Shown: one piece after another, positions 1 to 64,000 of the stretch | Position numbering within the stretch: position 1 is the first letter of the stretch | Layout: every line of letters begins with the position of its first letter | NCBI GenBank assembly: GCA_937944055.1 | Contig: CALDZJ010000013.1 | Coordinates: 1-64,000 of the forward strand | From: an uncultured Verrucomicrobiales bacterium | GTDB lineage: Bacteria > Verrucomicrobiota > Verrucomicrobiia > Verrucomicrobiales > Akkermansiaceae | DNA: 64,000 nt | Reading direction: 5' to 3' | Program-made: the position numbers and the translations under genes | The notes under the pieces: generated by a model | Database searches by the model: none | Seen by the model: the letters and a program-made list of their open reading frames with translations, nothing else | What the model was told of the DNA's origin: nothing

Positions 1-165
1 TGATCCTTCCCATGAATTTTTGACGCGATGGACGGGCCCGGTGATGCTTTCGATGAGTTGGTAGCTTTGATCAAGGTATTGGTAGGTGTAGACCTGGGCG
101 TTGCGGTCATTGGTGACTGTCTCGAGGCGGCCTGCGTGGTCGCCTTGGGTCCAGGAGAAAGGGCA
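1..165 (-). pseudogene. RHS/YD-repeat protein fragment, no start codon, runs off left edge
   Basis: Read on the minus strand from base 165 to the window edge, one frame is open for 55 codons and has RHS/YD-repeat character: GRLETVTNDR followed by YTYQYLDQSY and GPVHRV. RHS proteins are large secreted or surface proteins built from such repeats, often toxin carriers. The frame is closed by TAG at 166-168, and no ATG, GTG or TTG lies between that stop and the edge, so this part cannot start a protein as it stands. It looks like the broken 5' side of an rhs gene, or an orphan rhs cassette whose remainder lies left of the window. It is absent from the ORF track because it has no start. A frameshift or sequencing error upstream could also explain the stop. 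Family call fairly sure; status as remnant is inference. Confidence 0.6.
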
Positions 166-260
166 CTAAAATTAAGTCATTTAGGGCGCTCCGCTTAAGT
201 TCGACACCGGATGCGAAATTTTCATTGGCCTATGACCAGTGACAGCGTTTCACTCTGGGT

Positions 261-689
261 ATGTCAGTTGAATATAAAACACCTCGCTCAGCCCGCGATG
301 AGATTGAGGGCATCGTTTACCTTCCTCGGCTCTTTGATAAGGTCCGTCTTTACCATGCTGGCATTCTTCATCCAGATTTTCACACCAATCTGGGCCTTGG
401 CATGGATCTTTGGACTTGCCAGTTTCTCGGCGTCGATTACCACGAGCTGAAGGAGCAAGTGCTGGCGGGAGCCAGTGACGAACAAGCCCTGATGTGGGCA
501 CGCGAACATGGCATCACCCGTCCCGATTTTGAGAAAGCCTGGTTCTCCGCGTATATTAAGACGCGCGGCTTTCGCGATGACATGTCTGCCCGTCTGGCTG
601 AGCGTAAGAAGGAAGACCCGAAAACCGACCGCGAAGATATTCTTACTTTCATGGACTATATCGAGGTAGACGAAGGTCGCGGTCTTTAG
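261..689 (+). CDS. DUF5069 family protein
   Basis: This 142-residue soluble protein has the features of the DUF5069 family: PRSARDEIEGIVYLPRLFDK near the N-terminus and a central stretch around MDLWTCQFLGVDY. The family is small, cytoplasmic and common in Verrucomicrobiota and Planctomycetota, and no biochemical role is established. There is no signal peptide or membrane segment. The ATG at 261 places the conserved block about eight residues in, which fits the family, although the ribosome site before it is weak. It lies about 50 bp upstream of the fumarase gene on the same strand and may be co-transcribed with it. Overlapping reading frames on both strands in the ORF track are shadows of this gene. 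Confidence 0.85.
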   Translation: MSVEYKTPRSARDEIEGIVYLPRLFDKVRLYHAGILHPDFHTNLGLGMDLWTCQFLGVDYHELKEQVLAGASDEQALMWAREHGITRPDFEKAWFSAYIKTRGFRDDMSARLAERKKEDPKTDREDILTFMDYIEVDEGRGL

Positions 690-737
690 GCTCGTGCCTT
701 TTTTACTCACATTCGTAATTTAGAATTTCACCAAGCA

Positions 738-2363
738 ATGAGCGATTTTTACTACCAAGAGCCCTTTCCTCTGGGCCCAGATCCTACTGAATATGAAAAG
801 ATTTCTTCTGACTTTGTCAGTAGCGCTGAGTTCGAGGGGCAGGAGATTCTTAAGATTGATCCCAAGGGCTTAAGCCTTCTCTCGAACGAGGCGATCAAGG
901 CGATTTCTTTCAAGCTTCGGACTTCACATGTCAAACAAGTCGCCTCGATTCTCGATGACCCTGAGGCGACGGAGAACGATCGTATGGTCGCTTTGATGCT
1001 TCTTAAAAATGCCTCGATCGCAGTTCACGGGATCCTCCCTGGTTGCCAAGACACTGGCACTGCTATCGTGATGGGTAAAAAGGGAGAGGGTGTCTTCACC
1101 GGGGTTGATGATGCAGAGGCCCTCTCGGCTGGCATCCATAAGACCTACCAGGAAGAAAACCTCCGCTACTCGCAAGTCTCCCCGCTCGATCTCTATAAGG
1201 AGGTCAATACTAAGACGAACCTCCCAGCACAGATTGATCTCTACGCCACTCCCGGCGCCGAATACAAGTTTCTCTTTATGACAAAGGGCGGCGGCTCCGC
1301 CAACAAGTCCTTCCTCTATCAGCAGACCAAATCGCTGCTAAACCCGGAGAGCCTCATGGAATTTTGTGTCGAGAAAATGCGGAGCATCGGCACCTCTGCC
1401 TGCCCCCCTTATCACCTCGCCTTTGTGATCGGTGGCACGAGCGCTGAGACTTGCCTTAAGACGGTCAAACTGGCCTCTGCCCGTTACCTTGATGAGTTGC
1501 CGACGGAGGGAAATGAGCATGGGCAGGCCTTCCGCGACCTCGCAATGGAAGAGAAGCTGCTCCAAGCCGCTCGTAAAATTGGCATCGGGGCCCAGTTCGG
1601 CGGTAAATACTTCGCGCACGATGTCCGCGTGATCCGTCTGCCTCGCCACGGAGCTTCCTGCCCAGTGGGTCTCGGCGTCTCATGCTCGGCAGATCGTCAA
1701 GCCAAAGCTAAGATCACCAAAGACGGGATTTTCCTCGAGAAACTTGAAGAAAATCCCGGCCGCTTCATTCCGGAGGAATTCCGAGACTGGAAGTTTAAAG
1801 GGGTAGAGATAGACCTTGATCAAGGAATGGAGTCCACTCTTGCCACTCTTTCAAAATACCCCGTAACCACGGCAATCTCACTCAGTGGACACATCATCGT
1901 CGCTCGTGACATTGCCCACGCCAAGCTGAAGGAGATCTTGGAAGCAAAAGGCGACTTCCCTGATTACTTTAAAAAATACCCCGTCTATTATGCGGGCCCT
2001 GCCAAAACTCCAGAAGGCATGGCATCCGGCTCCTTTGGGCCGACGACCGCTGGGCGCATGGATCCATACGTTGACCTCTTCCAAGAGAATGGAGCCTCTA
2101 TGGTGATGCTCGCGAAGGGGAATCGCTCTCAAATGGTCACTGATGCTTGCCAGAAACATGGCGGTTTCTACCTCGGCTCTGCCGGAGGCCCCGCCGCCTT
2201 ACTTGCCAAAGAGCATATTAAGAGCCAAGAAGTCGTCGATTTCCCCGAATTAGGAATGGAGGCCGTCTGGAAAATCAGAGTTGAAAACTTCCCCGCCTTC
2301 ATCCTCGTCGATGATAAAGGGAATGATTTCTTCACCCAGATTAGCCAATGCCCGGTTCATTAG
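738..2363 (+). CDS. fumA: Fumarate hydratase, class I (iron-sulfur)
   Basis: This 541-residue enzyme interconverts fumarate and malate in the TCA cycle. It belongs to the oxygen-sensitive [4Fe-4S] class I family (E. coli FumA/FumB type), in which alpha- and beta-like domains are fused in one chain. The three cluster cysteines are visible: C103 in [11 protein letters not shown]222 in SACPPYHL and C316 in GVSCSADR, each offset by two from E. coli FumA. The beta domain follows from about residue 370, with [17 protein letters not shown]. Length matches the family (about 545). The gene stands between DUF5069 and an oppositely oriented tRNA. No clear intrinsic terminator for the plus strand is seen before the tRNA. 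The call is firm; whether this is the cell's only fumarase cannot be seen here. Confidence 0.96.
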
Positions 2364-2455
2364 CTCGAATTCACCCACTCATTTCTAGTAGCTGAGCTTA
2401 GCAGGACCGCTCACATGCTAAACCGTTGAGCTGCGGAAAACCCAGATTGCAGGGC

Positions 2456-2482
2456 AAAAAAAATCCCCTGATTTCTCAGGGG
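2456..2482 (-). terminator. Intrinsic terminator of tRNA-Pro
   Basis: On the minus strand CCCCTGA and TCAGGGG form a perfect 7-bp stem around a 4-nt loop. The stem is followed by U, then eight more Us (plus-strand A run 2456-2463, after one intervening base). It starts 17 nt after the tRNA 3' end, so it most likely ends the tRNA transcript. Confidence 0.85.
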
Positions 2483-2498
2483 CATAAATCGGAGTGAG

Positions 2499-2575
<77 letters not shown>

Positions 2576-2700
2576 TCACTTGCGAGGGCGGGAAACTGTG
2601 TCACGCGACGAAAAATGGCAAGCCGAAATCGTAGAGAATTTCTCTCTTTTCTCACCCAACGATAAACGGGGCCTATTTGATCAGCCTTAGTTCAGCTTTA

Positions 2701-2871
2701 TCAATTCTCCTCCCGCGCCCACATCTCTCCTTGCTCATCGACCATGAGCACTAAAGGACGTCAACATACAGCACAGTCGTAATCCAACTCTCCTCCAAAA
2801 TCCTCAGGACCCACCTGCGAAATTTCGAAAAATTCGCCGCATGACGGACACTGGATCTCTTGAGCGCTCAT
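2701..2871 (-). CDS. CPXCG-motif cysteine-rich protein with in-frame UGA: candidate selenoprotein
   Basis: Too short for the ORF track. From ATG at 2871 the minus strand encodes 36 residues containing CPSCGEFFE and ending DYDCAVC, then TGA (2763-2761). The same frame continues RPLVLMVDEQGEMWAREEN to a second TGA. Read through, it is a 56-residue protein matching the Cys_rich_CPXG family (PF14255) along its length: CPxCGE, an acidic middle, D-C-x-V-C-C-R-P, then V-D-E-x-G-E. The UGA sits exactly at the second Cys of the family's vicinal CC pair, giving Cys36-Sec37. A bacterial SECIS-like hairpin follows at the expected distance. Function of the family is unknown; the two CxxC-type pairs suggest metal binding or redox chemistry (inference). 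The start has a weak ribosome site, but no in-frame start lies upstream. The alternative is a pseudogene with a point nonsense mutation. Selenocysteine genes are not in this window, so the claim needs genome context. Confidence 0.78.
2728..2763 (-). promoter_or_regulatory. Putative bacterial SECIS element directly after the in-frame UGA
   Basis: RNA from the UGA reads: 10 nt, then a perfect 7-bp stem UGCUCAU/AUGAGCA closing the 5-nt loop GGUCG. The loop lies 17 nt after UGA. Below a UUAG bulge, UCCU pairs with AGGA for four more base pairs. E. coli fdhF has the same layout: a short upper stem about 11 nt past UGA, a GGUC-containing loop bound by SelB, and unpaired U. The match of position, loop sequence and bulge is seen directly; SelB recognition is inference. 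Confidence 0.75.
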
Positions 2872-3010
2872 CTTGCTGAGGTGCCAGAGAAATTCCCTTC
2901 CTGCAATTCACAAAAAACACTGTCTTATAGACTGTTACTGATATTCATTGCTTGTTTTGTTTTAAGAAAACTTAATGAAATTACCTTGCTTTTCTTTGGA
3001 AATACAAAAA

Positions 3011-3043
3011 AAGTTTGACCAAACTTCCCATTTCAGCTTAATT
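3011..3043 (+). promoter_or_regulatory. Sigma70-type promoter with a palindrome over the -35 box
   Basis: TTGACC (3015-3020), a 17-nt spacer and TTAATT (3038-3043) form a good sigma70-like promoter about 50 bp before the PEP-CTERM gene. AAGTTTG-AC-CAAACTT (3011-3026), a perfect 7-bp inverted repeat, covers the -35 box, where a repressor could block polymerase. The regulator is unknown. No sigma54-type -24/-12 element is seen. Confidence 0.5.
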
Positions 3044-3090
3044 TGCGTCGAAGAGTTTTTCAAACCCCTTCCAACCACCCTAACAAAATC

Positions 3091-3570
3091 ATGAAAACTG
3101 TAAATGCACTCTCCCTCGCGGCCGTTGGCCTTGTCGGGTCCGCTCATGCTTTCTCTCTCGATTTCTCGGCCTTCGCCAATGGACTTGAGTTAGACAACAG
3201 CATCGTTGTTCCTGTTCCCGGATACGGAAACGTTCGCTTCACGGAGTCTCCTACTCCTCCGACCTCACTTGAAATCACGGATCAATTTGCCCCCTTCACC
3301 GGCATCAACTTCGTCGACGGCGAGACTGTCTTCGTCACTTTTGAAGGAGGAGCTGTCAGAAATGTCGATTTCGCATTTGCTGGTGTTGGAGCTGGTGAGT
3401 CATTCACCGCTACTGCTCTCAATTCTCCTGACAATGGATCACGCAGCGTCACGTTCTCTGGAACTGGTGCAGCACTCATCGCAGCTAACTTCGATGCTGT
3501 CCCTGAGCCATCCTCCACTCTTCTCGTAGCACTCAGTGCTCTCGGCTTGGTGGCACGCCGCCGCCGCTAG
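3091..3570 (+). CDS. PEP-CTERM sorting domain protein
   Basis: The 159-residue product is exported. A signal peptide (MKTVNALSLAAVGLVGSAHA) is followed by a beta-rich, Thr/Ser/Phe-containing body of unrecognised function. The C-terminus is a canonical PEP-CTERM tail: VPEPSS, a hydrophobic segment (LLVALSALGLVA), then RRRR. Such tails are recognised by exosortase in the inner membrane and removed during delivery to the surface, usually in exopolysaccharide-producing bacteria; no exosortase gene is in this window. The track ORF begins at 3043, but the ATG at 3091 begins the signal peptide, so I use that. A promoter lies at 3015-3043 and an intrinsic terminator follows at 3606, making a single-gene unit. 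Relatives by tail: 24943-25734 and 31451-32134. Confidence 0.85.
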   Translation: MKTVNALSLAAVGLVGSAHAFSLDFSAFANGLELDNSIVVPVPGYGNVRFTESPTPPTSLEITDQFAPFTGINFVDGETVFVTFEGGAVRNVDFAFAGVGAGESFTATALNSPDNGSRSVTFSGTGAALIAANFDAVPEPSSTLLVALSALGLVARRRR

Positions 3571-3605
3571 TGATTGAGTCTCCAAGACTTTTACGCTAAT
3601 TTTAC

Positions 3606-3640
3606 AAAACTGCCGTTCCGCAAGGGATGGCAGTTTTTTT
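3606..3640 (+). terminator. Intrinsic terminator of the PEP-CTERM gene
   Basis: AAAACTGCC (3606-3614) pairs with GGCAGTTTT (3629-3637), with further pairing of TCC and GGA inside, followed by a run of seven Ts. It lies 35 bp after the stop codon. Confidence 0.85.
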
Positions 3641-3740
3641 ATGCTTCCTTCAGAAACACTTCCCCTAAAAAAGGCGGCAGTCGCTTGAAGCCGCTTGAAG
3701 CACCCCTTTCAGAGATGATCCTTCTCTGAGGCACTCCTCT

Positions 3741-4559
3741 CTAGTCAGGGCGAGAAGGACTAGGAAGGCAGATAAAACCCATTTCCTGAAACACCTTCCT
3801 CCCACTTTCTGGAGCGCTCACAAATTCCGCAAAATGGAGGGCCCGCAATCTACGCTCGGACGACGCTAAGACCCCAATCCCAGCCACCTTCACGCGCTGT
3901 GAAAATTCTGGTAGCGCGACCCACTCCACTCCTCGGTAATCATGCGCCACCGCAGCCCAGGCGATCGCCACATCCACCGCGCCCGTCGCAACATCTTCCA
4001 CGAGGTGATTCACGGTCGGCTTCGTAACTAAAACCCGCGCTTTCATTTTATCTGAGATCCCAAGCTCACGAAAGACATCCCAAGTATGTCGTCCGATTGA
4101 TGTCGACTGATCCCCCAAAGAGATCCGCAACCCTGCGCGTGATAAATCCTCTAATGTTCTCAATTTCTTTGGGTTCCCTTCCGCGACGACTAGCCCAGCT
4201 ATCAAACGGACGATCGGAAATTGCTCTCTTACCCCGCCCTGAGCCCGAATTCGTTCTAGGTAAGTCTCATCAGCTGGTAAGAACACATCTCCCCCGGCCA
4301 ATTCTAGCTGGCTCATGAGAGCGCCCGATCCGCCAAACTGCAGATGAATCGGCACTCCAAACTTAACTTCATACTTCCTCGCAATGTCCACCATAGGCTT
4401 CCGAAAGCCCGCAGCGCAATAAACCAACAATTCCTCTCCCCGATCCGCAGCGTGATCCGCGCCCCGCCTTCCTTCCCTCCGCCCGTCCTGTAGCAGCCAG
4501 CAGATCGCTCCTCCCAAGATAAAGAGCAGGGAGCAGGACACAAGAATCAGACGCTTCAT
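3741..4559 (-). CDS. modA: Molybdate-type ABC transporter substrate-binding protein ModA
   Basis: The 272-residue product is the periplasmic oxyanion receptor of a molybdate (or tungstate) ABC importer. After an N-terminal hydrophobic segment (MKRLILVSCSLLFILGG) it reads ELLVYCAAGFRKPM, the first strand and helix of ModA, then FGGSGALMSQLELAGGDVF, the hinge and anion-contact region. Later come STSIGRHT and AIAWAAVAHDYR, as in the second lobe. The cysteine in the signal segment (VSCSLL) may act as a lipoprotein site but is not a clean lipobox. The track start at 4631 adds an unlikely 24-residue leader; ATG at 4559 is preferred. Its partners modC and modB lie 5 kb away on the same strand, with two opposite-strand genes between. 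Molybdate versus tungstate cannot be decided from sequence. Confidence 0.85.
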   Translation of the reverse strand: MKRLILVSCSLLFILGGAICWLLQDGRREGRRGADHAADRGEELLVYCAAGFRKPMVDIARKYEVKFGVPIHLQFGGSGALMSQLELAGGDVFLPADETYLERIRAQGGVREQFPIVRLIAGLVVAEGNPKKLRTLEDLSRAGLRISLGDQSTSIGRHTWDVFRELGISDKMKARVLVTKPTVNHLVEDVATGAVDVAIAWAAVAHDYRGVEWVALPEFSQRVKVAGIGVLASSERRLRALHFAEFVSAPESGRKVFQEMGFICLPSPSRPD

Positions 4560-4689
4560 CAAGCTGGCTTTTATCGAAGCCCAGCGGAAGAAAGCGATCA
4601 GAAAAAACAAGTCTCCTTGAAGAGAACTCACTTTCGCGTTAGCCAGTCTCCTCGAGATTTATTCTACCAAATCAGCTTCCCGACATTCA

Positions 4690-5277
4690 ATGAACTCCCG
4701 CCTTCTTCCCAGCGCGCTGATCTTGCTCGCTCTTTTTCCCTCCTGTTCCGAAAAAGAAACATCGAGCTACCTTGCCCCGCCCAGCTACCAAACCTTCCAC
4801 AACAAAAAGCATGGGGCATTTTTTCAAATCCGCCACGGAGATGATTTCTACATCGCCAGCTCAATTCACCAGGGAGGGGCCGCAAAGAATGCTGCGATCT
4901 TTCGCGCCGGCCAAAAAAGCCCCGTTATTTTAAAGAAACGTGCCCACCTCCAAAAAGACCTCCACCTTTGGACCTACGATCCCAGCACCCTCCCACAAGA
5001 TGACGCCCTTCCTTACAGGTCTGACATTGAAATCCGAAAAGGCGACCGGATCTTCATTCTCAACAAAGGCCAAAAGATCGCCGCCACCGTCTCCGCACTC
5101 CCAGAAGGAGAGCAGTTCCGCCACTCCTATCAATCCGACGCGCCCTTCCCCGCCGGAGGTATGAGCGGATCTCCGGTCTTCCTTCCTCGAGCTGGCTCCG
5201 TCATCGGAGTCCTCCAAACCGCCAATCACAAGAAGTCCGCCCGCTTCGGGGGATTTGAAAAAATCAACCTGCCCTGA
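4690..5277 (+). CDS. Putative lipoprotein with trypsin-like serine peptidase fold
   Basis: A 195-residue exported protein. The N-terminus MNSRLLPSALILLALFPSC resembles a lipoprotein signal with an atypical lipobox (FPSC). The body has trypsin-family landmarks: IASSIHQGGAA, where His could be the first catalytic residue; DLHLWTYD, a possible Asp strand; and GGMSGSPVFL followed by VIGVLQ, the usual surroundings of the catalytic Ser. It is shorter than typical S1 peptidases (about 220), so it may be a minimal or inactive member. It lies divergent from modA, whose start is 130 bp away, and 112 bp before the large cytochrome gene, with which it may be co-transcribed. Fold call moderate; activity and substrate unknown. 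Confidence 0.6.
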   Translation: MNSRLLPSALILLALFPSCSEKETSSYLAPPSYQTFHNKKHGAFFQIRHGDDFYIASSIHQGGAAKNAAIFRAGQKSPVILKKRAHLQKDLHLWTYDPSTLPQDDALPYRSDIEIRKGDRIFILNKGQKIAATVSALPEGEQFRHSYQSDAPFPAGGMSGSPVFLPRAGSVIGVLQTANHKKSARFGGFEKINLP

Positions 5278-5389
5278 TCCCAAACCCCCTCACATAATAG
5301 GAGTGAGCCCGTCCCGCGCCACAGATCCCCCACTGACTGAAACTTTTTGCACGCTTGCCACGTATTAAACTCTCACTCAAACTTCTCGC

Positions 5390-8300
5390 ATGCGTTTTCT
5401 GATAAGCCTTCCTCACGCTCTGGTTCTAGCTTTGGCCCTAGCCTTGCCCCTTCCTCTCAGCGCTACCGACCTCGTCTACGATGCCTTCGAGTCAGATGGC
5501 TTCGGCGAATGGGCCCTTGAAGGGAAGGCATTTGGAAAATCTCCCACAGCCGCTAGCCCCCGCGGCTTAAATGGTAAAGTCACCGCTTACTCAGGCTCCT
5601 ACTACGTCAGCTCAGCACACGGCGGAGACCGCCCCACAGGCTCGCTCACCTCACCCGAGATCGAGCTGAAACTCCCCTACCTTGGCTTCCACATTTCCGG
5701 AGGAAAACACAAAGGAAAAACCGCCGTGCAACTCCTCATCGACAACAAAGTAGTCCTCGAGGCCAATGGCCAAAACTCGCTCGTGATGCGCCAAGTCATC
5801 TGGCCCCTGAAAGATCACCTTGGTAAGAAAGCGCGCCTTCGCATCATCGATAACGAGAGCGGAACTTGGGGCATCATTAACGCCGACCACTTTGTCTTCT
5901 CAGATCAGCCACAGCCCTTCTTCCCAAAAACCATAAACCCCACCGCTCGGCCAAACAGCGCCAGAGTAGCGACAGATGTCATCCCCGGCATGACCGTTCC
6001 CAATGGCTCAGTCGTCACCCTCTTCGCCAATAATAAGGATCATAAAATCTATTCTCCCACCGCCATCACAGTCGATGATCAGGGGAAAGTCTACATTGCT
6101 GAAACTCACCGCCTCCGCTCCGGAGTCGAAGATAACCGTGATCACCTCTACTGGATCGTCGATGACATGGCCTCTCAAAGCACCGACGACCGCCTCGCCA
6201 TGTATGAAAAATGGAAAGGCCGCTTCCCGCCCGAAAGACTGACAAAGGTCTCCGATAAAGTCCGCATTCTAGTCGACTCAGATGGCGATGGCGTTGCAGA
6301 CACCTCCCAAATTTTTGCGGATCAATTCAATAAACCACTCGATGGAGTTGCCGCAGGCGTAATGGCCTTTGAAGGTAAAATTTACTTCGCCTGCATCCCT
6401 AACATCATGACCCTTGAAGACACGGATGGTGACCTCAAGGCAGATGTCCAGAACATCATCCAAGATGGCTTTGGCGTCCGCGTCTCCTTCTCCGGGCATG
6501 ACCTCAATGGCTTCGTCCTCGGGCCAGATGGCCGCCTTTATGCCACCATTGGCGATCGCGGATTCAGCATCACAACCCGCGAAGGAAAGCTCTATCACTT
6601 CCCCGGCCAAGGTGCGATTCTCCGCTTTGACCCTGACGGATCACACATGGAAGTCGTCCACACCGGACTGCGTAACCCGAAGGAGATCGCCTTCGACAAA
6701 TTCGGCACCGCCATCACCGTCGACAATAATTCAGACCAAGGCGACCGCGCCCGCGTCGTCTTCATGCTAGAAGGGGCAGACTCTGGCTGGCGCATGGGCC
6801 ACCAAATCCTCCACTCCTTTCACACCACCGCCGGCATCCCAGACCGCCCAATTAACCAATGGATGCAGGAAAAAATGTGGGAACCTCAGAATGAGGCGCA
6901 ACCCGGTCACATCATCCCGCCCATGCTCAATCTCACCTCTGGCCCTTCCGGCCTAGCTTACTACCCAGGCACCGGATTCAGCCTTGGCTGTAGAGATCAA
7001 TTCCTCATTTGTGACTACCGCGGAAGCGCCGCCGTCTCCGGCATTTGGAACTTCAGCATTAAAGAAAAAGGCGCCGGGTTCGCAGTTGATCAAGCCAGAA
7101 AATTTAACTGGGGCGTCGCCGCCACCGACCTCGAGTGGGGCCCAGATGGTAAGCTCTACGTTGCCGACTACGTCTCAGGCTGGTCCTCCCACAACAATGG
7201 CCGCATCTACTCCCTCGCCGAAAAAAACCCCGGCGAATCCATCTCCCAACTCCTCGCCGAGACCAATCTAAAAGAGGCCCCCTCCGCTACTCTCGCCTCC
7301 CTTCTCTCTCACCCAGACCAGCGCATTCGCCTCCGCGCACAACTCTACCTTGCTGACCGCCCAGACGCCCTAGGCCACTTCACCGCCGCCTCAAACCAGA
7401 CGCTCAATCCCATCGAGCGCCTCCACGGGATCTGGGGGCTCGGCATCATGGCACGTAAGCACCAGAGCCAAGCCGCCACCGCCTTCCTCGTAAAACAACT
7501 TCAAAATAATGTCCCCCTCGTCCGTGCTCAAATCGCACAAGCCCTCGGCGAGTCCACCCTGAAAAACGCCGACTTCCTTACCCCGCTTCTCTCAGATGGG
7601 GCCCCCCGAGTTCGCGCCCTCGCCGCCATCGCGATCGGCCGGATCCGCGACCCCAAGGCCCTCCCCGCCATCCTAGAAATGATCCAGCTCAACGAGAGAA
7701 CCTCGCCCGGCGACCCCACCCTCCGCCACTCCGGCGTCATGGCCCTCCTTGGTTCCGCCTCGGAGCCCGAACTCAGCAAAATGGCTCGCCATGATTCCCA
7801 TGCCATCCGCCACAGCGCCCTCCTCGCCCTGCGCCGCCTCGGCAGCCCCGAATGCGCAAATTTCCTCGGAGACACGAATCTACTCATCGCCAATGATGCG
7901 ATCCGCGCCATCCACGATACACAGATCGAAGCCGCGCGCCCCGTCATGACCCCACTTCTCGATGACCCCGCGCTCGGCAGCTCGCAGCGGCCCATCTCGC
8001 GCATGCTTCTTCGCCGCCTCATCCACAGCGCCTTCCGCATCGGTAATAAACAAAACCTGACCCGCCTCATCAAAGCCGCCGCTCATCCCACTTTTCCGAT
8101 CGAAGAGCGCCAAGAAGCGATGCGACTTCTCGCCATGTGGGTGGAGCCCCACGCCGTCGATCAATCCATCGGCAAGCACGCCCCGCTCCCCTCCCGTGAT
8201 CCACAAATCCTCAAAACAGTCCTCACAAAAAACATCGGCCTTCTCCTCGCTGGAGGACCAGAAATCTTCGGCAACACCATGAAGCTCGCCCTCAAAAACA

Positions 8301-9916
8301 ACATCGAGCACGAAGGACTAGACTCAGGCAGTCTCACCCGCATCATCCGCGATGATCAGACCGATGCCCAAACCCGCGCCGCAGCTCTCAATCTCTTCCT
8401 CAAAGGGAACCCTGAAGACGCCGACCTCCTTCTCAGCGAAGCCGCCGCCTCCAAAAATGACACCCTCGCCAACGCGGCACTCACCCTCGCTTCCAAGCGC
8501 AACCCCGCCGCCACCGTCGCCGCCCTTCGAGGCGCCCTCGCCTCAGAGAATAGCGCTCGGCGCCAAACCGCATGGAGAATTATCGCCAACCTCCCTGCCG
8601 AACACGCCGTCCCCCTCCTCCGCGATGGCCTCAATCAACTCAGCGAAGGCAAAGGAGACCGCGCCTCAAATCTCGATCTCTTGACCGCAGCCCAATCGCG
8701 CGAAGAACCCGCCATCAAATCCGCCCTCACCAACTACCAAGCCTCACTCGACCAAGATGACCCCCTCGCCAAATGGCAAAACACCCTCGCCGGAGGAAAC
8801 GCCAAACGCGGATTTAAAATCTACAAATCCCACGGAGCCGCGCAGTGCATGCGTTGCCACCGCGCTGATTCAGGCCACTCCGAGGGAGGAGAAGCTGGTC
8901 CTAACCTCATGGGCGTCGCGCTCCGGCACGATGCACGAGGCCTCCTCGAATCCCTCATCCTCCCGCATGCCCAGATCGCCGATGGCTTCGGCATCGCAAA
9001 CTTAAAATTCCAAGATGGCTCCAGCAAAGCAGGCCTCATCATCAGCCAAAACGAGCAACACCTCGACCTCAAGGAAGGAGAATCACAGATCTGGCGCATC
9101 AAACGCAGCGACCTCGCCGAAGAGCCCAAGCCCCTCTCAGGAATGCCTGCCATGGGAGCCATCCTCACACCCACCGAAACCCGAGACCTCCTCGCCTGGC
9201 TCCTCACCCTCACCAAAGCAAACCCTGAAACCCCTCCGAACTATAAAGTTGAAGAACTCACCTTTGACAAAGCCAAAAAGATGGACGAAGTCCAAAAAAC
9301 CACCGAGACTCCCGCCCCTCAACCCACCGAACCAAAAAAGAACGTGAGCGAAACAAAAAAAATCGACCCAGCAATCGACCCAGCAGTGATGGCACTGGGA
9401 AAACAGCAATACATGCTTTGCGCAGCCTGCCACGGCCAACAAGGTGAAGGCGTCGCCAACGTGGGACCACCCTTAGCCAACTCAGAATGGGTCACCGGAC
9501 CCATCGAGAACCTCATCCGGATTCAGCTCCGTGGACTCAAAGGCCCTATCAAAGTAAATGGCAAAGACTATGACTTCCCCGCCGGAATGGTCGCCATGGG
9601 AATGGGCCAGCCAGATGAAAACATCGCCGCCGTCCTCACTTACATTCGTAATGATTTTGGCAATACCGGAACCCCCGTCACCCCAGCAATGGTCGCCGCT
9701 CTAAAAGGCGAAATCGGGAAACCCCAGCTCACAGTTGCCGATCTCATCGACCCACACGCCTCTGCCGCCACCAGCGAGCCAGATGCCCCAGCACCCGTCC
9801 TCGCCCAGATTCCCTCCACCGGACTCGGCGCTCCCACCATCGGCCTTGTCATGTTCCTCATCATCGCCGGGCTCAGCCTCCTTGGCGCGCTCCGCATGAA
9901 GGCCACCTCCAAGTAA
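5390..9916 (+). CDS. PVC-type membrane-anchored beta-propeller/HEAT/di-cytochrome c protein
   Basis: A 1508-residue secreted protein. It has a signal peptide (residues 1-25, Leu/Ala-rich), an N-terminal jelly-roll-like domain (about 28-180), and a PVC-type dehydrogenase/sorbosone-like beta-propeller (about 190-620, with GLRNPKEIAFD and YVADYVSGW). HEAT-like repeats follow (about 630-1110), then a first cytochrome c domain with CMRCH (1153-1157) and a second with CAACH (1344-1348) and methionine-rich GMVAMGMGQ. A C-terminal membrane helix sits near 1482-1500. Such proteins are abundant in Planctomycetota and Verrucomicrobiota and are thought to oxidise sugars or alcohols in the periplasm and pass electrons to a haem chain; no substrate is established. 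The C-terminal helix would tether it to a membrane. A bidirectional terminator follows. Domain calls are firm; reaction is inference. Confidence 0.88.
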   Translation: MRFLISLPHALVLALALALPLPLSATDLVYDAFESDGFGEWALEGKAFGKSPTAASPRGLNGKVTAYSGSYYVSSAHGGDRPTGSLTSPEIELKLPYLGFHISGGKHKGKTAVQLLIDNKVVLEANGQNSLVMRQVIWPLKDHLGKKARLRIIDNESGTWGIINADHFVFSDQPQPFFPKTINPTARPNSARVATDVIPGMTVPNGSVVTLFANNKDHKIYSPTAITVDDQGKVYIAETHRLRSGVEDNRDHLYWIVDDMASQSTDDRLAMYEKWKGRFPPERLTKVSDKVRILVDSDGDGVADTSQIFADQFNKPLDGVAAGVMAFEGKIYFACIPNIMTLEDTDGDLKADVQNIIQDGFGVRVSFSGHDLNGFVLGPDGRLYATIGDRGFSITTREGKLYHFPGQGAILRFDPDGSHMEVVHTGLRNPKEIAFDKFGTAITVDNNSDQGDRARVVFMLEGADSGWRMGHQILHSFHTTAGIPDRPINQWMQEKMWEPQNEAQPGHIIPPMLNLTSGPSGLAYYPGTGFSLGCRDQFLICDYRGSAAVSGIWNFSIKEKGAGFAVDQARKFNWGVAATDLEWGPDGKLYVADYVSGWSSHNNGRIYSLAEKNPGESISQLLAETNLKEAPSATLASLLSHPDQRIRLRAQLYLADRPDALGHFTAASNQTLNPIERLHGIWGLGIMARKHQSQAATAFLVKQLQNNVPLVRAQIAQALGESTLKNADFLTPLLSDGAPRVRALAAIAIGRIRDPKALPAILEMIQLNERTSPGDPTLRHSGVMALLGSASEPELSKMARHDSHAIRHSALLALRRLGSPECANFLGDTNLLIANDAIRAIHDTQIEAARPVMTPLLDDPALGSSQRPISRMLLRRLIHSAFRIGNKQNLTRLIKAAAHPTFPIEERQEAMRLLAMWVEPHAVDQSIGKHAPLPSRDPQILKTVLTKNIGLLLAGGPEIFGNTMKLALKNNIEHEGLDSGSLTRIIRDDQTDAQTRAAALNLFLKGNPEDADLLLSEAAASKNDTLANAALTLASKRNPAATVAALRGALASENSARRQTAWRIIANLPAEHAVPLLRDGLNQLSEGKGDRASNLDLLTAAQSREEPAIKSALTNYQASLDQDDPLAKWQNTLAGGNAKRGFKIYKSHGAAQCMRCHRADSGHSEGGEAGPNLMGVALRHDARGLLESLILPHAQIADGFGIANLKFQDGSSKAGLIISQNEQHLDLKEGESQIWRIKRSDLAEEPKPLSGMPAMGAILTPTETRDLLAWLLTLTKANPETPPNYKVEELTFDKAKKMDEVQKTTETPAPQPTEPKKNVSETKKIDPAIDPAVMALGKQQYMLCAACHGQQGEGVANVGPPLANSEWVTGPIENLIRIQLRGLKGPIKVNGKDYDFPAGMVAMGMGQPDENIAAVLTYIRNDFGNTGTPVTPAMVAALKGEIGKPQLTVADLIDPHASAATSEPDAPAPVLAQIPSTGLGAPTIGLVMFLIIAGLSLLGALRMKATSK

Positions 9917-9936
9917 GCTGACCAAAACAAACTCTC

Positions 9937-9967
9937 AAAAACGCTCCGGGAAACCGGGGCGTTTTTT
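9937..9967. terminator. Bidirectional intrinsic terminator between cytochrome gene and modC
   Basis: ACGCTCCGG (9941-9949) and CCGGGGCGT (9954-9962) form a 9-bp stem with one G-T pair around the tetraloop GAAA. It is flanked by an A run on the left and six Ts on the right, so it can stop both the plus-strand cytochrome gene and the minus-strand modC. Confidence 0.85.
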
Positions 9968-9976
9968 GCGCCTACC

Positions 9977-10609
9977 TTAGCCCATCTCCAAGACCCGATC
10001 TCCCAAAGCCCTCGCCTCAACAATAGAATGGGTCACATGCAAGGTCGTCACCTTTTCCCGCTCAATCATGGCTCGAATCATTGTCAAAACATCCTCATGT
10101 CGCGCCTCATCCAAGCCACTGAGAGCCTCATCCAGACACAACAACCTCGGCCGTAAAGCCAAGGCCCGCCCTAGAGCAACTCGTCTCGATTCCCCACCCG
10201 ACAATCCCTTCGGTAACCTCTCCAACAAATCTTCCAAACCTAATCCCACTGCCAAGCTCTCCACTCGCTCGCCCATCGCCTTCCGCTTCCATCCATGCAG
10301 CCTCGGGCCAAATGCCAGATGCTCCCGCACCGTCATCGTAGGAAATAGGACCACATCTTGAGGAACCAAGCCCACCCCTCGTCCTCCCGCCGCCAAGTTC
10401 GTAACATCCTCCCCCCCCAAATAAATTTTCCCAGCCTGCCGCCACGCCTCTCGCAAGCCACAAATCACCTCCATCACCGTCGTCTTCCCGCAGCCACTCG
10501 GCCCCATCAAGGAGAGACACTCCCCCTCCGCAATCTCCAAAGAAAAATCCCGAAGCTCAAAGGCTCCCACTCTCACTGCCAATTTCTCAAGCCTCAAAAA
10601 ACCACTCAC
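9977..10609 (-). CDS. modC: ABC transporter ATP-binding protein, ModC-like
   Basis: A 210-residue cytoplasmic ATPase that powers the oxyanion importer. It has Walker A GPSGCGKTT, a Q-loop (LVPQDVVLFP), the signature LSGGESRR, Walker B LLCLDEALSGLDE and the switch histidine in LHVTHS. Classic ModC is about 350 residues with a C-terminal TOBE/Mop anion-sensing domain; this one ends right after the nucleotide-binding domain, so it lacks that regulation. Its ATG overlaps the modB stop by 4 bp, so translation is coupled. Assignment to molybdate rests on the ModB-like partner and the ModA gene nearby. Another oxyanion such as tungstate is possible. Confidence 0.8.
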   Translation of the reverse strand: MSGFLRLEKLAVRVGAFELRDFSLEIAEGECLSLMGPSGCGKTTVMEVICGLREAWRQAGKIYLGGEDVTNLAAGGRGVGLVPQDVVLFPTMTVREHLAFGPRLHGWKRKAMGERVESLAVGLGLEDLLERLPKGLSGGESRRVALGRALALRPRLLCLDEALSGLDEARHEDVLTMIRAMIEREKVTTLHVTHSIVEARALGDRVLEMG

Positions 10610-11598
10610 CGCGAACCTCCTCTCCCTAAAAAACCCCTCACCAAAAGCAAGGTCGATACCGCAATCACAACCATGATTAAGGAAAGCGCCGCCGCTCCCG
10701 CAAGATTCCCTAAATTAATCTCCAAAAAAACCGAGCTTGATAGCACCTCTGTTCTCCCTCGCGTTGCCCCCGCGAAGATCAAAATAGGCCCGAATTCTCC
10801 GAGCGCGCGAGCCCAAGCCATCGTCCCCGCCGCAATCATCCCCTTGCTCGCCAGCGGAAAAATCACCCGGGCGAAGGCCTGCCCGCGATGGCAGCCCAGA
10901 GTCATCGCCACCTCTTCATAACGCGGACTAATTTGGTCAAAGCTCGTCCTCATCGTCCGGATCGCAAAGGCCGCCGCCACCGGAAACTGAGCTAACACCA
11001 CCCCCAACGGATGAAAGGTCATCGGCACCCCCAGCTCACCCATCGCATCCTCCAGTGAGCCAGTCGCTCCCCGCCAAAACATCGCCGCCAAAGTCGCTAA
11101 AATTGCCAAACTCCCCAAAACGGCAGGAACGATCCTCCCCCTCCTCTCAGATCCCATAAAACTCAACACCGCCCCCAGAAAAAGCCCCCCTGCCAGCACC
11201 CACGCAGCTTCCGAAAGTGACACTCTATTAAAAAGAATCAGCAAGCTTAAACCCACCACCAATGGCGGAAGAAGAATCGGCACATCGATCAAGGTGTCCA
11301 AAAGTGCCCGCCCCCTAAAGCGATAGCGTGAGAGCAGATAACCCACCGGAACCGCCACCAAGACCGACAAAATCGCCGTCGCAGTGCAGGTCGCAAAGGT
11401 CAGTTTTATCGAATGCTGAATCGCCGGATCCTCTAAAACACGCCCCACCTCAGACCAAGAAACACTCAGCACATTCGCCCCTAACATTAACAAAATCAGC
11501 CCCAGATAGCTCACCACAGACAGAACTAAAAAAAGAAGAAAAGGCCACTCCGGCCTCACCTTCCAAATCTTCTGCATCTTCTGATTCGATTCGCTCAT
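10606..11598 (-). CDS. modB: Molybdate-type ABC transporter permease, enlarged
   Basis: A 330-residue inner-membrane permease. The C-terminal half has the EAA-type loop typical of ModB (EEVAMTLGCHRGQAFARVIFPL, then ALGEFGPILIFAGATRGRTEVL). The N-terminal half has the usual membrane segments, with PVGYLLSRYRF and DVPILLPPLVVGL. ModB is normally about 225 residues. Here an extra part, roughly residues 120-200 with two more hydrophobic segments (VLAGGLFLGAVLSFMG and VLGSLAILATLAAMFW), lies inside. I choose the ATG at 11598 (MSESNQ) because AGGAAG sits seven bases before it; the track start is 24 bp upstream. Cotranscribed with modC. Confidence 0.82.
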   Translation of the reverse strand: MSESNQKMQKIWKVRPEWPFLLFLVLSVVSYLGLILLMLGANVLSVSWSEVGRVLEDPAIQHSIKLTFATCTATAILSVLVAVPVGYLLSRYRFRGRALLDTLIDVPILLPPLVVGLSLLILFNRVSLSEAAWVLAGGLFLGAVLSFMGSERRGRIVPAVLGSLAILATLAAMFWRGATGSLEDAMGELGVPMTFHPLGVVLAQFPVAAAFAIRTMRTSFDQISPRYEEVAMTLGCHRGQAFARVIFPLASKGMIAAGTMAWARALGEFGPILIFAGATRGRTEVLSSSVFLEINLGNLAGAAALSLIMVVIAVSTLLLVRGFLGRGGSR

Positions 11599-11730
11599 CC
11601 CCTCACTTCCTGGCCCCAGCATCCCCTAAGCCATCCAAAAATCCAGACTCGTATTCTCCCAATTCACCTCCTCTCGTAAACGACAATTCAATTGACCACA
11701 AGGCCCCGCTCCCCTAACCCTCATCGCCTC

Positions 11731-12847
11731 ATGGAAAATGAATCCGTCGCTGACCTCCTGGCGATCGACACTGGCTCGATCGAGAGCCGCCTGTCGGAAC
11801 TCAGGAGGTATCTTTGACATCCCAGTCCTCACCGCCAAAATCTCCGAACTCGAGACCAAAGCGGAGAACCCAGACTTCTGGAACAATCAGTCCCAAGCCC
11901 GCGAAGTCCTCGCTGAGACCAAGCTCAACAAAGACAAACTGGATCCCTTCCTGAAACTCGAAGAAGACTTCGAGAACCTCACCACCGGGATCGAACTCGC
12001 CAAGGAATTCGATGACCTCGACTCCGCTCGCGAAGCCCGCGGCACCTTCGACCGCATCTTAAATGACCTCGAATCCTTCGAACTCATCGTCCTCCTCGAT
12101 GCCCCCTCAGATCCCAAAAACGCCTACCTCACCATCCAATCCGGCGCGGGCGGCACTGAAGCCTGCGACTGGGCCGCCATGCTCTACCGCATGTACACCC
12201 GCTGGGCGGAGCAAAACGATTTTAAAATCACCGTCACCGACTACCAAGAAGGTGAAGAAGCAGGCATCTCCTCCGCCTCTCTGAAAATCGACGGCCCCTT
12301 CGCCTACGGCTACCTAAAAGCAGAACGCGGCGTCCATCGCCTCGTCCGCATCTCCCCCTTTGATAGCGCCGGCAAGCGACACACCTCCTTCGCCTCCATC
12401 GATGTCACTCCTGAGATTGATGAGAACATTGTCATCGAGATTCCCGACTCCGATGTCGAAATCTCCACCGCTCGCTCCGGCGGAAGTGGCGGCCAAAATG
12501 TCAACAAAGTCGAGACCGCCGTCATCATGAAGCACCTCCCCACCGGCATCATGATCCGCTCCACCCAAGAACGCTCCCAGCTCCGCAACCGCGAAAACGC
12601 ATGGTCCATCCTCCGTGCCAAGCTCTACCAAATCGAAGAAGACAAGCAAAAGGCCGAGGCCGACCGCACCTACTCCGAAAAAGGCGAAATCGGCTGGGGC
12701 AGCCAAATCCGTTCCTACGTCTTCCAGCCTTACCAAATGGTCAAAGACCTCCGCACCGGCGAAGAAACCGGCAACATCCAAAACGTCATGGACGGAGCCA
12801 TCGACCCCTTCATCGAAGCCATGCTCCGCGGCCAAAAACGCGACTAA
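11731..12847 (+). CDS. prfB: Peptide chain release factor 2 with programmed +1 frameshift
   Basis: RF2 releases finished proteins at UAA and UGA. The true start is ATG 11731 ([13 protein letters not shown]...), which reads 28 codons to CTT TGA (11812-11817). A +1 shift then continues into the long frame at GAC IPV..., giving about 371 residues. The track shows only the second frame, with a false start at 11738. Key parts are the SPF tripeptide that reads the stop codon (VRISPFDS) and the GGQ peptidyl-transfer motif ([11 protein letters not shown]). It controls its own level: when RF2 is scarce the ribosome pauses at UGA and shifts. It starts about 130 bp from the divergent modB start. Very firm call. 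Confidence 0.97.
11803..11818 (+). promoter_or_regulatory. prfB programmed +1 frameshift site
   Basis: An internal Shine-Dalgarno-like AGGAGG (11803-11808), three bases, then CTT TGA C (11812-11818). This is the same arrangement as in E. coli prfB, where the upstream pairing and slippery CUU push the ribosome forward one base at UGA. Confidence 0.95.
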
Positions 12848-12863
12848 AGTTAGTTCAGAGCTA

Positions 12864-12981
12864 ACCGCAGAGACGCAGAGGTCGGGGAGTAACGCCGAGA
12901 CCTCAAAAAAACTCCGCGTCACTCCCCGACCTCCGCGCCTCCGCGCCTCTGCGGTGAAAGGTGAAAGGTGAAAGGTGAAAA
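12864..12981. repeat. Large imperfect inverted repeat plus GGTGAAA tandem repeats
   Basis: Directly after prfB, ACCGCAGAGACGCAGAGGTCGGGGAGT is mirrored by ACTCCCCGACCTCCGCGCC...CTCTGCGGT (12864-12955), forming a long imperfect hairpin. The right arm has CCTCCGCG twice. It is followed by four GGTGAAA units (12953-12981). It resembles the CGCAGAGACGCAGAG-type intergenic repeats scattered in many environmental genomes. It has no T run, so it is not a simple terminator. Confidence 0.7.
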
Positions 12982-12993
12982 ACTAGGAAGCCC

Positions 12994-14085
12994 CTACTTC
13001 CCAAAATTAATACACATCGCCGTCGGCACCTCCGCCCGATGCCCACTAAAAATCAGCTTCCCCGTCTCCTGATCAATGCGATGACTCGTCACTTCATGCG
13101 ACTTCTGCCCCGCCACCAGCAACCATTTCCCGGAAGGCGAGAGATTAATATTCCGAGGAATCCACACCTCCGCCGGAGTGGTAGCAAGTCGGGTCAAACT
13201 CCCATCTTCCGCGATTGATAAAACTGTGAGGGAGTCCCGCCCTCCTTCTGTAAGGTCACGGTTCGCAGTATAGATGAATTTGCCATCCTTCGAGACTCGG
13301 ATCTCAGAGCAGGTCATATTTTGATCCTCTGCCCCTTCCGGCAGCACCCTGATCGTCTCTTTCGCAGCCAGTTTCCCGCTTTTCTTATCCCTTAAAAAAA
13401 CAGTCACACTGAGAGTCAGCTCATTTAAAACATAAGCATGAGACCCGTCGTTCCCAAATTTCATATGGCGCGGCCCAGAGCCCGGGATCGATTTGAAAGC
13501 ACCCTGATCTGTCAACTCCCCCTGCTTATCGAAGGCGTAAAACTTCACCTCATCCATCCCTAAATCCGGCGCATAGGCGAAGCGATTATCCGGTCCAGCA
13601 TAGACCGAGTGGGCATGCGCCCGAGTTTGGCGCCTTTTATGAATGCTCGATCCCTCATGCTGCATCAAAGAAGCTAACTCCCCGATCTCTCCCCCATTCA
13701 CCGGAAAAGAGACCACCTTACCACCGCCATAATCAGCCCCAAATAGCACCCTCTCCTCGGCATCAAGACTCACATGGCAAAGCCCTCCCCCATCGTATCT
13801 CCGAACTGATAACTCGCTCAGCTTCCCGTCTTTAATCGCATAAGAAGACACCGCTCCTTTCCCGTCAGACTTATAAGTAGAAAAAATGACATCACCCGCC
13901 TTGTTCAACTCTTGGAAGCTCATTCCAGCCCCTTTCACCGCATGTTGACGCTGCGTGAGCGCTCCCGTTTCCTCATTCAGCTGAAGGGTAAATATCCCAT
14001 CCGAGCCCGACCCCACAAAAACCGTGGTCATTTCTCCATAAATCGTTCCCACAAGCGCCGTCGCAGCTAAAATCACTCTTTTCAT
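12994..14085 (-). CDS. Lactonase family beta-propeller (6-phosphogluconolactonase-like), exported
   Basis: A 363-residue protein of the PF10282 lactonase family, a seven-bladed beta-propeller. Blades recur as GAVSSYAIKDGKLSEL, RHMKFGNDGSHAYVLNELTLSV and RNINLSPSGKWLLVAGQ, and HAHSVYAGPDNRFAYAPDLG carries the typical His/Asp region. Cytoplasmic members hydrolyse 6-phosphogluconolactone in the pentose phosphate pathway. This one has an N-terminal signal peptide (MKRVILAATALVGTIYG), so a periplasmic sugar-lactone substrate is more likely (inference). The ATG at 14085 follows a strong GGGAGG, although close to the start; the track's 14157 start adds an Arg-rich leader. It diverges from ppc across an 80-bp gap. 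Confidence 0.83.
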   Translation of the reverse strand: MKRVILAATALVGTIYGEMTTVFVGSGSDGIFTLQLNEETGALTQRQHAVKGAGMSFQELNKAGDVIFSTYKSDGKGAVSSYAIKDGKLSELSVRRYDGGGLCHVSLDAEERVLFGADYGGGKVVSFPVNGGEIGELASLMQHEGSSIHKRRQTRAHAHSVYAGPDNRFAYAPDLGMDEVKFYAFDKQGELTDQGAFKSIPGSGPRHMKFGNDGSHAYVLNELTLSVTVFLRDKKSGKLAAKETIRVLPEGAEDQNMTCSEIRVSKDGKFIYTANRDLTEGGRDSLTVLSIAEDGSLTRLATTPAEVWIPRNINLSPSGKWLLVAGQKSHEVTSHRIDQETGKLIFSGHRAEVPTAMCINFGK

Positions 14086-14165
14086 CCCTCCCTTTAACAA
14101 ACGACCTCGCCCTCTAAAAGACAGATCCTTGCCACTTTCTTCTTTCCGCTCCATCATCCTTCTGG

Positions 14166-16874
<2,709 letters not shown>

Positions 16875-16903
16875 AACGCGATGGGCCATCCCCCCTCCAC
16901 AAA

Positions 16904-17530
16904 GTGACTATTCTCTTTCAGGACGCAGAGATCGTGGTCGTCGAGAAAGCGAGCGGCTTCCTCTCTGTCCCCGGACGAGGGCCGGAAAAAATCGACTCCG
17001 TCTCCCACCGCATCCGCAATTCAATCGCAGGCTGCATTGACCAACCGGCAGTGCACCGACTCGATATGGATACCTCCGGACTCATGGTCCTAGCACTTAC
17101 GGCAGAGGCACACCGTCACCTTTCCCGGCAATTCCAAGAACGCCAAACCGAAAAGCACTACCTCGCCCTGCTGGAAGGTGAACTCCAAGAGGAAGAAGGC
17201 CTCATACGCCTGCCCTTCCGGCTCGATGTCGAGAACCGGCCTCACCAGATCTATGATGCCATCCATGGTAAAATGGGCATCTCGCATTGGAAAAATCTCG
17301 GTATCGAGAACGGATTCACCCGCATCGCCTTCCATCCCATCACCGGACGGACACACCAACTTCGCGTCCACGCCGCTCACGAAAAAGGCCTCGGCATCCC
17401 CATCGTAGGTGATCCTCTCTACGGAAGCGGAAGCGAACCCGGCGAGCTGAAGCTTCACGCCACCGAGCTCAGCTTCACCCACCCAAACTCTGGAGAACGC
17501 CTGACCTTCAAGTCCCCAGCCCCTTTTTAA
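16904..17530 (+). CDS. RluA-family pseudouridine synthase, short form
   Basis: A 208-residue catalytic domain of the RluA family, which isomerises uridine to pseudouridine in rRNA or tRNA. The catalytic motif HRLDMDTSGLMVLAL carries the nucleophilic Asp, and FHPITGRTHQLRVHAAH and IVGDPLYG are the other family blocks. It lacks the N-terminal S4 RNA-binding domain of RluC/RluD, as RluA and TruC do. Start is GTG (16904) with no strong ribosome site, so coupling to ppc is possible. Target base cannot be assigned. A second RluA-type gene with an S4 domain is at 45574-46539. The 150 bp after it (17531-17680) lies between convergent genes and shows no gene or clear terminator. Confidence 0.88.
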   Translation: MTILFQDAEIVVVEKASGFLSVPGRGPEKIDSVSHRIRNSIAGCIDQPAVHRLDMDTSGLMVLALTAEAHRHLSRQFQERQTEKHYLALLEGELQEEEGLIRLPFRLDVENRPHQIYDAIHGKMGISHWKNLGIENGFTRIAFHPITGRTHQLRVHAAHEKGLGIPIVGDPLYGSGSEPGELKLHATELSFTHPNSGERLTFKSPAPF

Positions 17531-17680
17531 ACCTAAAACCGCCAGTTAAAATCGTGAAGGGGGAGCAGATGCTGCTTTCGCAAAAAAAACTCCCCCCCCA
17601 TGAAGCGGACTGCCCTCCACGAGGCGAGCAGCACCTGAGCCTCAGGCTCCTAGATTACTAAAGCTCTTGTGGAAAATCTT

Positions 17681-20600
17681 CTACTCAGAGCTATTAAGGA
17701 GGACTTTTAATCTCACGAAGAGTCGATCCTCCAGACCGGCAGACGGGCCCGCGCTGAAGGAAAGAGTCTCAGCTCCCTGACCGGTAAAGACCGATTCAGA
17801 TAACTGGAACAAGCCTGAACCATCTGTCCATTCCGCAAGATCAGTTGAAATCTCGATTTCAAAGGTCACATCATCCGCGGCCAGATCACGAGAGAACTCA
17901 AAGCGGATGCCGTTTTCATCAACAATCAGGCGAGGAGATGCCTCCCCGGCGAGAAAGTGATCGACCAAATCAGCTAAGCCATTGCCATCAAGATCAGCAT
18001 TCGGATCACCGCTAAATCCACGGGAATCAACTTGTCCAGGGCTCCCATCAAGCAGAGTGCTAGGGCGCCAGTTGGAGGCAAGTGACGGATCAGGCATCGA
18101 TGTAGGATTGATCAGGACCAGACTGGCCCCGAGCCCATCGGCGGCCTCAGGCCATGGCGAGCGGTCATTGTAGGTGAACTCCACAATCCGGCCTCGGGTC
18201 TCTTGTTCTAATCTTACCCTTTCGCCATCGTTGCTGAGACCGGTGAGGTTTTGGAATTCGCCAACGACGGGCAAGCCAGGACCATACTTAGCCTCAAAGG
18301 CGGCAAGGTTACGGACGACCAAGATGTGAGCGCCAGGCGCTAGCGTGCCGCTGAAATCAAATTCCACCCCGTCCACCAAGCTGACTCCACTAAGATCAAG
18401 CGTGATCGAGTCGCTGATGTTGGTGAGCTCGATAAACTCCTCACCGGAGTTTCCTACTGGGTGATAGTTCACCTCTGTGATTGCGAGATATAATTGCTCA
18501 TCAGAAGGATCAGCAGGTGAGGTCGTCTCTGTGATAAGGTTCCCAGCGGAGTTAGTAAGCATCAGCGGCTCACCAAGGTTTGAGAGATGACCTCGATAGC
18601 CATCTTGGACGAAGTGTCCCTCATTCCCGCTTGGAGAAACGGCACGAGCTCGGAAGAAGTTACTATCTGGCGAGAGGTAAAGACGACTTCCGGCACGAAT
18701 CACGGTTCCGGGGTCAAGTGTCATTTCGACTCCCCCACTGAGCTGCCAACCTGAGACATCTACCGAAAAATGATTGGGATTTATGAGCTCAATGAACTCC
18801 TCATCCTGCACCCCAGAGGCGGGATTGAAGTCGATTTCTCCAAACTGAATCATCGGAAGATCGGGCTGTGGTCCAGGAATCCCCACCCCTGATGCGACGC
18901 CTCCCTCATCCACCAATGAGACTGAAAAGAGCATATCAGAACTATTTGAGCCTCGGTTAAGCGCATGCACTGCGAGCACATTCTGACCATTCAGGAGCGA
19001 AGAGCGAAAAGGAGTGACATCGATTTCCTCGATCTCAACTGCGCGCTCATCAGTATTCTGATCGCTCGCTTCGCTATTCCAGGCGAGCGGTGAAGGCTCA
19101 TTTCTCACCGCGATTTGAGTCCCGTTCAAATAGACCGCGAACCCATCATCATACCTCACTCGGAGGCGGAGAAACTCAATTGCATCTCGATCCTCCAAAT
19201 CGAACTCATAGCGAATGTAGCAGCTATTATTTTCATTCAAGCCATCTCCATCTGTATCAATTCGCTGTGATGCCGGGATATCCGGTGAGAGCAGATCCAA
19301 GCCAATAAAGGGAGTAAAGGTCTCCGACATCGACCGCTCATAGCCCACTCCCCCCGTCCCAGTCAGCCAGGAGGAATCATCAAAGCCGACCACTTGCCAT
19401 GAATTCCCCAGTGAATCATCCAGAGGAACGAGAGCAGACACTGGAGACATTTCAGAAACGAGAACCGCGCCACTTCCCACGACTCCTCCGTGAGTGAAGC
19501 GGAGGTGGGACAGGCGACCGGGGAGATATTCATTCCTGATCCGGTTGAGCTCGCCAGCCAATGAGAGCGTTGTCCCAGAAAAGTGCGCTGACCCACCCCA
19601 CCTTTGGCGATCAATCGCCACATCGGGAGCCATCAGAGCAGTGAGTTCATCAATCCGATTAGGGTAGTAATCAGTTCCTAAGAAATCATCCGTCAAGGTT
19701 CGCAATCTCCGGAGGAACATTTCCTGAGTTTCAGGACGCGTGATCATGGCGTCGATGAGGCCATTCCACAGCCAAGTGTAGGGCACTGCCTCGGTTCCCA
19801 TAAAGGGGTGAGAGGAGTTATTCTCGGTGTCCTCAGCCGTGACAATGGTGTTTGTATTGAGCCTATTCGGGCCGAAGCTTAGATCCACATCCCAAGGCAA
19901 GATCCTCCATTCACCATTCCCCTCCGTATCTCGATAGAGATAGAAGTTCTTCACGGTCCGGTCGATGTTTTGAATCACAACATTCGTGGCAAGATTATTC
20001 ACCACGGCAGGCACATCCACGTGATCGAAGATGTATTCGCTAAGCGGTTCTCCGCTAAGCGCCATATTATCAATGAGCTCTTGAAGATCTGAGAAATCTT
20101 CCTCCCGGCGGTTCCTCTTCTCCGCCCCGAAGGTCGCTTCGCGATTGAAATTCGACTGACCTTGAATGCTGTTTGCCTTGAATTTGTAGAGCGCACCTTC
20201 GTCATCGAGATTATTTCGCCGCAAGTAATCACGGTCTGGTTGCTCTACAAAAATCGCAACGGAGAAAAAGTTTCCATTCTGCTGCACTCGGAAAGGCCTT
20301 GCGACCGAATGAGGCGACCCAGCATCACGAAACGTTTCATAGGCTAGAATGGTGCGCGAGTATGATTTATCAGTGTAAGTCGTGTTCACATTGATCTCGT
20401 CAACTCTTGGTAAATTGGGATCAAATCGGAAATCGTAACCGTTGTTAAAGTCGAATTTATAGCTCTTCTTTGGCCAACCCCGCGCGGTATCACCGCGAAT
20501 CCTCACAAACACGTTATCATAAAATTCGCCATTAAACGCGACTGAGGCACGGGTTCCGCTTCCAGTTTCAGCGGCCGCAGCGTCTTCCACAAACCAGTGC

Positions 20601-22765
20601 AAGACATCGAGTTCAGTTTGCACGTCGTCGGCAGAAACAACGGTGCCATCGTATCTCGGAGACGATGTTGGATCATTGAAAGCAGGGGCCTCTGTCTCGA
20701 TGTTTTCTGAGTCGGTGGCGATGATTCTCCAGCGGACCATGTCTCTCGGAGAGGCGACTCCCGCAGGAATCGTCGCGATATATTCTCCTGAAGCATTTAC
20801 CGTCATGGGAATCGTAATCTCATTACCGAAGTTCACTCGGTAAACTAACGATGCTGGTCCCAGAGGATTAAGCGTGCTCGTCACCAAGGCGGTCACCGTG
20901 ATCGCATCCGTATGGCTTGGGAACACAGGGCTATGGCTAATACTCGCCACGATGGGGCCCAAGCTTTCATTCGAAAGCGGATTCGGCGCTCCCGGAGAAG
21001 GATTAGAAAGATAGCCTGCAAGCCCATCCTGCGTGGTCAACTTCATCAGGTTAAGCTCCGGATCAATCAGGAAATGATTCGCTGAGTTACTGGAATTTAG
21101 CCCCTGAATCGCCAGCACATTATTACCCACCTGAAGAAGTTCGACTTGAGAACTTAGATCGAACTCCGCGAATTCTTGAGCCTCGCCATCATCTCGCTCT
21201 TCTGACGCAGTTGATCGCCAGCTCAGCCCGTTCCCTCCTTGAATTGGAGTCAGGCCATAGGCTTCCTCAGCACTCGCAGGAGAGTTGTTAATCGCTGCTG
21301 CATGAGAAGCTAGCTGGGCAGGAGTCAGAGCAACACTCCAGATAGCCGCTTCATCAATAAGCCCAGAATACTGAAAACCATTCGCGGGGGATTCATTATT
21401 TCCAAAATTCATGGCACCGCTGCCACTCGTGACAGCTTGCCACGTCGCGCTACCGACCTGCACTCCATTGAGCCAAGCGGTGATCGTTCCCGCAGCCTCA
21501 TCTCCCACGATCGCGACATGCGACCAAACATTAAGAGGGACCTCAGCCGTGCTAGAATTATTTAAGACATTAGTTGACCCATTAATGAAAAGGTCTGAGC
21601 CATTGTTGGAGCCTCGGAAGGTCCAGTGCCACTGGTTGCCACCATCTCCCCACTTCGTCCAAAAGCGATCCCACTCGCCGGTATTTCCTGAATCAGGCCT
21701 GACAAAGGCCTCAAGGGTCCAGCTAGAGGCAAGGTCAAGATCATCTGAATCACTGGTCCGCAACCTCTGAAAGCCACCTGAACTAATTCGCACCGCTTGC
21801 CCAACGATGCCTGGCTCATAGGTCCCCACTCCGAAGGGAGTGAGCGTATCAGTCGCAACACCCGAGCCATTCGTATATTCATCGGCATCATCATCGAGGT
21901 CACCATCGAAGTCATAGTACGTAACCAGTCCACTCTCTGGAGCCCTCCCACCACCTTCAACGAAATTCGCACGAGCGATTTCTTCACCATTTAAATAAGC
22001 AATAAAACCGTCATCGTAGCGCATCCGGAGACTGGCTCCATCGACATCCTCTAAACGATCGATCGTGAAATTACTCCGTATGTAAGCGCTAGAATTCACG
22101 TTCAGCATCGACGCGGTGAGATCCCCTCCACCCCCAATAAAACTAGAATAATCTGCGCCGAAGCCCACACCAGCTGAAGCTGGGTTCCAAGTCTCACCTC
22201 TTGAACCCTCCACGTAACTCGGATCCCACCAATCTTGGCCTAATGCTGGCCCAGTCGTCAGATCGGGAACAATCACAGAGGTGGCGGCACCCTGCTCCAG
22301 AGCTGGCGTGCTCTCTTGTGAGAAACTAGTCCCGTAACCCACATCCGCAATCTGTTGCGGATAGGAAGGGGAAAAGCTCGTCGTCGTCGTGCTCCCATTC
22401 GGCATCACGAGGGCGAGAAATTCTCCTCCACCAGAGAGCTTGAAATTTGTGTGTAACTCAGTCTCCGGGTCGATCCGGTCCTTGTTAGAGGCGAAAACCA
22501 CCAAAAAACTCCCAGGCTCCAAGGTGACCGCAGGAAAAGTCCACTTCGTTAAATCACTCGCATCATCAGTCAAATGCCAGCCTCCCAAATTTACCGGAGT
22601 TGCATCTGGGTTATGAATTTCGATCCAATCTGAAAATTCACCCTCCGAGTCAGCGAGGGTCGATCCATTAACCGCCATAAATTCACTGATCACTGGACTC
22701 GCTAGACCAGCTTGAAATGTGAGCAAAGTTGCAAGAAGGGGAAGAGAAGGATTATGGCGTATCAT
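17681..22765 (-). CDS. Giant secreted CotH kinase / lamin-tail / LamG protein
   Basis: A 1694-residue exported protein with a signal peptide (residues 1-22, ending LASP). It carries a lamin-tail domain (LTD; about 24-130, FSDWIEIHNP, VNLGGWHLTDD) and a LamG/concanavalin-like domain (about 285-495, GLVTYYDFDGD). A CotH kinase-like domain spans about 715-1000 (KKSYKFDFN, VEQPDRDYLRRN, ILPWDVDLSFGPN). Two further LTDs lie near 1300-1420 and 1425-1550. The last about 70 residues form the shared E-x-S-x-D-L-x-x-W...R-L module. Spore-coat CotH proteins phosphorylate other surface proteins; the DVD motif suggests a conserved metal site, but activity here is unproven. It is the first of three minus-strand genes with LamG domains, and its paralogue is 32204-36535. 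Confidence 0.85.
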   Translation of the reverse strand: MIRHNPSLPLLATLLTFQAGLASPVISEFMAVNGSTLADSEGEFSDWIEIHNPDATPVNLGGWHLTDDASDLTKWTFPAVTLEPGSFLVVFASNKDRIDPETELHTNFKLSGGGEFLALVMPNGSTTTTSFSPSYPQQIADVGYGTSFSQESTPALEQGAATSVIVPDLTTGPALGQDWWDPSYVEGSRGETWNPASAGVGFGADYSSFIGGGGDLTASMLNVNSSAYIRSNFTIDRLEDVDGASLRMRYDDGFIAYLNGEEIARANFVEGGGRAPESGLVTYYDFDGDLDDDADEYTNGSGVATDTLTPFGVGTYEPGIVGQAVRISSGGFQRLRTSDSDDLDLASSWTLEAFVRPDSGNTGEWDRFWTKWGDGGNQWHWTFRGSNNGSDLFINGSTNVLNNSSTAEVPLNVWSHVAIVGDEAAGTITAWLNGVQVGSATWQAVTSGSGAMNFGNNESPANGFQYSGLIDEAAIWSVALTPAQLASHAAAINNSPASAEEAYGLTPIQGGNGLSWRSTASEERDDGEAQEFAEFDLSSQVELLQVGNNVLAIQGLNSSNSANHFLIDPELNLMKLTTQDGLAGYLSNPSPGAPNPLSNESLGPIVASISHSPVFPSHTDAITVTALVTSTLNPLGPASLVYRVNFGNEITIPMTVNASGEYIATIPAGVASPRDMVRWRIIATDSENIETEAPAFNDPTSSPRYDGTVVSADDVQTELDVLHWFVEDAAAAETGSGTRASVAFNGEFYDNVFVRIRGDTARGWPKKSYKFDFNNGYDFRFDPNLPRVDEINVNTTYTDKSYSRTILAYETFRDAGSPHSVARPFRVQQNGNFFSVAIFVEQPDRDYLRRNNLDDEGALYKFKANSIQGQSNFNREATFGAEKRNRREEDFSDLQELIDNMALSGEPLSEYIFDHVDVPAVVNNLATNVVIQNIDRTVKNFYLYRDTEGNGEWRILPWDVDLSFGPNRLNTNTIVTAEDTENNSSHPFMGTEAVPYTWLWNGLIDAMITRPETQEMFLRRLRTLTDDFLGTDYYPNRIDELTALMAPDVAIDRQRWGGSAHFSGTTLSLAGELNRIRNEYLPGRLSHLRFTHGGVVGSGAVLVSEMSPVSALVPLDDSLGNSWQVVGFDDSSWLTGTGGVGYERSMSETFTPFIGLDLLSPDIPASQRIDTDGDGLNENNSCYIRYEFDLEDRDAIEFLRLRVRYDDGFAVYLNGTQIAVRNEPSPLAWNSEASDQNTDERAVEIEEIDVTPFRSSLLNGQNVLAVHALNRGSNSSDMLFSVSLVDEGGVASGVGIPGPQPDLPMIQFGEIDFNPASGVQDEEFIELINPNHFSVDVSGWQLSGGVEMTLDPGTVIRAGSRLYLSPDSNFFRARAVSPSGNEGHFVQDGYRGHLSNLGEPLMLTNSAGNLITETTSPADPSDEQLYLAITEVNYHPVGNSGEEFIELTNISDSITLDLSGVSLVDGVEFDFSGTLAPGAHILVVRNLAAFEAKYGPGLPVVGEFQNLTGLSNDGERVRLEQETRGRIVEFTYNDRSPWPEAADGLGASLVLINPTSMPDPSLASNWRPSTLLDGSPGQVDSRGFSGDPNADLDGNGLADLVDHFLAGEASPRLIVDENGIRFEFSRDLAADDVTFEIEISTDLAEWTDGSGLFQLSESVFTGQGAETLSFSAGPSAGLEDRLFVRLKVLLNSSE

Positions 22766-22798
22766 AAGTATCTATATTAGAGAAATTGGGGGTTTTTG

Positions 22799-24898
22799 TT
22801 ATTGTTCTGTCACTCGATAAAAACGGCGAATTGAGCCAAGAGGAATCGTCTCATCATCAATCGCGGTCGTTCCCGCTTGCCCGAGAATATTTTCATTTAA
22901 TAGATCCCAGTTCTCCAAATCGTCAGAAACCTCAAGGATGTAGGACGCCCCTTCAACCGAAGTCCAAACAATCGTGGCAGTGTCAGATCCGGTGGTGTAG
23001 AAAAGTCCCGTGATCACCGGAGAACCCGAATCTGGCGTGACCGCGGCCTCAATAAGATCGGCTCGGGAGAGGAGATACTCATCGCTCACAGCTACGCTAT
23101 GGATTTGCGCCTCATCAATGAAGCCAGAAAATTGGAAAGCGGACTGATCACCACCTCCCGAGTTCCCGAAGGTCATGATCGCGTCTGTTGCTGGAATGGC
23201 AACGTATGGAGTTGAGAAAACTTGCTCCCCGTTAATGAAGCCACGGATCGTATTACGATCAGTTCCGTCACCCACGATCGCAACATGAGTCCACATCTCA
23301 AGAGGCACACTCATGGTCGTTCCGTTATGATTTACAAGGGCCCCACCATTTACGAAGAGGTCAAGCCCATCAGGAATAAGAGAACCCGTAGCTCCGCGGA
23401 ATGACCAGTGATACTCATTACTCCCCTGCCACTTTAGCCAAAAACGCTCCCATTCAAGGGTTGGATTATTGTCAGCATCCCTCCAAACAAAGGCTTCTAA
23501 GGTCCATTGTTGACCGAGATTGAGATCGGAAGAACTAGGCGCTGAAAGCAGATTACTTCGCCCATCTTCTCGGCGGATTTGCACCGCTTGCCCCACAATA
23601 CCATCCACGTAAGTAACCCCATTTGCGTTGTCCGTGAGGTTATCCGCGGTGGACCCAGCGATCGCAGAATCAACGAGGTCATTTTCAAAACTCCACCTCG
23701 AAACCACTAAGGTCTCGGGCGAGTCATCGGGATTCGTGGGATCTAGCCCCAAAAGAACCTCGGAGCCATCATCAATTCCATCAAGGTCACTGTCAGAAAC
23801 GTTAGGATCTGTCCCAGGCTGCTCAGCATCAACAAAATCTAAATCTGGATTCTCGACACTATCGAGCAAGCCATCCCTGTCACTATCTCTCACGAGAGGG
23901 TCCGTTCCAGTGTCGCTGAGACCATTCCAGAGACCAGAATCCGTCTCAACCCCATCCAGCAATCCATCTCCATCTGTATCAGGATTAATCGGATCAGTTT
24001 CATTCGCGAATTCCGAGGCATCTGTCGCTCCATCAGAATCAAAATCGGAAGTCGCTGGGGCATCGTTTGGTCCTAAGACATCATCCATGCTGAGCAGAAG
24101 CGGCGGATCAAGCTCAGCCGCCGCATCGATCACTCTTTGCTCATAGGCGTCTGGGAGGCCATCAGCATCAGCATCACTGGCAGATAGCAGCGCCGCTCTT
24201 TCATCAATGTAAGCTTGGTCGACTGCTGAGTTATGGATCCGCAAATCATCCATCCGCCCGTTAAAGCGGAAGCCGCTATCAGCTCCAAGATCAGGAGAAA
24301 AGTCAGCAATTCCTAAGGGGGTATCTGTTTCCGGAAAAGTGATCGTAGGACCCGTAAAGATTGAAACCCCATCGATCCAGACTTCAGCCCCATCTAATGA
24401 GCTTGAAATTGCCACATGGTGCCAATTCCCATCAGCAAAATCGGTCGCCGGATCCGTATTAACATCGAGCACTTCACTCTGGCCTTGGCCTTCATCAGTT
24501 CCCTGAAACAAATTGAGGTCACCATTAAGAATGGCGAAATGAAAACTCAAGTCCGTTTGAATTCCCCATTTTACGAAAATTCGGTTCCACGTGTTCAAGC
24601 TGGAATTCATGATGTAGGCCTCCATTGTCCACTCCGACGTGATGTCGAGGTCCACAGAATCGGGAGCTACAAAAGAATTCCCATTAAAAGAAGCCGATAA
24701 ACCACCTGAGCCAGGAATCCCCGGCAAAAACATTGCGCTCTCATTTGGACTAGATCCCTGAACATAAGTGAGAACATCATTGAACACTCCCGAATCAGCG
24801 GAATCTTCCAAGGAATTTTCAAAATCCCACTGCGCCACAATCTCCGCAGACGCCATAGAAATGCATGAGAAAAGAGAGAAAAATGGAATTACTTTCAT
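22799..24898 (-). CDS. Secreted protein with two LamG domains around thrombospondin-3-like calcium repeats
   Basis: A 699-residue exported protein with signal peptide MKVIPFFSLFSCISMASA. The first LamG domain (about 20-235) resembles the whole body of the next gene (24943-25734). Asp-rich thrombospondin type-3-like repeats follow (about 245-400: DADADGLPDAYEQ, DTDGDGLLDGVE, DSDRDGLLDSVE, DSDLDGIDDGSE), probably Ca2+-binding. A second LamG domain (about 405-610) instead resembles the one in the CotH giant. The C-terminal about 70 residues (SYILEVSDDLENW ... RRFYRVTEQ) form the shared module. LamG domains commonly bind glycans or act as lectins; the ligand is unknown. It ends 33 bp before the CotH gene start, suggesting one transcript. 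Confidence 0.85.
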   Translation of the reverse strand: MKVIPFFSLFSCISMASAEIVAQWDFENSLEDSADSGVFNDVLTYVQGSSPNESAMFLPGIPGSGGLSASFNGNSFVAPDSVDLDITSEWTMEAYIMNSSLNTWNRIFVKWGIQTDLSFHFAILNGDLNLFQGTDEGQGQSEVLDVNTDPATDFADGNWHHVAISSSLDGAEVWIDGVSIFTGPTITFPETDTPLGIADFSPDLGADSGFRFNGRMDDLRIHNSAVDQAYIDERAALLSASDADADGLPDAYEQRVIDAAAELDPPLLLSMDDVLGPNDAPATSDFDSDGATDASEFANETDPINPDTDGDGLLDGVETDSGLWNGLSDTGTDPLVRDSDRDGLLDSVENPDLDFVDAEQPGTDPNVSDSDLDGIDDGSEVLLGLDPTNPDDSPETLVVSRWSFENDLVDSAIAGSTADNLTDNANGVTYVDGIVGQAVQIRREDGRSNLLSAPSSSDLNLGQQWTLEAFVWRDADNNPTLEWERFWLKWQGSNEYHWSFRGATGSLIPDGLDLFVNGGALVNHNGTTMSVPLEMWTHVAIVGDGTDRNTIRGFINGEQVFSTPYVAIPATDAIMTFGNSGGGDQSAFQFSGFIDEAQIHSVAVSDEYLLSRADLIEAAVTPDSGSPVITGLFYTTGSDTATIVWTSVEGASYILEVSDDLENWDLLNENILGQAGTTAIDDETIPLGSIRRFYRVTEQ

Positions 24899-24942
24899 AT
24901 CTTTAAGAGAGCTTATTGACTTCTTTTTTACTGTTAAAAAAA

Positions 24943-25734
24943 TTATCGGCGCCGGCGAGCTAAGAACCCTACGACTGCCAGTGCCATGAGTGAAAAACTT
25001 GATGGTTCAGGAATTAATAAAAGCGCTCTTCCATCAACATAAGATTGGTCGACCGCTTCATCGTGAATGAGAACCTCGTCAAGCAATCCATGTAAACGGA
25101 GAGCATTGTTATCCCCTTCTCCGACCGGAAAATCTCCGATCCCCAGCCCTTGGTTGCTGGCGGGCAAGGCAATGGCCGCCCCACTCGCCACCACCTCGCC
25201 ATCCACCCAAGCGATGTGCCCTCCCGCAGGAGAGCTAGTCACGGCAACATGATGCCATTCCCCATCCGTTAGATTGGTGGGTGGCGCTGTATTGGCAAAG
25301 ACCACCTCAACGCCACCGCCCGTTCCTTCAAAAAGGCTCAAGTTTCCATTTCTTAGCGCAAAATGGTAGTCCTGCCCTCCGTTACCCCATTTTGTCACGA
25401 TTCTTTCCCACCCAGCATTCGGGTTAGAGATATTGATGAAGGCCTCGATCGTCCAATCACTGGTGATATTCAGATCGACCGAGCTCGGAGTGTCAAAAAA
25501 GCTCCCATCAAGAACCGCCGCTTGCCCAGAAATTCCAGGCGCGAAGGTCGCGGCCCCGTTCGCGGAGACCCCTTGGCGATAAGTAAGATCGTCGGCACTG
25601 ACTCCGGAGGCCGCCGTGTCATCGGCATTCCCCTCAAAAGAATATTGAGCGACGATTGCGGCCTCGGCCGTGGCTCCCAAAAGGCTCACAGCAAGTGCTG
25701 CTCTCCCTAACTTAGTGTATTCAAGTATTTTCAT
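24943..25734 (-). CDS. LamG-domain PEP-CTERM protein
   Basis: A 263-residue exported protein with a signal peptide (about residues 1-25, ATAEA), one LamG domain (about 27-235: IVAQYSFEGNADD, WTIEAFINIS, DGEWHHVAVTSS, RLHGLLDEVLIHDEAV) and a PEP-CTERM tail (IPEPSSFSLMALAVVGFLARRRR). LamG domains often bind sugars; the tail should direct exosortase-dependent surface delivery. It closely resembles the first LamG domain of the following gene, pointing to a local duplication. It is 44 bp upstream of that gene on the same strand and is probably the first gene of the LamG/CotH transcript. Confidence 0.86.
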   Translation of the reverse strand: MKILEYTKLGRAALAVSLLGATAEAAIVAQYSFEGNADDTAASGVSADDLTYRQGVSANGAATFAPGISGQAAVLDGSFFDTPSSVDLNITSDWTIEAFINISNPNAGWERIVTKWGNGGQDYHFALRNGNLSLFEGTGGGVEVVFANTAPPTNLTDGEWHHVAVTSSPAGGHIAWVDGEVVASGAAIALPASNQGLGIGDFPVGEGDNNALRLHGLLDEVLIHDEAVDQSYVDGRALLLIPEPSSFSLMALAVVGFLARRRR

Positions 25735-26054
25735 CTTTTCTTTGTTCTAACGTTCATTGACTCAGTAAAGAGAAAGGGCCCCCCCTCGATAACTAAGCTT
25801 TCGTTACACAAAACTCCTTGTCTCAATCTGAGTCAACTGGAAAAAACGCTTTACCATGACTCGAGCAGCAAGCCGATTCTCAAGTCACCTCTCACTCATC
25901 AATTCTCCCCATTCGCACCCCCGATTTATCAAGAAAAAATGGGATCTGAAGCGAGGTCGAACGCCCTCTCGGGGCGTCGAATCTACTCTCAGTAAAAAAA
26001 CACCTAAGCGATTTCGCTCATTTAATAATAATTAAATACCCTCCCCAGCACCTG
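25735..26054. other. 320-bp intergenic region with inverted repeats, no gene found
   Basis: No convincing coding frame. It holds TTGACTCAG (25757-25765) mirrored by CTGAGTCAA (25828-25836), a strong small hairpin TCGAACGCCC-TCTCG-GGGCGTCGA (25957-25980) and AGCGATTTCGCT followed by an AT-rich stretch (26005-26036). It lies between the start of the LamG cluster and the 3' end of the peroxidase gene, so it should contain the cluster promoter and possibly a 5' leader. No promoter can be fixed. Confidence 0.55.
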
Positions 26055-27200
26055 CTAATCTCTCGGCCGTCTCGGACGACTCAAATCAGGCTGATCTTTT
26101 TTCTTAAAGAATGCTTCCCTCTCCTCCGTCGTGGGCACTCCCTCAGGCGTTTTTGGAAAGAGCTCACCCTCTTCCATCTGCAAAAGGCTACGATCTGTGA
26201 ACGCACTCATCAAAGCCACCAAATCATCGATCTCTTGCTCCGTTAGGCCCAAGTCCCCCATATCCTCACGGTTCACCGTTTCTGGGTAATCAGTCCTACC
26301 CCAGCGCTCCGGCTCTAAATCACGCTTATTATAGAACTCCATCACCTCCCTCAGCGTTCCCACCGAACCATTATGAAAGTAAGGTGCAGTCAAAGCCACA
26401 TTCCTTAAAGTCGGCACCTTAAATTGCCCCAACTCTCCCGCCAAGCCCGTCACCCCACCCAATCCCGGATCCATTTCCCCGCGTGCAGGAACCCCTAAAT
26501 TATCATAACCTGAATCAGAAAGCAGCGGCTCTAACCAAGTCGAAGCCCCGACCAAATGACAAGAAGCACACGCCCCCTTTGTCTGAAAAACATCTAAGCC
26601 TCGGCGCTCCGCAAGACTTAAAGCAGATGGATCACCCGCCCAGTAATCATCAATCCGCGCATTAAAAGGCCGGAACACCGGCTCCCGTAAAAAGGCCACC
26701 AAAGCCGCATAGACCTTCTGCGTCACCTTCTCATCCGTCATCTGCTTAAAGCCCCCCACCTCCTTAGCGTAGCTCGCCCTTCTTAACTTTCCTGCCAGCT
26801 CAGACTCGTCAGCATTATTCATCTCATCTCGATCAAAAAACGGCTCTTTGACCTGCTCCAAAAGATCATGAGCTCTCCCATCTAGAAACAGCCCTCCCTC
26901 CACGATATACTCAACCTCTCCATTTTCATCGTAAGTATCCTCTAACTTCTGCGGAGGGATCAATGCTGCATACATTAAAGATGGGGCATTCCTCCGTCCC
27001 ACTCGCCCCTCCACGGCCCCCGGAGAGACTCGCCGCAAATCCGCAAAAGCAGTGCTAGGACGATGGCAGCTCGCACAACTTTGTCCCGCCGGAGTCGAAA
27101 GTGACTCATCCAAGAAAACCCTCTTCCCCAGCTCAGCCATCGACAACTCCCCACCCCTTAAAAACGGCACCATGAAAGCGAATAAAACCAAAACCCTCAT
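26055..27200 (-). CDS. Di-haem cytochrome c peroxidase / MauG family protein
   Basis: A 381-residue periplasmic protein with signal peptide MRVLVLFAFMVPFLRGG and two c-type haem sites. The first is in AGQSCASCHRPSTAFAD, the second in GACASCHLVGAS. Other family landmarks are GRRNAPSLMYA, FLDGRA and KVPTLRNVALTAPYFHNGSV. Bacterial di-haem peroxidases reduce H2O2; MauG-type relatives modify other proteins. The track start (27485) adds 95 residues of unlike composition; ATG 27200 begins the signal peptide, so I use it. The C-terminus is highly charged (KKKDQPDLSRPRRPRD). Its start diverges from the sulfatase gene 27367-28905. Confidence 0.88.
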   Translation of the reverse strand: MRVLVLFAFMVPFLRGGELSMAELGKRVFLDESLSTPAGQSCASCHRPSTAFADLRRVSPGAVEGRVGRRNAPSLMYAALIPPQKLEDTYDENGEVEYIVEGGLFLDGRAHDLLEQVKEPFFDRDEMNNADESELAGKLRRASYAKEVGGFKQMTDEKVTQKVYAALVAFLREPVFRPFNARIDDYWAGDPSALSLAERRGLDVFQTKGACASCHLVGASTWLEPLLSDSGYDNLGVPARGEMDPGLGGVTGLAGELGQFKVPTLRNVALTAPYFHNGSVGTLREVMEFYNKRDLEPERWGRTDYPETVNREDMGDLGLTEQEIDDLVALMSAFTDRSLLQMEEGELFPKTPEGVPTTEEREAFFKKKDQPDLSRPRRPRD

Positions 27201-27366
27201 AACGCAAAACAAGGACCAAAGATCTAATTCAGAAAAAAACGATCGCCCCTTCATCACCGTCATGCCCCCACCTTCATCCCATTTATAGGCGCGAAGCAAG
27301 TCCCCTCTCAGCCCCCACCTTATTTCTCCCTTGTCTCCTCTCCTCCTCACTCCAAGATCATCGCTG

Positions 27367-28905
27367 ATGAAAACTCTCCTCGCCTTCTTTCTCACCCTCT
27401 CCCTATCCGCAGCGAAAAGGCCCAATATCCTCTTCATTCTTGCCGATGACCTCAGCGTAAAAGACCTCTCCATTGAGGGATCCACCTTTCATGAAACGCC
27501 CCACATCGATGCCCTCGCCAAATCCGGCATGCGCTTCACCAACGGCTACTCCACCAGCCAAGTCTGCTCCCCCTCACGCGCCTCCATCATGAGCGGCCAA
27601 TACCCCGCCCGCCTTGGCATCACCGACTGGATCGGCGCAGCCACCGGACTCGCCTGGAAACGGAATGACAAAATCCTCCCCCCAGAAAATGGAGATCGCC
27701 TCCCCGCCAAACTCACCACCCTCGCCGAAGCCCTAAAAGAAGGCGGTTATCGCACCTTCTTCGCCGGTAAATGGCACCTTGGTGGCAAGGGCTCCGCTCC
27801 TGAGGACCACGGATTTGAAATCAACAAAGGCGGCTACCACTCCGGCTCCCCACGCGGTGGATACTTCTCCCCCTATGATAATCCCGCCCTCACTGACGGA
27901 CCAAGCGGAGAAATCCTCCCCATCCGCCTCGCCCAAGAAACAGGCCAATTCATCGCCAAAGAATCCGAGCAGCCCTTCTTCGCCTTCCTCTCCTTCTACT
28001 CCGTCCACGGCCCCATCCAAACCTCCCCAGACCTCTGGGAAAAATACCGAAAAAAAGCCACCACCGCAGGCCTCGCCAGCGAGCGCTTTAAAATAGACCG
28101 CACCCTTCCGGTCCGCCAAATCCAAGACTGCCCCATCTATGGAGGCATGATGGAATCGATGGATGATGCCGTAGGACTCCTCACCGCCAAACTCCAAGAA
28201 CTCGGCCTCCACGAAAACACCATCATCGTCTTCACCTCCGACAACGGTGGAGTCTCATCGGGCGATGCCTTCGCCACCTCCTGCCTCCCCCTACGCGGCG
28301 GCAAAGGACGCCAATGGGAAGGCGGAATCCGCCAGCCCTACTACATCTCAGCCCCCGGCATCACCGCCCCGGGCTCCACCTCTCGCCAGCTCGCAACCGG
28401 CACCGACTTCTACCCCACCCTTCTAGACCTCGCCGGTCTTGAACTCCTTCCAGAACAGCACCCAGACGGCATCTCACTCCTCCCCGCCCTCAAAGGAAAA
28501 ACCAGCCCGCGCACCCTCTACTGGCACTACCCACACTACGGAAACCAAGGCGGCGAGCCCAGCAGCATCATTCGCGAAGGGGATTTCAAACTCATCCGCT
28601 ACTACGAAAGCGGCCACGAAGAACTCTACAACATCACAAAAGACATCGGCGAACAAAGCGACCTCGCCAGCACCCAGCCCCAACTCCTCAAAACCCTCTC
28701 CGCAAAACTCAGCAAACACCTCAGCGAGATCGGCGCAAAGATCCCCCAACCAGATCCACGGTTCAACCCCCAGAGAAAAAAAGCGACCCTCGCAGCCTAC
28801 CACAGCACCCTCAAAGACAGACTCGAGAAGCAACACGCCAACTTCCTAAAACCCGACTACCAGCCCAACAAAACCTGGTGGGACTCCCTACAGAGCAAAG
28901 ACTAA
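27367..28905 (+). CDS. Sulfatase (formylglycine type S1)
   Basis: A 512-residue exported arylsulfatase-family enzyme with signal peptide MKTLLAFFLTLSLSA. The metal-binding ADD (about 26-28) is followed by the modification motif CSPSRASIMSGQYPARLG at C67, the Cys that becomes formylglycine. GKWHLGG and the TSDNGG metal/sulfate block are also present. S1 sulfatases remove sulfate esters from glycans or small molecules; marine Verrucomicrobiota carry many for algal polysaccharides. Exact substrate is unknown. The track ORF starts 36 bp upstream at 27331, but ATG 27367 begins the signal. The maturation enzyme is not in this window. A second sulfatase (37877-39793) lies in the same region. Confidence 0.92.
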   Translation: MKTLLAFFLTLSLSAAKRPNILFILADDLSVKDLSIEGSTFHETPHIDALAKSGMRFTNGYSTSQVCSPSRASIMSGQYPARLGITDWIGAATGLAWKRNDKILPPENGDRLPAKLTTLAEALKEGGYRTFFAGKWHLGGKGSAPEDHGFEINKGGYHSGSPRGGYFSPYDNPALTDGPSGEILPIRLAQETGQFIAKESEQPFFAFLSFYSVHGPIQTSPDLWEKYRKKATTAGLASERFKIDRTLPVRQIQDCPIYGGMMESMDDAVGLLTAKLQELGLHENTIIVFTSDNGGVSSGDAFATSCLPLRGGKGRQWEGGIRQPYYISAPGITAPGSTSRQLATGTDFYPTLLDLAGLELLPEQHPDGISLLPALKGKTSPRTLYWHYPHYGNQGGEPSSIIREGDFKLIRYYESGHEELYNITKDIGEQSDLASTQPQLLKTLSAKLSKHLSEIGAKIPQPDPRFNPQRKKATLAAYHSTLKDRLEKQHANFLKPDYQPNKTWWDSLQSKD

Positions 28906-28915
28906 AAACACCCCC

Positions 28916-29197
28916 CTAAGCAATCACCGCAATCCTCCCCGCCACCTCCTGCGCCATCCCCTCCTGCGTGCGAATGTAAATCTCCTGCAACCCCTTCTCA
29001 GACTGCATCACCGCCTTAACCCCACCCGACACCTCACGTTGAATCCGCACCGCCCCCGTCGCAGCACCCTTCCCCAACGATTTACCCCCATAAGATCTTC
29101 CAATAATCACCCCCACCACCCCCTCCATCGCCTCAATCTTCTTGATCAAGACCCGGCACTCCTTCGAAGTTGATTGATGGCGTCCGCGAGATGGCAT
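28916..29197 (-). CDS. Small conserved protein, DUF2103-like
   Basis: A 93-residue basic, soluble protein starting MPSRGRHQ. Its core reads VVGVIIGRSYGGKSLGKGA, TGAVRIQREVSGGVKAVMQSEKGLQEIYIRT. The QREV-GGVK ... G-LQEIYIRT pattern resembles what I recall of DUF2103, a small family of unknown function, but I cannot confirm this by search. No Cys pair or signal is seen. The ATG at 29197 is preferred over the track start 24 bp upstream. It is convergent with the sulfatase gene, with only 10 bp between their stops, and divergent from the S41 protease gene. Confidence 0.6.
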   Translation of the reverse strand: MPSRGRHQSTSKECRVLIKKIEAMEGVVGVIIGRSYGGKSLGKGAATGAVRIQREVSGGVKAVMQSEKGLQEIYIRTQEGMAQEVAGRIAVIA

Positions 29198-29344
29198 GGC
29201 TAGATCCGTGATCAAAAACAAAGAACCCCAAGGAACAAGCCGAAATTAACATTTAAAAAAACCTCGAATAAAGCACCTCGCCTTTTCGAGACCGCTCTCT
29301 CATACACCAGCCCCTCCCATCTCAAAAAAAAGCTCATCCTCTCC

Positions 29345-30613
29345 ATGAAATCCCTCCTCACCCTCCTCTTCTCCTTGCTCTGCCAACTCCCCGCCCTAGC
29401 TCGAGAATACTCCCCCGAGCTTGCCCAAAAAACCTTCCTCCACGTCTGGAACAAGGTAAACAACTCATTCTACGAAGAATCCTTTAACGGCATCGACTGG
29501 CAGTCCGTAAAGTCAAACTACGCCGGAAAAGTCACCAAAGCACAATCTTGGCCAGAACTCCGCAGCACTCTTAACCAGATGCTAGGCGAGCTCAAACTCA
29601 GCCACTTCGGAATCTCAAAAAACCTCAGCCAAGCAAGTGACGAAGCTCCAACCCACGGAAACTACCTCGGACTAGAACTCCGCCTCATCGACCAAAAGGC
29701 CCTCATCTTTCAAATCGAAAAAAACTCTCCCGCAGCCCTCGCTGGCCTCACACCCGGAATGATTCTAAGCCACTTTGAAGGACAGCCCATGGCTCAGCTC
29801 ATCGCCGAGCTCGAACTCACCCCACAGTCCACCCCCCTGAATCGACTCACCGCCACCCGCGCCCTCCTCACAAAACTTAGCAGCCCAGAAGACGGCAAAA
29901 CCACCCTAAAAACCACCCACTCCCGGAAGATCTTCGACTTCCCACCAGACTTCTACCAAGGAGAACACGGCCGCATGGGAAGCGAAGAACACATCCCCTT
30001 CTCTTTTGAAACACGCCTCGTCGGACAAGAGCAAAAAATCCGCCTCATCACCTTCGACATCTTCCTCCCTCAGCTCATGCTCCGCCTGAACCAAGCCATC
30101 GCGCAGGCCGTAAATGAAAAAGCCCACGGCATCATCATCGACCTCCGCGGCAACCCCGGCGGCCTCGGCATCATGGCCACCGGAATCATCGGCCGCCTCA
30201 TCGACCAAGAACTCGACCTAGGCGACATGAACAACACCTCAGGAAACTTCCCCTTCCACGCCTTCCCACAAGACGGAGCCTACCTCGGCCCCCTCGCCGT
30301 CCTGATCGACTCCTTCTCTGCCTCCACCTCAGAAATCTTCTCCGCCGCCCTTCAAGAACACAAACGCGCCCGCCTCTTCGGCCGCCCCACCACCGGAGCC
30401 GTCCTGCCCTCCTTCATTGAGAAACTGCCCAATGGAGACATCTTTCAATACGCCATCGGAGACTTCGTCACCAGCCTCCACAAGACCCGCCTCGAGGGAA
30501 AAGGCGTCACTCCAGATGAACTCATCCCTCTCGATCCCGCCAAACTCCGCGCAGGAATTGACCCAGATCTCCAAGCCGCCCTCAAGTGGCTCAAAAAACA
30601 ACCCAAACAATAA
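29345..30613 (+). CDS. S41 family C-terminal-processing-type peptidase
   Basis: A 422-residue exported serine protease with signal peptide MKSLLTLLFSLLCQLPALA, an N-terminal helical region (about 28-95), a PDZ-like domain (about 105-175) and an S41 catalytic domain (about 215-410). The catalytic domain has IIDLRGNPGG, then DSFSASTSEIFSAAL with the likely nucleophilic Ser and RLFGRPTTGAV. Classic CtpA enzymes have a catalytic Lys where this has FGRPTTG, as in the tricorn-like S41 branch. It would act in the periplasm on unknown proteins. It ends 3 bp before the LolA-like gene, so the two form an operon. Confidence 0.87.
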   Translation: MKSLLTLLFSLLCQLPALAREYSPELAQKTFLHVWNKVNNSFYEESFNGIDWQSVKSNYAGKVTKAQSWPELRSTLNQMLGELKLSHFGISKNLSQASDEAPTHGNYLGLELRLIDQKALIFQIEKNSPAALAGLTPGMILSHFEGQPMAQLIAELELTPQSTPLNRLTATRALLTKLSSPEDGKTTLKTTHSRKIFDFPPDFYQGEHGRMGSEEHIPFSFETRLVGQEQKIRLITFDIFLPQLMLRLNQAIAQAVNEKAHGIIIDLRGNPGGLGIMATGIIGRLIDQELDLGDMNNTSGNFPFHAFPQDGAYLGPLAVLIDSFSASTSEIFSAALQEHKRARLFGRPTTGAVLPSFIEKLPNGDIFQYAIGDFVTSLHKTRLEGKGVTPDELIPLDPAKLRAGIDPDLQAALKWLKKQPKQ

Positions 30614-30616
30614 ACT

Positions 30617-31363
30617 ATGAAAAAACAAAAACTCATCACCCTCACCCTCGCCCTCGCCCTCACCCTCACCAGCAGCGCCTTCGCGAGAAAACCTACCCCC
30701 GCCATCGCCCCCGCCGCCAAGGCCATCCTAGAAGAAGCCATCACCGCAACCGGTGGCCGTGAAGCGATGGCTAAGATCAAGACCCGCCGTCTCAAAGGGA
30801 AAATGAGCATGCTCGCCCAAGGAATGGAAATGCAACTCACCCTCACCCAAAAAACCCCCGGGAAATCATACTCAAAGATGGAAATCCCGAACGTCATGAC
30901 CGTCGAGCAAGGATACGATGGCGAAAAAGGATGGTCCAAGGACAGCATCCAAGGATCACGGGAGCTCCAAGGCGCCGAGCTCGACCAAGCCAAGGAAACC
31001 TCTGCCCTCTTCCCAGAACTCGTCATCATGGATCAGCTCCTTTCCGCCGCAATCCTCCCCGACGTCGAAGAAGATGGTAAAACCCTTAAAGTCATCCAAG
31101 TCACCTCAAAGGACGCCCCAGCCAAAACTCTCTACTTCGACTCCGAGACAAAACTCCTCAGCAAAATGACGTCCAAATTTGTCACCGGGCCCGATGCCGC
31201 CATGGAAATCACCGTATCCAGTAGCGATTACCAAGAAAAAGACGGCGTCAAATTCCCAAGCAGCTCAACCATGACTGTAATGGGACAAGAAATGAAAATC
31301 ACCTTCTCCGAAGTCGAACACAACATCGAAGTCGATGATGAGATCTTCAAAATGAAAAAATAA
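30617..31363 (+). CDS. LolA/outer-membrane lipoprotein-sorting-like protein
   Basis: A 248-residue exported protein. The signal peptide is unusually repetitive (ITLTLALALTLTSSAFA) and the mature part begins with KAILEEAITATGGREAMAKI, a beginning typical of the LolA/LppX-like fold family used by MucB/RseB and sorting proteins. The rest is beta-strand-rich, with AKTLYFDSETKLLSKM and EKDGVKFPSSSTMTVMGQ, fitting the half-barrel that binds lipids or lipid chains. Exact cargo unknown. It is operonic with the S41 protease upstream, so a shared envelope role is likely (inference). Confidence 0.7.
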   Translation: MKKQKLITLTLALALTLTSSAFARKPTPAIAPAAKAILEEAITATGGREAMAKIKTRRLKGKMSMLAQGMEMQLTLTQKTPGKSYSKMEIPNVMTVEQGYDGEKGWSKDSIQGSRELQGAELDQAKETSALFPELVIMDQLLSAAILPDVEEDGKTLKVIQVTSKDAPAKTLYFDSETKLLSKMTSKFVTGPDAAMEITVSSSDYQEKDGVKFPSSSTMTVMGQEMKITFSEVEHNIEVDDEIFKMKK

Positions 31364-31450
31364 ACCTGAAATTCTCCTCAAAAAATACTGGTCAATTCTC
31401 CCCACAGGAGTAGCTTTAATGACACTCAAATTAACAACAACAGCCGATTT

Positions 31451-32134
31451 ATGTCCAAACCAAATCACTTCACACAACTCGCACTAGCCTCCCTTGGCTG
31501 TCAGCTAGCCTCAGCAACCGTCATCACCTTCGGCTTTGATACCGTGGGTGACACCGAGGGCTTCACCACTCAGCCCTCTCCCGCCAATGCCGTAGTCACT
31601 GACTTCACCGCCGCTCTCGGGATCGACTCGATCACCGGCGTCTTAACTTCTTCAGACATCAGCATTGATCCCCAGATTAACGGGCCATCCGTCGCCCTGC
31701 CTGCCGGCGAAGTCTGGAGCAGCATCTCTTTCCGCTTCCGCCACCTCGATGGGAACCCGCAAGACGGGGCAGCCTCAACCACCTATAATCCTAACGGAAC
31801 GATCCTTTTCTTCAATGGATCCCTAAGCAACCTCGGAACCGCTGCGATCACCACCAGGACAGCGAATGGCAGCGGCCCCTTCGCCGGTGATGTCTACCAA
31901 CTCACAGTGACCTCTCAGGCCGATAATTGGCAGCTCGCCACCCTCGATCTCTCTAATGCCCCAGTTCTCAATAGCGGAGACATCACCTCATTTCGCTTCG
32001 ACCCGATCGGAAACAATGCCAACGGTAACTTCGAGGTCGACTTTGTGGAATTCACCGCAGTTCCCGAGCCGAGCTCAGCACTCCTCGCTGCACTCGCCAG
32101 CCTCAGTCTCCTTGCGCGCCGCCGTAATAAGTAA
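31451..32134 (+). CDS. PEP-CTERM sorting domain protein
   Basis: A 227-residue exported protein with an N-terminal signal (MSKPNHFTQLALASLGCQLASA), a beta-rich body with no recognised domain (EVWSSISFRFRHLDGN; DNWQLATLDLSNA) and a PEP-CTERM tail (VPEPSSALLAALASLSLLARRRNK). The body looks like a secreted carbohydrate-binding-type beta-sandwich, but this is only a guess. The tail should direct exosortase processing. A strong terminator follows at 32153, so it is separated from the CotH gene downstream. Confidence 0.83.
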   Translation: MSKPNHFTQLALASLGCQLASATVITFGFDTVGDTEGFTTQPSPANAVVTDFTAALGIDSITGVLTSSDISIDPQINGPSVALPAGEVWSSISFRFRHLDGNPQDGAASTTYNPNGTILFFNGSLSNLGTAAITTRTANGSGPFAGDVYQLTVTSQADNWQLATLDLSNAPVLNSGDITSFRFDPIGNNANGNFEVDFVEFTAVPEPSSALLAALASLSLLARRRNK

Positions 32135-32152
32135 GGCCTCCCTAGAAATCTC

Positions 32153-32184
32153 CCCCATCAGGCAGCTCGCCTGATGGGGTTTTT
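32153..32184 (+). terminator. Strong intrinsic terminator after the PEP-CTERM gene
   Basis: CCCCATCAGGC (32153-32163) and GCCTGATGGGG (32169-32179) form a perfect 11-bp stem around a 5-nt loop, followed by TTTTT. The track ORF for the next gene starts inside this stem, which is why I move that start downstream. Confidence 0.93.
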
Positions 32185-32203
32185 CTTCGCTTTTCACCCC
32201 CCT

Positions 32204-35200
32204 ATGAACTCTCCCTCAAGCGCCCTGAGCTCCCTCTTCAAGTGGGTCAGCCTGCGCGCCCTGATGGTGGGAGCCACCCTCTCTGCAAGCGGACAGATCA
32301 CAGACGGCCCATGCACCCGCCGCACCAGCGTCGTCCTCTCAGAGATTCACTACCACCCCGCTAACTTGCCCTCCTCACACGGAGAATTCATCGAACTCTA
32401 TAACTCATCCCCCATCAGCGTAGACCTCTCCGGCTGGACCCTCCGCGGGGACGCTGACTTCGACATCCCCTCCGGAACCCGCCTCGAGGGGGGAGAATTC
32501 CTCATCATCGCCGCTGACCCCTCCCCCTTTTTGGAGCTCGGAGTCAGTGCCCTCGGGCCATGGACAGGCTCACTTTCTAACCGCGCTGGCACCGTTCGGC
32601 TGCGCAAAGCGTCTGGTGGGATCGTATTAGAGACGAACTATCAAGACCGTGGCCTTTGGCCAATCACAGCAGATGGCACCGGGCACTCCCTCATACTGCG
32701 CCACCCCAGTTATGGCGAATCTCGCCCTGAAGCATGGACCAGCAGCAGCCACCCCAACGGCTCTCCTGGAGCATTCGATCCCAGCCCTGATTCACCGCTG
32801 GACCAACTCATCCTCAGTGAAATTTACTCCGCCCCCCCTCCCGCTGAGCTAGGCTTTATCGAGCTCCATAATCCCGCCTCCACCCCCATCGATCTCTCAG
32901 GATGCTTCATCACTCATGATCGTGACCTCCCGGGCTTCCAAGTGCCCTCAGACATCATCCTCGCTCCTGGACAATACCGCGCCTTTAACGAGAGCCTCCT
33001 CGGCTTTGAACTCGACCCCAGCGGGGGTGAAATCTACCTCCGCGCACCAGACGGACTCCGCGTCATCAAGGCCCGCGCCTTTGGAGGGCAAGCGATCGGC
33101 CAACCATGGGGCGGCCTCAGCCAATGGCGTGAGTTAGCACAACCCACTCCAAATTCCCCGAACGCCTCAACGATCCAGAACTCCATCGTCATCAATGAAA
33201 TCCACTATCATCCCGCCGACGGAGGCACTGAAACCGAATACCTAGAACTCTTCAATAGTGGCCCCAACACCACCGATCTCTCAGGATGGCAATTCAAAGA
33301 AGGAATCAACTTCACCTTCCCCTCCGGAACCCTCCTCAACCCCGCAAGCCACCTCGTCATCGCTAAAGATCGTAACGCCCTCCTAGCCCGCCACCCTAAC
33401 TTAGACCCATCTCAGGTCCTCGGTGACTACGGCGGCGTCCTCTCCAACGCAGGGGAACGCATCGAACTGCAAGACACCAATCAGCGCTGTATCGATACCG
33501 TCTCCTACCGCGATGGCGGACGCTGGCCTGAACTCGCCGACGGCGGTGGTCGCTCCCTCCAACTCATCGACCTCCGGTCCGATAATGCCCTGCCCTCAAA
33601 CTGGGCAGCGGGCGACGAATCTGGAGCCGCCCCCGCCATAACAATTGAGCATACCGGCGTGCTAGACTTCGGCCATCAGGGAGTCCCGCAAGCAACTCGC
33701 GCCTTCATCATGCTTCACGGAGCCGGTGAAGCCCTCATCGATCACATTGAAGTCATCGTAAATGGCACAAACCTCATCCCAAATGGCACCTTTGATAACG
33801 ACCTCAATTCTTGGAAACCCTTCGGCACCCACGGCCTGACCTTTCACGAAAACGGAGCGATGCATCTCGTCGCCACCGATGAAGGGGACCTTGCCAACCT
33901 CGTCGACACCACCCTGAGTTCCCCCATCCCCCCTGGCACCACCGTCACCTTACGTGCCACCTGCCGCTGGATCTCAGGAAGCCCTCACCTCCTTCTCGGC
34001 CTCAACGGAGGCTTCCTAGAAGCACCCGGCACCCTCCCCATCCCCAGTGCACTCGGCACGCCCGGATCCCCTAATTCAGAAAACCGGAATACCGGCCCCG
34101 CCATCACCGAGGTCAACCATTCCCCCCTTCTCCCCCAAGCGGGTGAACCCATCACGATCCAAGCCCGGATTGCAGACCCGGATGGCATCGGCCCCGTTCG
34201 CCTCCGCTATCGGCTCGACCCCTCCACCTCCACTTCACAGATCACCATGACTGAAATCGGCGATGATTTCTACACCGCCACCATCCCCGCACAGAGTGAT
34301 GGCAGCATGATCGCCTTCCACATCATCGCCGTCGATAACGCCTCCTCCAGAACCATCTCCCGTTTTCCGGCAGACGCGCCAAGCCGCGAATGCCTCGTCC
34401 GCGTTGGCTCCCAAGATGAAGCAGGAGACTTCAGCACCATGCACCTTTGGACCACCAACCAGACCTTAAACGAGTGGCGTGACCGAGAGCGCTCCAGCAA
34501 CCTAGAGCTGGATGCCACCTTCGTGAGCGATGGCCGCGCCATCTATAATGTCGGCACCTACTACTCCGGCAGCCAAAACGGAGTCACCATCTACGACTCA
34601 CCCATCGGCAACCCCACCGGATATAATATCAGACTCCCCAAAGATGAGGTCTTTTTAAACACTCAGAGACTCACCATCGATCGGGAAACCACCCGTGATG
34701 CCACCCGCCAACGCGAGCGCCTCCTCTTCTGGTTCCTAGAAAAACTAAAACTCCCCAATCTCCACCGCCGCTACGTCCACTTCTACTTTAACGGAGTCGA
34801 AAGGGATCGACTCATCATGGAAGATGTCCAGAGACCCAATCGGGACATCATCGAACAATGGTTCTCTGATGAGGGCCGTCTTACCAAAACGAATTCTTGG
34901 TTCGAGTTCGACTCAGACAGTAACGTAGATCTAGCTTCCGGAAGCGAAAAAAATCTCCTCAGTCATAAAATCACCACCGATGGCAGCGTGAAAATTCCAC
35001 CCCATCGCTGGACTTGGACCCACGGAGCCGGCCACGATGACGGGAACGACTTCTCTAGCATCATCTCCCTGATCGACGCCGCTCAATCATCCCCAGAAAA
35101 CCTGCTCGAAAACATGCGCCGCAAGGCTGACTTACGCCAATGGATGCGCACCTTCGCCATGAATGACCTAGGCGCATACTGGGACACCTTCGGTAATCCA

Positions 35201-36535
35201 GGCTCTAAAAACGCCTACCTCTTTGAATCACTAGAAACTCGTCAATGGAGCATCGTAACTTGGGATATGGACGTCGGCCTCGGAGTCTTTAACGACCCCT
35301 TTAACGCTCCACTCTTCGCCACCAATATCGACCCCACCGTCCGAAGACTCTACGCCGAACCCAACATCGTCCGCGACTACTGGCAAGCTCTCGATGAATC
35401 ACTAGAAACCTTCTTCAACGCCACCTCAGGGACTGAAATTCATAACATCCTCCAAGAAACATATGATGCACTCCGTGCCAATGATGCCCCCGTCACCTCC
35501 CCCTTTGCCCCCAGCGGCCCTGATGGCCTCTCCGTCGATGACTGGATCAACCAACGCCGCAACTTCATCCAAGCTGAACTCAACAACATCCAGAGCTCAT
35601 TTTCTGCCTCAGCACCCCTCAGCTCCCAGACTCGCTTCGCCACTCTCAGCGGCACCACCTCCCTCGCCTCCACCACGCTCACCGCAAACGGAATCACCCT
35701 AAACCCAGATTACACCAGCGCCACGAATTGGTCCGCCGCTTTTCCACTCGGCCTCGGCGAGAACCAAATCCTCATCGAGTCCTTTGACCAAGATGAAAAC
35801 CCCCTCGGCTCAGAACTCCTCAACATCACCTACACCGGCTCAGAAAATTGGGCAAATCTCAGCCTTAACGAATGGATGGCCAGCAACTCCCCCTCCACCG
35901 GCATTCTTGACCCTGCCGATAATCAACCTGATGACTGGATCGAGCTCTACAACCCCAGCTCCACTCCCGTCTCCCTCGATGGCTGGTATCTCAGCGATGA
36001 CTCCACAAACCCTCTCAAATTCCCCATTCCAAATGGCTTTACGATTCCCGCAGGCGGTCACCTCCTTGCTTGGGCAGATGACCAAAGCTTCCAAAACAAT
36101 CCCAGCCTACGCCAAGAACTACACCTCAACTTTAGACTCTCAGCCTCTGGTGAAAGCATCATCCTGAGCGCTCCAGATACCACCGAGATAGACCGCGTGG
36201 ACTTCGGCCCCCAAACCTCCGGCTTAGCACGCCTCCGCTCTCCGGATGGGAGTGACAGCTTCACCTACACCGCCACTCCCAATCCAGGCAGCACAAACCC
36301 CACCCCTCCAAGCCCTCCCCTCATCGCACCTCCGCTTCTCATCACAAGGGCCCAAAACACCATCAACTTCCCCACCAGCGCCGGCACCATTTACGAACTT
36401 GAACAATCCCATGATCTTCAAAACTGGATAAGCACGACTTCCCCCGTCCTCAGTGACGGAACTCCACTCTCATTCCCCTTCTCTCCAGACACTGTTCAAC
36501 GCCAATTTTTCCGGCTTATAATCCACTCACTCTAA
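32204..36535 (+). CDS. Giant secreted lamin-tail / CotH kinase protein
   Basis: A 1443-residue exported protein, paralogous in plan to 17681-22765. It has a signal-like N-terminus (LMVGATLSASGQ), three LTDs (about 45-185, 205-320, 330-470: EFIELYNSSP, FIELHNPAS, YLELFNSGP) and a CotH kinase-like domain (about 745-1060: LTIDRETTRDATRQRERL, FYFNGVERDRLIMEDVQRPNRD, WSIVTWDMDVGLG). A fourth LTD lies near 1219-1345, and the last about 65 residues (YELEQSHDLQNW...FFRLIIHSL) form the shared module. Function on the cell surface or outside is likely. The track start at 32174 lies within the preceding terminator; ATG 32204 is used. A 21-bp tandem duplication covers its stop codon. Confidence 0.85.
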   Translation: MNSPSSALSSLFKWVSLRALMVGATLSASGQITDGPCTRRTSVVLSEIHYHPANLPSSHGEFIELYNSSPISVDLSGWTLRGDADFDIPSGTRLEGGEFLIIAADPSPFLELGVSALGPWTGSLSNRAGTVRLRKASGGIVLETNYQDRGLWPITADGTGHSLILRHPSYGESRPEAWTSSSHPNGSPGAFDPSPDSPLDQLILSEIYSAPPPAELGFIELHNPASTPIDLSGCFITHDRDLPGFQVPSDIILAPGQYRAFNESLLGFELDPSGGEIYLRAPDGLRVIKARAFGGQAIGQPWGGLSQWRELAQPTPNSPNASTIQNSIVINEIHYHPADGGTETEYLELFNSGPNTTDLSGWQFKEGINFTFPSGTLLNPASHLVIAKDRNALLARHPNLDPSQVLGDYGGVLSNAGERIELQDTNQRCIDTVSYRDGGRWPELADGGGRSLQLIDLRSDNALPSNWAAGDESGAAPAITIEHTGVLDFGHQGVPQATRAFIMLHGAGEALIDHIEVIVNGTNLIPNGTFDNDLNSWKPFGTHGLTFHENGAMHLVATDEGDLANLVDTTLSSPIPPGTTVTLRATCRWISGSPHLLLGLNGGFLEAPGTLPIPSALGTPGSPNSENRNTGPAITEVNHSPLLPQAGEPITIQARIADPDGIGPVRLRYRLDPSTSTSQITMTEIGDDFYTATIPAQSDGSMIAFHIIAVDNASSRTISRFPADAPSRECLVRVGSQDEAGDFSTMHLWTTNQTLNEWRDRERSSNLELDATFVSDGRAIYNVGTYYSGSQNGVTIYDSPIGNPTGYNIRLPKDEVFLNTQRLTIDRETTRDATRQRERLLFWFLEKLKLPNLHRRYVHFYFNGVERDRLIMEDVQRPNRDIIEQWFSDEGRLTKTNSWFEFDSDSNVDLASGSEKNLLSHKITTDGSVKIPPHRWTWTHGAGHDDGNDFSSIISLIDAAQSSPENLLENMRRKADLRQWMRTFAMNDLGAYWDTFGNPGSKNAYLFESLETRQWSIVTWDMDVGLGVFNDPFNAPLFATNIDPTVRRLYAEPNIVRDYWQALDESLETFFNATSGTEIHNILQETYDALRANDAPVTSPFAPSGPDGLSVDDWINQRRNFIQAELNNIQSSFSASAPLSSQTRFATLSGTTSLASTTLTANGITLNPDYTSATNWSAAFPLGLGENQILIESFDQDENPLGSELLNITYTGSENWANLSLNEWMASNSPSTGILDPADNQPDDWIELYNPSSTPVSLDGWYLSDDSTNPLKFPIPNGFTIPAGGHLLAWADDQSFQNNPSLRQELHLNFRLSASGESIILSAPDTTEIDRVDFGPQTSGLARLRSPDGSDSFTYTATPNPGSTNPTPPSPPLIAPPLLITRAQNTINFPTSAGTIYELEQSHDLQNWISTTSPVLSDGTPLSFPFSPDTVQRQFFRLIIHSL

Positions 36536-36563
36536 ACTAACCTCCACTCACTCTAAACTAACC
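36522..36563. repeat. 21-bp exact tandem duplication across the CotH stop codon
   Basis: TCCACTCACTCTAAACTAACC occurs twice in a row (36522-36542 and 36543-36563). The first copy encodes the last residues and the TAA stop of the CotH gene; the second gives another in-frame TAA just before the next gene's ATG at 36570. Confidence 0.95.
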
Positions 36564-36569
36564 GAAACC

Positions 36570-37826
36570 ATGCTCACTAAATCTATTCTCAGCATCTGCT
36601 TCGTCGCCTCACTTGTTAGCGCCCCACTATTCGCTCAAAACTCGATCATCATCGACCCCACAGACCCTCTCGCCGATCTCACCAGCCTCGGCGAATGGAA
36701 TAATGACGATGACCCAGAAGGATGGACTTCAACAAACCTCCCTCTCACAGTCGCCGACGGAATGATCAGCGGCACCTCCGAAACAGGGGACCCACAGCTC
36801 GTTCTCTCCCCCATTGATCCCTCACTCGCCACCGGCCTCGTCAATCGCGTCATGATCGAATTCCGCCTCCAACGCCAAGCAACAGACGACTCCCGCATCG
36901 AGGTTTTTTGGACAGACACCGCAGGAGTCTTTAGCGCAGGCCGCGTCCTCACCCTTCCCGGCACTTCAATCCCAAGCGATGGACTGCCACACACCTATCG
37001 CTTCATTTTCGAAAATGTCGCGAACGGCCTAGCAGCACTCCGCGTGGATGGCTCTGCCCTTCCGAACTCCACACTCAGCTTCGATTTCCTCCGTGTCCAG
37101 ATTCTAGATTTCAACCCCGTCCTTGATCCCCTCAGCCCTCTCAGCAACTTCACCACCCTTGGGGAATTCGACACTGATGATGATTTTGAAACCTGGATCC
37201 CCACCAACATCGACCCATCCAGCGTTGCCGACGGAAACCTCTCTGGCAGCAGCAGCTCAAATGATCCACAGTTGTTTAGAGATAATCTGAACATCGACAC
37301 CAGCACAGGCGATTTTGATACAATTGAAATCAGATTACGCCGAGACCCTAGCGACAACACTCGCGTTGACCTTTTTTGGGGAGATGACAATGGCGGCATA
37401 GGCGCCGTGCGCCGAACCACCCTCCCCGGCGCTGCCTTCCCTACTGATAATCAATTCCACATCATTCAGTTCCCGATTGCTGATCTCATCAGCGGCACTC
37501 TTAACAGCCTTCGCTTCGATCCCTCCACCCTCAACGGCAGCCCAGTTAACTTCGACATCGACTATATCCGCATCGGCTCATTACCGACCTCCGCCCCCTC
37601 GGCACCCCTCATTACCGCCTTCAATCTTGACCCTCTCTTTGGCGAGATCGAACTCACATGGACCTCAATCCAAGGCGCTCCTTACCGGATTGAATCCTCC
37701 CCAAACCTCACCCCTGACTCTTGGACCCCTGCGGTTAGCAACCTGATCGGAGACGCCGGCACCAGCACCTTCCTCGGCCCAGTCAACACCACTGACCAGT
37801 TCTTTCGCGTCGTGCTCGAAAATTAA
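36570..37826 (+). CDS. Secreted two-repeat protein of unknown function
   Basis: A 418-residue exported protein (signal [23 protein letters not shown]). It contains two related domains of about 145 residues: about 28-180, with [21 protein letters not shown], and about 185-340, with [24 protein letters not shown]. Each looks like a beta-sandwich ([38 protein letters not shown]), perhaps carbohydrate-binding. The C-terminal about 65 residues ([14 protein letters not shown]...FFRVVLEN) form the module shared with three neighbours. It follows the CotH gene by 34 bp, likely in one transcript. No enzyme motif seen. Confidence 0.75.
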
Positions 37827-37876
37827 CAACACTCCCCCACCCACTACCACCCGCTCGCCTTATTTTCCAAAGCCTC

Positions 37877-39793
37877 ATGGCCCGCCTCTTAAACCTCACT
37901 CTCACCCTAACCTCCGCCTTCGCACTCACTCTCTCCTCCTCCGCGGCGGAAAAATCAAAACAGCCACAAAAACCGAATATCGTCTTCATCCTTGCTGATG
38001 ACCTAGGCTGGGCTGACACCACCCTCTACGGTCACAGCAAGCTCTACCAAACTCCCAATATCCAACGCCTCGCCAAACGGGGCATGACCTTCACCCGGGC
38101 CTACTCCGCCAGCCCCCTCTGCTCACCCACTCGGGCCAGCATTCTCACCGGCCAAAACCCCGCCCGCATCGGCCTCACCGCCCCCACTTGTCACCTTCCA
38201 CTCGTCAAGCTCCATGCCAGCCCCGGAAAATCCGCCGGCCCCGGCCAAAAAGCAATCCAGCCCGAATCCGCCTCCCGCCTTCGCACCGATCTTCCCACCC
38301 TCGGAAAAACCATAAAATCTGCCGGCTACGCCACCGCTCACTTCGGGAAATGGCACCTCGGCATCGCACCCTTCTCCCCACTGGAACAGGGCTTTGACAT
38401 CGACATCCCTCACTGGCACGGCCCCGGTCCAGCCGGTAATTTTGTCGCCCCATGGAAATACCCCGACTTCGACCCCCAACACCCCAAGCAACACATCGAG
38501 GACCGCATGGCACAAGAAGCCTCCGCCTTCATAGAAAAACACCAAGACCGCCCCTTCTTCCTGAACTACTGGATGTTCAGCGTCCACGCCCCCTTCAACG
38601 CCAAAGAGGAACTCATCGAAAAATACCGCCCCCTCATTGACCCAAAAAACCCGCAGCGTAGCCCCACCTACGCCGCCATGATCGAATCAATGGATGACGC
38701 CGTAGGTACCCTTCTTGACACTCTCGATCGCCTTAAAATCACCGACAACACCATCATCATTTTCTTCTCAGACAACGGCGGGAACATGTATGACATCGTC
38801 GATGAAACCTCTCCCACCAGTAACCACCCACTCCGTGGAGGAAAGGCCTCACAATTCGAAGGAGGGATTCGCGTCCCCATGATCGTCTCTTGGCCTGGTC
38901 AAATCACCCCAGAAAGTACGAGCGACGCCTTAGTTCAGTCCACCGACTTCTACCCCACCCTCCTTGACATCCTCTCACTTGAAAAAGCAAACGGCCAAAT
39001 CTTCGATGGCGTCAGCATCCTCCCCGCCCTCAAAGAGCAAGAATTCTCCCACCCCCCGATCTTCACCTACTTCCCCCATAACCCACCCGTCCCCGATTGG
39101 ATTCCCCCCTCCATCTCCATTCACCATAATCAGTGGAAACTCATCCGAGAGTTCCACCAAGGCGAAAACCTCGCCCACCGCTACCGCCTCTTCGACCTCT
39201 CCCGCGACCTCGGCGAAAAACACAATCTCGCCCCTCAACAACCCAAGCTCGTGGAACGACTCGACGCCAAGATCGAGACCTTCCTTAAAGAAAGCAAAGC
39301 GATCCTTCCTCTCCCAAATCCCAAATTCGACCCCGCAAAATACCAACCCGAACTCGAAGGCCAAAATCGCGTCGGTCGTGGAAAAAAGAAGTCCCGCAAA
39401 CAGAACGACATCGCAGACCCCAAGCTCCAAGGCTGGAAGGCGCGTAATGCAAGCTACTCCATCAAAAACGGCATTCTCAGCCTCAAAGCAACCCAGTCAG
39501 ATCCCTTCCTCGGCATCGGCGCCAAGCAATTTAAAAAAAACACGCGCCTGACCCTGCGCCTCAGATCGCCCCTCGGCGGGAAAGGAAAAGTGACCTGGGC
39601 CAATGAAACATCCAGCCCCGGCAGCCTCCCCTTCTCCTTAAGAACCGGAGAATGGACGAACCTCACGCTCACCCTCCGACCCAAAACCGACCTCGGCATC
39701 CTACGCCTCCACCTCCCTAAAACCGAGGCCCCCATCGAGATTGATCGCCTCTCCCTAAACTCCGGAAAAATCACACTCACCAGCGAGTTCTAA
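37877..39793 (+). CDS. Sulfatase (formylglycine type S1) with C-terminal extension
   Basis: A 638-residue exported arylsulfatase-family enzyme. After a repetitive signal peptide ([17 protein letters not shown]), it has [13 protein letters not shown], the formylglycine motif [19 protein letters not shown] with C82, [18 protein letters not shown] and FSDNGG. The catalytic domain runs to about residue 500. A basic linker ([10 protein letters not shown]) and a beta-rich extension of about 110 residues follow, perhaps a carbohydrate-binding module (inference). Substrate unknown; likely a sulfated glycan. It is 51 bp after the two-repeat protein and 122 bp before the permease gene. Its relative is 27367-28905. 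Confidence 0.9.
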
Positions 39794-39915
39794 CAAAAAA
39801 GAAAAAGCGGCAAAATCCGCCACCTCTCACTCGCTCCGCTCCCTCAGCCTTCCCTCCGAAAAATAGCCCGCTTTTTTATCGAGCCCACCCCCCGTTTTAC
39901 GCTTCACTGTCCCAA

Positions 39916-40857
39916 GTGACTGAACAAACGAAGGACCAATTAGCCGATGGCTCTTACGAATTCCTCTCCATTTTCTTGGAAGGTCTCCCATTCATCTTTC
40001 TCGGCACCCTAGTCAGTGGCTTCCTAGGGACTTACCTCCCTCGCGGAGCCTTCGAAAAATTCCTCCCAAAGAACCGCACCCTTGCCATCTTGATGAGTGG
40101 TTTTCTTGGCGCGATCTTCCCAGTCTGTGAATGCGCGGTCGTCCCCGTGATCCGCCGCCTAGTCAAAAATGGCCTCCCCGTAGGCTGCGCGCTTGCCTAC
40201 ATGCTCGCCGCTCCCATTTTTAATCCAGTCACCGCCATCAGCACCTACAAGGCCTTTAATAACTCTCATGAGATCGCACTCTCCCGCCTCGCCATGGGAT
40301 ATATCGTCGCCATCATCATCGCCCTCATCGTCTCCCGCATCGCGCACGACCTCTTCCTAAAAGCCTCCGCTAAAAAGGACGAAGGACACGAGCATCACCA
40401 CCCGCGTAACCTCAACTCCGCCCTGAATAACTCGCTGCGCGACTTCATGGACGTCGGCCTCTACTTCTGCATCGGAGTGGTCCTCACCGCCATCTTGAAA
40501 ACCACCATCATTGACCCCACTGATGACTTCTGGAAAAACCTCGCCGATAACTCCATCCTCGGCGGAGCAGGCATGATGATCCTCGCCTTCGTCCTCAGCC
40601 TCTGCTCCACCTCAGATGCCTTCATCGCCGCAAACTTCGCAAACTTCAAATACGGGCCTAAACTCGCCTTCATGGTCTTCGGCCCCATGATGGATGCCAA
40701 ACTCATCTTCCTCTACTCCACCGTCTTTAAATGGAAGTTTATCGCCTTCCTCTTCGTCGCGATCTTCATTCTCACCGGTGCTCTTAGCATCCTCTTCGAA
40801 ACCCAAATCCTGCGAATCTGGATGACTCCAGACCAGCCGATCCCTCTTACGCCATGA
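39916..40857 (+). CDS. Permease, SO_0444/ArsP_1-type (PF03773)
   Basis: A 313-residue inner-membrane protein with about eight hydrophobic segments and the family motif FPVCECAVVPVIRRL. APIFNPVTAIST and LCSTSDAFIAANF are further conserved blocks. Family members move metals, metalloids or organoarsenicals, and some copper- and zinc-related exporters belong here; the substrate here is unknown. A His-rich cytoplasmic loop (DEGHEHHHPRN) may bind metal. The start is GTG (39916). Its stop overlaps the start of the DUF1980 gene by 4 bp, the usual arrangement for this permease and its partner. Confidence 0.83.
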   Translation: MTEQTKDQLADGSYEFLSIFLEGLPFIFLGTLVSGFLGTYLPRGAFEKFLPKNRTLAILMSGFLGAIFPVCECAVVPVIRRLVKNGLPVGCALAYMLAAPIFNPVTAISTYKAFNNSHEIALSRLAMGYIVAIIIALIVSRIAHDLFLKASAKKDEGHEHHHPRNLNSALNNSLRDFMDVGLYFCIGVVLTAILKTTIIDPTDDFWKNLADNSILGGAGMMILAFVLSLCSTSDAFIAANFANFKYGPKLAFMVFGPMMDAKLIFLYSTVFKWKFIAFLFVAIFILTGALSILFETQILRIWMTPDQPIPLTP

Positions 40858-41756
40858 ACGCAGTTCACACTCGACTCTTCGGCCTTCTGGCCTCCTCTTG
40901 GGGCTCGCTCCTCATCTACTTTTACCAATCCGGTCGACTTCACAAGTACCTCGCCCCGGACTTCCACCACCTCATCATGTTTGGGGGAATTGGCATCCTC
41001 ATCTTAGGAGTCTACTCCATCATCAACCCCCAGGAAAAAAAATCCTCCTGCGGTCATGAGCACCAGCATGAAGCCCATCACCACGCATGTGATCACGACC
41101 ACGGCCATGACCACAGCCACGACCACCATCATGACCACCATCATGACCACCATCATGATGATGACTGCTCTGACTGCAGCCACGAACATGAAGAAGGACA
41201 TGGCCCTCTCATCACCATCCTCCTAACCATCATCCCCCTCTCCATCGCGATGAACTTCACCGAGGACAAGCTCTCCAATACCGGCCTCTCCAAAAAAGGC
41301 CTCTACGAAGCACCGAACCTCACAAACTTTGCCAGCATCCCACCCTTCACCCGAGCTGACATCGAAAAACGAGTCCCAAAAAACGAACACGGGGAATTTG
41401 AACTTCGCTTAATCAACGCCTACTACGCTGCCGGTGACCGCGAAATCCAAGACATCTACGATGGCCTCCCCGTAGAGCTGGAGGGCCGCATCGCCCCAGA
41501 AAAAATCAACAATGAGTCCGGGAACCGCATGCGCATCTTCCGCTCCATCATGACCTGCTGCGCCTCTGATCTACAAGTCATCGGCATCTCTCTAGAGTTC
41601 CCAGAAGACGTCGCTAAATCAGAGGAAGGTGACTGGGTAAAAGCGGGCGGCATTCTCACCTTCGAAACCATTAACGGCACCGTAGTCCCCCTCCTCAAGG
41701 TCCGCGGGGTCAACTTGGCCGAAGAACCATACTCAGAGTTTCTCCTCCGCCAATAA
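40854..41756 (+). CDS. DUF1980 (TIGR03943-type) membrane protein with His/Asp-rich loop
   Basis: A 300-residue membrane protein, the standard partner of PF03773 permeases (YcgQ/YcgR type). N-terminal segments (SWGSLLIYFYQS, LIMFGGIGILILGVYSI) flank a metal-binding-type stretch of about 60 residues rich in His and Asp (repeated HDHHHD, CSDCSHEHEE). Another membrane segment (LITILLTIIPLSIAMNF) and a soluble domain with RSIMTCCASDLQVIG follow. A shared role in zinc or other divalent metal handling is inference from the His-rich loop. Translation is coupled to the permease by a 4-bp overlap. The loop is encoded by 12-bp tandem repeats. Confidence 0.83.
   Translation: MNAVHTRLFGLLASSWGSLLIYFYQSGRLHKYLAPDFHHLIMFGGIGILILGVYSIINPQEKKSSCGHEHQHEAHHHACDHDHGHDHSHDHHHDHHHDHHHDDDCSDCSHEHEEGHGPLITILLTIIPLSIAMNFTEDKLSNTGLSKKGLYEAPNLTNFASIPPFTRADIEKRVPKNEHGEFELRLINAYYAAGDREIQDIYDGLPVELEGRIAPEKINNESGNRMRIFRSIMTCCASDLQVIGISLEFPEDVAKSEEGDWVKAGGILTFETINGTVVPLLKVRGVNLAEEPYSEFLLRQ
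41121..41156 (+). repeat. 12-bp tandem repeat GACCACCATCAT, three exact copies
   Basis: Three exact copies at 41121-41132, 41133-41144 and 41145-41156 encode the repeated Asp-His-His-His units of the DUF1980 loop. Copy number can change by slippage without breaking the frame. Confidence 0.9.
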
Positions 41757-41760
41757 GCTC

Positions 41761-42672
41761 ATGCCTCTCGATCCCCTCCAAGCCCTGCGCTCACAGCTCC
41801 TCACCACCGTCCTCGGCTCTGACGAGGCCGTTGACCTCCTTCTAACCGCCCTCCTTGCCCGCGGACACGCCCTCGTCACCGGACCTCCCGGAATTGGCAA
41901 AACCACCCTCGCCCAAACCCTCTCCACCTCGCTCAGCGGATCTTTTAAACGAGTTCAATTCACCCCCGACCTCCTTCCCTCAGACATTCTCGGCTACCAA
42001 CTCTACCGCCCGCACAACGGCGAGTTCGAGTTCATCGCCGGCCCCGTCTTCGCCAACCTCCTCCTCGCGGACGAGATTAACCGCGCCTCCCCCCGCACCC
42101 AGTCCTCACTCCTAGAGGCCATGAACGAGCGCCAAGTCACCATCGATGGCGTCACCCACGAACTCCCCGACCCCTTCCTCGTCGTCGCCACCCAAAACGA
42201 CACCTCCTCCACTGGAACCTTCCCCCTCCCCGAGCCACAGCTCGACCGCTTCCTCGTCTCCATCCCCATGAGACTCCCCGACGATCAAATTCAACTCGAA
42301 ATCCTCCGCTTCCACTCCGAAAAATCAACCAGCACTCCCCCCTCTGCCGTCCTCTCGCTCGAACAACTCCGCGACCTCCAAGAACAAGCGAGTCAAATTT
42401 CAGTCTCCGACACTCTCCAACGCTACCTCCTCGCACTCTGCCAAGCCGTCCGCAGCATCATCGGCCAAGACCACACCGTCTCCACCCGCGCCACCCTCGC
42501 GCTCCAACGCGCCGCCCAAGCCGTCGCCCTCCTCGACAAGCAAACCTCCGTCCTCCCCGACCACGTCCAAAAAATCTTCCCCCACGTCCTCCGCCATCGC
42601 CTCCTCTCAGAAGACACCCCCGATGCAGACCACCTCCTCAACTCCGCCCTCGAGCAAACCCCCGTCCCCTAG
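41761..42672 (+). CDS. MoxR family AAA+ ATPase
   Basis: A 303-residue cytoplasmic MoxR-type (AAA_3) ATPase, a chaperone-like family that helps assemble or activate other proteins, often metal or cell-envelope ones. Walker A GPPGIGKTT, Walker B LLLADEINRASPRTQ, sensor region VVATQNDTSSTGTFPLPEPQLDRF, and the lid domain follows from about 200. MoxR genes usually stand beside DUF58/von Willebrand A genes; here none is adjacent, because a convergent avtA follows. It is 4 bp after the DUF1980 gene, so it may be in the permease operon. Confidence 0.9.
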   Translation: MPLDPLQALRSQLLTTVLGSDEAVDLLLTALLARGHALVTGPPGIGKTTLAQTLSTSLSGSFKRVQFTPDLLPSDILGYQLYRPHNGEFEFIAGPVFANLLLADEINRASPRTQSSLLEAMNERQVTIDGVTHELPDPFLVVATQNDTSSTGTFPLPEPQLDRFLVSIPMRLPDDQIQLEILRFHSEKSTSTPPSAVLSLEQLRDLQEQASQISVSDTLQRYLLALCQAVRSIIGQDHTVSTRATLALQRAAQAVALLDKQTSVLPDHVQKIFPHVLRHRLLSEDTPDADHLLNSALEQTPVP

Positions 42673-42701
42673 CCACGGAACGGCGCGCATCTCGCCGCCG
42701 A

Positions 42702-42731
42702 CCCCTCAAGCAAAGCCCGCCCCTCAAGCAA
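42702..42731. repeat. Imperfect 18-bp tandem repeat at the avtA stop codon
   Basis: CCCCTCAAGCAA occurs at 42702-42713 and 42720-42731 (18-bp period). The second copy contains the minus-strand TGA of avtA (42726-42724), so the duplicate lies immediately downstream of the gene's stop. Confidence 0.75.
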
Positions 42732-43998
42732 GCTCCCCATAAACTCGGTTCACCTCCTCCGCGATCACCTTGATCCCGTATTCCACCGTCTCCGCATCCA
42801 TCGTATAGCTCACCCGGATACACTCCTGCGTGTGCTTCCACTCCAGCTCCTCCGGCAGCCCGAAGAAAAAGAACTCACTCGGCACCACCAGCACCCCACG
42901 CTTCTTCAGCCGCTCATAAAGCTCCCGCGCCGTGATCGGCAAATCCTCAAACCACAGCCAAAGGAAAAGCGCTCCTTCACTCTTATGAACGTAGTAAGGA
43001 ACCCCTTCCGCAAATTCCCGCGCAAACCACTCCTGCGCCATTTCTGAACGCTCTTCATAAAAAGGTTTCACCACCTCCTTGCTCAGCCGCAAAACTTCCC
43101 CACTCTCCACCAAAGGCCTCAAGATTTCTGGCCCCACATTGCCATTCGCTAAGCCCACGATTGAGGTCATTGATGAAATGCAGCGGCACATCTCCTGACT
43201 CGCCACCACGATGCCCGTCCGCACTCCCGGTAGACCGATCTTGGACAAGCTCAGCGTCAGAATCATCCCCTCATCCCACACCGGCGTCACCTCAGAGAAG
43301 ATGACATTCGGGAAAGGCGCCCCATAGGCATTATCAATGATCAGAGGAATCCCCTTAGCCCGCGCAATCTCTCGCAGCCTCTCAATCTCCTCATCCGTCA
43401 AAACATTCCCCGAGGGATTGGTGGGGCGTGACACACAGATCGCTGCAATATCATCACCCGGATTCACCGCATCAAAGTCCACTCGGTATTTAAACTCGTG
43501 CGGCCCGATCTTCTCAATCTTCGCCGGAATCGCCTCAAAAAAATCTGCCCCTACCGACTGATTCGCGTAGCCAATATACTCCGGCAACAAGGGCAACATG
43601 ATCTTCTTCCGTGATCCATCCGGGAACCTTCCCGCCAGCGCATTAAAAAGAAAAAAGAAAGCCGTCTGCCCACCCATCGTCAGCGCAAAGTTCTCATGCG
43701 TCACTTCCCAGCCAAATTCCCTCCGGAAGAGATCCGCCAGCGCCATCCGAAAAGCCTCGCTCCCAGCTGGCACATCATAATTCCCCAGCATTTTTTCCAT
43801 CCCACTTGGCTCCGCCATAATTTCCTCCATTCGCTCTCTCCAAACCGCATCCATCTCCGGAACATGAGCCGGTTGCCCCCCTCCTAACATCTTCACATCA
43901 CCACCACCGGCCAAGGCCTCCCCGAGATCATCCATCAAATCCCCAATCCCACTTCCACTACAAAGATTTTTTCCAAAGGTCGAAAGCTCCCAGTTCAT
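42724..43998 (-). CDS. avtA: Valine--pyruvate aminotransferase
   Basis: A 424-residue PLP-dependent class I aminotransferase. AvtA uses alanine as amino donor to interconvert valine and 2-ketoisovalerate. The start MNWELSTFGKNLCSGSGIGDLMDDL aligns with E. coli AvtA's beginning. Later blocks are MLGGGQPAHVP, SRPTNPSGNVLTDEEI, the PLP-lysine region LSLSKIGLPGVRTGIV, and CIRVSYTMD near the C-terminus. The ATG at 43998 is chosen over 44010 because it matches the family start. It is convergent with moxR and divergent from the methyltransferase gene. Confidence 0.9.
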   Translation of the reverse strand: MNWELSTFGKNLCSGSGIGDLMDDLGEALAGGGDVKMLGGGQPAHVPEMDAVWRERMEEIMAEPSGMEKMLGNYDVPAGSEAFRMALADLFRREFGWEVTHENFALTMGGQTAFFFLFNALAGRFPDGSRKKIMLPLLPEYIGYANQSVGADFFEAIPAKIEKIGPHEFKYRVDFDAVNPGDDIAAICVSRPTNPSGNVLTDEEIERLREIARAKGIPLIIDNAYGAPFPNVIFSEVTPVWDEGMILTLSLSKIGLPGVRTGIVVASQEMCRCISSMTSIVGLANGNVGPEILRPLVESGEVLRLSKEVVKPFYEERSEMAQEWFAREFAEGVPYYVHKSEGALFLWLWFEDLPITARELYERLKKRGVLVVPSEFFFFGLPEELEWKHTQECIRVSYTMDAETVEYGIKVIAEEVNRVYGELA

Positions 43999-44107
43999 GA
44001 CAAGAATCATGACTCCTCTACACCGGATTTGTCACTGAAATCTCTCCACTTTTCTCTGAAAATTCTCAATCCTGCCAAAGCGCAGTCACCCTGCCAGATG
44101 AACACAC

Positions 44108-44941
44108 ATGTCAGATCACACTTATGACGATCTCGACCCCCTCTACCGGGCTATTTGGGGACAATCCCTCCACCACGCTTACTGGGAATCCGGAAAGGAA
44201 ACGAGCGATGAAGCGAAGGAGAAACTCATCCAGAAAATCTTCCGGCACTGGCAACCCAGCGGCCACATCATAGATATTGGCTGCGGTTACGGAGTCCTCG
44301 CACGGCGGCTCAGCCAGCGTTTCCAATGCCACGTCAGCGCATGCACCTCCTCCCAAGCGCAAGCCGACGCCATCAAAAAAAACTCCGCGATTCGACAATC
44401 CCCTCCCGCAAATAAACTCACCCTCCTAAGCGGATCATGGCTTGATCAAGTGCTCCCCGCTCAGAGTCTGGACGCGGCGCTCTCGCTAGAAAGCACCTCC
44501 CACTTTGCAGATTTTTCCGCCCTTTTGAAAAAAACCCATCAAGTGCTCAAGCCGGGCGCAAGTTGGCTCATCTGTGATTGGTTTTCCGAGCATGGCGAGC
44601 GCCCCCTACTCCGCCATCTTGCCGAGACTGGCGGACTCCCCCCATGGCGGAGCCTTTCAGCCTTTCTCACCCTCGCCCACCAGGAAGGCTTCACCATCTC
44701 CCTCACCCTCGATCTCTCCAGACAAGTCGCCCCCACTTGGTCCTCCCTTTTTCTGAAATCCCTCAGCACTCCACTCAAGAAACCCAAGATGATCCCCCTC
44801 TTTCTCTCCGCCGTCTGCAAGCGTCCCGCCCTCCTCTGGACCTTCCCCCTACTCCGCCTCGCCTACGCCCAAGGCGATCTCTCCTACTTCTTAATCAAGC
44901 TCACAAAGGACGAATCGCTTTCATCTCGCCCTCCGCCATGA
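44108..44941 (+). CDS. SAM-dependent methyltransferase
   Basis: A 277-residue class I methyltransferase. The SAM-binding motif IIDIGCGYGVLARRL (about 58-72) is clear, preceded by YDDLDPLYRAIWGQSLHHAYW, a pattern seen in small-molecule (tocopherol- or dimethylglycine-type) methyltransferases. SWLICDWFSEH and LDAALSLESTSHF are later motifs. It is soluble, with moderately hydrophobic C-terminal helices. Substrate unknown. It is 24 bp upstream of a membrane-protein gene, and the pair may be co-transcribed with the RluD-like gene. Confidence 0.85.
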   Translation: MSDHTYDDLDPLYRAIWGQSLHHAYWESGKETSDEAKEKLIQKIFRHWQPSGHIIDIGCGYGVLARRLSQRFQCHVSACTSSQAQADAIKKNSAIRQSPPANKLTLLSGSWLDQVLPAQSLDAALSLESTSHFADFSALLKKTHQVLKPGASWLICDWFSEHGERPLLRHLAETGGLPPWRSLSAFLTLAHQEGFTISLTLDLSRQVAPTWSSLFLKSLSTPLKKPKMIPLFLSAVCKRPALLWTFPLLRLAYAQGDLSYFLIKLTKDESLSSRPPP

Positions 44942-44965
44942 TTCAAAGTAAGTTTCCCCTGATCT

Positions 44966-45574
44966 ATGAAGAAAGTCCGTTTGCCTCGCTCCGTCATCCT
45001 CGTTGCGGTTCTTTATCTTGTCGCGGCAACGAGCGCGGCCATCACTCTCCAAAATTGGGATTTTCTAAAGACCTACATCCCCTTCTTCATCGCGATCGCC
45101 GCCTTCATCGCGCTCATGCATCGGCGAGTTCACTTCTCGATGGCACTCCTCTGGTCCCTCACCCTCTGGGGCGCGCTCCATCTCGCCGGGGGGCTTGTCA
45201 GAATTCCCGAGACCTGGGACTCCGAGGGAGAGCAAACGATCCTCTACTCTTGGTGGGTCATTGGATCATGGCTGAAGTATGACCAAGTGGTCCAGGCCTT
45301 CGGCTTTGGGACCTGCACCTGGCTCATCTGGGAGGCTCTCCGCGCCAGTATCCAAGCTCGCCTCGGCCGTAAACTCTACCCCTCCATGGGCATGATTTTC
45401 CTCTGCGTCTTCGCCGGAATGGGCCTCGGCGCACTCACCGAGATCGTAGGCTACCTTGCCGATCTCAACCTCGCGCAACTAGACACCAGCAGATACCTCG
45501 ACACCTGCAAAGACCTCCTTGCTAATCTCGTCGGCTGCCTTTTTGTCGGAGTTTTGATCCTCTTCCGCGGTTAA
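44966..45574 (+). CDS. Inner-membrane protein, DUF2238 (YjdF)-like
   Basis: A 202-residue integral membrane protein with about six hydrophobic segments (SVILVAVLYLVAATSA; IPFFIAIAAFIALM; ALLWSLTLWGALHLAGG; GMIFLCVFAGMGLGALTEIVGY; DLLANLVGCLFVGVLILF). The pattern W..LHLAGG, then Y..WWVIGS..KYDQVVQAFGFG, and GLGALTEIVGY, DTCKDLLANLVG fits DUF2238 (YjdF). Function is unknown. Its TAA overlaps the next gene's ATG by one base (45574), so translation is coupled to the RluD-like enzyme. Confidence 0.72.
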   Translation: MKKVRLPRSVILVAVLYLVAATSAAITLQNWDFLKTYIPFFIAIAAFIALMHRRVHFSMALLWSLTLWGALHLAGGLVRIPETWDSEGEQTILYSWWVIGSWLKYDQVVQAFGFGTCTWLIWEALRASIQARLGRKLYPSMGMIFLCVFAGMGLGALTEIVGYLADLNLAQLDTSRYLDTCKDLLANLVGCLFVGVLILFRG

Positions 45575-46539
45575 TGACACTGACCGTTTCAGACCCCTCC
45601 AGCCCCCGGCTTGATGCCTTCCTCGCGGGGGAACTTCCCGCACTCTCGCGCTCCCGCATCCAGGCCCTGATCAAAGACGGCCACATTCTTCTCAATGACG
45701 CAAAAGTCAAAGCGCGCACCTCTTTAAAGATCGGCGACATCATCTCCATCACCATTCCCGAGGAAAGCACGCCCGAGCCAGAGGCCGAAAACATCCCCCT
45801 CTCCGTCCTCCACGAAGATTCAGACCTCATCATCATCAATAAAGCACCTGGCATGGTTGTCCACCCCGCCGCAGGGAATCGCAAAGGCACCCTCGTCAAT
45901 GCCCTCCTTCACCATTGCCAAGGCCAACTCGCCAGTGATGGCGGCGAGGGCCGGCCCGGCATCGTCCACCGCCTCGATAAAGACACCTCAGGCTGCATCA
46001 TCGCCGCTAAGACAAACGCCAGCCTGAAGCACCTCGTCGGGCAATTTTCCGAGCGTAAAACCGCCAAGCTTTACCTCGCCGTCGCGCAAGCTCCCCCCAC
46101 TCAGGTTCACCAAACCATCTTTAACAACATCGCCCGCCACCCAGTCCACCGCCAAAGAATGGACGTCTGCAACCCGGGCTCCGGCAAGCCTGCCATCACA
46201 GATCTCCACCTCCTCCACCGCAGAGATGATGGCACCTCCCTCATTCTTTGCGCCCTCCACACCGGCCGCACTCACCAAATCCGCGTCCATAATCGCTTCC
46301 TCGGCCACCCCCTCCTCGGCGACCCCATCTACAGCAAACCAAGCCGCCAAGCAGCTCAGCCCACCCGCCTCATGCTCCATGCATGGCGACTCGGCGTGAC
46401 CCATCCTAACAGTGGGAAATGGCTCCAAAATGAAGCACCCATCCCCCCTGAATTTCACCCATGGACCGATCAAGTGACAGAGAGACTCTCTCAAATCCGT
46501 TCTATCTCTGACCCCCGTGAATTCGATGCTCTTTGGTAA
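45574..46539 (+). CDS. RluD-type 23S rRNA pseudouridine synthase
   Basis: A 321-residue RluA-family enzyme with an N-terminal S4 RNA-binding domain (about 10-70: RLDAFLAGELPALSRSRIQALIKDG) and a catalytic domain with HRLDKDTSGCIIAAKT carrying the nucleophilic Asp. KLYLAVAQ and CALHTGRTHQIRVH...GHPLLGDPIY are later motifs. RluC and RluD modify several uridines in 23S rRNA; which ones cannot be told. The start overlaps the previous gene's stop. It is longer than and distinct from the short RluA-type gene at 16904. Confidence 0.9.
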   Translation: MTLTVSDPSSPRLDAFLAGELPALSRSRIQALIKDGHILLNDAKVKARTSLKIGDIISITIPEESTPEPEAENIPLSVLHEDSDLIIINKAPGMVVHPAAGNRKGTLVNALLHHCQGQLASDGGEGRPGIVHRLDKDTSGCIIAAKTNASLKHLVGQFSERKTAKLYLAVAQAPPTQVHQTIFNNIARHPVHRQRMDVCNPGSGKPAITDLHLLHRRDDGTSLILCALHTGRTHQIRVHNRFLGHPLLGDPIYSKPSRQAAQPTRLMLHAWRLGVTHPNSGKWLQNEAPIPPEFHPWTDQVTERLSQIRSISDPREFDALW

Positions 46540-46606
46540 AACGCTCACCCCATTGAAAGCTACCAGACATAAGCCCACTCCCTTCTTAAATTCCTAGAAA
46601 TCTCCC

Positions 46607-47221
46607 ATGGCAGCCGAATTCAAACGTCGCTATCTCCGCATTGTCCGTAAGGCCTACCGCTTCCTGCGTAGCCCCGGACTGAAGCGGTGCGCTTGGCTTC
46701 AGCGGACCATCTCACCCATGTTCGAGCGCCAATTCTGGCACCCTTGTCGGGACTCCGTCGCCACCGGCCTAGCGATCGGCCTCTTCGTCTCCCAGCTTCC
46801 CATGCCTGGGCAAATGATCCTCGCCGGGGTCTGGTCCGTCTTCTTCCGTGCCAATATCCCCATCGCCCTCGCTGCTTGCTGGATTACCAATCCCATCAGC
46901 CAAATCCCCATCATGCTTTTCCAAGAACGCCTCGGCGACTTCTTGCGCGAGAGCCTCCTCATCCCGATCCATCCCATTCTAGAACGCATCCAAGTCCCCC
47001 TCGGATTCCTCCCCGGAATGGAAGGAGAATACCTGAATGGTGGGAGCTTTATTCTCGGCTTCCTCGCCCTCGGCTTCCTCCTCTTTCTCCTCGCCTTCCC
47101 GCTCGTCTACCTCCTTTCCGCCCTCATGCCGCGCATCCTCCCTAAGACCCGCTACCAACGGGCCAAAGCGAAAGTCATCGCCCGCCAAAAAAAGGAAGAA
47201 TCTAAAAATCAAAGCCCCTGA
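46607..47221 (+). CDS. DUF2062 membrane protein
   Basis: A 204-residue inner-membrane protein of the DUF2062 family: basic N-terminus, then RDSVATGLAIGLFVSQLPMPGQMILAGVW, and ACWITNPISQIPIMLFQERLGDFL. A C-terminal hydrophobic segment (FLALGFLLFLLAFPLVYLLSALM) is followed by a Lys/Arg-rich tail. The family is often linked to glycosyltransferase or envelope genes, but function is unknown. It is 67 bp after the RluD-like gene. A 13-bp tandem duplication covers its stop codon. Confidence 0.85.
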   Translation: MAAEFKRRYLRIVRKAYRFLRSPGLKRCAWLQRTISPMFERQFWHPCRDSVATGLAIGLFVSQLPMPGQMILAGVWSVFFRANIPIALAACWITNPISQIPIMLFQERLGDFLRESLLIPIHPILERIQVPLGFLPGMEGEYLNGGSFILGFLALGFLLFLLAFPLVYLLSALMPRILPKTRYQRAKAKVIARQKKEESKNQSP

Positions 47222-47244
47222 GCCACCCCTCTGAGCCACCCCTC
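47219..47244. repeat. 13-bp tandem duplication across the DUF2062 stop codon
   Basis: TGAGCCACCCCTC occurs twice in a row (47219-47231 and 47232-47244). The first TGA is the stop of the DUF2062 gene; the unit is not a multiple of three. Confidence 0.9.
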
Positions 47245-47323
47245 TCCGAATGAGAGAAGAAGCCCGCAGACGGCAGTAAAGCGGAACAATGACAGAGCAC
47301 AGGAGCACAGAGCTCGGCCCGTT

Positions 47324-47932
47324 TTAACTCGCTTTCCCCGCCACTTTTTCCTGCTCATCTTCTGGCCGGAATGCCGAGACAAACAAAAGCATAGCAGCCA
47401 CTGAGATGCACGAGTCCGCAACGTTAAAGGTGGGAAAAAATCCCCCACTGCGAGGAGAGATTTTTTCATAACCCGGGAGCTTCACTCGGATAAAATCAAC
47501 CACATATCCCTTAGAAAGACGCGTCACAAAGGACTTCTCCTCATGCTGCTCTAGCCAAAACCCCTGAAAGAGGCGATCCGTCAAATTTCCACAAACCCCC
47601 GCCACTAATAAAACCGCAGCCAACCTCGCCGGAGGATTCGCAAAGGCCCCCTTCCTCCAAAAAACCGAGATGATGATCAAAGCTAAGATCAAGACCAAGG
47701 TAAACACGAGAGGAGCCCAAGTCGTCCCATTCCCCAGCCCAAACGCCACTCCTTGGTTGTGAACCCGCCACCACCAAAGAAAGCCCTCAATCACCGGCAC
47801 CGGCTGATCCGGCGTCACAAAATCCTCTCGAATCGGTTCATGAAATTTAAAGACCACCCACCACTTCGTCAGCTGATCCAGCACGAACAAAGGCAGCGAA
47901 ATCGTAAGAAAAACCTTAGGGAGACGGCTCAT
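47324..47932 (-). CDS. lspA: Lipoprotein signal peptidase (signal peptidase II)
   Basis: A 202-residue inner-membrane aspartyl protease that cleaves lipoprotein signal peptides after lipidation. It has four hydrophobic segments. The catalytic Asp residues lie in AGVCGNLTDRL and FPTFNVADSCISV, and VHNQGVAFGL is an N-terminal family motif. It is longer than typical LspA (about 165) because of a loop after the first Asp (GFWLEQHEEKSFVTRLSK). Several lipoproteins in this window (4690, 56360, 61090) would be its clients. It is 54 bp after truB, probably in the nrnA-truB-lspA operon. Confidence 0.94.
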   Translation of the reverse strand: MSRLPKVFLTISLPLFVLDQLTKWWVVFKFHEPIREDFVTPDQPVPVIEGFLWWWRVHNQGVAFGLGNGTTWAPLVFTLVLILALIIISVFWRKGAFANPPARLAAVLLVAGVCGNLTDRLFQGFWLEQHEEKSFVTRLSKGYVVDFIRVKLPGYEKISPRSGGFFPTFNVADSCISVAAMLLFVSAFRPEDEQEKVAGKAS

Positions 47933-47986
47933 ACAGAAAAAATTTGAGATGAAGAAGATGATCGACTTGAAAAGACTCGCATAAAC

Positions 47987-48718
47987 TTAAGCCCCACGCA
48001 TGAGAGAAATCTCCGCCAGACTCACAAAAGAACTTACCAACTCCTCGCGGCTCGCCACCTTCAGCGCATCCACCGGCACCGCACGCTCCAGATCAAATTT
48101 CCCCGAGCGGGTCCTCCGCAGTGAGCTTAAGTGCGCCCCGCATCCTAACTTTTGACCAATATCATGAGCATAAGTGCGGACATAAAAACCCTTCGAGCAA
48201 TCAACCGTGAAATCAATCTCCGGGAGTTCCACGCGCGAGAGCTCATAAGCCTTCACGTAAATAGAACGCGGCTTGCGCTCCACCACCTGCCCCTTCCGCG
48301 CGAGCTTATAAAGGGGAACTCCATCTTTCTTGATCGCCGAAACCATCGGCGGGATTTGCTCAAAGTCGCCCATGAACTCATCGAACACCGCCTCAATCTC
48401 CCCCTGATTCAGATCTGGCACCTCCTTCTCCTCCTCAATCTCTCCCTCCTTATCTTGCGTAGAAGTCGTCGCCCCAAGCGTGATCGTCCCAGTGTAGGTT
48501 TTATCCTCACTCATCAGGAGATCTTGAATCTTAGTGGCCCGGTTGATCACCAACATGAGCAAACCCGTCGCCATTGGGTCCAACGTTCCACAATGTCCGA
48601 TTTTCTTCATATTTAACTGGCGGCGAGCGATCGCCACCACATCGTGAGAAGTCATACCAGAGGCCTTATCAATGAGGAGAACTCCACTTGGGAGATCATT
48701 TGGATTTTGCATCGTCAT
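47987..48718 (-). CDS. truB: tRNA pseudouridine-55 synthase
   Basis: A 243-residue TruB enzyme making pseudouridine 55 in the T loop of tRNAs. The catalytic motif IGHCGTLDPMATGLL carries Asp47; KTYTGTITLGATTSTQDKEG, PPMVSAIKKDGVPLYKLARKG and GFYVRTYAHDIG are family motifs. Shorter than E. coli TruB because the C-terminal PUA extension is absent. The start may be ATG 48718 or 48712. It lies 6 bp after nrnA, a common pairing. Confidence 0.94.
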   Translation of the reverse strand: MTMQNPNDLPSGVLLIDKASGMTSHDVVAIARRQLNMKKIGHCGTLDPMATGLLMLVINRATKIQDLLMSEDKTYTGTITLGATTSTQDKEGEIEEEKEVPDLNQGEIEAVFDEFMGDFEQIPPMVSAIKKDGVPLYKLARKGQVVERKPRSIYVKAYELSRVELPEIDFTVDCSKGFYVRTYAHDIGQKLGCGAHLSSLRRTRSGKFDLERAVPVDALKVASREELVSSFVSLAEISLMRGA

Positions 48719-48724
48719 GATCGT

Positions 48725-49723
48725 TTATGAATTTAGCCCCTCACGCCGCATCCTCTCCCGCACCTCAGCGAGCACTTTTTCCCGCGCCTCCGCGATCGGT
48801 CCAGGCATCCGGATCCCCGCCGCGAGGGCATGCCCACCACCGCCAAAGACTCCGCAAATCTCACTCGCATTTAAACGCCGATCCTTCGAACGCATCGAGA
48901 CACGCACCTTACCCCCCTCAAGATCCTCAAAAAACACCGCCACGAGGACACCCTGCACCGCTCGGATAAAATCAATCATCCCCTCCGTATCATCATCCAC
49001 TAAACCAAGATCATTCTTGGTCGCCAGACTCAGATCCCACCACACTAATTTCCCCTCATCACTGCGATCTAAGGTATTTAAAAGAGCCCGCATCAATTCC
49101 ACCTTCCGATAGGGCTGACTATCATAGGTAAGTTCATTAATCCTCCCCACATCTAAACCGCGGGACACTAAATCTGCAGCCATCTCATAAGTCCGCTGAG
49201 TGGTCCCAGCGTATTGGAAAGATCCAGTATCCGTCGAGACAGCCACGTAGATGGAATCACGCGTGATTTCAGAAATCGGTAAATCGAGAGTCACCAGAAG
49301 ATCATAAATAATCTGCCCCGTCGCCGGGCTACTCGAGTCGATGTAGTTCAAGTCTCCGTAACCCGGATTTGAAACATGATGATCGATATTGATCATGAGC
49401 TTGGCCCCTTTAATCGCCTCCAAGCTCCCCTCACCGACCCGGGCATGCGCCGCCGTATCCAACGTAATCGCCACCTCCACATCGACCCCCTGAGCCTCCG
49501 AGGAAACCTCCACCTTCTCCGAACCGGGCAAAAATGCCAAACTCTCCGGGCAGCCATCATTATTTAAATAGCGCACCGATTTCCCCATCTGCTCTAAAGC
49601 ATGCCCTAAGGCTAGGATCGAGCCAATGGCATCACCATCAGGACGGACATGACTCACAAGAGCGAAAGACTGGTGCGCTTCAAAAGCCTCACCAATTTGG
49701 GCGAAAGTGGAATTCTCTGACAT
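48725..49723 (-). CDS. nrnA: Bifunctional oligoribonuclease / PAP phosphatase NrnA
   Basis: A 332-residue DHH/DHHA1 phosphoesterase. NrnA-type enzymes degrade very short RNAs and can hydrolyse 3'-phosphoadenosine 5'-phosphate. Metal motifs: HVRPDGDAIGS (about 23-33), TLDTAAHARV, INIDHHVSNP (the DHH motif) and STDTGSF. The C-terminal DHHA1 domain has FGGGGHALAAGI. ATG 49723 (MSENSTFAQ) is preferred over the track start 14 codons upstream. It begins the nrnA-truB-lspA set, on the minus strand. Confidence 0.93.
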   Translation of the reverse strand: MSENSTFAQIGEAFEAHQSFALVSHVRPDGDAIGSILALGHALEQMGKSVRYLNNDGCPESLAFLPGSEKVEVSSEAQGVDVEVAITLDTAAHARVGEGSLEAIKGAKLMINIDHHVSNPGYGDLNYIDSSSPATGQIIYDLLVTLDLPISEITRDSIYVAVSTDTGSFQYAGTTQRTYEMAADLVSRGLDVGRINELTYDSQPYRKVELMRALLNTLDRSDEGKLVWWDLSLATKNDLGLVDDDTEGMIDFIRAVQGVLVAVFFEDLEGGKVRVSMRSKDRRLNASEICGVFGGGGHALAAGIRMPGPIAEAREKVLAEVRERMRREGLNS

Positions 49724-49814
49724 AGGGTAGGACCACAGATTTCCCCAGCCACGCCATGTGATCAAGGATTGATCGAAAGAAAGCGCCCCTCCGTCTCACC
49801 TCAGCTCAGCCCTC

Positions 49815-50573
49815 CTACTCCTTCTTTTGGGAAAAAAGCCACTTCCACACGGCCGCATCCTCATAAGTCGCAGTCCAAGAATCATGCCCCACTCCCGCAT
49901 AAATTTTTAATTTCACATCCGCCTTCACCTCCTCAAGCGCCTCCACCATCACGCGGGATGCTTGAAGGGGCACCACCTCATCGACCTCACCATGGAAAAC
50001 GCGGAAAGGGACCCCCTTCATCTGAGCCGCCGTCTTAGGATCACCTCCACCACACACCGGAATCGCAGCCGCAAAGCCATCCGGACGCCGAGCCACTGCC
50101 GCGAAGCATCCAAAACCTCCCATCGATAAACCCGTCACATAAATGCGACTCCGGTCCACCTTCTGCTCCCTCACCAAGCGGTCCATCACCTCAAAGACCA
50201 GCCGCATCATCGCAGAAGGTTCCTTTGCTAAATCTCCCCCCTTTGCTGAGCGCCCATCCCCCCGTAAATCAGCCCACCACACCCCCGGCTCACACTGCGG
50301 CGCCAGCACCACCGCACTCTCATCGTTCGCTGAAATCCATTTTAACAAATCAGCCACCCCATGCTTCAGCTGCGCCTTATTATCAGAGCCCCGCTCGCCG
50401 GCCCCATGTAAGAAAAGGACCAAAGCGGGCTCCTTTGACTCCCCCACCTTCGTCCACCGAAAGGGCAAGGACTTCCCCTCTTTTTCATGCACCTCGGCTT
50501 TCATCTCTTCGAGCGATCCCGCCATCGTCCCCGTCATCATCACAACCATCATCCCTAAAAAACGAATCATCAT
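49815..50573 (-). CDS. Exported alpha/beta-hydrolase (carboxylesterase / phospholipase-like)
   Basis: A 252-residue secreted alpha/beta-hydrolase with a Met-rich signal peptide (MMIRFLGMMVVMMTGTMAGS). Catalytic Ser in YVTGLSMGGFGCFA, oxyanion HGAGERG, Asp in FHGEVDEVVPLQAS and His in AGVGHDSW complete the triad in the correct order. It resembles the esterase/PHB-depolymerase-like group; substrate unknown. The track start is eight residues upstream; AGG lies near ATG 50573. It lies between DUF4230 and nrnA on the minus strand. Confidence 0.83.
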   Translation of the reverse strand: MMIRFLGMMVVMMTGTMAGSLEEMKAEVHEKEGKSLPFRWTKVGESKEPALVLFLHGAGERGSDNKAQLKHGVADLLKWISANDESAVVLAPQCEPGVWWADLRGDGRSAKGGDLAKEPSAMMRLVFEVMDRLVREQKVDRSRIYVTGLSMGGFGCFAAVARRPDGFAAAIPVCGGGDPKTAAQMKGVPFRVFHGEVDEVVPLQASRVMVEALEEVKADVKLKIYAGVGHDSWTATYEDAAVWKWLFSQKKE

Positions 50574-50660
50574 CCTAAAAAAATGCCCCATCCCCATGCA
50601 CTCGGCAAGAGCAAGCCGCTAATTTTAGCCAGCGTAATCACGCCCAGAAGATCCACTCAG

Positions 50661-51305
50661 TTAATTGAGTTTCTTAGGAAACTTCACCTCTCCATCAGTG
50701 AGATCTTCCAAGCGCGTCTGGATGATCCGCTCCGCTTCCTCTAAAATATCGCTATTCTGAATGGCATCGATCCGCGCCTGTTGATGAAGCAAATTCGTAG
50801 CATGCTCGCGGTCTCTTTCATTCAAGCGATTCAAAGCCCCACTACTCGCAAAGAAAGTGTCATAATTGAGAAGAGAAACTCCCAGCAAGCGCGGCTCCGG
50901 CCACTCGCCCACCACCTCATTACCCCGCAGCTCAAAGCCCTCGAACTCGCTCAAATCATAACCGGCCTTCACCTCGAAATCCCCCTTCAAAATAAAGACC
51001 TTCTTAGACCTGAACCAAGTACTCTCATACTTCACCACCGTTTGCACACGTCGCTTCACCACCACCAGCTCACGAGTCTCCTGACTGCCCAAGGTCAAGG
51101 TATAGCCATCCACCTTGACCTCGCTATTCGTAACCGCTCCTAAAGCCTCCCTCAGTTTCTCTACCGGATTCATTTCCTGAAGCGGCCTCCCAATGAAAAA
51201 ATGAAAAGCCGCCATCCCAGCGATCCCCAAAAGCAGCAAAACCGTGAAATACTTAAAGGCACGATCAATCGCCCCTCTCTTGCTCCGTTCGTATTTATCT
51301 CTCAT
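50661..51305 (-). CDS. DUF4230 domain protein
   Basis: A 214-residue protein with a single N-terminal membrane segment (YFTVLLLLGIAGMAAFHFFIG) after a basic cytoplasmic start, then a DUF4230-like domain: ELVVVKRRVQTVVKYEST, VFILKGDFEVKAGYDLSEFEG and the C-terminal helix ATNLLHQQARIDAIQNSDILEEAERII. Found in many bacteria, function unknown. It lies upstream of the esterase gene, in the same direction but separated by 87 bp. Confidence 0.8.
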   Translation of the reverse strand: MRDKYERSKRGAIDRAFKYFTVLLLLGIAGMAAFHFFIGRPLQEMNPVEKLREALGAVTNSEVKVDGYTLTLGSQETRELVVVKRRVQTVVKYESTWFRSKKVFILKGDFEVKAGYDLSEFEGFELRGNEVVGEWPEPRLLGVSLLNYDTFFASSGALNRLNERDREHATNLLHQQARIDAIQNSDILEEAERIIQTRLEDLTDGEVKFPKKLN

Positions 51306-51403
51306 TCTGAAATGTCATGCAGGTCCTCTCGTGGCACAGCTCATCAGTCGGCAAGCCGCCCATACTCGCCGCAAGTGTTTGCTCTTGCCATAAGCCTTAC
51401 GGA

Positions 51404-51934
51404 ATGTTCACTAGCTCGCAAGTAATACAAACTGTGACTGCATTCGAAATCTATCAGAAAATTGACCCCGCCCTCATCAGTGATCTCTTTCTCTGGATTC
51501 GGGAAAACGATCGCCCCCTCTACAAATCGACCGTCGCAACCCTCACCGCGAACCGTCGCCTCCGCCCCGTTTTTGTAGAAAAAAAATCAGTCCCTGAGCA
51601 AATCGCTTGGCTCCATAAAACGCTCAAACTCCGCACCAGTGACACGATTGGCGAGCACCTTTTCCAAGTCTACTTCATGAAAGGCCAGCAAGAGCTCCTC
51701 ATCACATTCTGCGATGGCATGGGCATCAAGCACGATGGCGAAGGCTCCGTAGATGGATCACTCCCAGAGACCCTTGATGACGAAAAACTGAAATCCACGA
51801 TCGAGACCCTCGTCGGAGCTCATGACCCCAAACTCGTCACCCTGTACCTCCGCGTCTTTAATCTCCAAACCGCGACCGGTTGGGATAATCTCGCAGCTTT
51901 GTTAGAAAAAGACGAGCGCCTCAAGCTCGCCTAA
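51404..51934 (+). CDS. Conserved hypothetical protein
   Basis: A soluble protein of about 176 residues that I cannot assign. It is mostly helical and acidic: AFEIYQKIDPALISDLFLWIRENDRPLYKSTVATL, GEHLFQVYFMKGQQELLITFCDGMGIKHDGEG, LVTLYLRVFNLQTATGWDNL. No signal peptide, membrane segment or Cys motif. The track start at 51317 adds a poor leader; ATG 51404 (after ACGGA) or GTG 51434 is more likely. An 11-bp tandem duplication covers its stop. Gene reality is supported by codon use like its neighbours. Confidence 0.68.
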   Translation: MFTSSQVIQTVTAFEIYQKIDPALISDLFLWIRENDRPLYKSTVATLTANRRLRPVFVEKKSVPEQIAWLHKTLKLRTSDTIGEHLFQVYFMKGQQELLITFCDGMGIKHDGEGSVDGSLPETLDDEKLKSTIETLVGAHDPKLVTLYLRVFNLQTATGWDNLAALLEKDERLKLA

Positions 51935-51947
51935 AACTCGCCTAAAA
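51926..51947. repeat. 11-bp tandem duplication across a stop codon
   Basis: CTCGCCTAAAA occurs at 51926-51936 and 51937-51947. The first copy contains the TAA stop (51932-51934) of the conserved hypothetical gene. Confidence 0.9.
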
Positions 51948-51967
51948 AAAGCCCCCCCTCACCCCGT

Positions 51968-53212
51968 CTAAGGACCCAAGACTTCCTCCACGGCTGCAAT
52001 GCCAAAGTTCAACTCCTCCTCTGAGATCACGAAGGGAGGAGTGAATGAGAGGACATTCCCCTCTGGCCCATCCGCTAGAAAAAGAAGACCCCGTGCGAGC
52101 AAATCCGCCAGAAGCGGCCCCGCATTTCTTCGCAGCTCCACCCCCCACATCATCCCGCGTCCGCGCAACTCCACGACCTCATCGTGAGTTAATTTCTTGA
52201 GCGCCTCCTCCAGTAATCCGCTCGCCCGCTGCACCATCGCTAGCGTCGCTGGACGCTCGAGGATTTCCAGCGACTTCAGAGCCATCGCACAGCCCACCGG
52301 ATGACCTAAAAAAGTGCTCGTGTGCAGAGCCTCGCCCCCACTTTCAGGCCAAGCATCCATCACCTCAGCCTTCCCCACACAAGCCGAGATCGGAAAGCCC
52401 CCGCTCAGCGCCTTTCCCACACAAATCAGATCCGGCACCACCTCATCCCACTCACAAGCAAAGCACTTTCCACTGCGATAAAAGCCAGTGTAAATTTCAT
52501 CAAAGATCAAAAGCGCACCACGCTCATCACACCACTCCCGCAGGGCCGCTAAGAAACCGGGCGGCGCGATGACCTTCCCTCCACGCCCCTGAATCGGCTC
52601 CACCAGAACCGCCCCGATCGTCTCATCATCCGGGAGATCAAATGAGCCAAAGGGCAGCCGAGTAGTGACCTCAGCCAATTGATCCCCAAATGGTCCTCGA
52701 AATTTTGGCAAATCAGTCCCGAGTAAAGCTCCATAACCTAGCCCGTGATACGCATGAGAAAAAGCGATCACACCCGCCTTACCAGTCGCCAGTCGCGCGG
52801 TTTTCAGCGCCGTCTCCACAGCCTCAAATCCAGAATTAGACAAAACCACCTTCCCCTTTCCGTAGCCCCATCGCCCGTAAGTCATCGCCGATAAACGCGC
52901 GCAGAGCTCCCCCTTCAAGGCCGTAGGGTGAACATCGCCCATCCCATGCAGTAGCCTTTCAGACTGCGCGCGCATCGCCTGCACCACCTCAGCATTCCGA
53001 TGCCCCAAGCCCGCCACCCCAAAGGCACTCGTGAAATCCAGAAAGCGATTTCCATCCGCATCCCAAACGTTCGCCCCCTCCGCCTCCTCCCAAAAAACGG
53101 GCCAAGACTCATCCTGATAAGTGACATTCTGACTCTCGTGCTCCCGTAAGCGAGCGGCCAATTCTCGTGAACGAGGGCCCGGAATCGCTGTTTTTAAATC
53201 CGGAATCATCAC
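51968..53212 (-). CDS. Class III PLP-dependent aminotransferase
   Basis: A 414-residue aminotransferase of the class III (4-aminobutyrate/ornithine-like) group. Motifs: VWDADGNRFLDFTSAFGVAGLGH, HAYHGLGYGALLGT, VLVEPIQGRGGKV, GALLIFDEIYTGFYRSG, and the PLP-lysine block CVGKALSGGFPISACVGK. Substrate cannot be fixed. It starts (GTG at 53212, or ATG at 53209) immediately after the rhomboid gene's stop, so it is in the secG-rhomboid-aminotransferase operon. Confidence 0.9.
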   Translation of the reverse strand: MMIPDLKTAIPGPRSRELAARLREHESQNVTYQDESWPVFWEEAEGANVWDADGNRFLDFTSAFGVAGLGHRNAEVVQAMRAQSERLLHGMGDVHPTALKGELCARLSAMTYGRWGYGKGKVVLSNSGFEAVETALKTARLATGKAGVIAFSHAYHGLGYGALLGTDLPKFRGPFGDQLAEVTTRLPFGSFDLPDDETIGAVLVEPIQGRGGKVIAPPGFLAALREWCDERGALLIFDEIYTGFYRSGKCFACEWDEVVPDLICVGKALSGGFPISACVGKAEVMDAWPESGGEALHTSTFLGHPVGCAMALKSLEILERPATLAMVQRASGLLEEALKKLTHDEVVELRGRGMMWGVELRRNAGPLLADLLARGLLFLADGPEGNVLSFTPPFVISEEELNFGIAAVEEVLGP

Positions 53213-54388
53213 TCAGTTCGTCATTGCCATGATGGCACCAGCCCCCGAGAGGAGCACTAAAAAAAGAGCCACACCTCCCACCGCAATGTCTCTTTTTAAA
53301 ATCACCGGGCGGTGAGGAGAAGCCGACTTTGGGAAAACCAAAAGAGCATAAAGCCCACCCGTCACCAAGCCACCAAAGTGCGCAGCATTATCAATAAAGC
53401 GAAACCCCAGAAAACCAATCACCACCAAAGAGAATAAGATTCCCAAAAGGCGGCGGCGCGCCGAACGTGGCACCAAGGGCCGATGCAAGGTCTCAAAGAC
53501 CAAGATAAACCCAAGAAAACCGCAGACCACCCCAGACACCCCCACAGAAGTCTGCTCCGGCATCCAAGAAATACTAGCCCACCCCGCTCCAATGATGCTT
53601 AGGAAAAAAACCGCCGCCAGATGAGGCCACCTTGCCAAGATCTCAAGCCGCCGCGCCAAATACCAAAGAGCGCTCGCATTCAGAATAAAATGAATGACAT
53701 TCCCATGCAGAAATGCCGCCGTAAAAAGTCGCCAAGACTCGCCCAAGGCATATCTCGGCTTCACCAAACCCGCATCCATAATGCCCAGACCGGGACTGAA
53801 AAATTGCGTGAGCCCCACCAAACTTATCAAGCTTAAGAGGAGCACCGTAAGTAAGCTTCCTTGCGCCCCCATCCATAGATCGAAGCGCGCTTCTGGAATC
53901 TCACCCCGCATCCGCTCCCCATCAAAATGAGGCAGCGCCTTCCTAATCTTATGACTCTCCCACCAGGGCCGCGCCGTAAAGTATAGGAAGCCAAAAGCCG
54001 CCATCACCAAGAAGTGAATGCCCAAAAACCCAAAAGGCCGCCCTCCTTGGCAATAAGCATACATGGCATAGGCTAAAAGTAAGCCCGTCAGCGGTAGCGT
54101 CCGCCTCGCCTCCGCCTCATCTTCCTCCGCAAAAATAATCCGTCGCTTTTTTAAAACCGCGAACATTTCTGGCTCCTCCTCAGGAGCAAGTAAGCGGGGA
54201 TGTTCTGGCACCCAGATCCACGCGAGCCGCCCTTTCCCAGTTTGTAAGTATGACTTCAGCTCATCAAAAGTGTCAAATCCCACCTGCTTTCCCGCCTCAT
54301 CCTGCGAGCCGAAAGGAGCAGATTCCGGCTTCAGCGGGAACGCCTCTTCGCGTGCCCAAGCTGGTAAACCTGGTGCACTCATCGCCAT
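53213..54388 (-). CDS. Rhomboid family intramembrane serine protease
   Basis: A 391-residue membrane protease that cleaves within membrane helices. The N-terminal about 110 residues are soluble (a FDTFDELKSYLQTGKGRLAWIW segment resembles a GYF-like peptide-binding domain). Six or seven membrane segments follow. LHGNVIHFILN is the conserved helix with His, VGVSGVVCGFLG carries the catalytic Ser, and FIDNAAHFGGLVTGG carries the catalytic His. Target unknown. It is 26 bp after secG, and the aminotransferase gene follows without a gap. Confidence 0.9.
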   Translation of the reverse strand: MAMSAPGLPAWAREEAFPLKPESAPFGSQDEAGKQVGFDTFDELKSYLQTGKGRLAWIWVPEHPRLLAPEEEPEMFAVLKKRRIIFAEEDEAEARRTLPLTGLLLAYAMYAYCQGGRPFGFLGIHFLVMAAFGFLYFTARPWWESHKIRKALPHFDGERMRGEIPEARFDLWMGAQGSLLTVLLLSLISLVGLTQFFSPGLGIMDAGLVKPRYALGESWRLFTAAFLHGNVIHFILNASALWYLARRLEILARWPHLAAVFFLSIIGAGWASISWMPEQTSVGVSGVVCGFLGFILVFETLHRPLVPRSARRRLLGILFSLVVIGFLGFRFIDNAAHFGGLVTGGLYALLVFPKSASPHRPVILKRDIAVGGVALFLVLLSGAGAIMAMTN

Positions 54389-54414
54389 GAAATCGCCCTA
54401 AAAAAAGGCTCGCT

Positions 54415-54903
54415 TTATTGACCCGCCGGAGACTCCTCCACAGGAGCCGCCTCCCCCACTTCTTCAACTGCCTCCACAGCATCCACCGCATCCGCTGCCT
54501 CTTGCTCCACCGCATCCGCCACCGCGGCCGCAGCATCTTCTGGAGAAATACTCTCAGAAGTAGACTCAGCCATCTCATCCATCACCACCTTTGCCGGAGC
54601 CTCAGTAGGCGCCTGAGCAGTCGAGCCACCATCAGAGGCGAAGTTCTTTCCCTCAATCGAGTTCTTTTTTCCCATCAAGATCGCCAAAACGAGCGAAAAG
54701 ACAAAGAAGAGCGTCCCAAGATAAACTGTTCCTTTTTGGAGAACATCCGTCGTGCGAGCCCCCCAAGCAGCATCAGTCATACCTGAACCAAAAGCGGCAC
54801 CTAGACCCTCTTGCTTAGGACGCTGCATGAGGATCACAAGAATCAACAAAAGGCTCACGACGATGTGAGCGATGACCACGAGAGTGATTGAAATATCGAG
54901 CAT
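54415..54903 (-). CDS. secG: Protein-export membrane protein SecG
   Basis: A 162-residue subunit of the SecYEG translocon. The N-terminal about 85 residues match SecG, with two membrane helices (ITLVVIAHIVVSLLLILVILMQ; YLGTLFFVFSLVLAILMG) flanking RPKQEGLGAAFGSG. SecG is usually about 75-110 residues; here about 75 extra residues are acidic and Ala/Glu/Val-rich (AAAAVADAVEQEAADAVDAV), a cytoplasmic or periplasmic low-complexity tail. It heads the operon with rhomboid and aminotransferase. Confidence 0.93.
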   Translation of the reverse strand: MLDISITLVVIAHIVVSLLLILVILMQRPKQEGLGAAFGSGMTDAAWGARTTDVLQKGTVYLGTLFFVFSLVLAILMGKKNSIEGKNFASDGGSTAQAPTEAPAKVVMDEMAESTSESISPEDAAAAVADAVEQEAADAVDAVEAVEEVGEAAPVEESPAGQ

Positions 54904-55020
54904 TGGAAGAGCGGGACTCTAGTGGCTGCGGGCAACTTGTAAAGAGGGAGTTTTTGACAATTAGCTAGATTAATTATAAAGAAACCTTGAGCATCCACCT
55001 CCCCTCCCCCCGTTTTAAAA

Positions 55021-55632
55021 TTGATGTCTTCAGAGCACCCCATCCTCTCCTCTAAACTCTTCCGCCGAGGCGTGCATGACTGCCCACTCTGCGCAACCGA
55101 GCTAGCAAGCGCAGCCCCCGCCTGCTCGCGCTGCGGCTGCAAGCTGGAAAAGCTCGATAAAATCCTTGGTCTAGAAGGCCCTCACTTAAAAGCCGTCATG
55201 GACCTCACGCAGCTTCTCGGCGGAAAAAATGAAGCGATCCAAAAACAGATCTCCCTCATTGAGCGCCAATTCCCCCAACTCGCACTCCATAGCTGCATCG
55301 CCCCTTGCCCAGACGGAGTTCAGCCCACAGCCCTCGCTTGGTGGATGCTCAATCGCGGACAAAATCTTTCCCATCCCACCTGGGCCGGCCTTCTCTTGAT
55401 CGATCTCAAATCCTCCCAAGTCACCTTCCAAATGGGATACGATTTATCGACTTTCATCAATCGCCAAAAACTCGAAGCCCTCCTCTCCGAATGTGGCGAC
55501 TGGTTTAGCCTTGGAGACTACGCCGGAGGAATCGTCAACTTCTTTCAGGAATTCCACACACTCCTCAAGCGCTCCCATCGACACGCCTTGGAGACAGAAA
55601 AAATGACCTTCAAAACCCTCAACCGAGCATGA
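55021..55632 (+). CDS. Soluble TPM-domain-like protein with zinc-ribbon N-terminus
   Basis: A 203-residue protein with a zinc-ribbon-like start (CPLCATELASAAPACSRCGCKLEKL). A TPM-type (Repair_PSII/TPM phosphatase) domain follows (about 70-190: QKQISLIERQFPQL, GLLLIDLKSSQVTFQMGYDLS, GDYAGGIVNFF). TPM domains are linked to envelope or photosystem repair, and some have acid-phosphatase activity. No signal is present, so it should be cytoplasmic. Its stop overlaps the next gene's ATG (4 bp). First gene of a three-gene operon. Confidence 0.7.
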   Translation: MMSSEHPILSSKLFRRGVHDCPLCATELASAAPACSRCGCKLEKLDKILGLEGPHLKAVMDLTQLLGGKNEAIQKQISLIERQFPQLALHSCIAPCPDGVQPTALAWWMLNRGQNLSHPTWAGLLLIDLKSSQVTFQMGYDLSTFINRQKLEALLSECGDWFSLGDYAGGIVNFFQEFHTLLKRSHRHALETEKMTFKTLNRA

Positions 55633-56363
55633 GAATTTCACTCATTTTTTTCACACTCCTCATGGGCCTGCTTTCCCTCCCAGCGAGAGAGCGCCCCCTC
55701 TCATTCGTCTCTGATCCTAGTTTTATGCTCCCGGAAGAGACCCGCGAGTCATTGGACTTATTTCTGAGAACTCGCAGTCACAAGACGCAAAGCGAAATCT
55801 TCCTACTTCTGGAACCACTTCCTGAGGCAACAGCTGATGAATCCAAAGCAATCCTCAAAGACTTAGGCCATTCATGGTCCGAGAAAAATTGGGCGATCAT
55901 CGCTTACCGGCCCGGACAGATTAATCCACCTCTCATCGTCGCCGGAGGACCTCTTTTTAAAGAAGTGAACCCCAGCGCATGGGAGAAAGAAATCACCACC
56001 TTGCAGGACCTCTCACTCCAATCATGGCAAAACACTCCAGACATCGATTTTCTTGCCAGAAAACTCTCTGACTCACTTGTCTTTTTTAGCCAATTTAAGA
56101 GCGCCACCATTCAATCGCTCACCAAAAACCGTAATGAAGAATTCCGTAAAAAATACCGCTCTCATAAATCAAAAAAAGCCCTCATCCTCACCATTTCTAC
56201 CCTCTCTCTACTCGCCCTCGGCCTCCTCTGCTTCTTGTCACGAAAGGCCTATCTCGCTAAACGAAAAATGTTTTTCCCTGAAACCAATTGGACCTCTCGC
56301 CTCGGCGCTCCACACTCTGGTGGCTCCGCCGCTGCACAACGCTTCACTCCGCCAAGCGAATGA
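55629..56363 (+). CDS. Exported TPM-domain-like protein with membrane anchor
   Basis: A 244-residue protein with a signal peptide (MRISLIFFTLLMGLLSLPA). A TPM-like domain follows (about 25-150: FVSDPSFMLPEETRESLDLFLRT; SEIFLLLEPLPEA; NWAIIAYRPGQINPPLIVAGG). A C-terminal membrane segment (ALILTISTLSLLALGLLCFL) is followed by a basic tail. The TPM domain would face the periplasm. Overlaps the zinc-ribbon gene upstream and the lipoprotein gene downstream by 4 bp each, so the three proteins probably work together. Family call moderate because the TPM core is divergent. Confidence 0.65.
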   Translation: MRISLIFFTLLMGLLSLPARERPLSFVSDPSFMLPEETRESLDLFLRTRSHKTQSEIFLLLEPLPEATADESKAILKDLGHSWSEKNWAIIAYRPGQINPPLIVAGGPLFKEVNPSAWEKEITTLQDLSLQSWQNTPDIDFLARKLSDSLVFFSQFKSATIQSLTKNRNEEFRKKYRSHKSKKALILTISTLSLLALGLLCFLSRKAYLAKRKMFFPETNWTSRLGAPHSGGSAAAQRFTPPSE

Positions 56364-57085
56364 AATTCAGCCTCATCTTTCTCCTCCTCGCACTCACCTC
56401 CTGCTCCAAAAAAGAAGCTGAGAGCGAGCGCACCGCCCATTCTGAACCCGCTTGGGATGCCAGCTTCTTCTCCCCTAAAACGGGAGAAATCTTATCCTAC
56501 CGCGAAACGATCGAATCGATCTCTCCTCAAAAAAACCTCCCCATCTCGCCAGATCAGATCCGTAAAAGAGTCCTCAAGCGTCGCCAAGTTTACGATGGAA
56601 GCGAACTCATCGAGGGAAAAACACTTCACCGTTACTCGATCTATCATGATGGATCTTTTACCGAGGGTTTCCTCTTTCACTGGGTGAACGGATTCCTCTA
56701 CGTCGTAGGCTCCTTTACCGAAGATCAAAAAATCACCTTTGCCAATCCGCCCATTCCCATCGCTCACCTCAATATGATCGCGGGCACCTACTGGCACTGG
56801 CCTCCGCAAGCCCCAGCCGGAAGTGGATCTCGCCACATTGGCCTAGAACAAATCACCGTCCCTGCTGGGACCTTTGACGCCTACAAGGTCAGCATCCGTA
56901 AAAACACCCAAGGCAAAATCACCCTGCGAGAATACTGGTTCGCCCCCAAAATCGGCATCGTAAAGGAACAAAACCGGATCTACTCCAGCGGCCATCTCCG
57001 GGTCATCAACACCATCGAGCTCAGCGACCGCTCCACCTCAGACACCTCAGACACCTCAGAAGAGGCCCCTAGTGAATCGACTTAA
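56360..57085 (+). CDS. Putative lipoprotein
   Basis: A 241-residue lipoprotein of unknown function: signal MKFSLIFLLLALTSC with Cys15 as the lipidation site, then a beta-rich domain with DGSELIEGKTLHRYSIYHDGSFTEGFLFHWVNG, LEQITVPAGTFDAYKVSI and KITLREYWFAPKIGIVKE. The 'VPAGTFDAYKV ... YWFAPKIGIVKE' pattern is common in secreted proteins with a DUF3108-like fold. The last 30 codons include 9-bp repeats (SDTSDTSEE). Its 3' end overlaps the panD 3' end by 17 bp (convergent). Third gene of the TPM operon. Confidence 0.7.
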   Translation: MKFSLIFLLLALTSCSKKEAESERTAHSEPAWDASFFSPKTGEILSYRETIESISPQKNLPISPDQIRKRVLKRRQVYDGSELIEGKTLHRYSIYHDGSFTEGFLFHWVNGFLYVVGSFTEDQKITFANPPIPIAHLNMIAGTYWHWPPQAPAGSGSRHIGLEQITVPAGTFDAYKVSIRKNTQGKITLREYWFAPKIGIVKEQNRIYSSGHLRVINTIELSDRSTSDTSDTSEEAPSEST

Positions 57086-57416
57086 TAATCTCGTTCTTCA
57101 CATTGAGAACATGGCGCAGAGGAGTGATCGGCTCTTCAGAAATCCCAAAAGCCATGATCGTCACGCACTCGCCTTTTTTAATCACATGGGCGGCTCCACC
57201 ATTCATAATAATATGGCCCGTCCCAGGATCTCCCGCCTGCACGTAAGTCTCTAAACGCCCGCCCGCCGTCATCGAAGTCACCAGAACCTTCTCACCTTCC
57301 CAAAGCCCAGCTGCCTCCATCAAATCAGAAGGGATTTCAATGCTCCCTTCGTAGTCGATATCAGCCTGCATGATAATCGCTCGATGAAGTTTCGACTTAA
57401 GTTGAATGCGCTGCAT
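57069..57416 (-). CDS. panD: Aspartate 1-decarboxylase
   Basis: A 115-residue proenzyme that makes beta-alanine from aspartate for pantothenate and CoA. It has the standard self-cleavage site DYEGSIEIP, with Gly24-Ser25 exactly where the pyruvoyl group forms in E. coli PanD; SKLHRAIIMQAD is the usual start, and NGGAAHVIKKGECVTIMAFG the core. Length is normal. It is a single gene, convergent with the lipoprotein gene, overlapping it by 17 bp. Confidence 0.95.
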   Translation of the reverse strand: MQRIQLKSKLHRAIIMQADIDYEGSIEIPSDLMEAAGLWEGEKVLVTSMTAGGRLETYVQAGDPGTGHIIMNGGAAHVIKKGECVTIMAFGISEEPITPLRHVLNVKNEIIKSIH

Positions 57417-57535
57417 CCAGAAACAAAATGAAGAATGCCCGCCGCGGTCAAGCGATGAATCATTGTCCTAAATCCAGCCACCCAAAACCCGAGCATTGAA
57501 AATGCCCTCCACCCCACCTACCCTTAAGGAAGCTT

Positions 57536-58591
57536 ATGAAAATTTTTCTCATTTGGGTTCTCTCCTTGGCAGCACCTCTGCTGCCTGCTCAAGAAGTAGA
57601 AGAACCCGCCATCCCAGCAGCAGCCGTTCAGAAAGCACTGGAATGGATGCTCAAGCCAGACCCAAAGGAACGCGCCGCCGCCTACCGCACCTTCCAACTC
57701 TTCGGCGACGAAGGCAGCAGGATCTACCGCAACACCCTCGAAAAAGCTCTCGAACTCCATGCCAAAAAAATCGGCACCCTTCTCGAGAACGAACGCCTTA
57801 ACCCGTTCTCCGAGCTCCCCTCCCTCATCGAGGAACTCCAAGCCGAGCGTGAAAGGATTTACGCCCTCATCCTCACCGACTTCCAAAAAGAGCCCAGTAA
57901 AGTCCGCATGCTTCGGAATGAAGTCGATGCACTGAGCAAGCTGAACAAAAATATCCGGACCATCGCCTCTAAAGACTCAGCCCCACTAGAACGTTCCATA
58001 AAAACCAGCGCCACCGCCCTCTCAGAAGTCCTGCGCGAAATCAGCATCATTGATGAAGACGGAACAAAAGAAGCCGCATTCAATTTCGAGGACTCCCTGC
58101 ACGCAGTTCATGAAGGCCAGATCTACCTTAAAATCCACCACTCCATCCGCCTCATTCAAGCAGAAATCAGCGCACTTACCTTGGCCCATACCACCAATGA
58201 AACTGCCGCTTGGCCCATGAAGTCACAGCGCCACTTCGCTCGGCACCTGAACACCTTCCGCTCGCTCTTCGCCCTCACCCCCCTCCGTCTCGAGGAAAAA
58301 CTCTCTGAGGCCTCGCGAGATCACTCCCAAGATATGGCATCACTCGGCTTCTTCGCCCACACCTCACCAGTCAAAAATAAAAGATCACCCGCCGACCGCG
58401 CTCGCCTCGCCGGCTTCCAATACCGCTGGACAGGCGAGAACATTTACGTCGGCTCCAGCTCACCCATCGCCGCTTATGATGCTTGGTTCGCCTCAGATGG
58501 TCACCGCTTTATCATGTTTGCCAAACAGCCGAATCTCCTCGGGATCGGCCTCGCCGGAAAGCACTGGACCATGATGACGGGACGCGACTAA
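57536..58591 (+). CDS. Exported CAP (SCP/PR1)-domain protein
   Basis: A 351-residue secreted protein with signal MKIFLIWVLSLAAPLLPAQ, a helical region (about 25-200) rich in charged residues (coiled-coil-like: LIEELQAERERIYALIL; RMLRNEVDALSKLNKNI) and a C-terminal CAP domain (about 225-350: HLNTFRSLFALTPLRLEEKLSEASRDHSQDMASLGFFAHTSP, RWTGENIYVG). Bacterial CAP proteins are secreted and mostly of unknown function. It is 35 bp before rnc, so the two may be co-transcribed. Confidence 0.85.
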   Translation: MKIFLIWVLSLAAPLLPAQEVEEPAIPAAAVQKALEWMLKPDPKERAAAYRTFQLFGDEGSRIYRNTLEKALELHAKKIGTLLENERLNPFSELPSLIEELQAERERIYALILTDFQKEPSKVRMLRNEVDALSKLNKNIRTIASKDSAPLERSIKTSATALSEVLREISIIDEDGTKEAAFNFEDSLHAVHEGQIYLKIHHSIRLIQAEISALTLAHTTNETAAWPMKSQRHFARHLNTFRSLFALTPLRLEEKLSEASRDHSQDMASLGFFAHTSPVKNKRSPADRARLAGFQYRWTGENIYVGSSSPIAAYDAWFASDGHRFIMFAKQPNLLGIGLAGKHWTMMTGRD

Positions 58592-58626
58592 GCTCCCCAC
58601 TCAACGGAAATTTCTATCTATTTTAA

Positions 58627-59334
58627 ATGAGTATTGAACAACGGCTGAACTACCAATTTAAGAGTAAGACCCTCTTGAAAGAAGCCCTTTCTCACCCCAG
58701 CCTCTCATCCGAGATTCGGCCCGCTCCACCTGATAACCAACGGATGGAATACCTCGGCGATGCCGTGCTAGAACTCTCCATCAGCACCCACCTTTACCAC
58801 CGCTTCCCAAAAATCAAGGAAGGCCTCCTCACCAAGTTGCGGGCCTCCCTTGTTTCAAAACCCACCCTCGCCGCCGCCGCTCGGAAAGTAAAACTCGGGC
58901 AAGAACTCTTCCTCAGCAGTGGTGAGGAAAGCAGCGGAGGACGCGAGCGTGATTCAAATCTCGCCGATGCCTTCGAGTCCATCGTTGGAGCCGTCTACCT
59001 AGACTCCGGTCTAGAAGCGGCCGGCACCGTCATCCTCCATCTTCTCAGCAGCGAGATCGACTCCCTAGACCCGACCAAGGCTGAAGGAAATAGCAAAGGA
59101 ACCCTGCAAGAAATCCTCCAAAAAATCAGCCCTACATCACCAGACTACCAAGTGATTAATGAAGAAGGGCCACCGCACGCGCGCACCTACACCTGCCTCG
59201 TCACTTGGCAAGATCAAGCGCTCGGCCAAGGCTCCGGACCCAATAAAAAATCTGCCGAAACTGCCGCAGCCCGCGCCGCCCTCCAAGCGAAGCTCTGGAC
59301 CTCACACACCCCAGCCACCCCACCCACTCAATAA
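58627..59334 (+). CDS. rnc: Ribonuclease III
   Basis: A 235-residue double-stranded-RNA endonuclease used in rRNA and mRNA processing. The catalytic domain has NQRMEYLGDAVLELSIS and DAFESIVGAVYLD, with its Mg-binding acidic residues. The C-terminal dsRNA-binding domain is clear (GNSKGTLQEILQKISPTSPDYQV ... GSGPNKKSAETAAARAAL). Length is normal. It is convergent with birA, with 2 bp between the genes. Confidence 0.96.
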   Translation: MSIEQRLNYQFKSKTLLKEALSHPSLSSEIRPAPPDNQRMEYLGDAVLELSISTHLYHRFPKIKEGLLTKLRASLVSKPTLAAAARKVKLGQELFLSSGEESSGGRERDSNLADAFESIVGAVYLDSGLEAAGTVILHLLSSEIDSLDPTKAEGNSKGTLQEILQKISPTSPDYQVINEEGPPHARTYTCLVTWQDQALGQGSGPNKKSAETAAARAALQAKLWTSHTPATPPTQ

Positions 59335-59336
59335 GT

Positions 59337-60107
59337 TCACCTCAGCCGGATCTCACTGGCCTGCGAAATCACCTCCAGCCCCGTCGCAGTTCTCAAAAGA
59401 AGTTCTCCTCGGGGTGAAACCCCCTCCACAGTCCCGCACTTCGTGACCCCTCCCGCCTCAAGCCGCACTTCCCTCCCCGTTAAAACACAGCGGTCCGACC
59501 ACCGCGCTAAAAGATCATGAAAGCCCTCAGAGATTTGAGCCAAGCGTAAGTCCAGCCTTCCTAAACAGGAAATTAAAACCTCCTCCCGCGAGACCCGCGC
59601 ACCTCCCTCAAGCAGCAAGGATGTCGCCGGATGCGCCAAGTCACTCGGGAAATCGCTGACATTGATATTCACCCCCACTCCCACCACTAAAAACCCCGCT
59701 TCAACCTCGGCCTCCACCAAAATTCCAGAAATTTTACGCCCCCCGACCCACACATCATTCGGCCACTTCATACCAGCCGCAACCCCGAAGCCCTCTAAAG
59801 CCTCCGCCACTGCCAAACCCGCCGCGAGTGCCGCGCGCGACCAAAGCCCCGCCACCTCTGAGGGCCGCACAATCAAAGAAAAAGCCAGCCCCTCGCCCGG
59901 TGGACAAGCCCACGCCTGTCCCCGCCGCCCTCGCCCCGCAGTCTGCCGTTCCGTCAAAATCACAGCGCGATCACCCACCCCTTTCTGCCCCAAACGCCGC
60001 GCCTCATCATTCGTCGAGCCGCACTCCTCCAGAAAAATCACCCGCTCCGCCCACTCTGGCGAGAGCTCCCGCAAGATCGCCCCATCCCACTCCTCCTCAG
60101 GCCTCAT
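59337..60107 (-). CDS. birA: Biotin--protein ligase
   Basis: A 256-residue enzyme that attaches biotin to acetyl-CoA carboxylase carrier protein. Core motifs: ECGSTNDEARRLG, TAGRGRRGQAWACPPGEGLAFSLI, MKWPNDVWVGGRKISGILVE and GVGVNINV. The N-terminal DNA-binding domain of E. coli BirA is absent, so it is probably a ligase only. It starts 1 bp after the nadC stop, so the two form a tight operon. Confidence 0.95.
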   Translation of the reverse strand: MRPEEEWDGAILRELSPEWAERVIFLEECGSTNDEARRLGQKGVGDRAVILTERQTAGRGRRGQAWACPPGEGLAFSLIVRPSEVAGLWSRAALAAGLAVAEALEGFGVAAGMKWPNDVWVGGRKISGILVEAEVEAGFLVVGVGVNINVSDFPSDLAHPATSLLLEGGARVSREEVLISCLGRLDLRLAQISEGFHDLLARWSDRCVLTGREVRLEAGGVTKCGTVEGVSPRGELLLRTATGLEVISQASEIRLR

Positions 60108-60108
60108 T

Positions 60109-61023
60109 TTAAAGCTCTAAAAACTCTAATGAAATGTCCAAAGCGACCGCCGAATGCGTCAGCGCACCCACTGAGATGAAGTCCACCCCCGTCTTCGCAA
60201 TCTCCGCCACCGTGCTCAAATTCACCCCGCCACTCGCTTCTAACATCGGCCCATTTTCACCGCGTTCACCCCTCATCGCCACCGCCTCACGCAGAGCTGC
60301 ATTGTCCATATTATCCAGCAAAATATAGTCCACCCCCTCCAACTTTAAAAAGGCCTCAACCTGATCAAGCCGATCCGCCTCCAGCTCAATCTCTACACCC
60401 GGCTGCTCCCGGCGCAAACGCTCGATCGCCTCCCTTAAAGCCTCGATCCCTCCTTCCGCAACCAGATGATTATCTTTCACCATCGCCCGATCATAGAGCC
60501 CCATCCGGTGATTCGTCCCCCCGCCTGCCAGCACAGCCCCTTTTTCTAAAGCTCGCCAACCCGGAGTCGTCTTCCGCGGATCTAAAATCCGCGCCCCAGT
60601 CCCCTCCACCAAGTTCACAAACTCCCGCGTCTTGGTGGCGATCCCAGAAAGCCGCTGCATGAAATTTAAAGCCACCCGCTCCGCCGTCAGAAGGGAACGC
60701 GCCTTACCGCGCAACTCCATCACATAAGTCCGCTTCCTCACTTCCGTCCCACTCTCATGCAGCACCTCCACACGCGTCTCCCCATCCACTCGCCGGAAGA
60801 CCTCTTCCGCGATCTCCACTCCCGCGACGACCCCATCCGCCTTTACGATCACCTTACCCACAGCCTCACGATCCTCCGGCACAAAGTAATTTGAAGTCAC
60901 ATCACCCGGGCCGATGTCCTCGGCTAACGCTAAATCGATCAAAGTAGAAGTCGTCTCGTTCACCCCAGAAAGATAGAGCCCCCCAGCCCCAGAGGCGAGG
61001 AGCTTTTCCACAAGTAGCCCCAT
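60109..61023 (-). CDS. nadC: Nicotinate-nucleotide pyrophosphorylase (carboxylating)
   Basis: A 304-residue enzyme forming nicotinate mononucleotide from quinolinate in NAD synthesis. Core motifs: ALAEDIGPGDVTS, SLLTAERVALNFMQRLSGIAT, ILDPRKTTPGWRALEKGAVLAGGGTNHRMGLYDRAMVKDNH and MLEASGGVNL. The track start gives an extra N-terminal about 20 residues; GTG at 60963 is a possible alternative. Operonic with birA. nadA and nadB are not in the window. Confidence 0.95.
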   Translation of the reverse strand: MGLLVEKLLASGAGGLYLSGVNETTSTLIDLALAEDIGPGDVTSNYFVPEDREAVGKVIVKADGVVAGVEIAEEVFRRVDGETRVEVLHESGTEVRKRTYVMELRGKARSLLTAERVALNFMQRLSGIATKTREFVNLVEGTGARILDPRKTTPGWRALEKGAVLAGGGTNHRMGLYDRAMVKDNHLVAEGGIEALREAIERLRREQPGVEIELEADRLDQVEAFLKLEGVDYILLDNMDNAALREAVAMRGERGENGPMLEASGGVNLSTVAEIAKTGVDFISVGALTHSAVALDISLEFLEL

Positions 61024-61089
61024 TCGTAATCATTCATTTCCCGGCTGGCATCCTCCCTCATTCGAGGCAGAATACCCCCACCCAAGCCC

Positions 61090-62505
61090 ATGTCTCTCCC
61101 CTCGTCAAAGCACACCCTCCTTCTCTGGCTCAGACACCTGCTCGGACTAAACCTCCTCCTCACCCTCCCCTCCTGCCTCTCCATCGCAGGCCCCCCTCAA
61201 GCCGCCGCCACCGCCACCATCAGCGGACCGGAAGCCTTCGCCACCGCACGCTCCGGACAGCATCAAAAGATCTCCACCGGCTGGCTGCGCGAATTCCGAG
61301 ACCCCCGTATGAGTAAACTTGTCAACGAGGCCCTCCTCCACAACCAAAGCCTCAAGGCAGCCGCCCACCGTCTCCGCGCCGCCAAGCAAGGCACCATTAT
61401 CGGGCGCGCCGCCCGCCTTCCCTCCCTCACCGCCTCCACCAGCTACCGCGAAACAGATGGCCGTAATACCCCCTCCAGCGAGAACTACTCCATTTCCTTA
61501 AACGCCTCATGGGAAGCTGATCTCTGGGGCCGCTTGCGCAATCTCGACCTCTCCTCACAGGGCGACTACGCCGCCTCGGTAGCTGACTTCCGTGCCGCCC
61601 GCCTCTCCCTCGCCGCCAATACTGCCCAAGCATGGTGCAACCTCATCACCGCAGAACAACAACTCGCCCTCGCTCAAAAAACCGTCGACTCCTATCAACA
61701 AGCCCTCCCCGTCGTCGAGCGCCGATACCGGGCCAATACTCTCCGCGCCGTTGACGTGCAATTCGCCCGCAACAACGTCGCCTCTGCCGAGCGCTCCCTC
61801 CGCGGCCGCCAACTCGATCGTGACAATGCCGCACGCAATCTCGAAATCTTCCTCGGCCGCTACCCCTCAGCCTCCGTCGCCTCCTCCCTAGACCTCCCCC
61901 ACCTCGCCGAAAAAATCCCCGTAGGCCTCCCAGCGCAACTCATCGAGCGCCGTCCAGACCTCGTCGCCGCCCGCGCCGCCCTCTTCGCCTCCGCACAAAA
62001 TGCCGAAGCCGCGCGCAAGAGCCTCCTCCCCTCACTCCAACTCACCGGCAGCGCCTCCAACAACACCGACACCTTCCGCCGCATTCTAGATCCCAACTTC
62101 CTCATCTACTCCGTCGCCGCCTCCCTCGCCCAAACCATCTATCAAGGCGGCACTCTCAACGCCCGCACCCAAGCCTCCCTTGATCAAAACCGCGCCCTCA
62201 TCCAAGACTACGCTAGCACCGCCCTCGCCGCCTTCCGAGAAGTCGAAGCAGCCCTCGCCGCAGACCGCTCCCTCCGTGAACAACAAGTCTTCCTCGAAAA
62301 AGAAGCAAAACAGACAAAACTCGCCGAAAAACGCGCCCTCTCAGACATCACTCTCGGCATCGATGGCGCCTCCTTTCTCGAGTACCTCGAAGCCCAGCGC
62401 CGCTCAGAAAATGCCGGCATCTCACTCATTCAGCTCAAAAACCTCCGCCTCCAAAACCGCATCGACCTCCACCTCGCCCTCGGCGGAGACTACACCACAA
62501 AATAA
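61090..62505 (+). CDS. TolC/NodT-type outer-membrane factor lipoprotein
   Basis: A 471-residue outer-membrane channel of a tripartite efflux system (RND outer-membrane factor lipoprotein family). Signal and lipobox LLLTLPSC, then GWLREFRDPRMSKLVNEALLHNQSLKAAAHRLRAA and ADLWGRLRNLD, and the repeated second half with VGLPAQLIERRPDLVAARAALFASAQNAEAARKSLLPSLQL. Long coiled-coil helices form the periplasmic tunnel. A partial adaptor gene (63802) lies downstream, with a porin-like gene between them. Confidence 0.92.
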   Translation: MSLPSSKHTLLLWLRHLLGLNLLLTLPSCLSIAGPPQAAATATISGPEAFATARSGQHQKISTGWLREFRDPRMSKLVNEALLHNQSLKAAAHRLRAAKQGTIIGRAARLPSLTASTSYRETDGRNTPSSENYSISLNASWEADLWGRLRNLDLSSQGDYAASVADFRAARLSLAANTAQAWCNLITAEQQLALAQKTVDSYQQALPVVERRYRANTLRAVDVQFARNNVASAERSLRGRQLDRDNAARNLEIFLGRYPSASVASSLDLPHLAEKIPVGLPAQLIERRPDLVAARAALFASAQNAEAARKSLLPSLQLTGSASNNTDTFRRILDPNFLIYSVAASLAQTIYQGGTLNARTQASLDQNRALIQDYASTALAAFREVEAALAADRSLREQQVFLEKEAKQTKLAEKRALSDITLGIDGASFLEYLEAQRRSENAGISLIQLKNLRLQNRIDLHLALGGDYTTK

Positions 62506-62516
62506 AAAAACAGGGC

Positions 62517-62555
62517 TTGACGAAAACCACCCTGTTAACGCAAATTAATTGCGTT
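62517..62555 (+). promoter_or_regulatory. Putative promoter with 7-bp palindrome at the start codon
   Basis: AACGCAA-ATTAA-TTGCGTT (62537-62555) is a perfect 7-bp inverted repeat ending one base before the ATG at 62557. TTGACG (62517-62522) could be a -35 box, with a -10 box overlapping the palindrome. No ribosome site fits, so the transcript may be leaderless. A repressor binding here would cover the start site. The regulator is unknown. Confidence 0.45.
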
Positions 62556-62556
62556 T

Positions 62557-63696
62557 ATGAAAACACTCACACTCTTAGCACTCAGCTCCAGCATCGCACT
62601 TGCTGACATCGAGATCTATCCCACCCTCCATTTTAACGGAGTCGTCGGAGACACCTCAGCAGACTCCTTTGAGGACGTCGGCGGTCACGGACACGACCCT
62701 AATAATGAAGTCGCCCTACAAGCCCTCGACGTCGGCCTGAACATCCGCATCGACGACTGGTTCTCCGCCTTCGTAAACGGCATCATCTTCACCGACTCAG
62801 AACACGAGCTCGACATCGAGCTCGAAGAAGCCTTTGCCAAATTCAGCTCCATCCCAGGCGGCTTCGAGATTCGTGGCGGTCGCTTCCTAAACCGCATCGG
62901 CCTCCAAAATCACCTCCACCTTCACAGCTGGGATTTTGTAAACTCTAACCTCTCCACCTCCCAGCTCCTCGGAGAAGAAGGCCTCTTCACTGACGGCGTC
63001 GAAGTCACCTGGCAACGGGAATTTAACAAATCCTTCCTCGCCCTCACCGCAAGCTACGGCACCGTCCCCGAGCACGAAGAAGAAGAGGAAGAAGAAGGCG
63101 AAGAACACGCCAGCGCAGAAGAAGCCTTCTTTAACGATGAAATCTTCACCGCCCGCGCCCTCTTCGGCTATAACCACTCAGACTTCCACCAACACCGCCT
63201 CGGCCTAAACGGCGCATGGGGAGATAATGGCTACGGACGCAGCACCCGCCTTCACTCCATCGACTACACCTACACCTGGCGTGAAAATGGCCTCAATCCC
63301 GGCGGCCGCTCCTTCAGCATCGGCGCCGAGTACTACCACCGCGATGTCTCATGGACCCACCCTGAAAACGCCAACAACCAAGGGACCACCTCCCAAAACG
63401 CCTTCATGGCCTTCGTGAACTATCGCTTCGCTGACGAGTGGATCGCCGCCCTCCGCTATGAGCACCTCCAAGGCCGGAACGCCGGCCCAGAGCTCGATGA
63501 CGGAATCATCGAATACGCCTTCGCACCATCCGAGCGCGACCGCTTCTCCGTCGCCCTCACCCGCGAGTTTGAGTACAAAGACACCCTCTCACTCATCCGC
63601 CTCCAATACTCTCATGACCAAACCGAAGAAGGAGACGAGGACTCCGTCTTCCTCCAATTCGGCTTCAACTACGGCCGAGAAGATGAGGTCCGCTAA
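62557..63696 (+). CDS. Outer-membrane porin-like protein
   Basis: A 379-residue exported protein with a short signal (MKTLTLLALSSSIALA) and many amphipathic beta strands (FEIRGGRFLNRIGLQNHLHLHSWDFV; RSFSIGAEYYHRDVSW; AFMAFVNYRFADEWIAALRYEH; LIRLQYSHDQT). It ends with FLQFGFNYGREDEVR, consistent with a beta-barrel. Acidic and His-bearing loops (GGHGHDPNNE; HEEEEEEEGEEHASAEE) could bind metal. It sits between the outer-membrane factor and the adaptor of an efflux system. Substrate unknown. Confidence 0.7.
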   Translation: MKTLTLLALSSSIALADIEIYPTLHFNGVVGDTSADSFEDVGGHGHDPNNEVALQALDVGLNIRIDDWFSAFVNGIIFTDSEHELDIELEEAFAKFSSIPGGFEIRGGRFLNRIGLQNHLHLHSWDFVNSNLSTSQLLGEEGLFTDGVEVTWQREFNKSFLALTASYGTVPEHEEEEEEEGEEHASAEEAFFNDEIFTARALFGYNHSDFHQHRLGLNGAWGDNGYGRSTRLHSIDYTYTWRENGLNPGGRSFSIGAEYYHRDVSWTHPENANNQGTTSQNAFMAFVNYRFADEWIAALRYEHLQGRNAGPELDDGIIEYAFAPSERDRFSVALTREFEYKDTLSLIRLQYSHDQTEEGDEDSVFLQFGFNYGREDEVR

Positions 63697-63801
63697 CAAG
63701 CTCCTCCTCCAAGCCTAGATAAAAAAAGCCGCAGCCTCTCAAAACCACTCGTAGAGACACGCTCGCTTTTTTCAAAATTAGAGCCATAATTCTCCCGAAC
63801 T

Positions 63802-64000
63802 ATGGCTCAATTTTTTCGCCTCATCCTCCCCGTCATCATCCTCGGTGTCGGCTATTTGGGATATCAGAAGCTCGCGAAAAAAGAAGAAAAGAGCATCCCC
63901 ACCCGCCCTCCGAGACCACCCATCGAGGCCCAAGTCATCACCCTTAAACGCTCAGACTACCAAGTCACCCTAGAGTCTCAGGGCCTCGTCCAGCCCCACA
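63802..64000 (+). CDS. RND efflux periplasmic adaptor (HlyD/MFP), partial
   Basis: The first 66 codons of an adaptor cut by the right edge. It begins MAQFFRLILPVIILGVGYLGYQKLAKK (membrane anchor) and continues PPRPPIEAQVITLKRSDYQVTLESQGLVQPH, the characteristic first strands of RND adaptors. With the outer-membrane factor at 61090 it indicates a tripartite pump, whose inner-membrane transporter should lie to the right. Absent from the track because it has no stop. Confidence 0.82.
   Translation, partial: MAQFFRLILPVIILGVGYLGYQKLAKKEEKSIPTRPPRPPIEAQVITLKRSDYQVTLESQGLVQPH

What the first reader, a model, noticed from the sequence alone, without database searches (positions are those of the whole stretch)
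2701..2871. Candidate selenoprotein: CPXCG-family protein with in-frame UGA at a conserved cysteine
The minus-strand frame matches the Cys_rich_CPXG family on both sides of one UGA, and the UGA falls exactly where the family has the second Cys of its vicinal C-C-R-P. Read through, it gives a vicinal Cys-Sec pair, an arrangement known from thioredoxin reductase tails. I do not recall this family in standard lists of bacterial selenoproteins, so it could be a new one; this needs a literature check.
Basis: partly seen in the sequence, partly recalled or inferred. Interest (0 to 1): 0.95.

Follow-up and report, generated by a model that had tools for sequence, protein, structure and literature searches.

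The report
New bacterial selenoprotein: Sec-containing CPXCG protein
A small predicted metal-binding protein in a genus of Akkermansiaceae bacteria appears to read a UGA "stop" codon as selenocysteine in place of an otherwise invariant cysteine, which adds a protein family that was not in the newest catalogue of selenoproteins.

Summary
The finding holds. Window 2871-2701 (-) encodes a 56-aa PF14255 (Cys_rich_CPXG) protein with UGA at codon 37, the second Cys of the invariant C-C/U-R-P. The genome carries tRNA-Sec, selA, selB and a selD that itself contains one in-frame TGA. A 7-bp hairpin with a GGUCG loop, 17 nt after the UGA, fits the published bacterial SECIS model. Of 27 genomes of the genus, 16 have UGA at exactly this codon, 7 have TGC/TGT and 4 show no gene. 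All 96 matching genomes outside the genus have no stop there. Codons under the hairpin are almost frozen at synonymous sites in UGA forms (pS 0.16, against 0.76-0.81 in most of the gene) but not in the genus's Cys forms (0.67). Sec and Cys forms share gene neighbours, so they are orthologues. PF14255 is absent from the May 2026 catalogue of 119 prokaryotic selenoprotein families, and no NCBIfam model matches. On the rpoB tree the UGA genomes lie on one side of a single branch, so this is probably one Cys/Sec exchange, kept since. Best reading: a new selenoprotein family with Sec beside the second knuckle of a probable zinc ribbon. Its biochemical role is inferred only.

The parts
2701..2871 (-). 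Coding sequence of the 56-aa CPXCG-family selenoprotein, ATG to final TGA stop
   Evidence: PF14255 31.0 bits when read through; orthologues with the same extent in 15 other genomes
2761..2763 (-). In-frame UGA, codon 37, read as selenocysteine; invariant Cys in relatives
2732..2750 (-). bSECIS hairpin: 7-bp stem UGCUCAU/AUGAGCA, loop GGUCG (2739-2743), loop 17 nt after the UGA
   Evidence: z = -3.63 for the 55-nt fold; consensus helix; synonymous constraint only in UGA forms; fits the bSECIS model
2701..2703 (-). Terminating UGA of the same gene: internal contrast to the Sec UGA
2499..2575 (-). tRNA-Pro(TGG), the gene's conserved neighbour; not part of the selenoprotein but supports orthology

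Best explanation
The gene encodes a selenoprotein of the CPXCG cysteine-rich family. While the ribosome is at codon 37, SelB with Sec-tRNA-Sec binds the hairpin just downstream and inserts selenocysteine at UGA; translation then runs 19 more codons to an ordinary UGA stop. Four cysteines in two CxxC knuckles (C8, C11, C33, C36) probably bind a metal, most likely zinc. Sec37 follows C36, at the position where a standard knuckle (CxxCG) has Gly, and probably acts as the reactive group: a nucleophile or redox centre that can pair with C36 or another thiol. Shown: gene, UGA, machinery, hairpin, selection, orthology. Inferred from these: Sec insertion. Inferred from motifs alone: metal binding and the redox role (about 0.4 for a Sec-based redox or metal-switch role). 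The confidence below is for selenocysteine insertion.
For: Full Sec machinery in the genome. UGA at the same codon in 16 of 23 gene-bearing genomes of the genus, Cys in the other 7, no stop in 96 genomes outside. Every UGA genome has selA or a TGA-containing selD. SECIS hairpin within the published model. Stem-loop codons: 87.6% identical codons where the residue is the same, against 36% and 34% in flanking codons and 42-47% in Cys forms; pS 0.16 against 0.81 and 0.76. Compensatory pair changes in L058. Post-UGA part keeps RP and pN/pS 0.44. Shared neighbours in Sec and Cys forms.
Against: No protein-level data. The formal covariation score is modest: 2 pairs with changes on both sides, both from one sequence. 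Two UGA forms (L075, L080) have weaker, bulged hairpins. The 16 UGA forms are probably one evolutionary event. The metal and redox role has no direct evidence.
Confidence: 0.95

Rival explanations
1. Pseudogene or sequencing error: the UGA is a real stop (or a misread TGC/TGT) and the rest is remnant.
For: A single in-frame stop in one assembly could be that.
Against: The same codon is TGA in 16 genomes from separate assemblies, never TAA or TAG, single copy; pN/pS below 1 after the stop and saturated synonymous sites before it; hairpin selected.
Confidence: 0.01
2. UGA is read as another amino acid (Cys, Trp) by suppression or a variant code rather than as Sec.
For: The site is Cys in relatives.
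Against: UGA also ends this gene and several of its orthologues; tRNA-Sec, selA and selB are present; a SECIS-type hairpin is under selection, which a variant code would not need.
Confidence: 0.02
3. The UGA serves mainly as a selenium-dependent switch: when Se is short, a 36-aa form with both CxxC knuckles is made and may be functional, so the two forms have different roles.
For: The short form would still hold both CxxC knuckles. UGA recoding generally competes with termination (my own knowledge).
Against: No sign that the short form is itself selected. The strands after the UGA are a confident part of the predicted fold (strands 38-43 and 49-53 of the model, mean pLDDT 88).
Confidence: 0.08
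4. Sec37 is itself a metal ligand, so that the site is C/U-rich metal binding (for instance for Cu or Hg) and not redox.
For: Five invariant Cys/Sec positions; the catalogue lists CU motifs in metal- and mercury-linked families such as SaoL, HgcA, MbdU and the 2Fe-2S/CopZ type.
Against: No metal-resistance genes among the neighbours identified: fumarase, DUF5069, PEP-CTERM protein, solute-binding protein, glycosyltransferase.
Confidence: 0.2

Closest known systems
PF14255 Cys_rich_CPXG, Cys-containing members
   Same: Same family, same invariant residues, same gene neighbourhood in sister species
   Different: Cys codon in place of UGA; no selected hairpin
FmdB-family selenoprotein (TIGR02605, UxxU), listed in PMC13188914
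   Same: Small CxxC protein of zinc-ribbon type (type from my own knowledge) with Sec at Cys positions
   Different: Different family (no FmdB match); there Sec replaces both Cys of a CxxC pair, here the Cys after the second pair
Selenoproteins with a vicinal Cys-Sec (CU) motif: 2Fe-2S/CopZ form 2, SaoL, SaoC, HgcA, KCU-star, MbdU; thioredoxin reductase tail (my own knowledge)
   Same: Adjacent Cys-Sec pair
   Different: Other families and folds; here the Cys of the pair is also the last Cys of a CxxC knuckle
LysW amino-group carrier protein
   Same: Among the best fold matches: small two-knuckle beta proteins, TM 0.57-0.60
   Different: E-values 0.25-0.68, not significant; LysW's C-terminal EDWGE (my own knowledge) is not present; no claim of membership

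Membership tests
Bacterial selenoprotein | In-frame UGA aligned with Cys of homologues, with homology on both sides | tested here: met
Bacterial selenoprotein | Sec machinery (selA, selB, selC, selD) in the same genome | tested here: met
Bacterial selenoprotein | bSECIS: loop 3-9 nt, stem 4-16 bp, G in the first two loop positions, 16-37 nt from the UGA, MFE at most -7.5 kcal/mol (PMC13188914) | tested here: met
   Window: 5 nt, 7 bp, GGUCG, 17 nt, -9.3 kcal/mol. By a looser energy cut (-4) 15 of 16 UGA forms pass, and also 9 of 50 Cys forms outside and 4 of 7 inside the genus, so the model alone is not specific
Bacterial selenoprotein | Selenium in the expressed protein | not testable with these tools
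   needs 75Se or mass spectrometry
PF14255 Cys_rich_CPXG | Score above the Pfam gathering cut-off | tested here: met
   31.0 against 25.2 bits with Cys at U; the raw frame with a stop gives 24.1
Metal-binding (zinc ribbon) protein | Four Cys in two CxxC knuckles binding Zn | tested here: inconclusive
   Motifs invariant; AlphaFold gives a small beta protein; metal not testable. In Haloferax only 9 of 14 purified C(P)XCG proteins held zinc (abstract of PMC11241148)
Selenoprotein family already catalogued | Listed among the 119 families of PMC13188914 or matched by an NCBIfam model | tested here: not met

The most novel reading that the evidence does not exclude
Sec37, placed where a zinc knuckle normally has Gly, tunes or gates the metal site: its oxidation (for example a Cys36-Sec37 selenenylsulfide) releases or rearranges the metal, making the 56-aa protein a selenium-based redox or metal switch of a kind not described before.
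Probability: 0.25. Interest if true: 0.75.

Novelty: new member of a known kind. Interest (0 to 1): 0.6.

Why it matters
It adds a family to the bacterial selenoproteome in a lineage for which my literature searches found no selenoprotein report, and it puts Sec beside a probable zinc knuckle rather than in a thioredoxin-type fold. The family is found across the phylum and has no known function; selection for Sec here suggests that the fifth Cys is chemically reactive rather than structural, which gives a testable handle on what these proteins do. The genus offers matched Sec and Cys orthologues for direct comparison. Standard gene callers would truncate or miss the gene.

Tried and rejected
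Pseudogene, sequencing error, variant genetic code and hidden intact paralogue were considered and rejected. UGA forms outside the genus were sought with a DNA pattern over 84,980 species: of 40 hits, 15 have CPxC upstream, the number and sequences expected for the other genus members, and 25 look like chance; the pattern needs a CGN Arg codon and would miss DCS-type members. Rfam found no SECIS-like family here. No related solved structure by sequence; Foldseek gave only non-significant matches, LysW first. NCBIfam gave no meaningful match. Covariation alone is weak; synonymous constraint was the better test. The first rpoB tree held a suspect row (G403, long branch); it and the partial row G399 were left out of the second. 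The SelA tree does not resolve whether UGA or Cys forms are a clade (p-AU 0.40 and 0.28). Literature searches found no earlier report; the library lacks most subscription papers.

Full report
Observation. On the minus strand, ATG at 2871 opens a frame that meets TGA at 2763-2761 (codon 37) and, if that is read through, stops at TGA 2703-2701. The translation is MSAQEIQCPSCGEFFEISQVGPEDFGGELDYDCAVCURPLVLMVDEQGEMWAREEN. Read with Cys at U it scores 31.0 bits against PF14255 (cut-off 25.2); the part before the UGA alone scores 13.9. In 55 aligned members C7, P8, C10, D31, C32, C35, C36 and P38 (alignment numbering, one less than protein numbering) are invariant, and the UGA is at C36.

Machinery. 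The window's genome (2.59 Mb, 92% complete) has tRNA-Sec with anticodon TCA, selB, selA and a selD that itself carries one in-frame TGA. Across the genus 22 of 27 genomes have a near full-length selD match with one TGA.

Relatives. PF14255 was searched in 388 genomes of the phylum and 58 relatives, in the whole held genus of 27, and with an alignment of the family in 145 relatives. The last search found one copy per genome in 119 genomes. Sixteen carry one TGA inside; all sixteen are in the window's genus. Seven genus members have TGC or TGT. Four genus members show no gene. All 96 matching genomes outside the genus have no stop inside the match. No TAA or TAG was seen. Aligning the reading frames puts every TGA at the same codon, C-[UGA]-R-P. 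Named records show that the genus consists of Akkermansiaceae / Verrucomicrobiales metagenome genomes. Every UGA genome has selA or a TGA-containing selD: 15 of 16 have selA, and the exception, G409 (72% complete), has the TGA-containing selD.

Orthology. In most UGA and several Cys members the gene is followed by a gene that looks like the same one, by matching ends and length; in L077 it is a family-2 glycosyltransferase. tRNA-Pro(TGG) lies near in many. In the window, L079 and L086 the tRNA follows directly, without the glycosyltransferase. Sec and Cys forms are therefore most simply the same gene.

SECIS. Ten nucleotides after the UGA comes UGCUCAU-GGUCG-AUGAGCA; the 55-nt fold has z = -3.63 with none of 200 shuffles as stable. 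Loop size, stem length, G at the loop start, spacing (17 nt) and energy all fall within the bacterial SECIS model given in PMC13188914. That model alone is loose: some Cys forms also pass a simplified version of it. RNAalifold on 15 distinct UGA-form sequences returns only this helix. The best evidence is coding: in UGA forms, codons +5 to +9 are identical in 87.6% of comparisons with the same residue, against 36% and 34% in codons +1 to +3 and +11 to +15, and 47% and 42% in Cys forms of the genus and elsewhere. Nei-Gojobori pS is 0.16 there against 0.81 upstream and 0.76 in the tail (0.49 in the four codons next to the UGA); in the genus's Cys forms it is 0.67. GTC for Val is used in 16 of 16 UGA forms and in none of 7 Cys forms of the genus. 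In L058 two pairs changed on both sides and stayed paired. Two UGA forms (L075, L080) have weaker, bulged hairpins.

History. On the rpoB tree UGA genomes lie on one side of a branch with 99/98 support and Cys genomes on the other. The relatives found outside the genus have Cys, so the simplest account is one Cys-to-Sec change within the genus, kept while synonymous sites saturated. Some Cys members (L059, L061, L063) keep a weaker hairpin with a GGUA loop at the same spacing; this may be a relic of an earlier Sec state or merely shared sequence, and the SelA tree does not decide it.

Function. AlphaFold gives a small beta protein (mean pLDDT 88, pTM 0.65) whose best, non-significant, PDB matches are LysW carriers. 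Two invariant CxxC knuckles suggest a metal site, with the caution that only 9 of 14 Haloferax C(P)XCG proteins purified in one study held zinc (PMC11241148, abstract). Residue 37 sits where CxxCG knuckles have Gly (motif knowledge, not tested here). That evolution accepted Sec at this invariant Cys argues that it is a reactive group. I therefore favour a redox or metal-switch role, as inference only.

Novelty. PF14255 is not in the 119-family catalogue of May 2026, no NCBIfam model matches, and text searches found no report. The mechanism of Sec insertion is standard; the family is new to the list. The literature library is incomplete, so an earlier report elsewhere cannot be excluded.

Noticed in passing
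L059, L061, L063 (Cys forms), just after the Cys codon: A weaker hairpin with a GGUA loop sits at the same spacing as the SECIS of the UGA forms: a possible SECIS relic, or simply shared sequence.
   Followed up: partly
L065:1657-2655 and the equivalent gene in other genus members: The family-2 glycosyltransferase gene downstream of the CPXCG gene ends in a conserved DFWCCC (once DFWSCC) C-terminus; it is missing between CPXCG and tRNA-Pro in the window.
   Followed up: no
L021 (selD of the window's genome): SelD contains one in-frame TGA; the 48 nt from it fold into two hairpins, the second with a GUC loop, unlike the GGUC-type hairpin studied here.
   Followed up: no
genome G400: A 96% complete genus member has selA and a TGA-containing selD but no detectable CPXCG gene, so the gene may be dispensable or lies in an assembly gap.
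   Followed up: no
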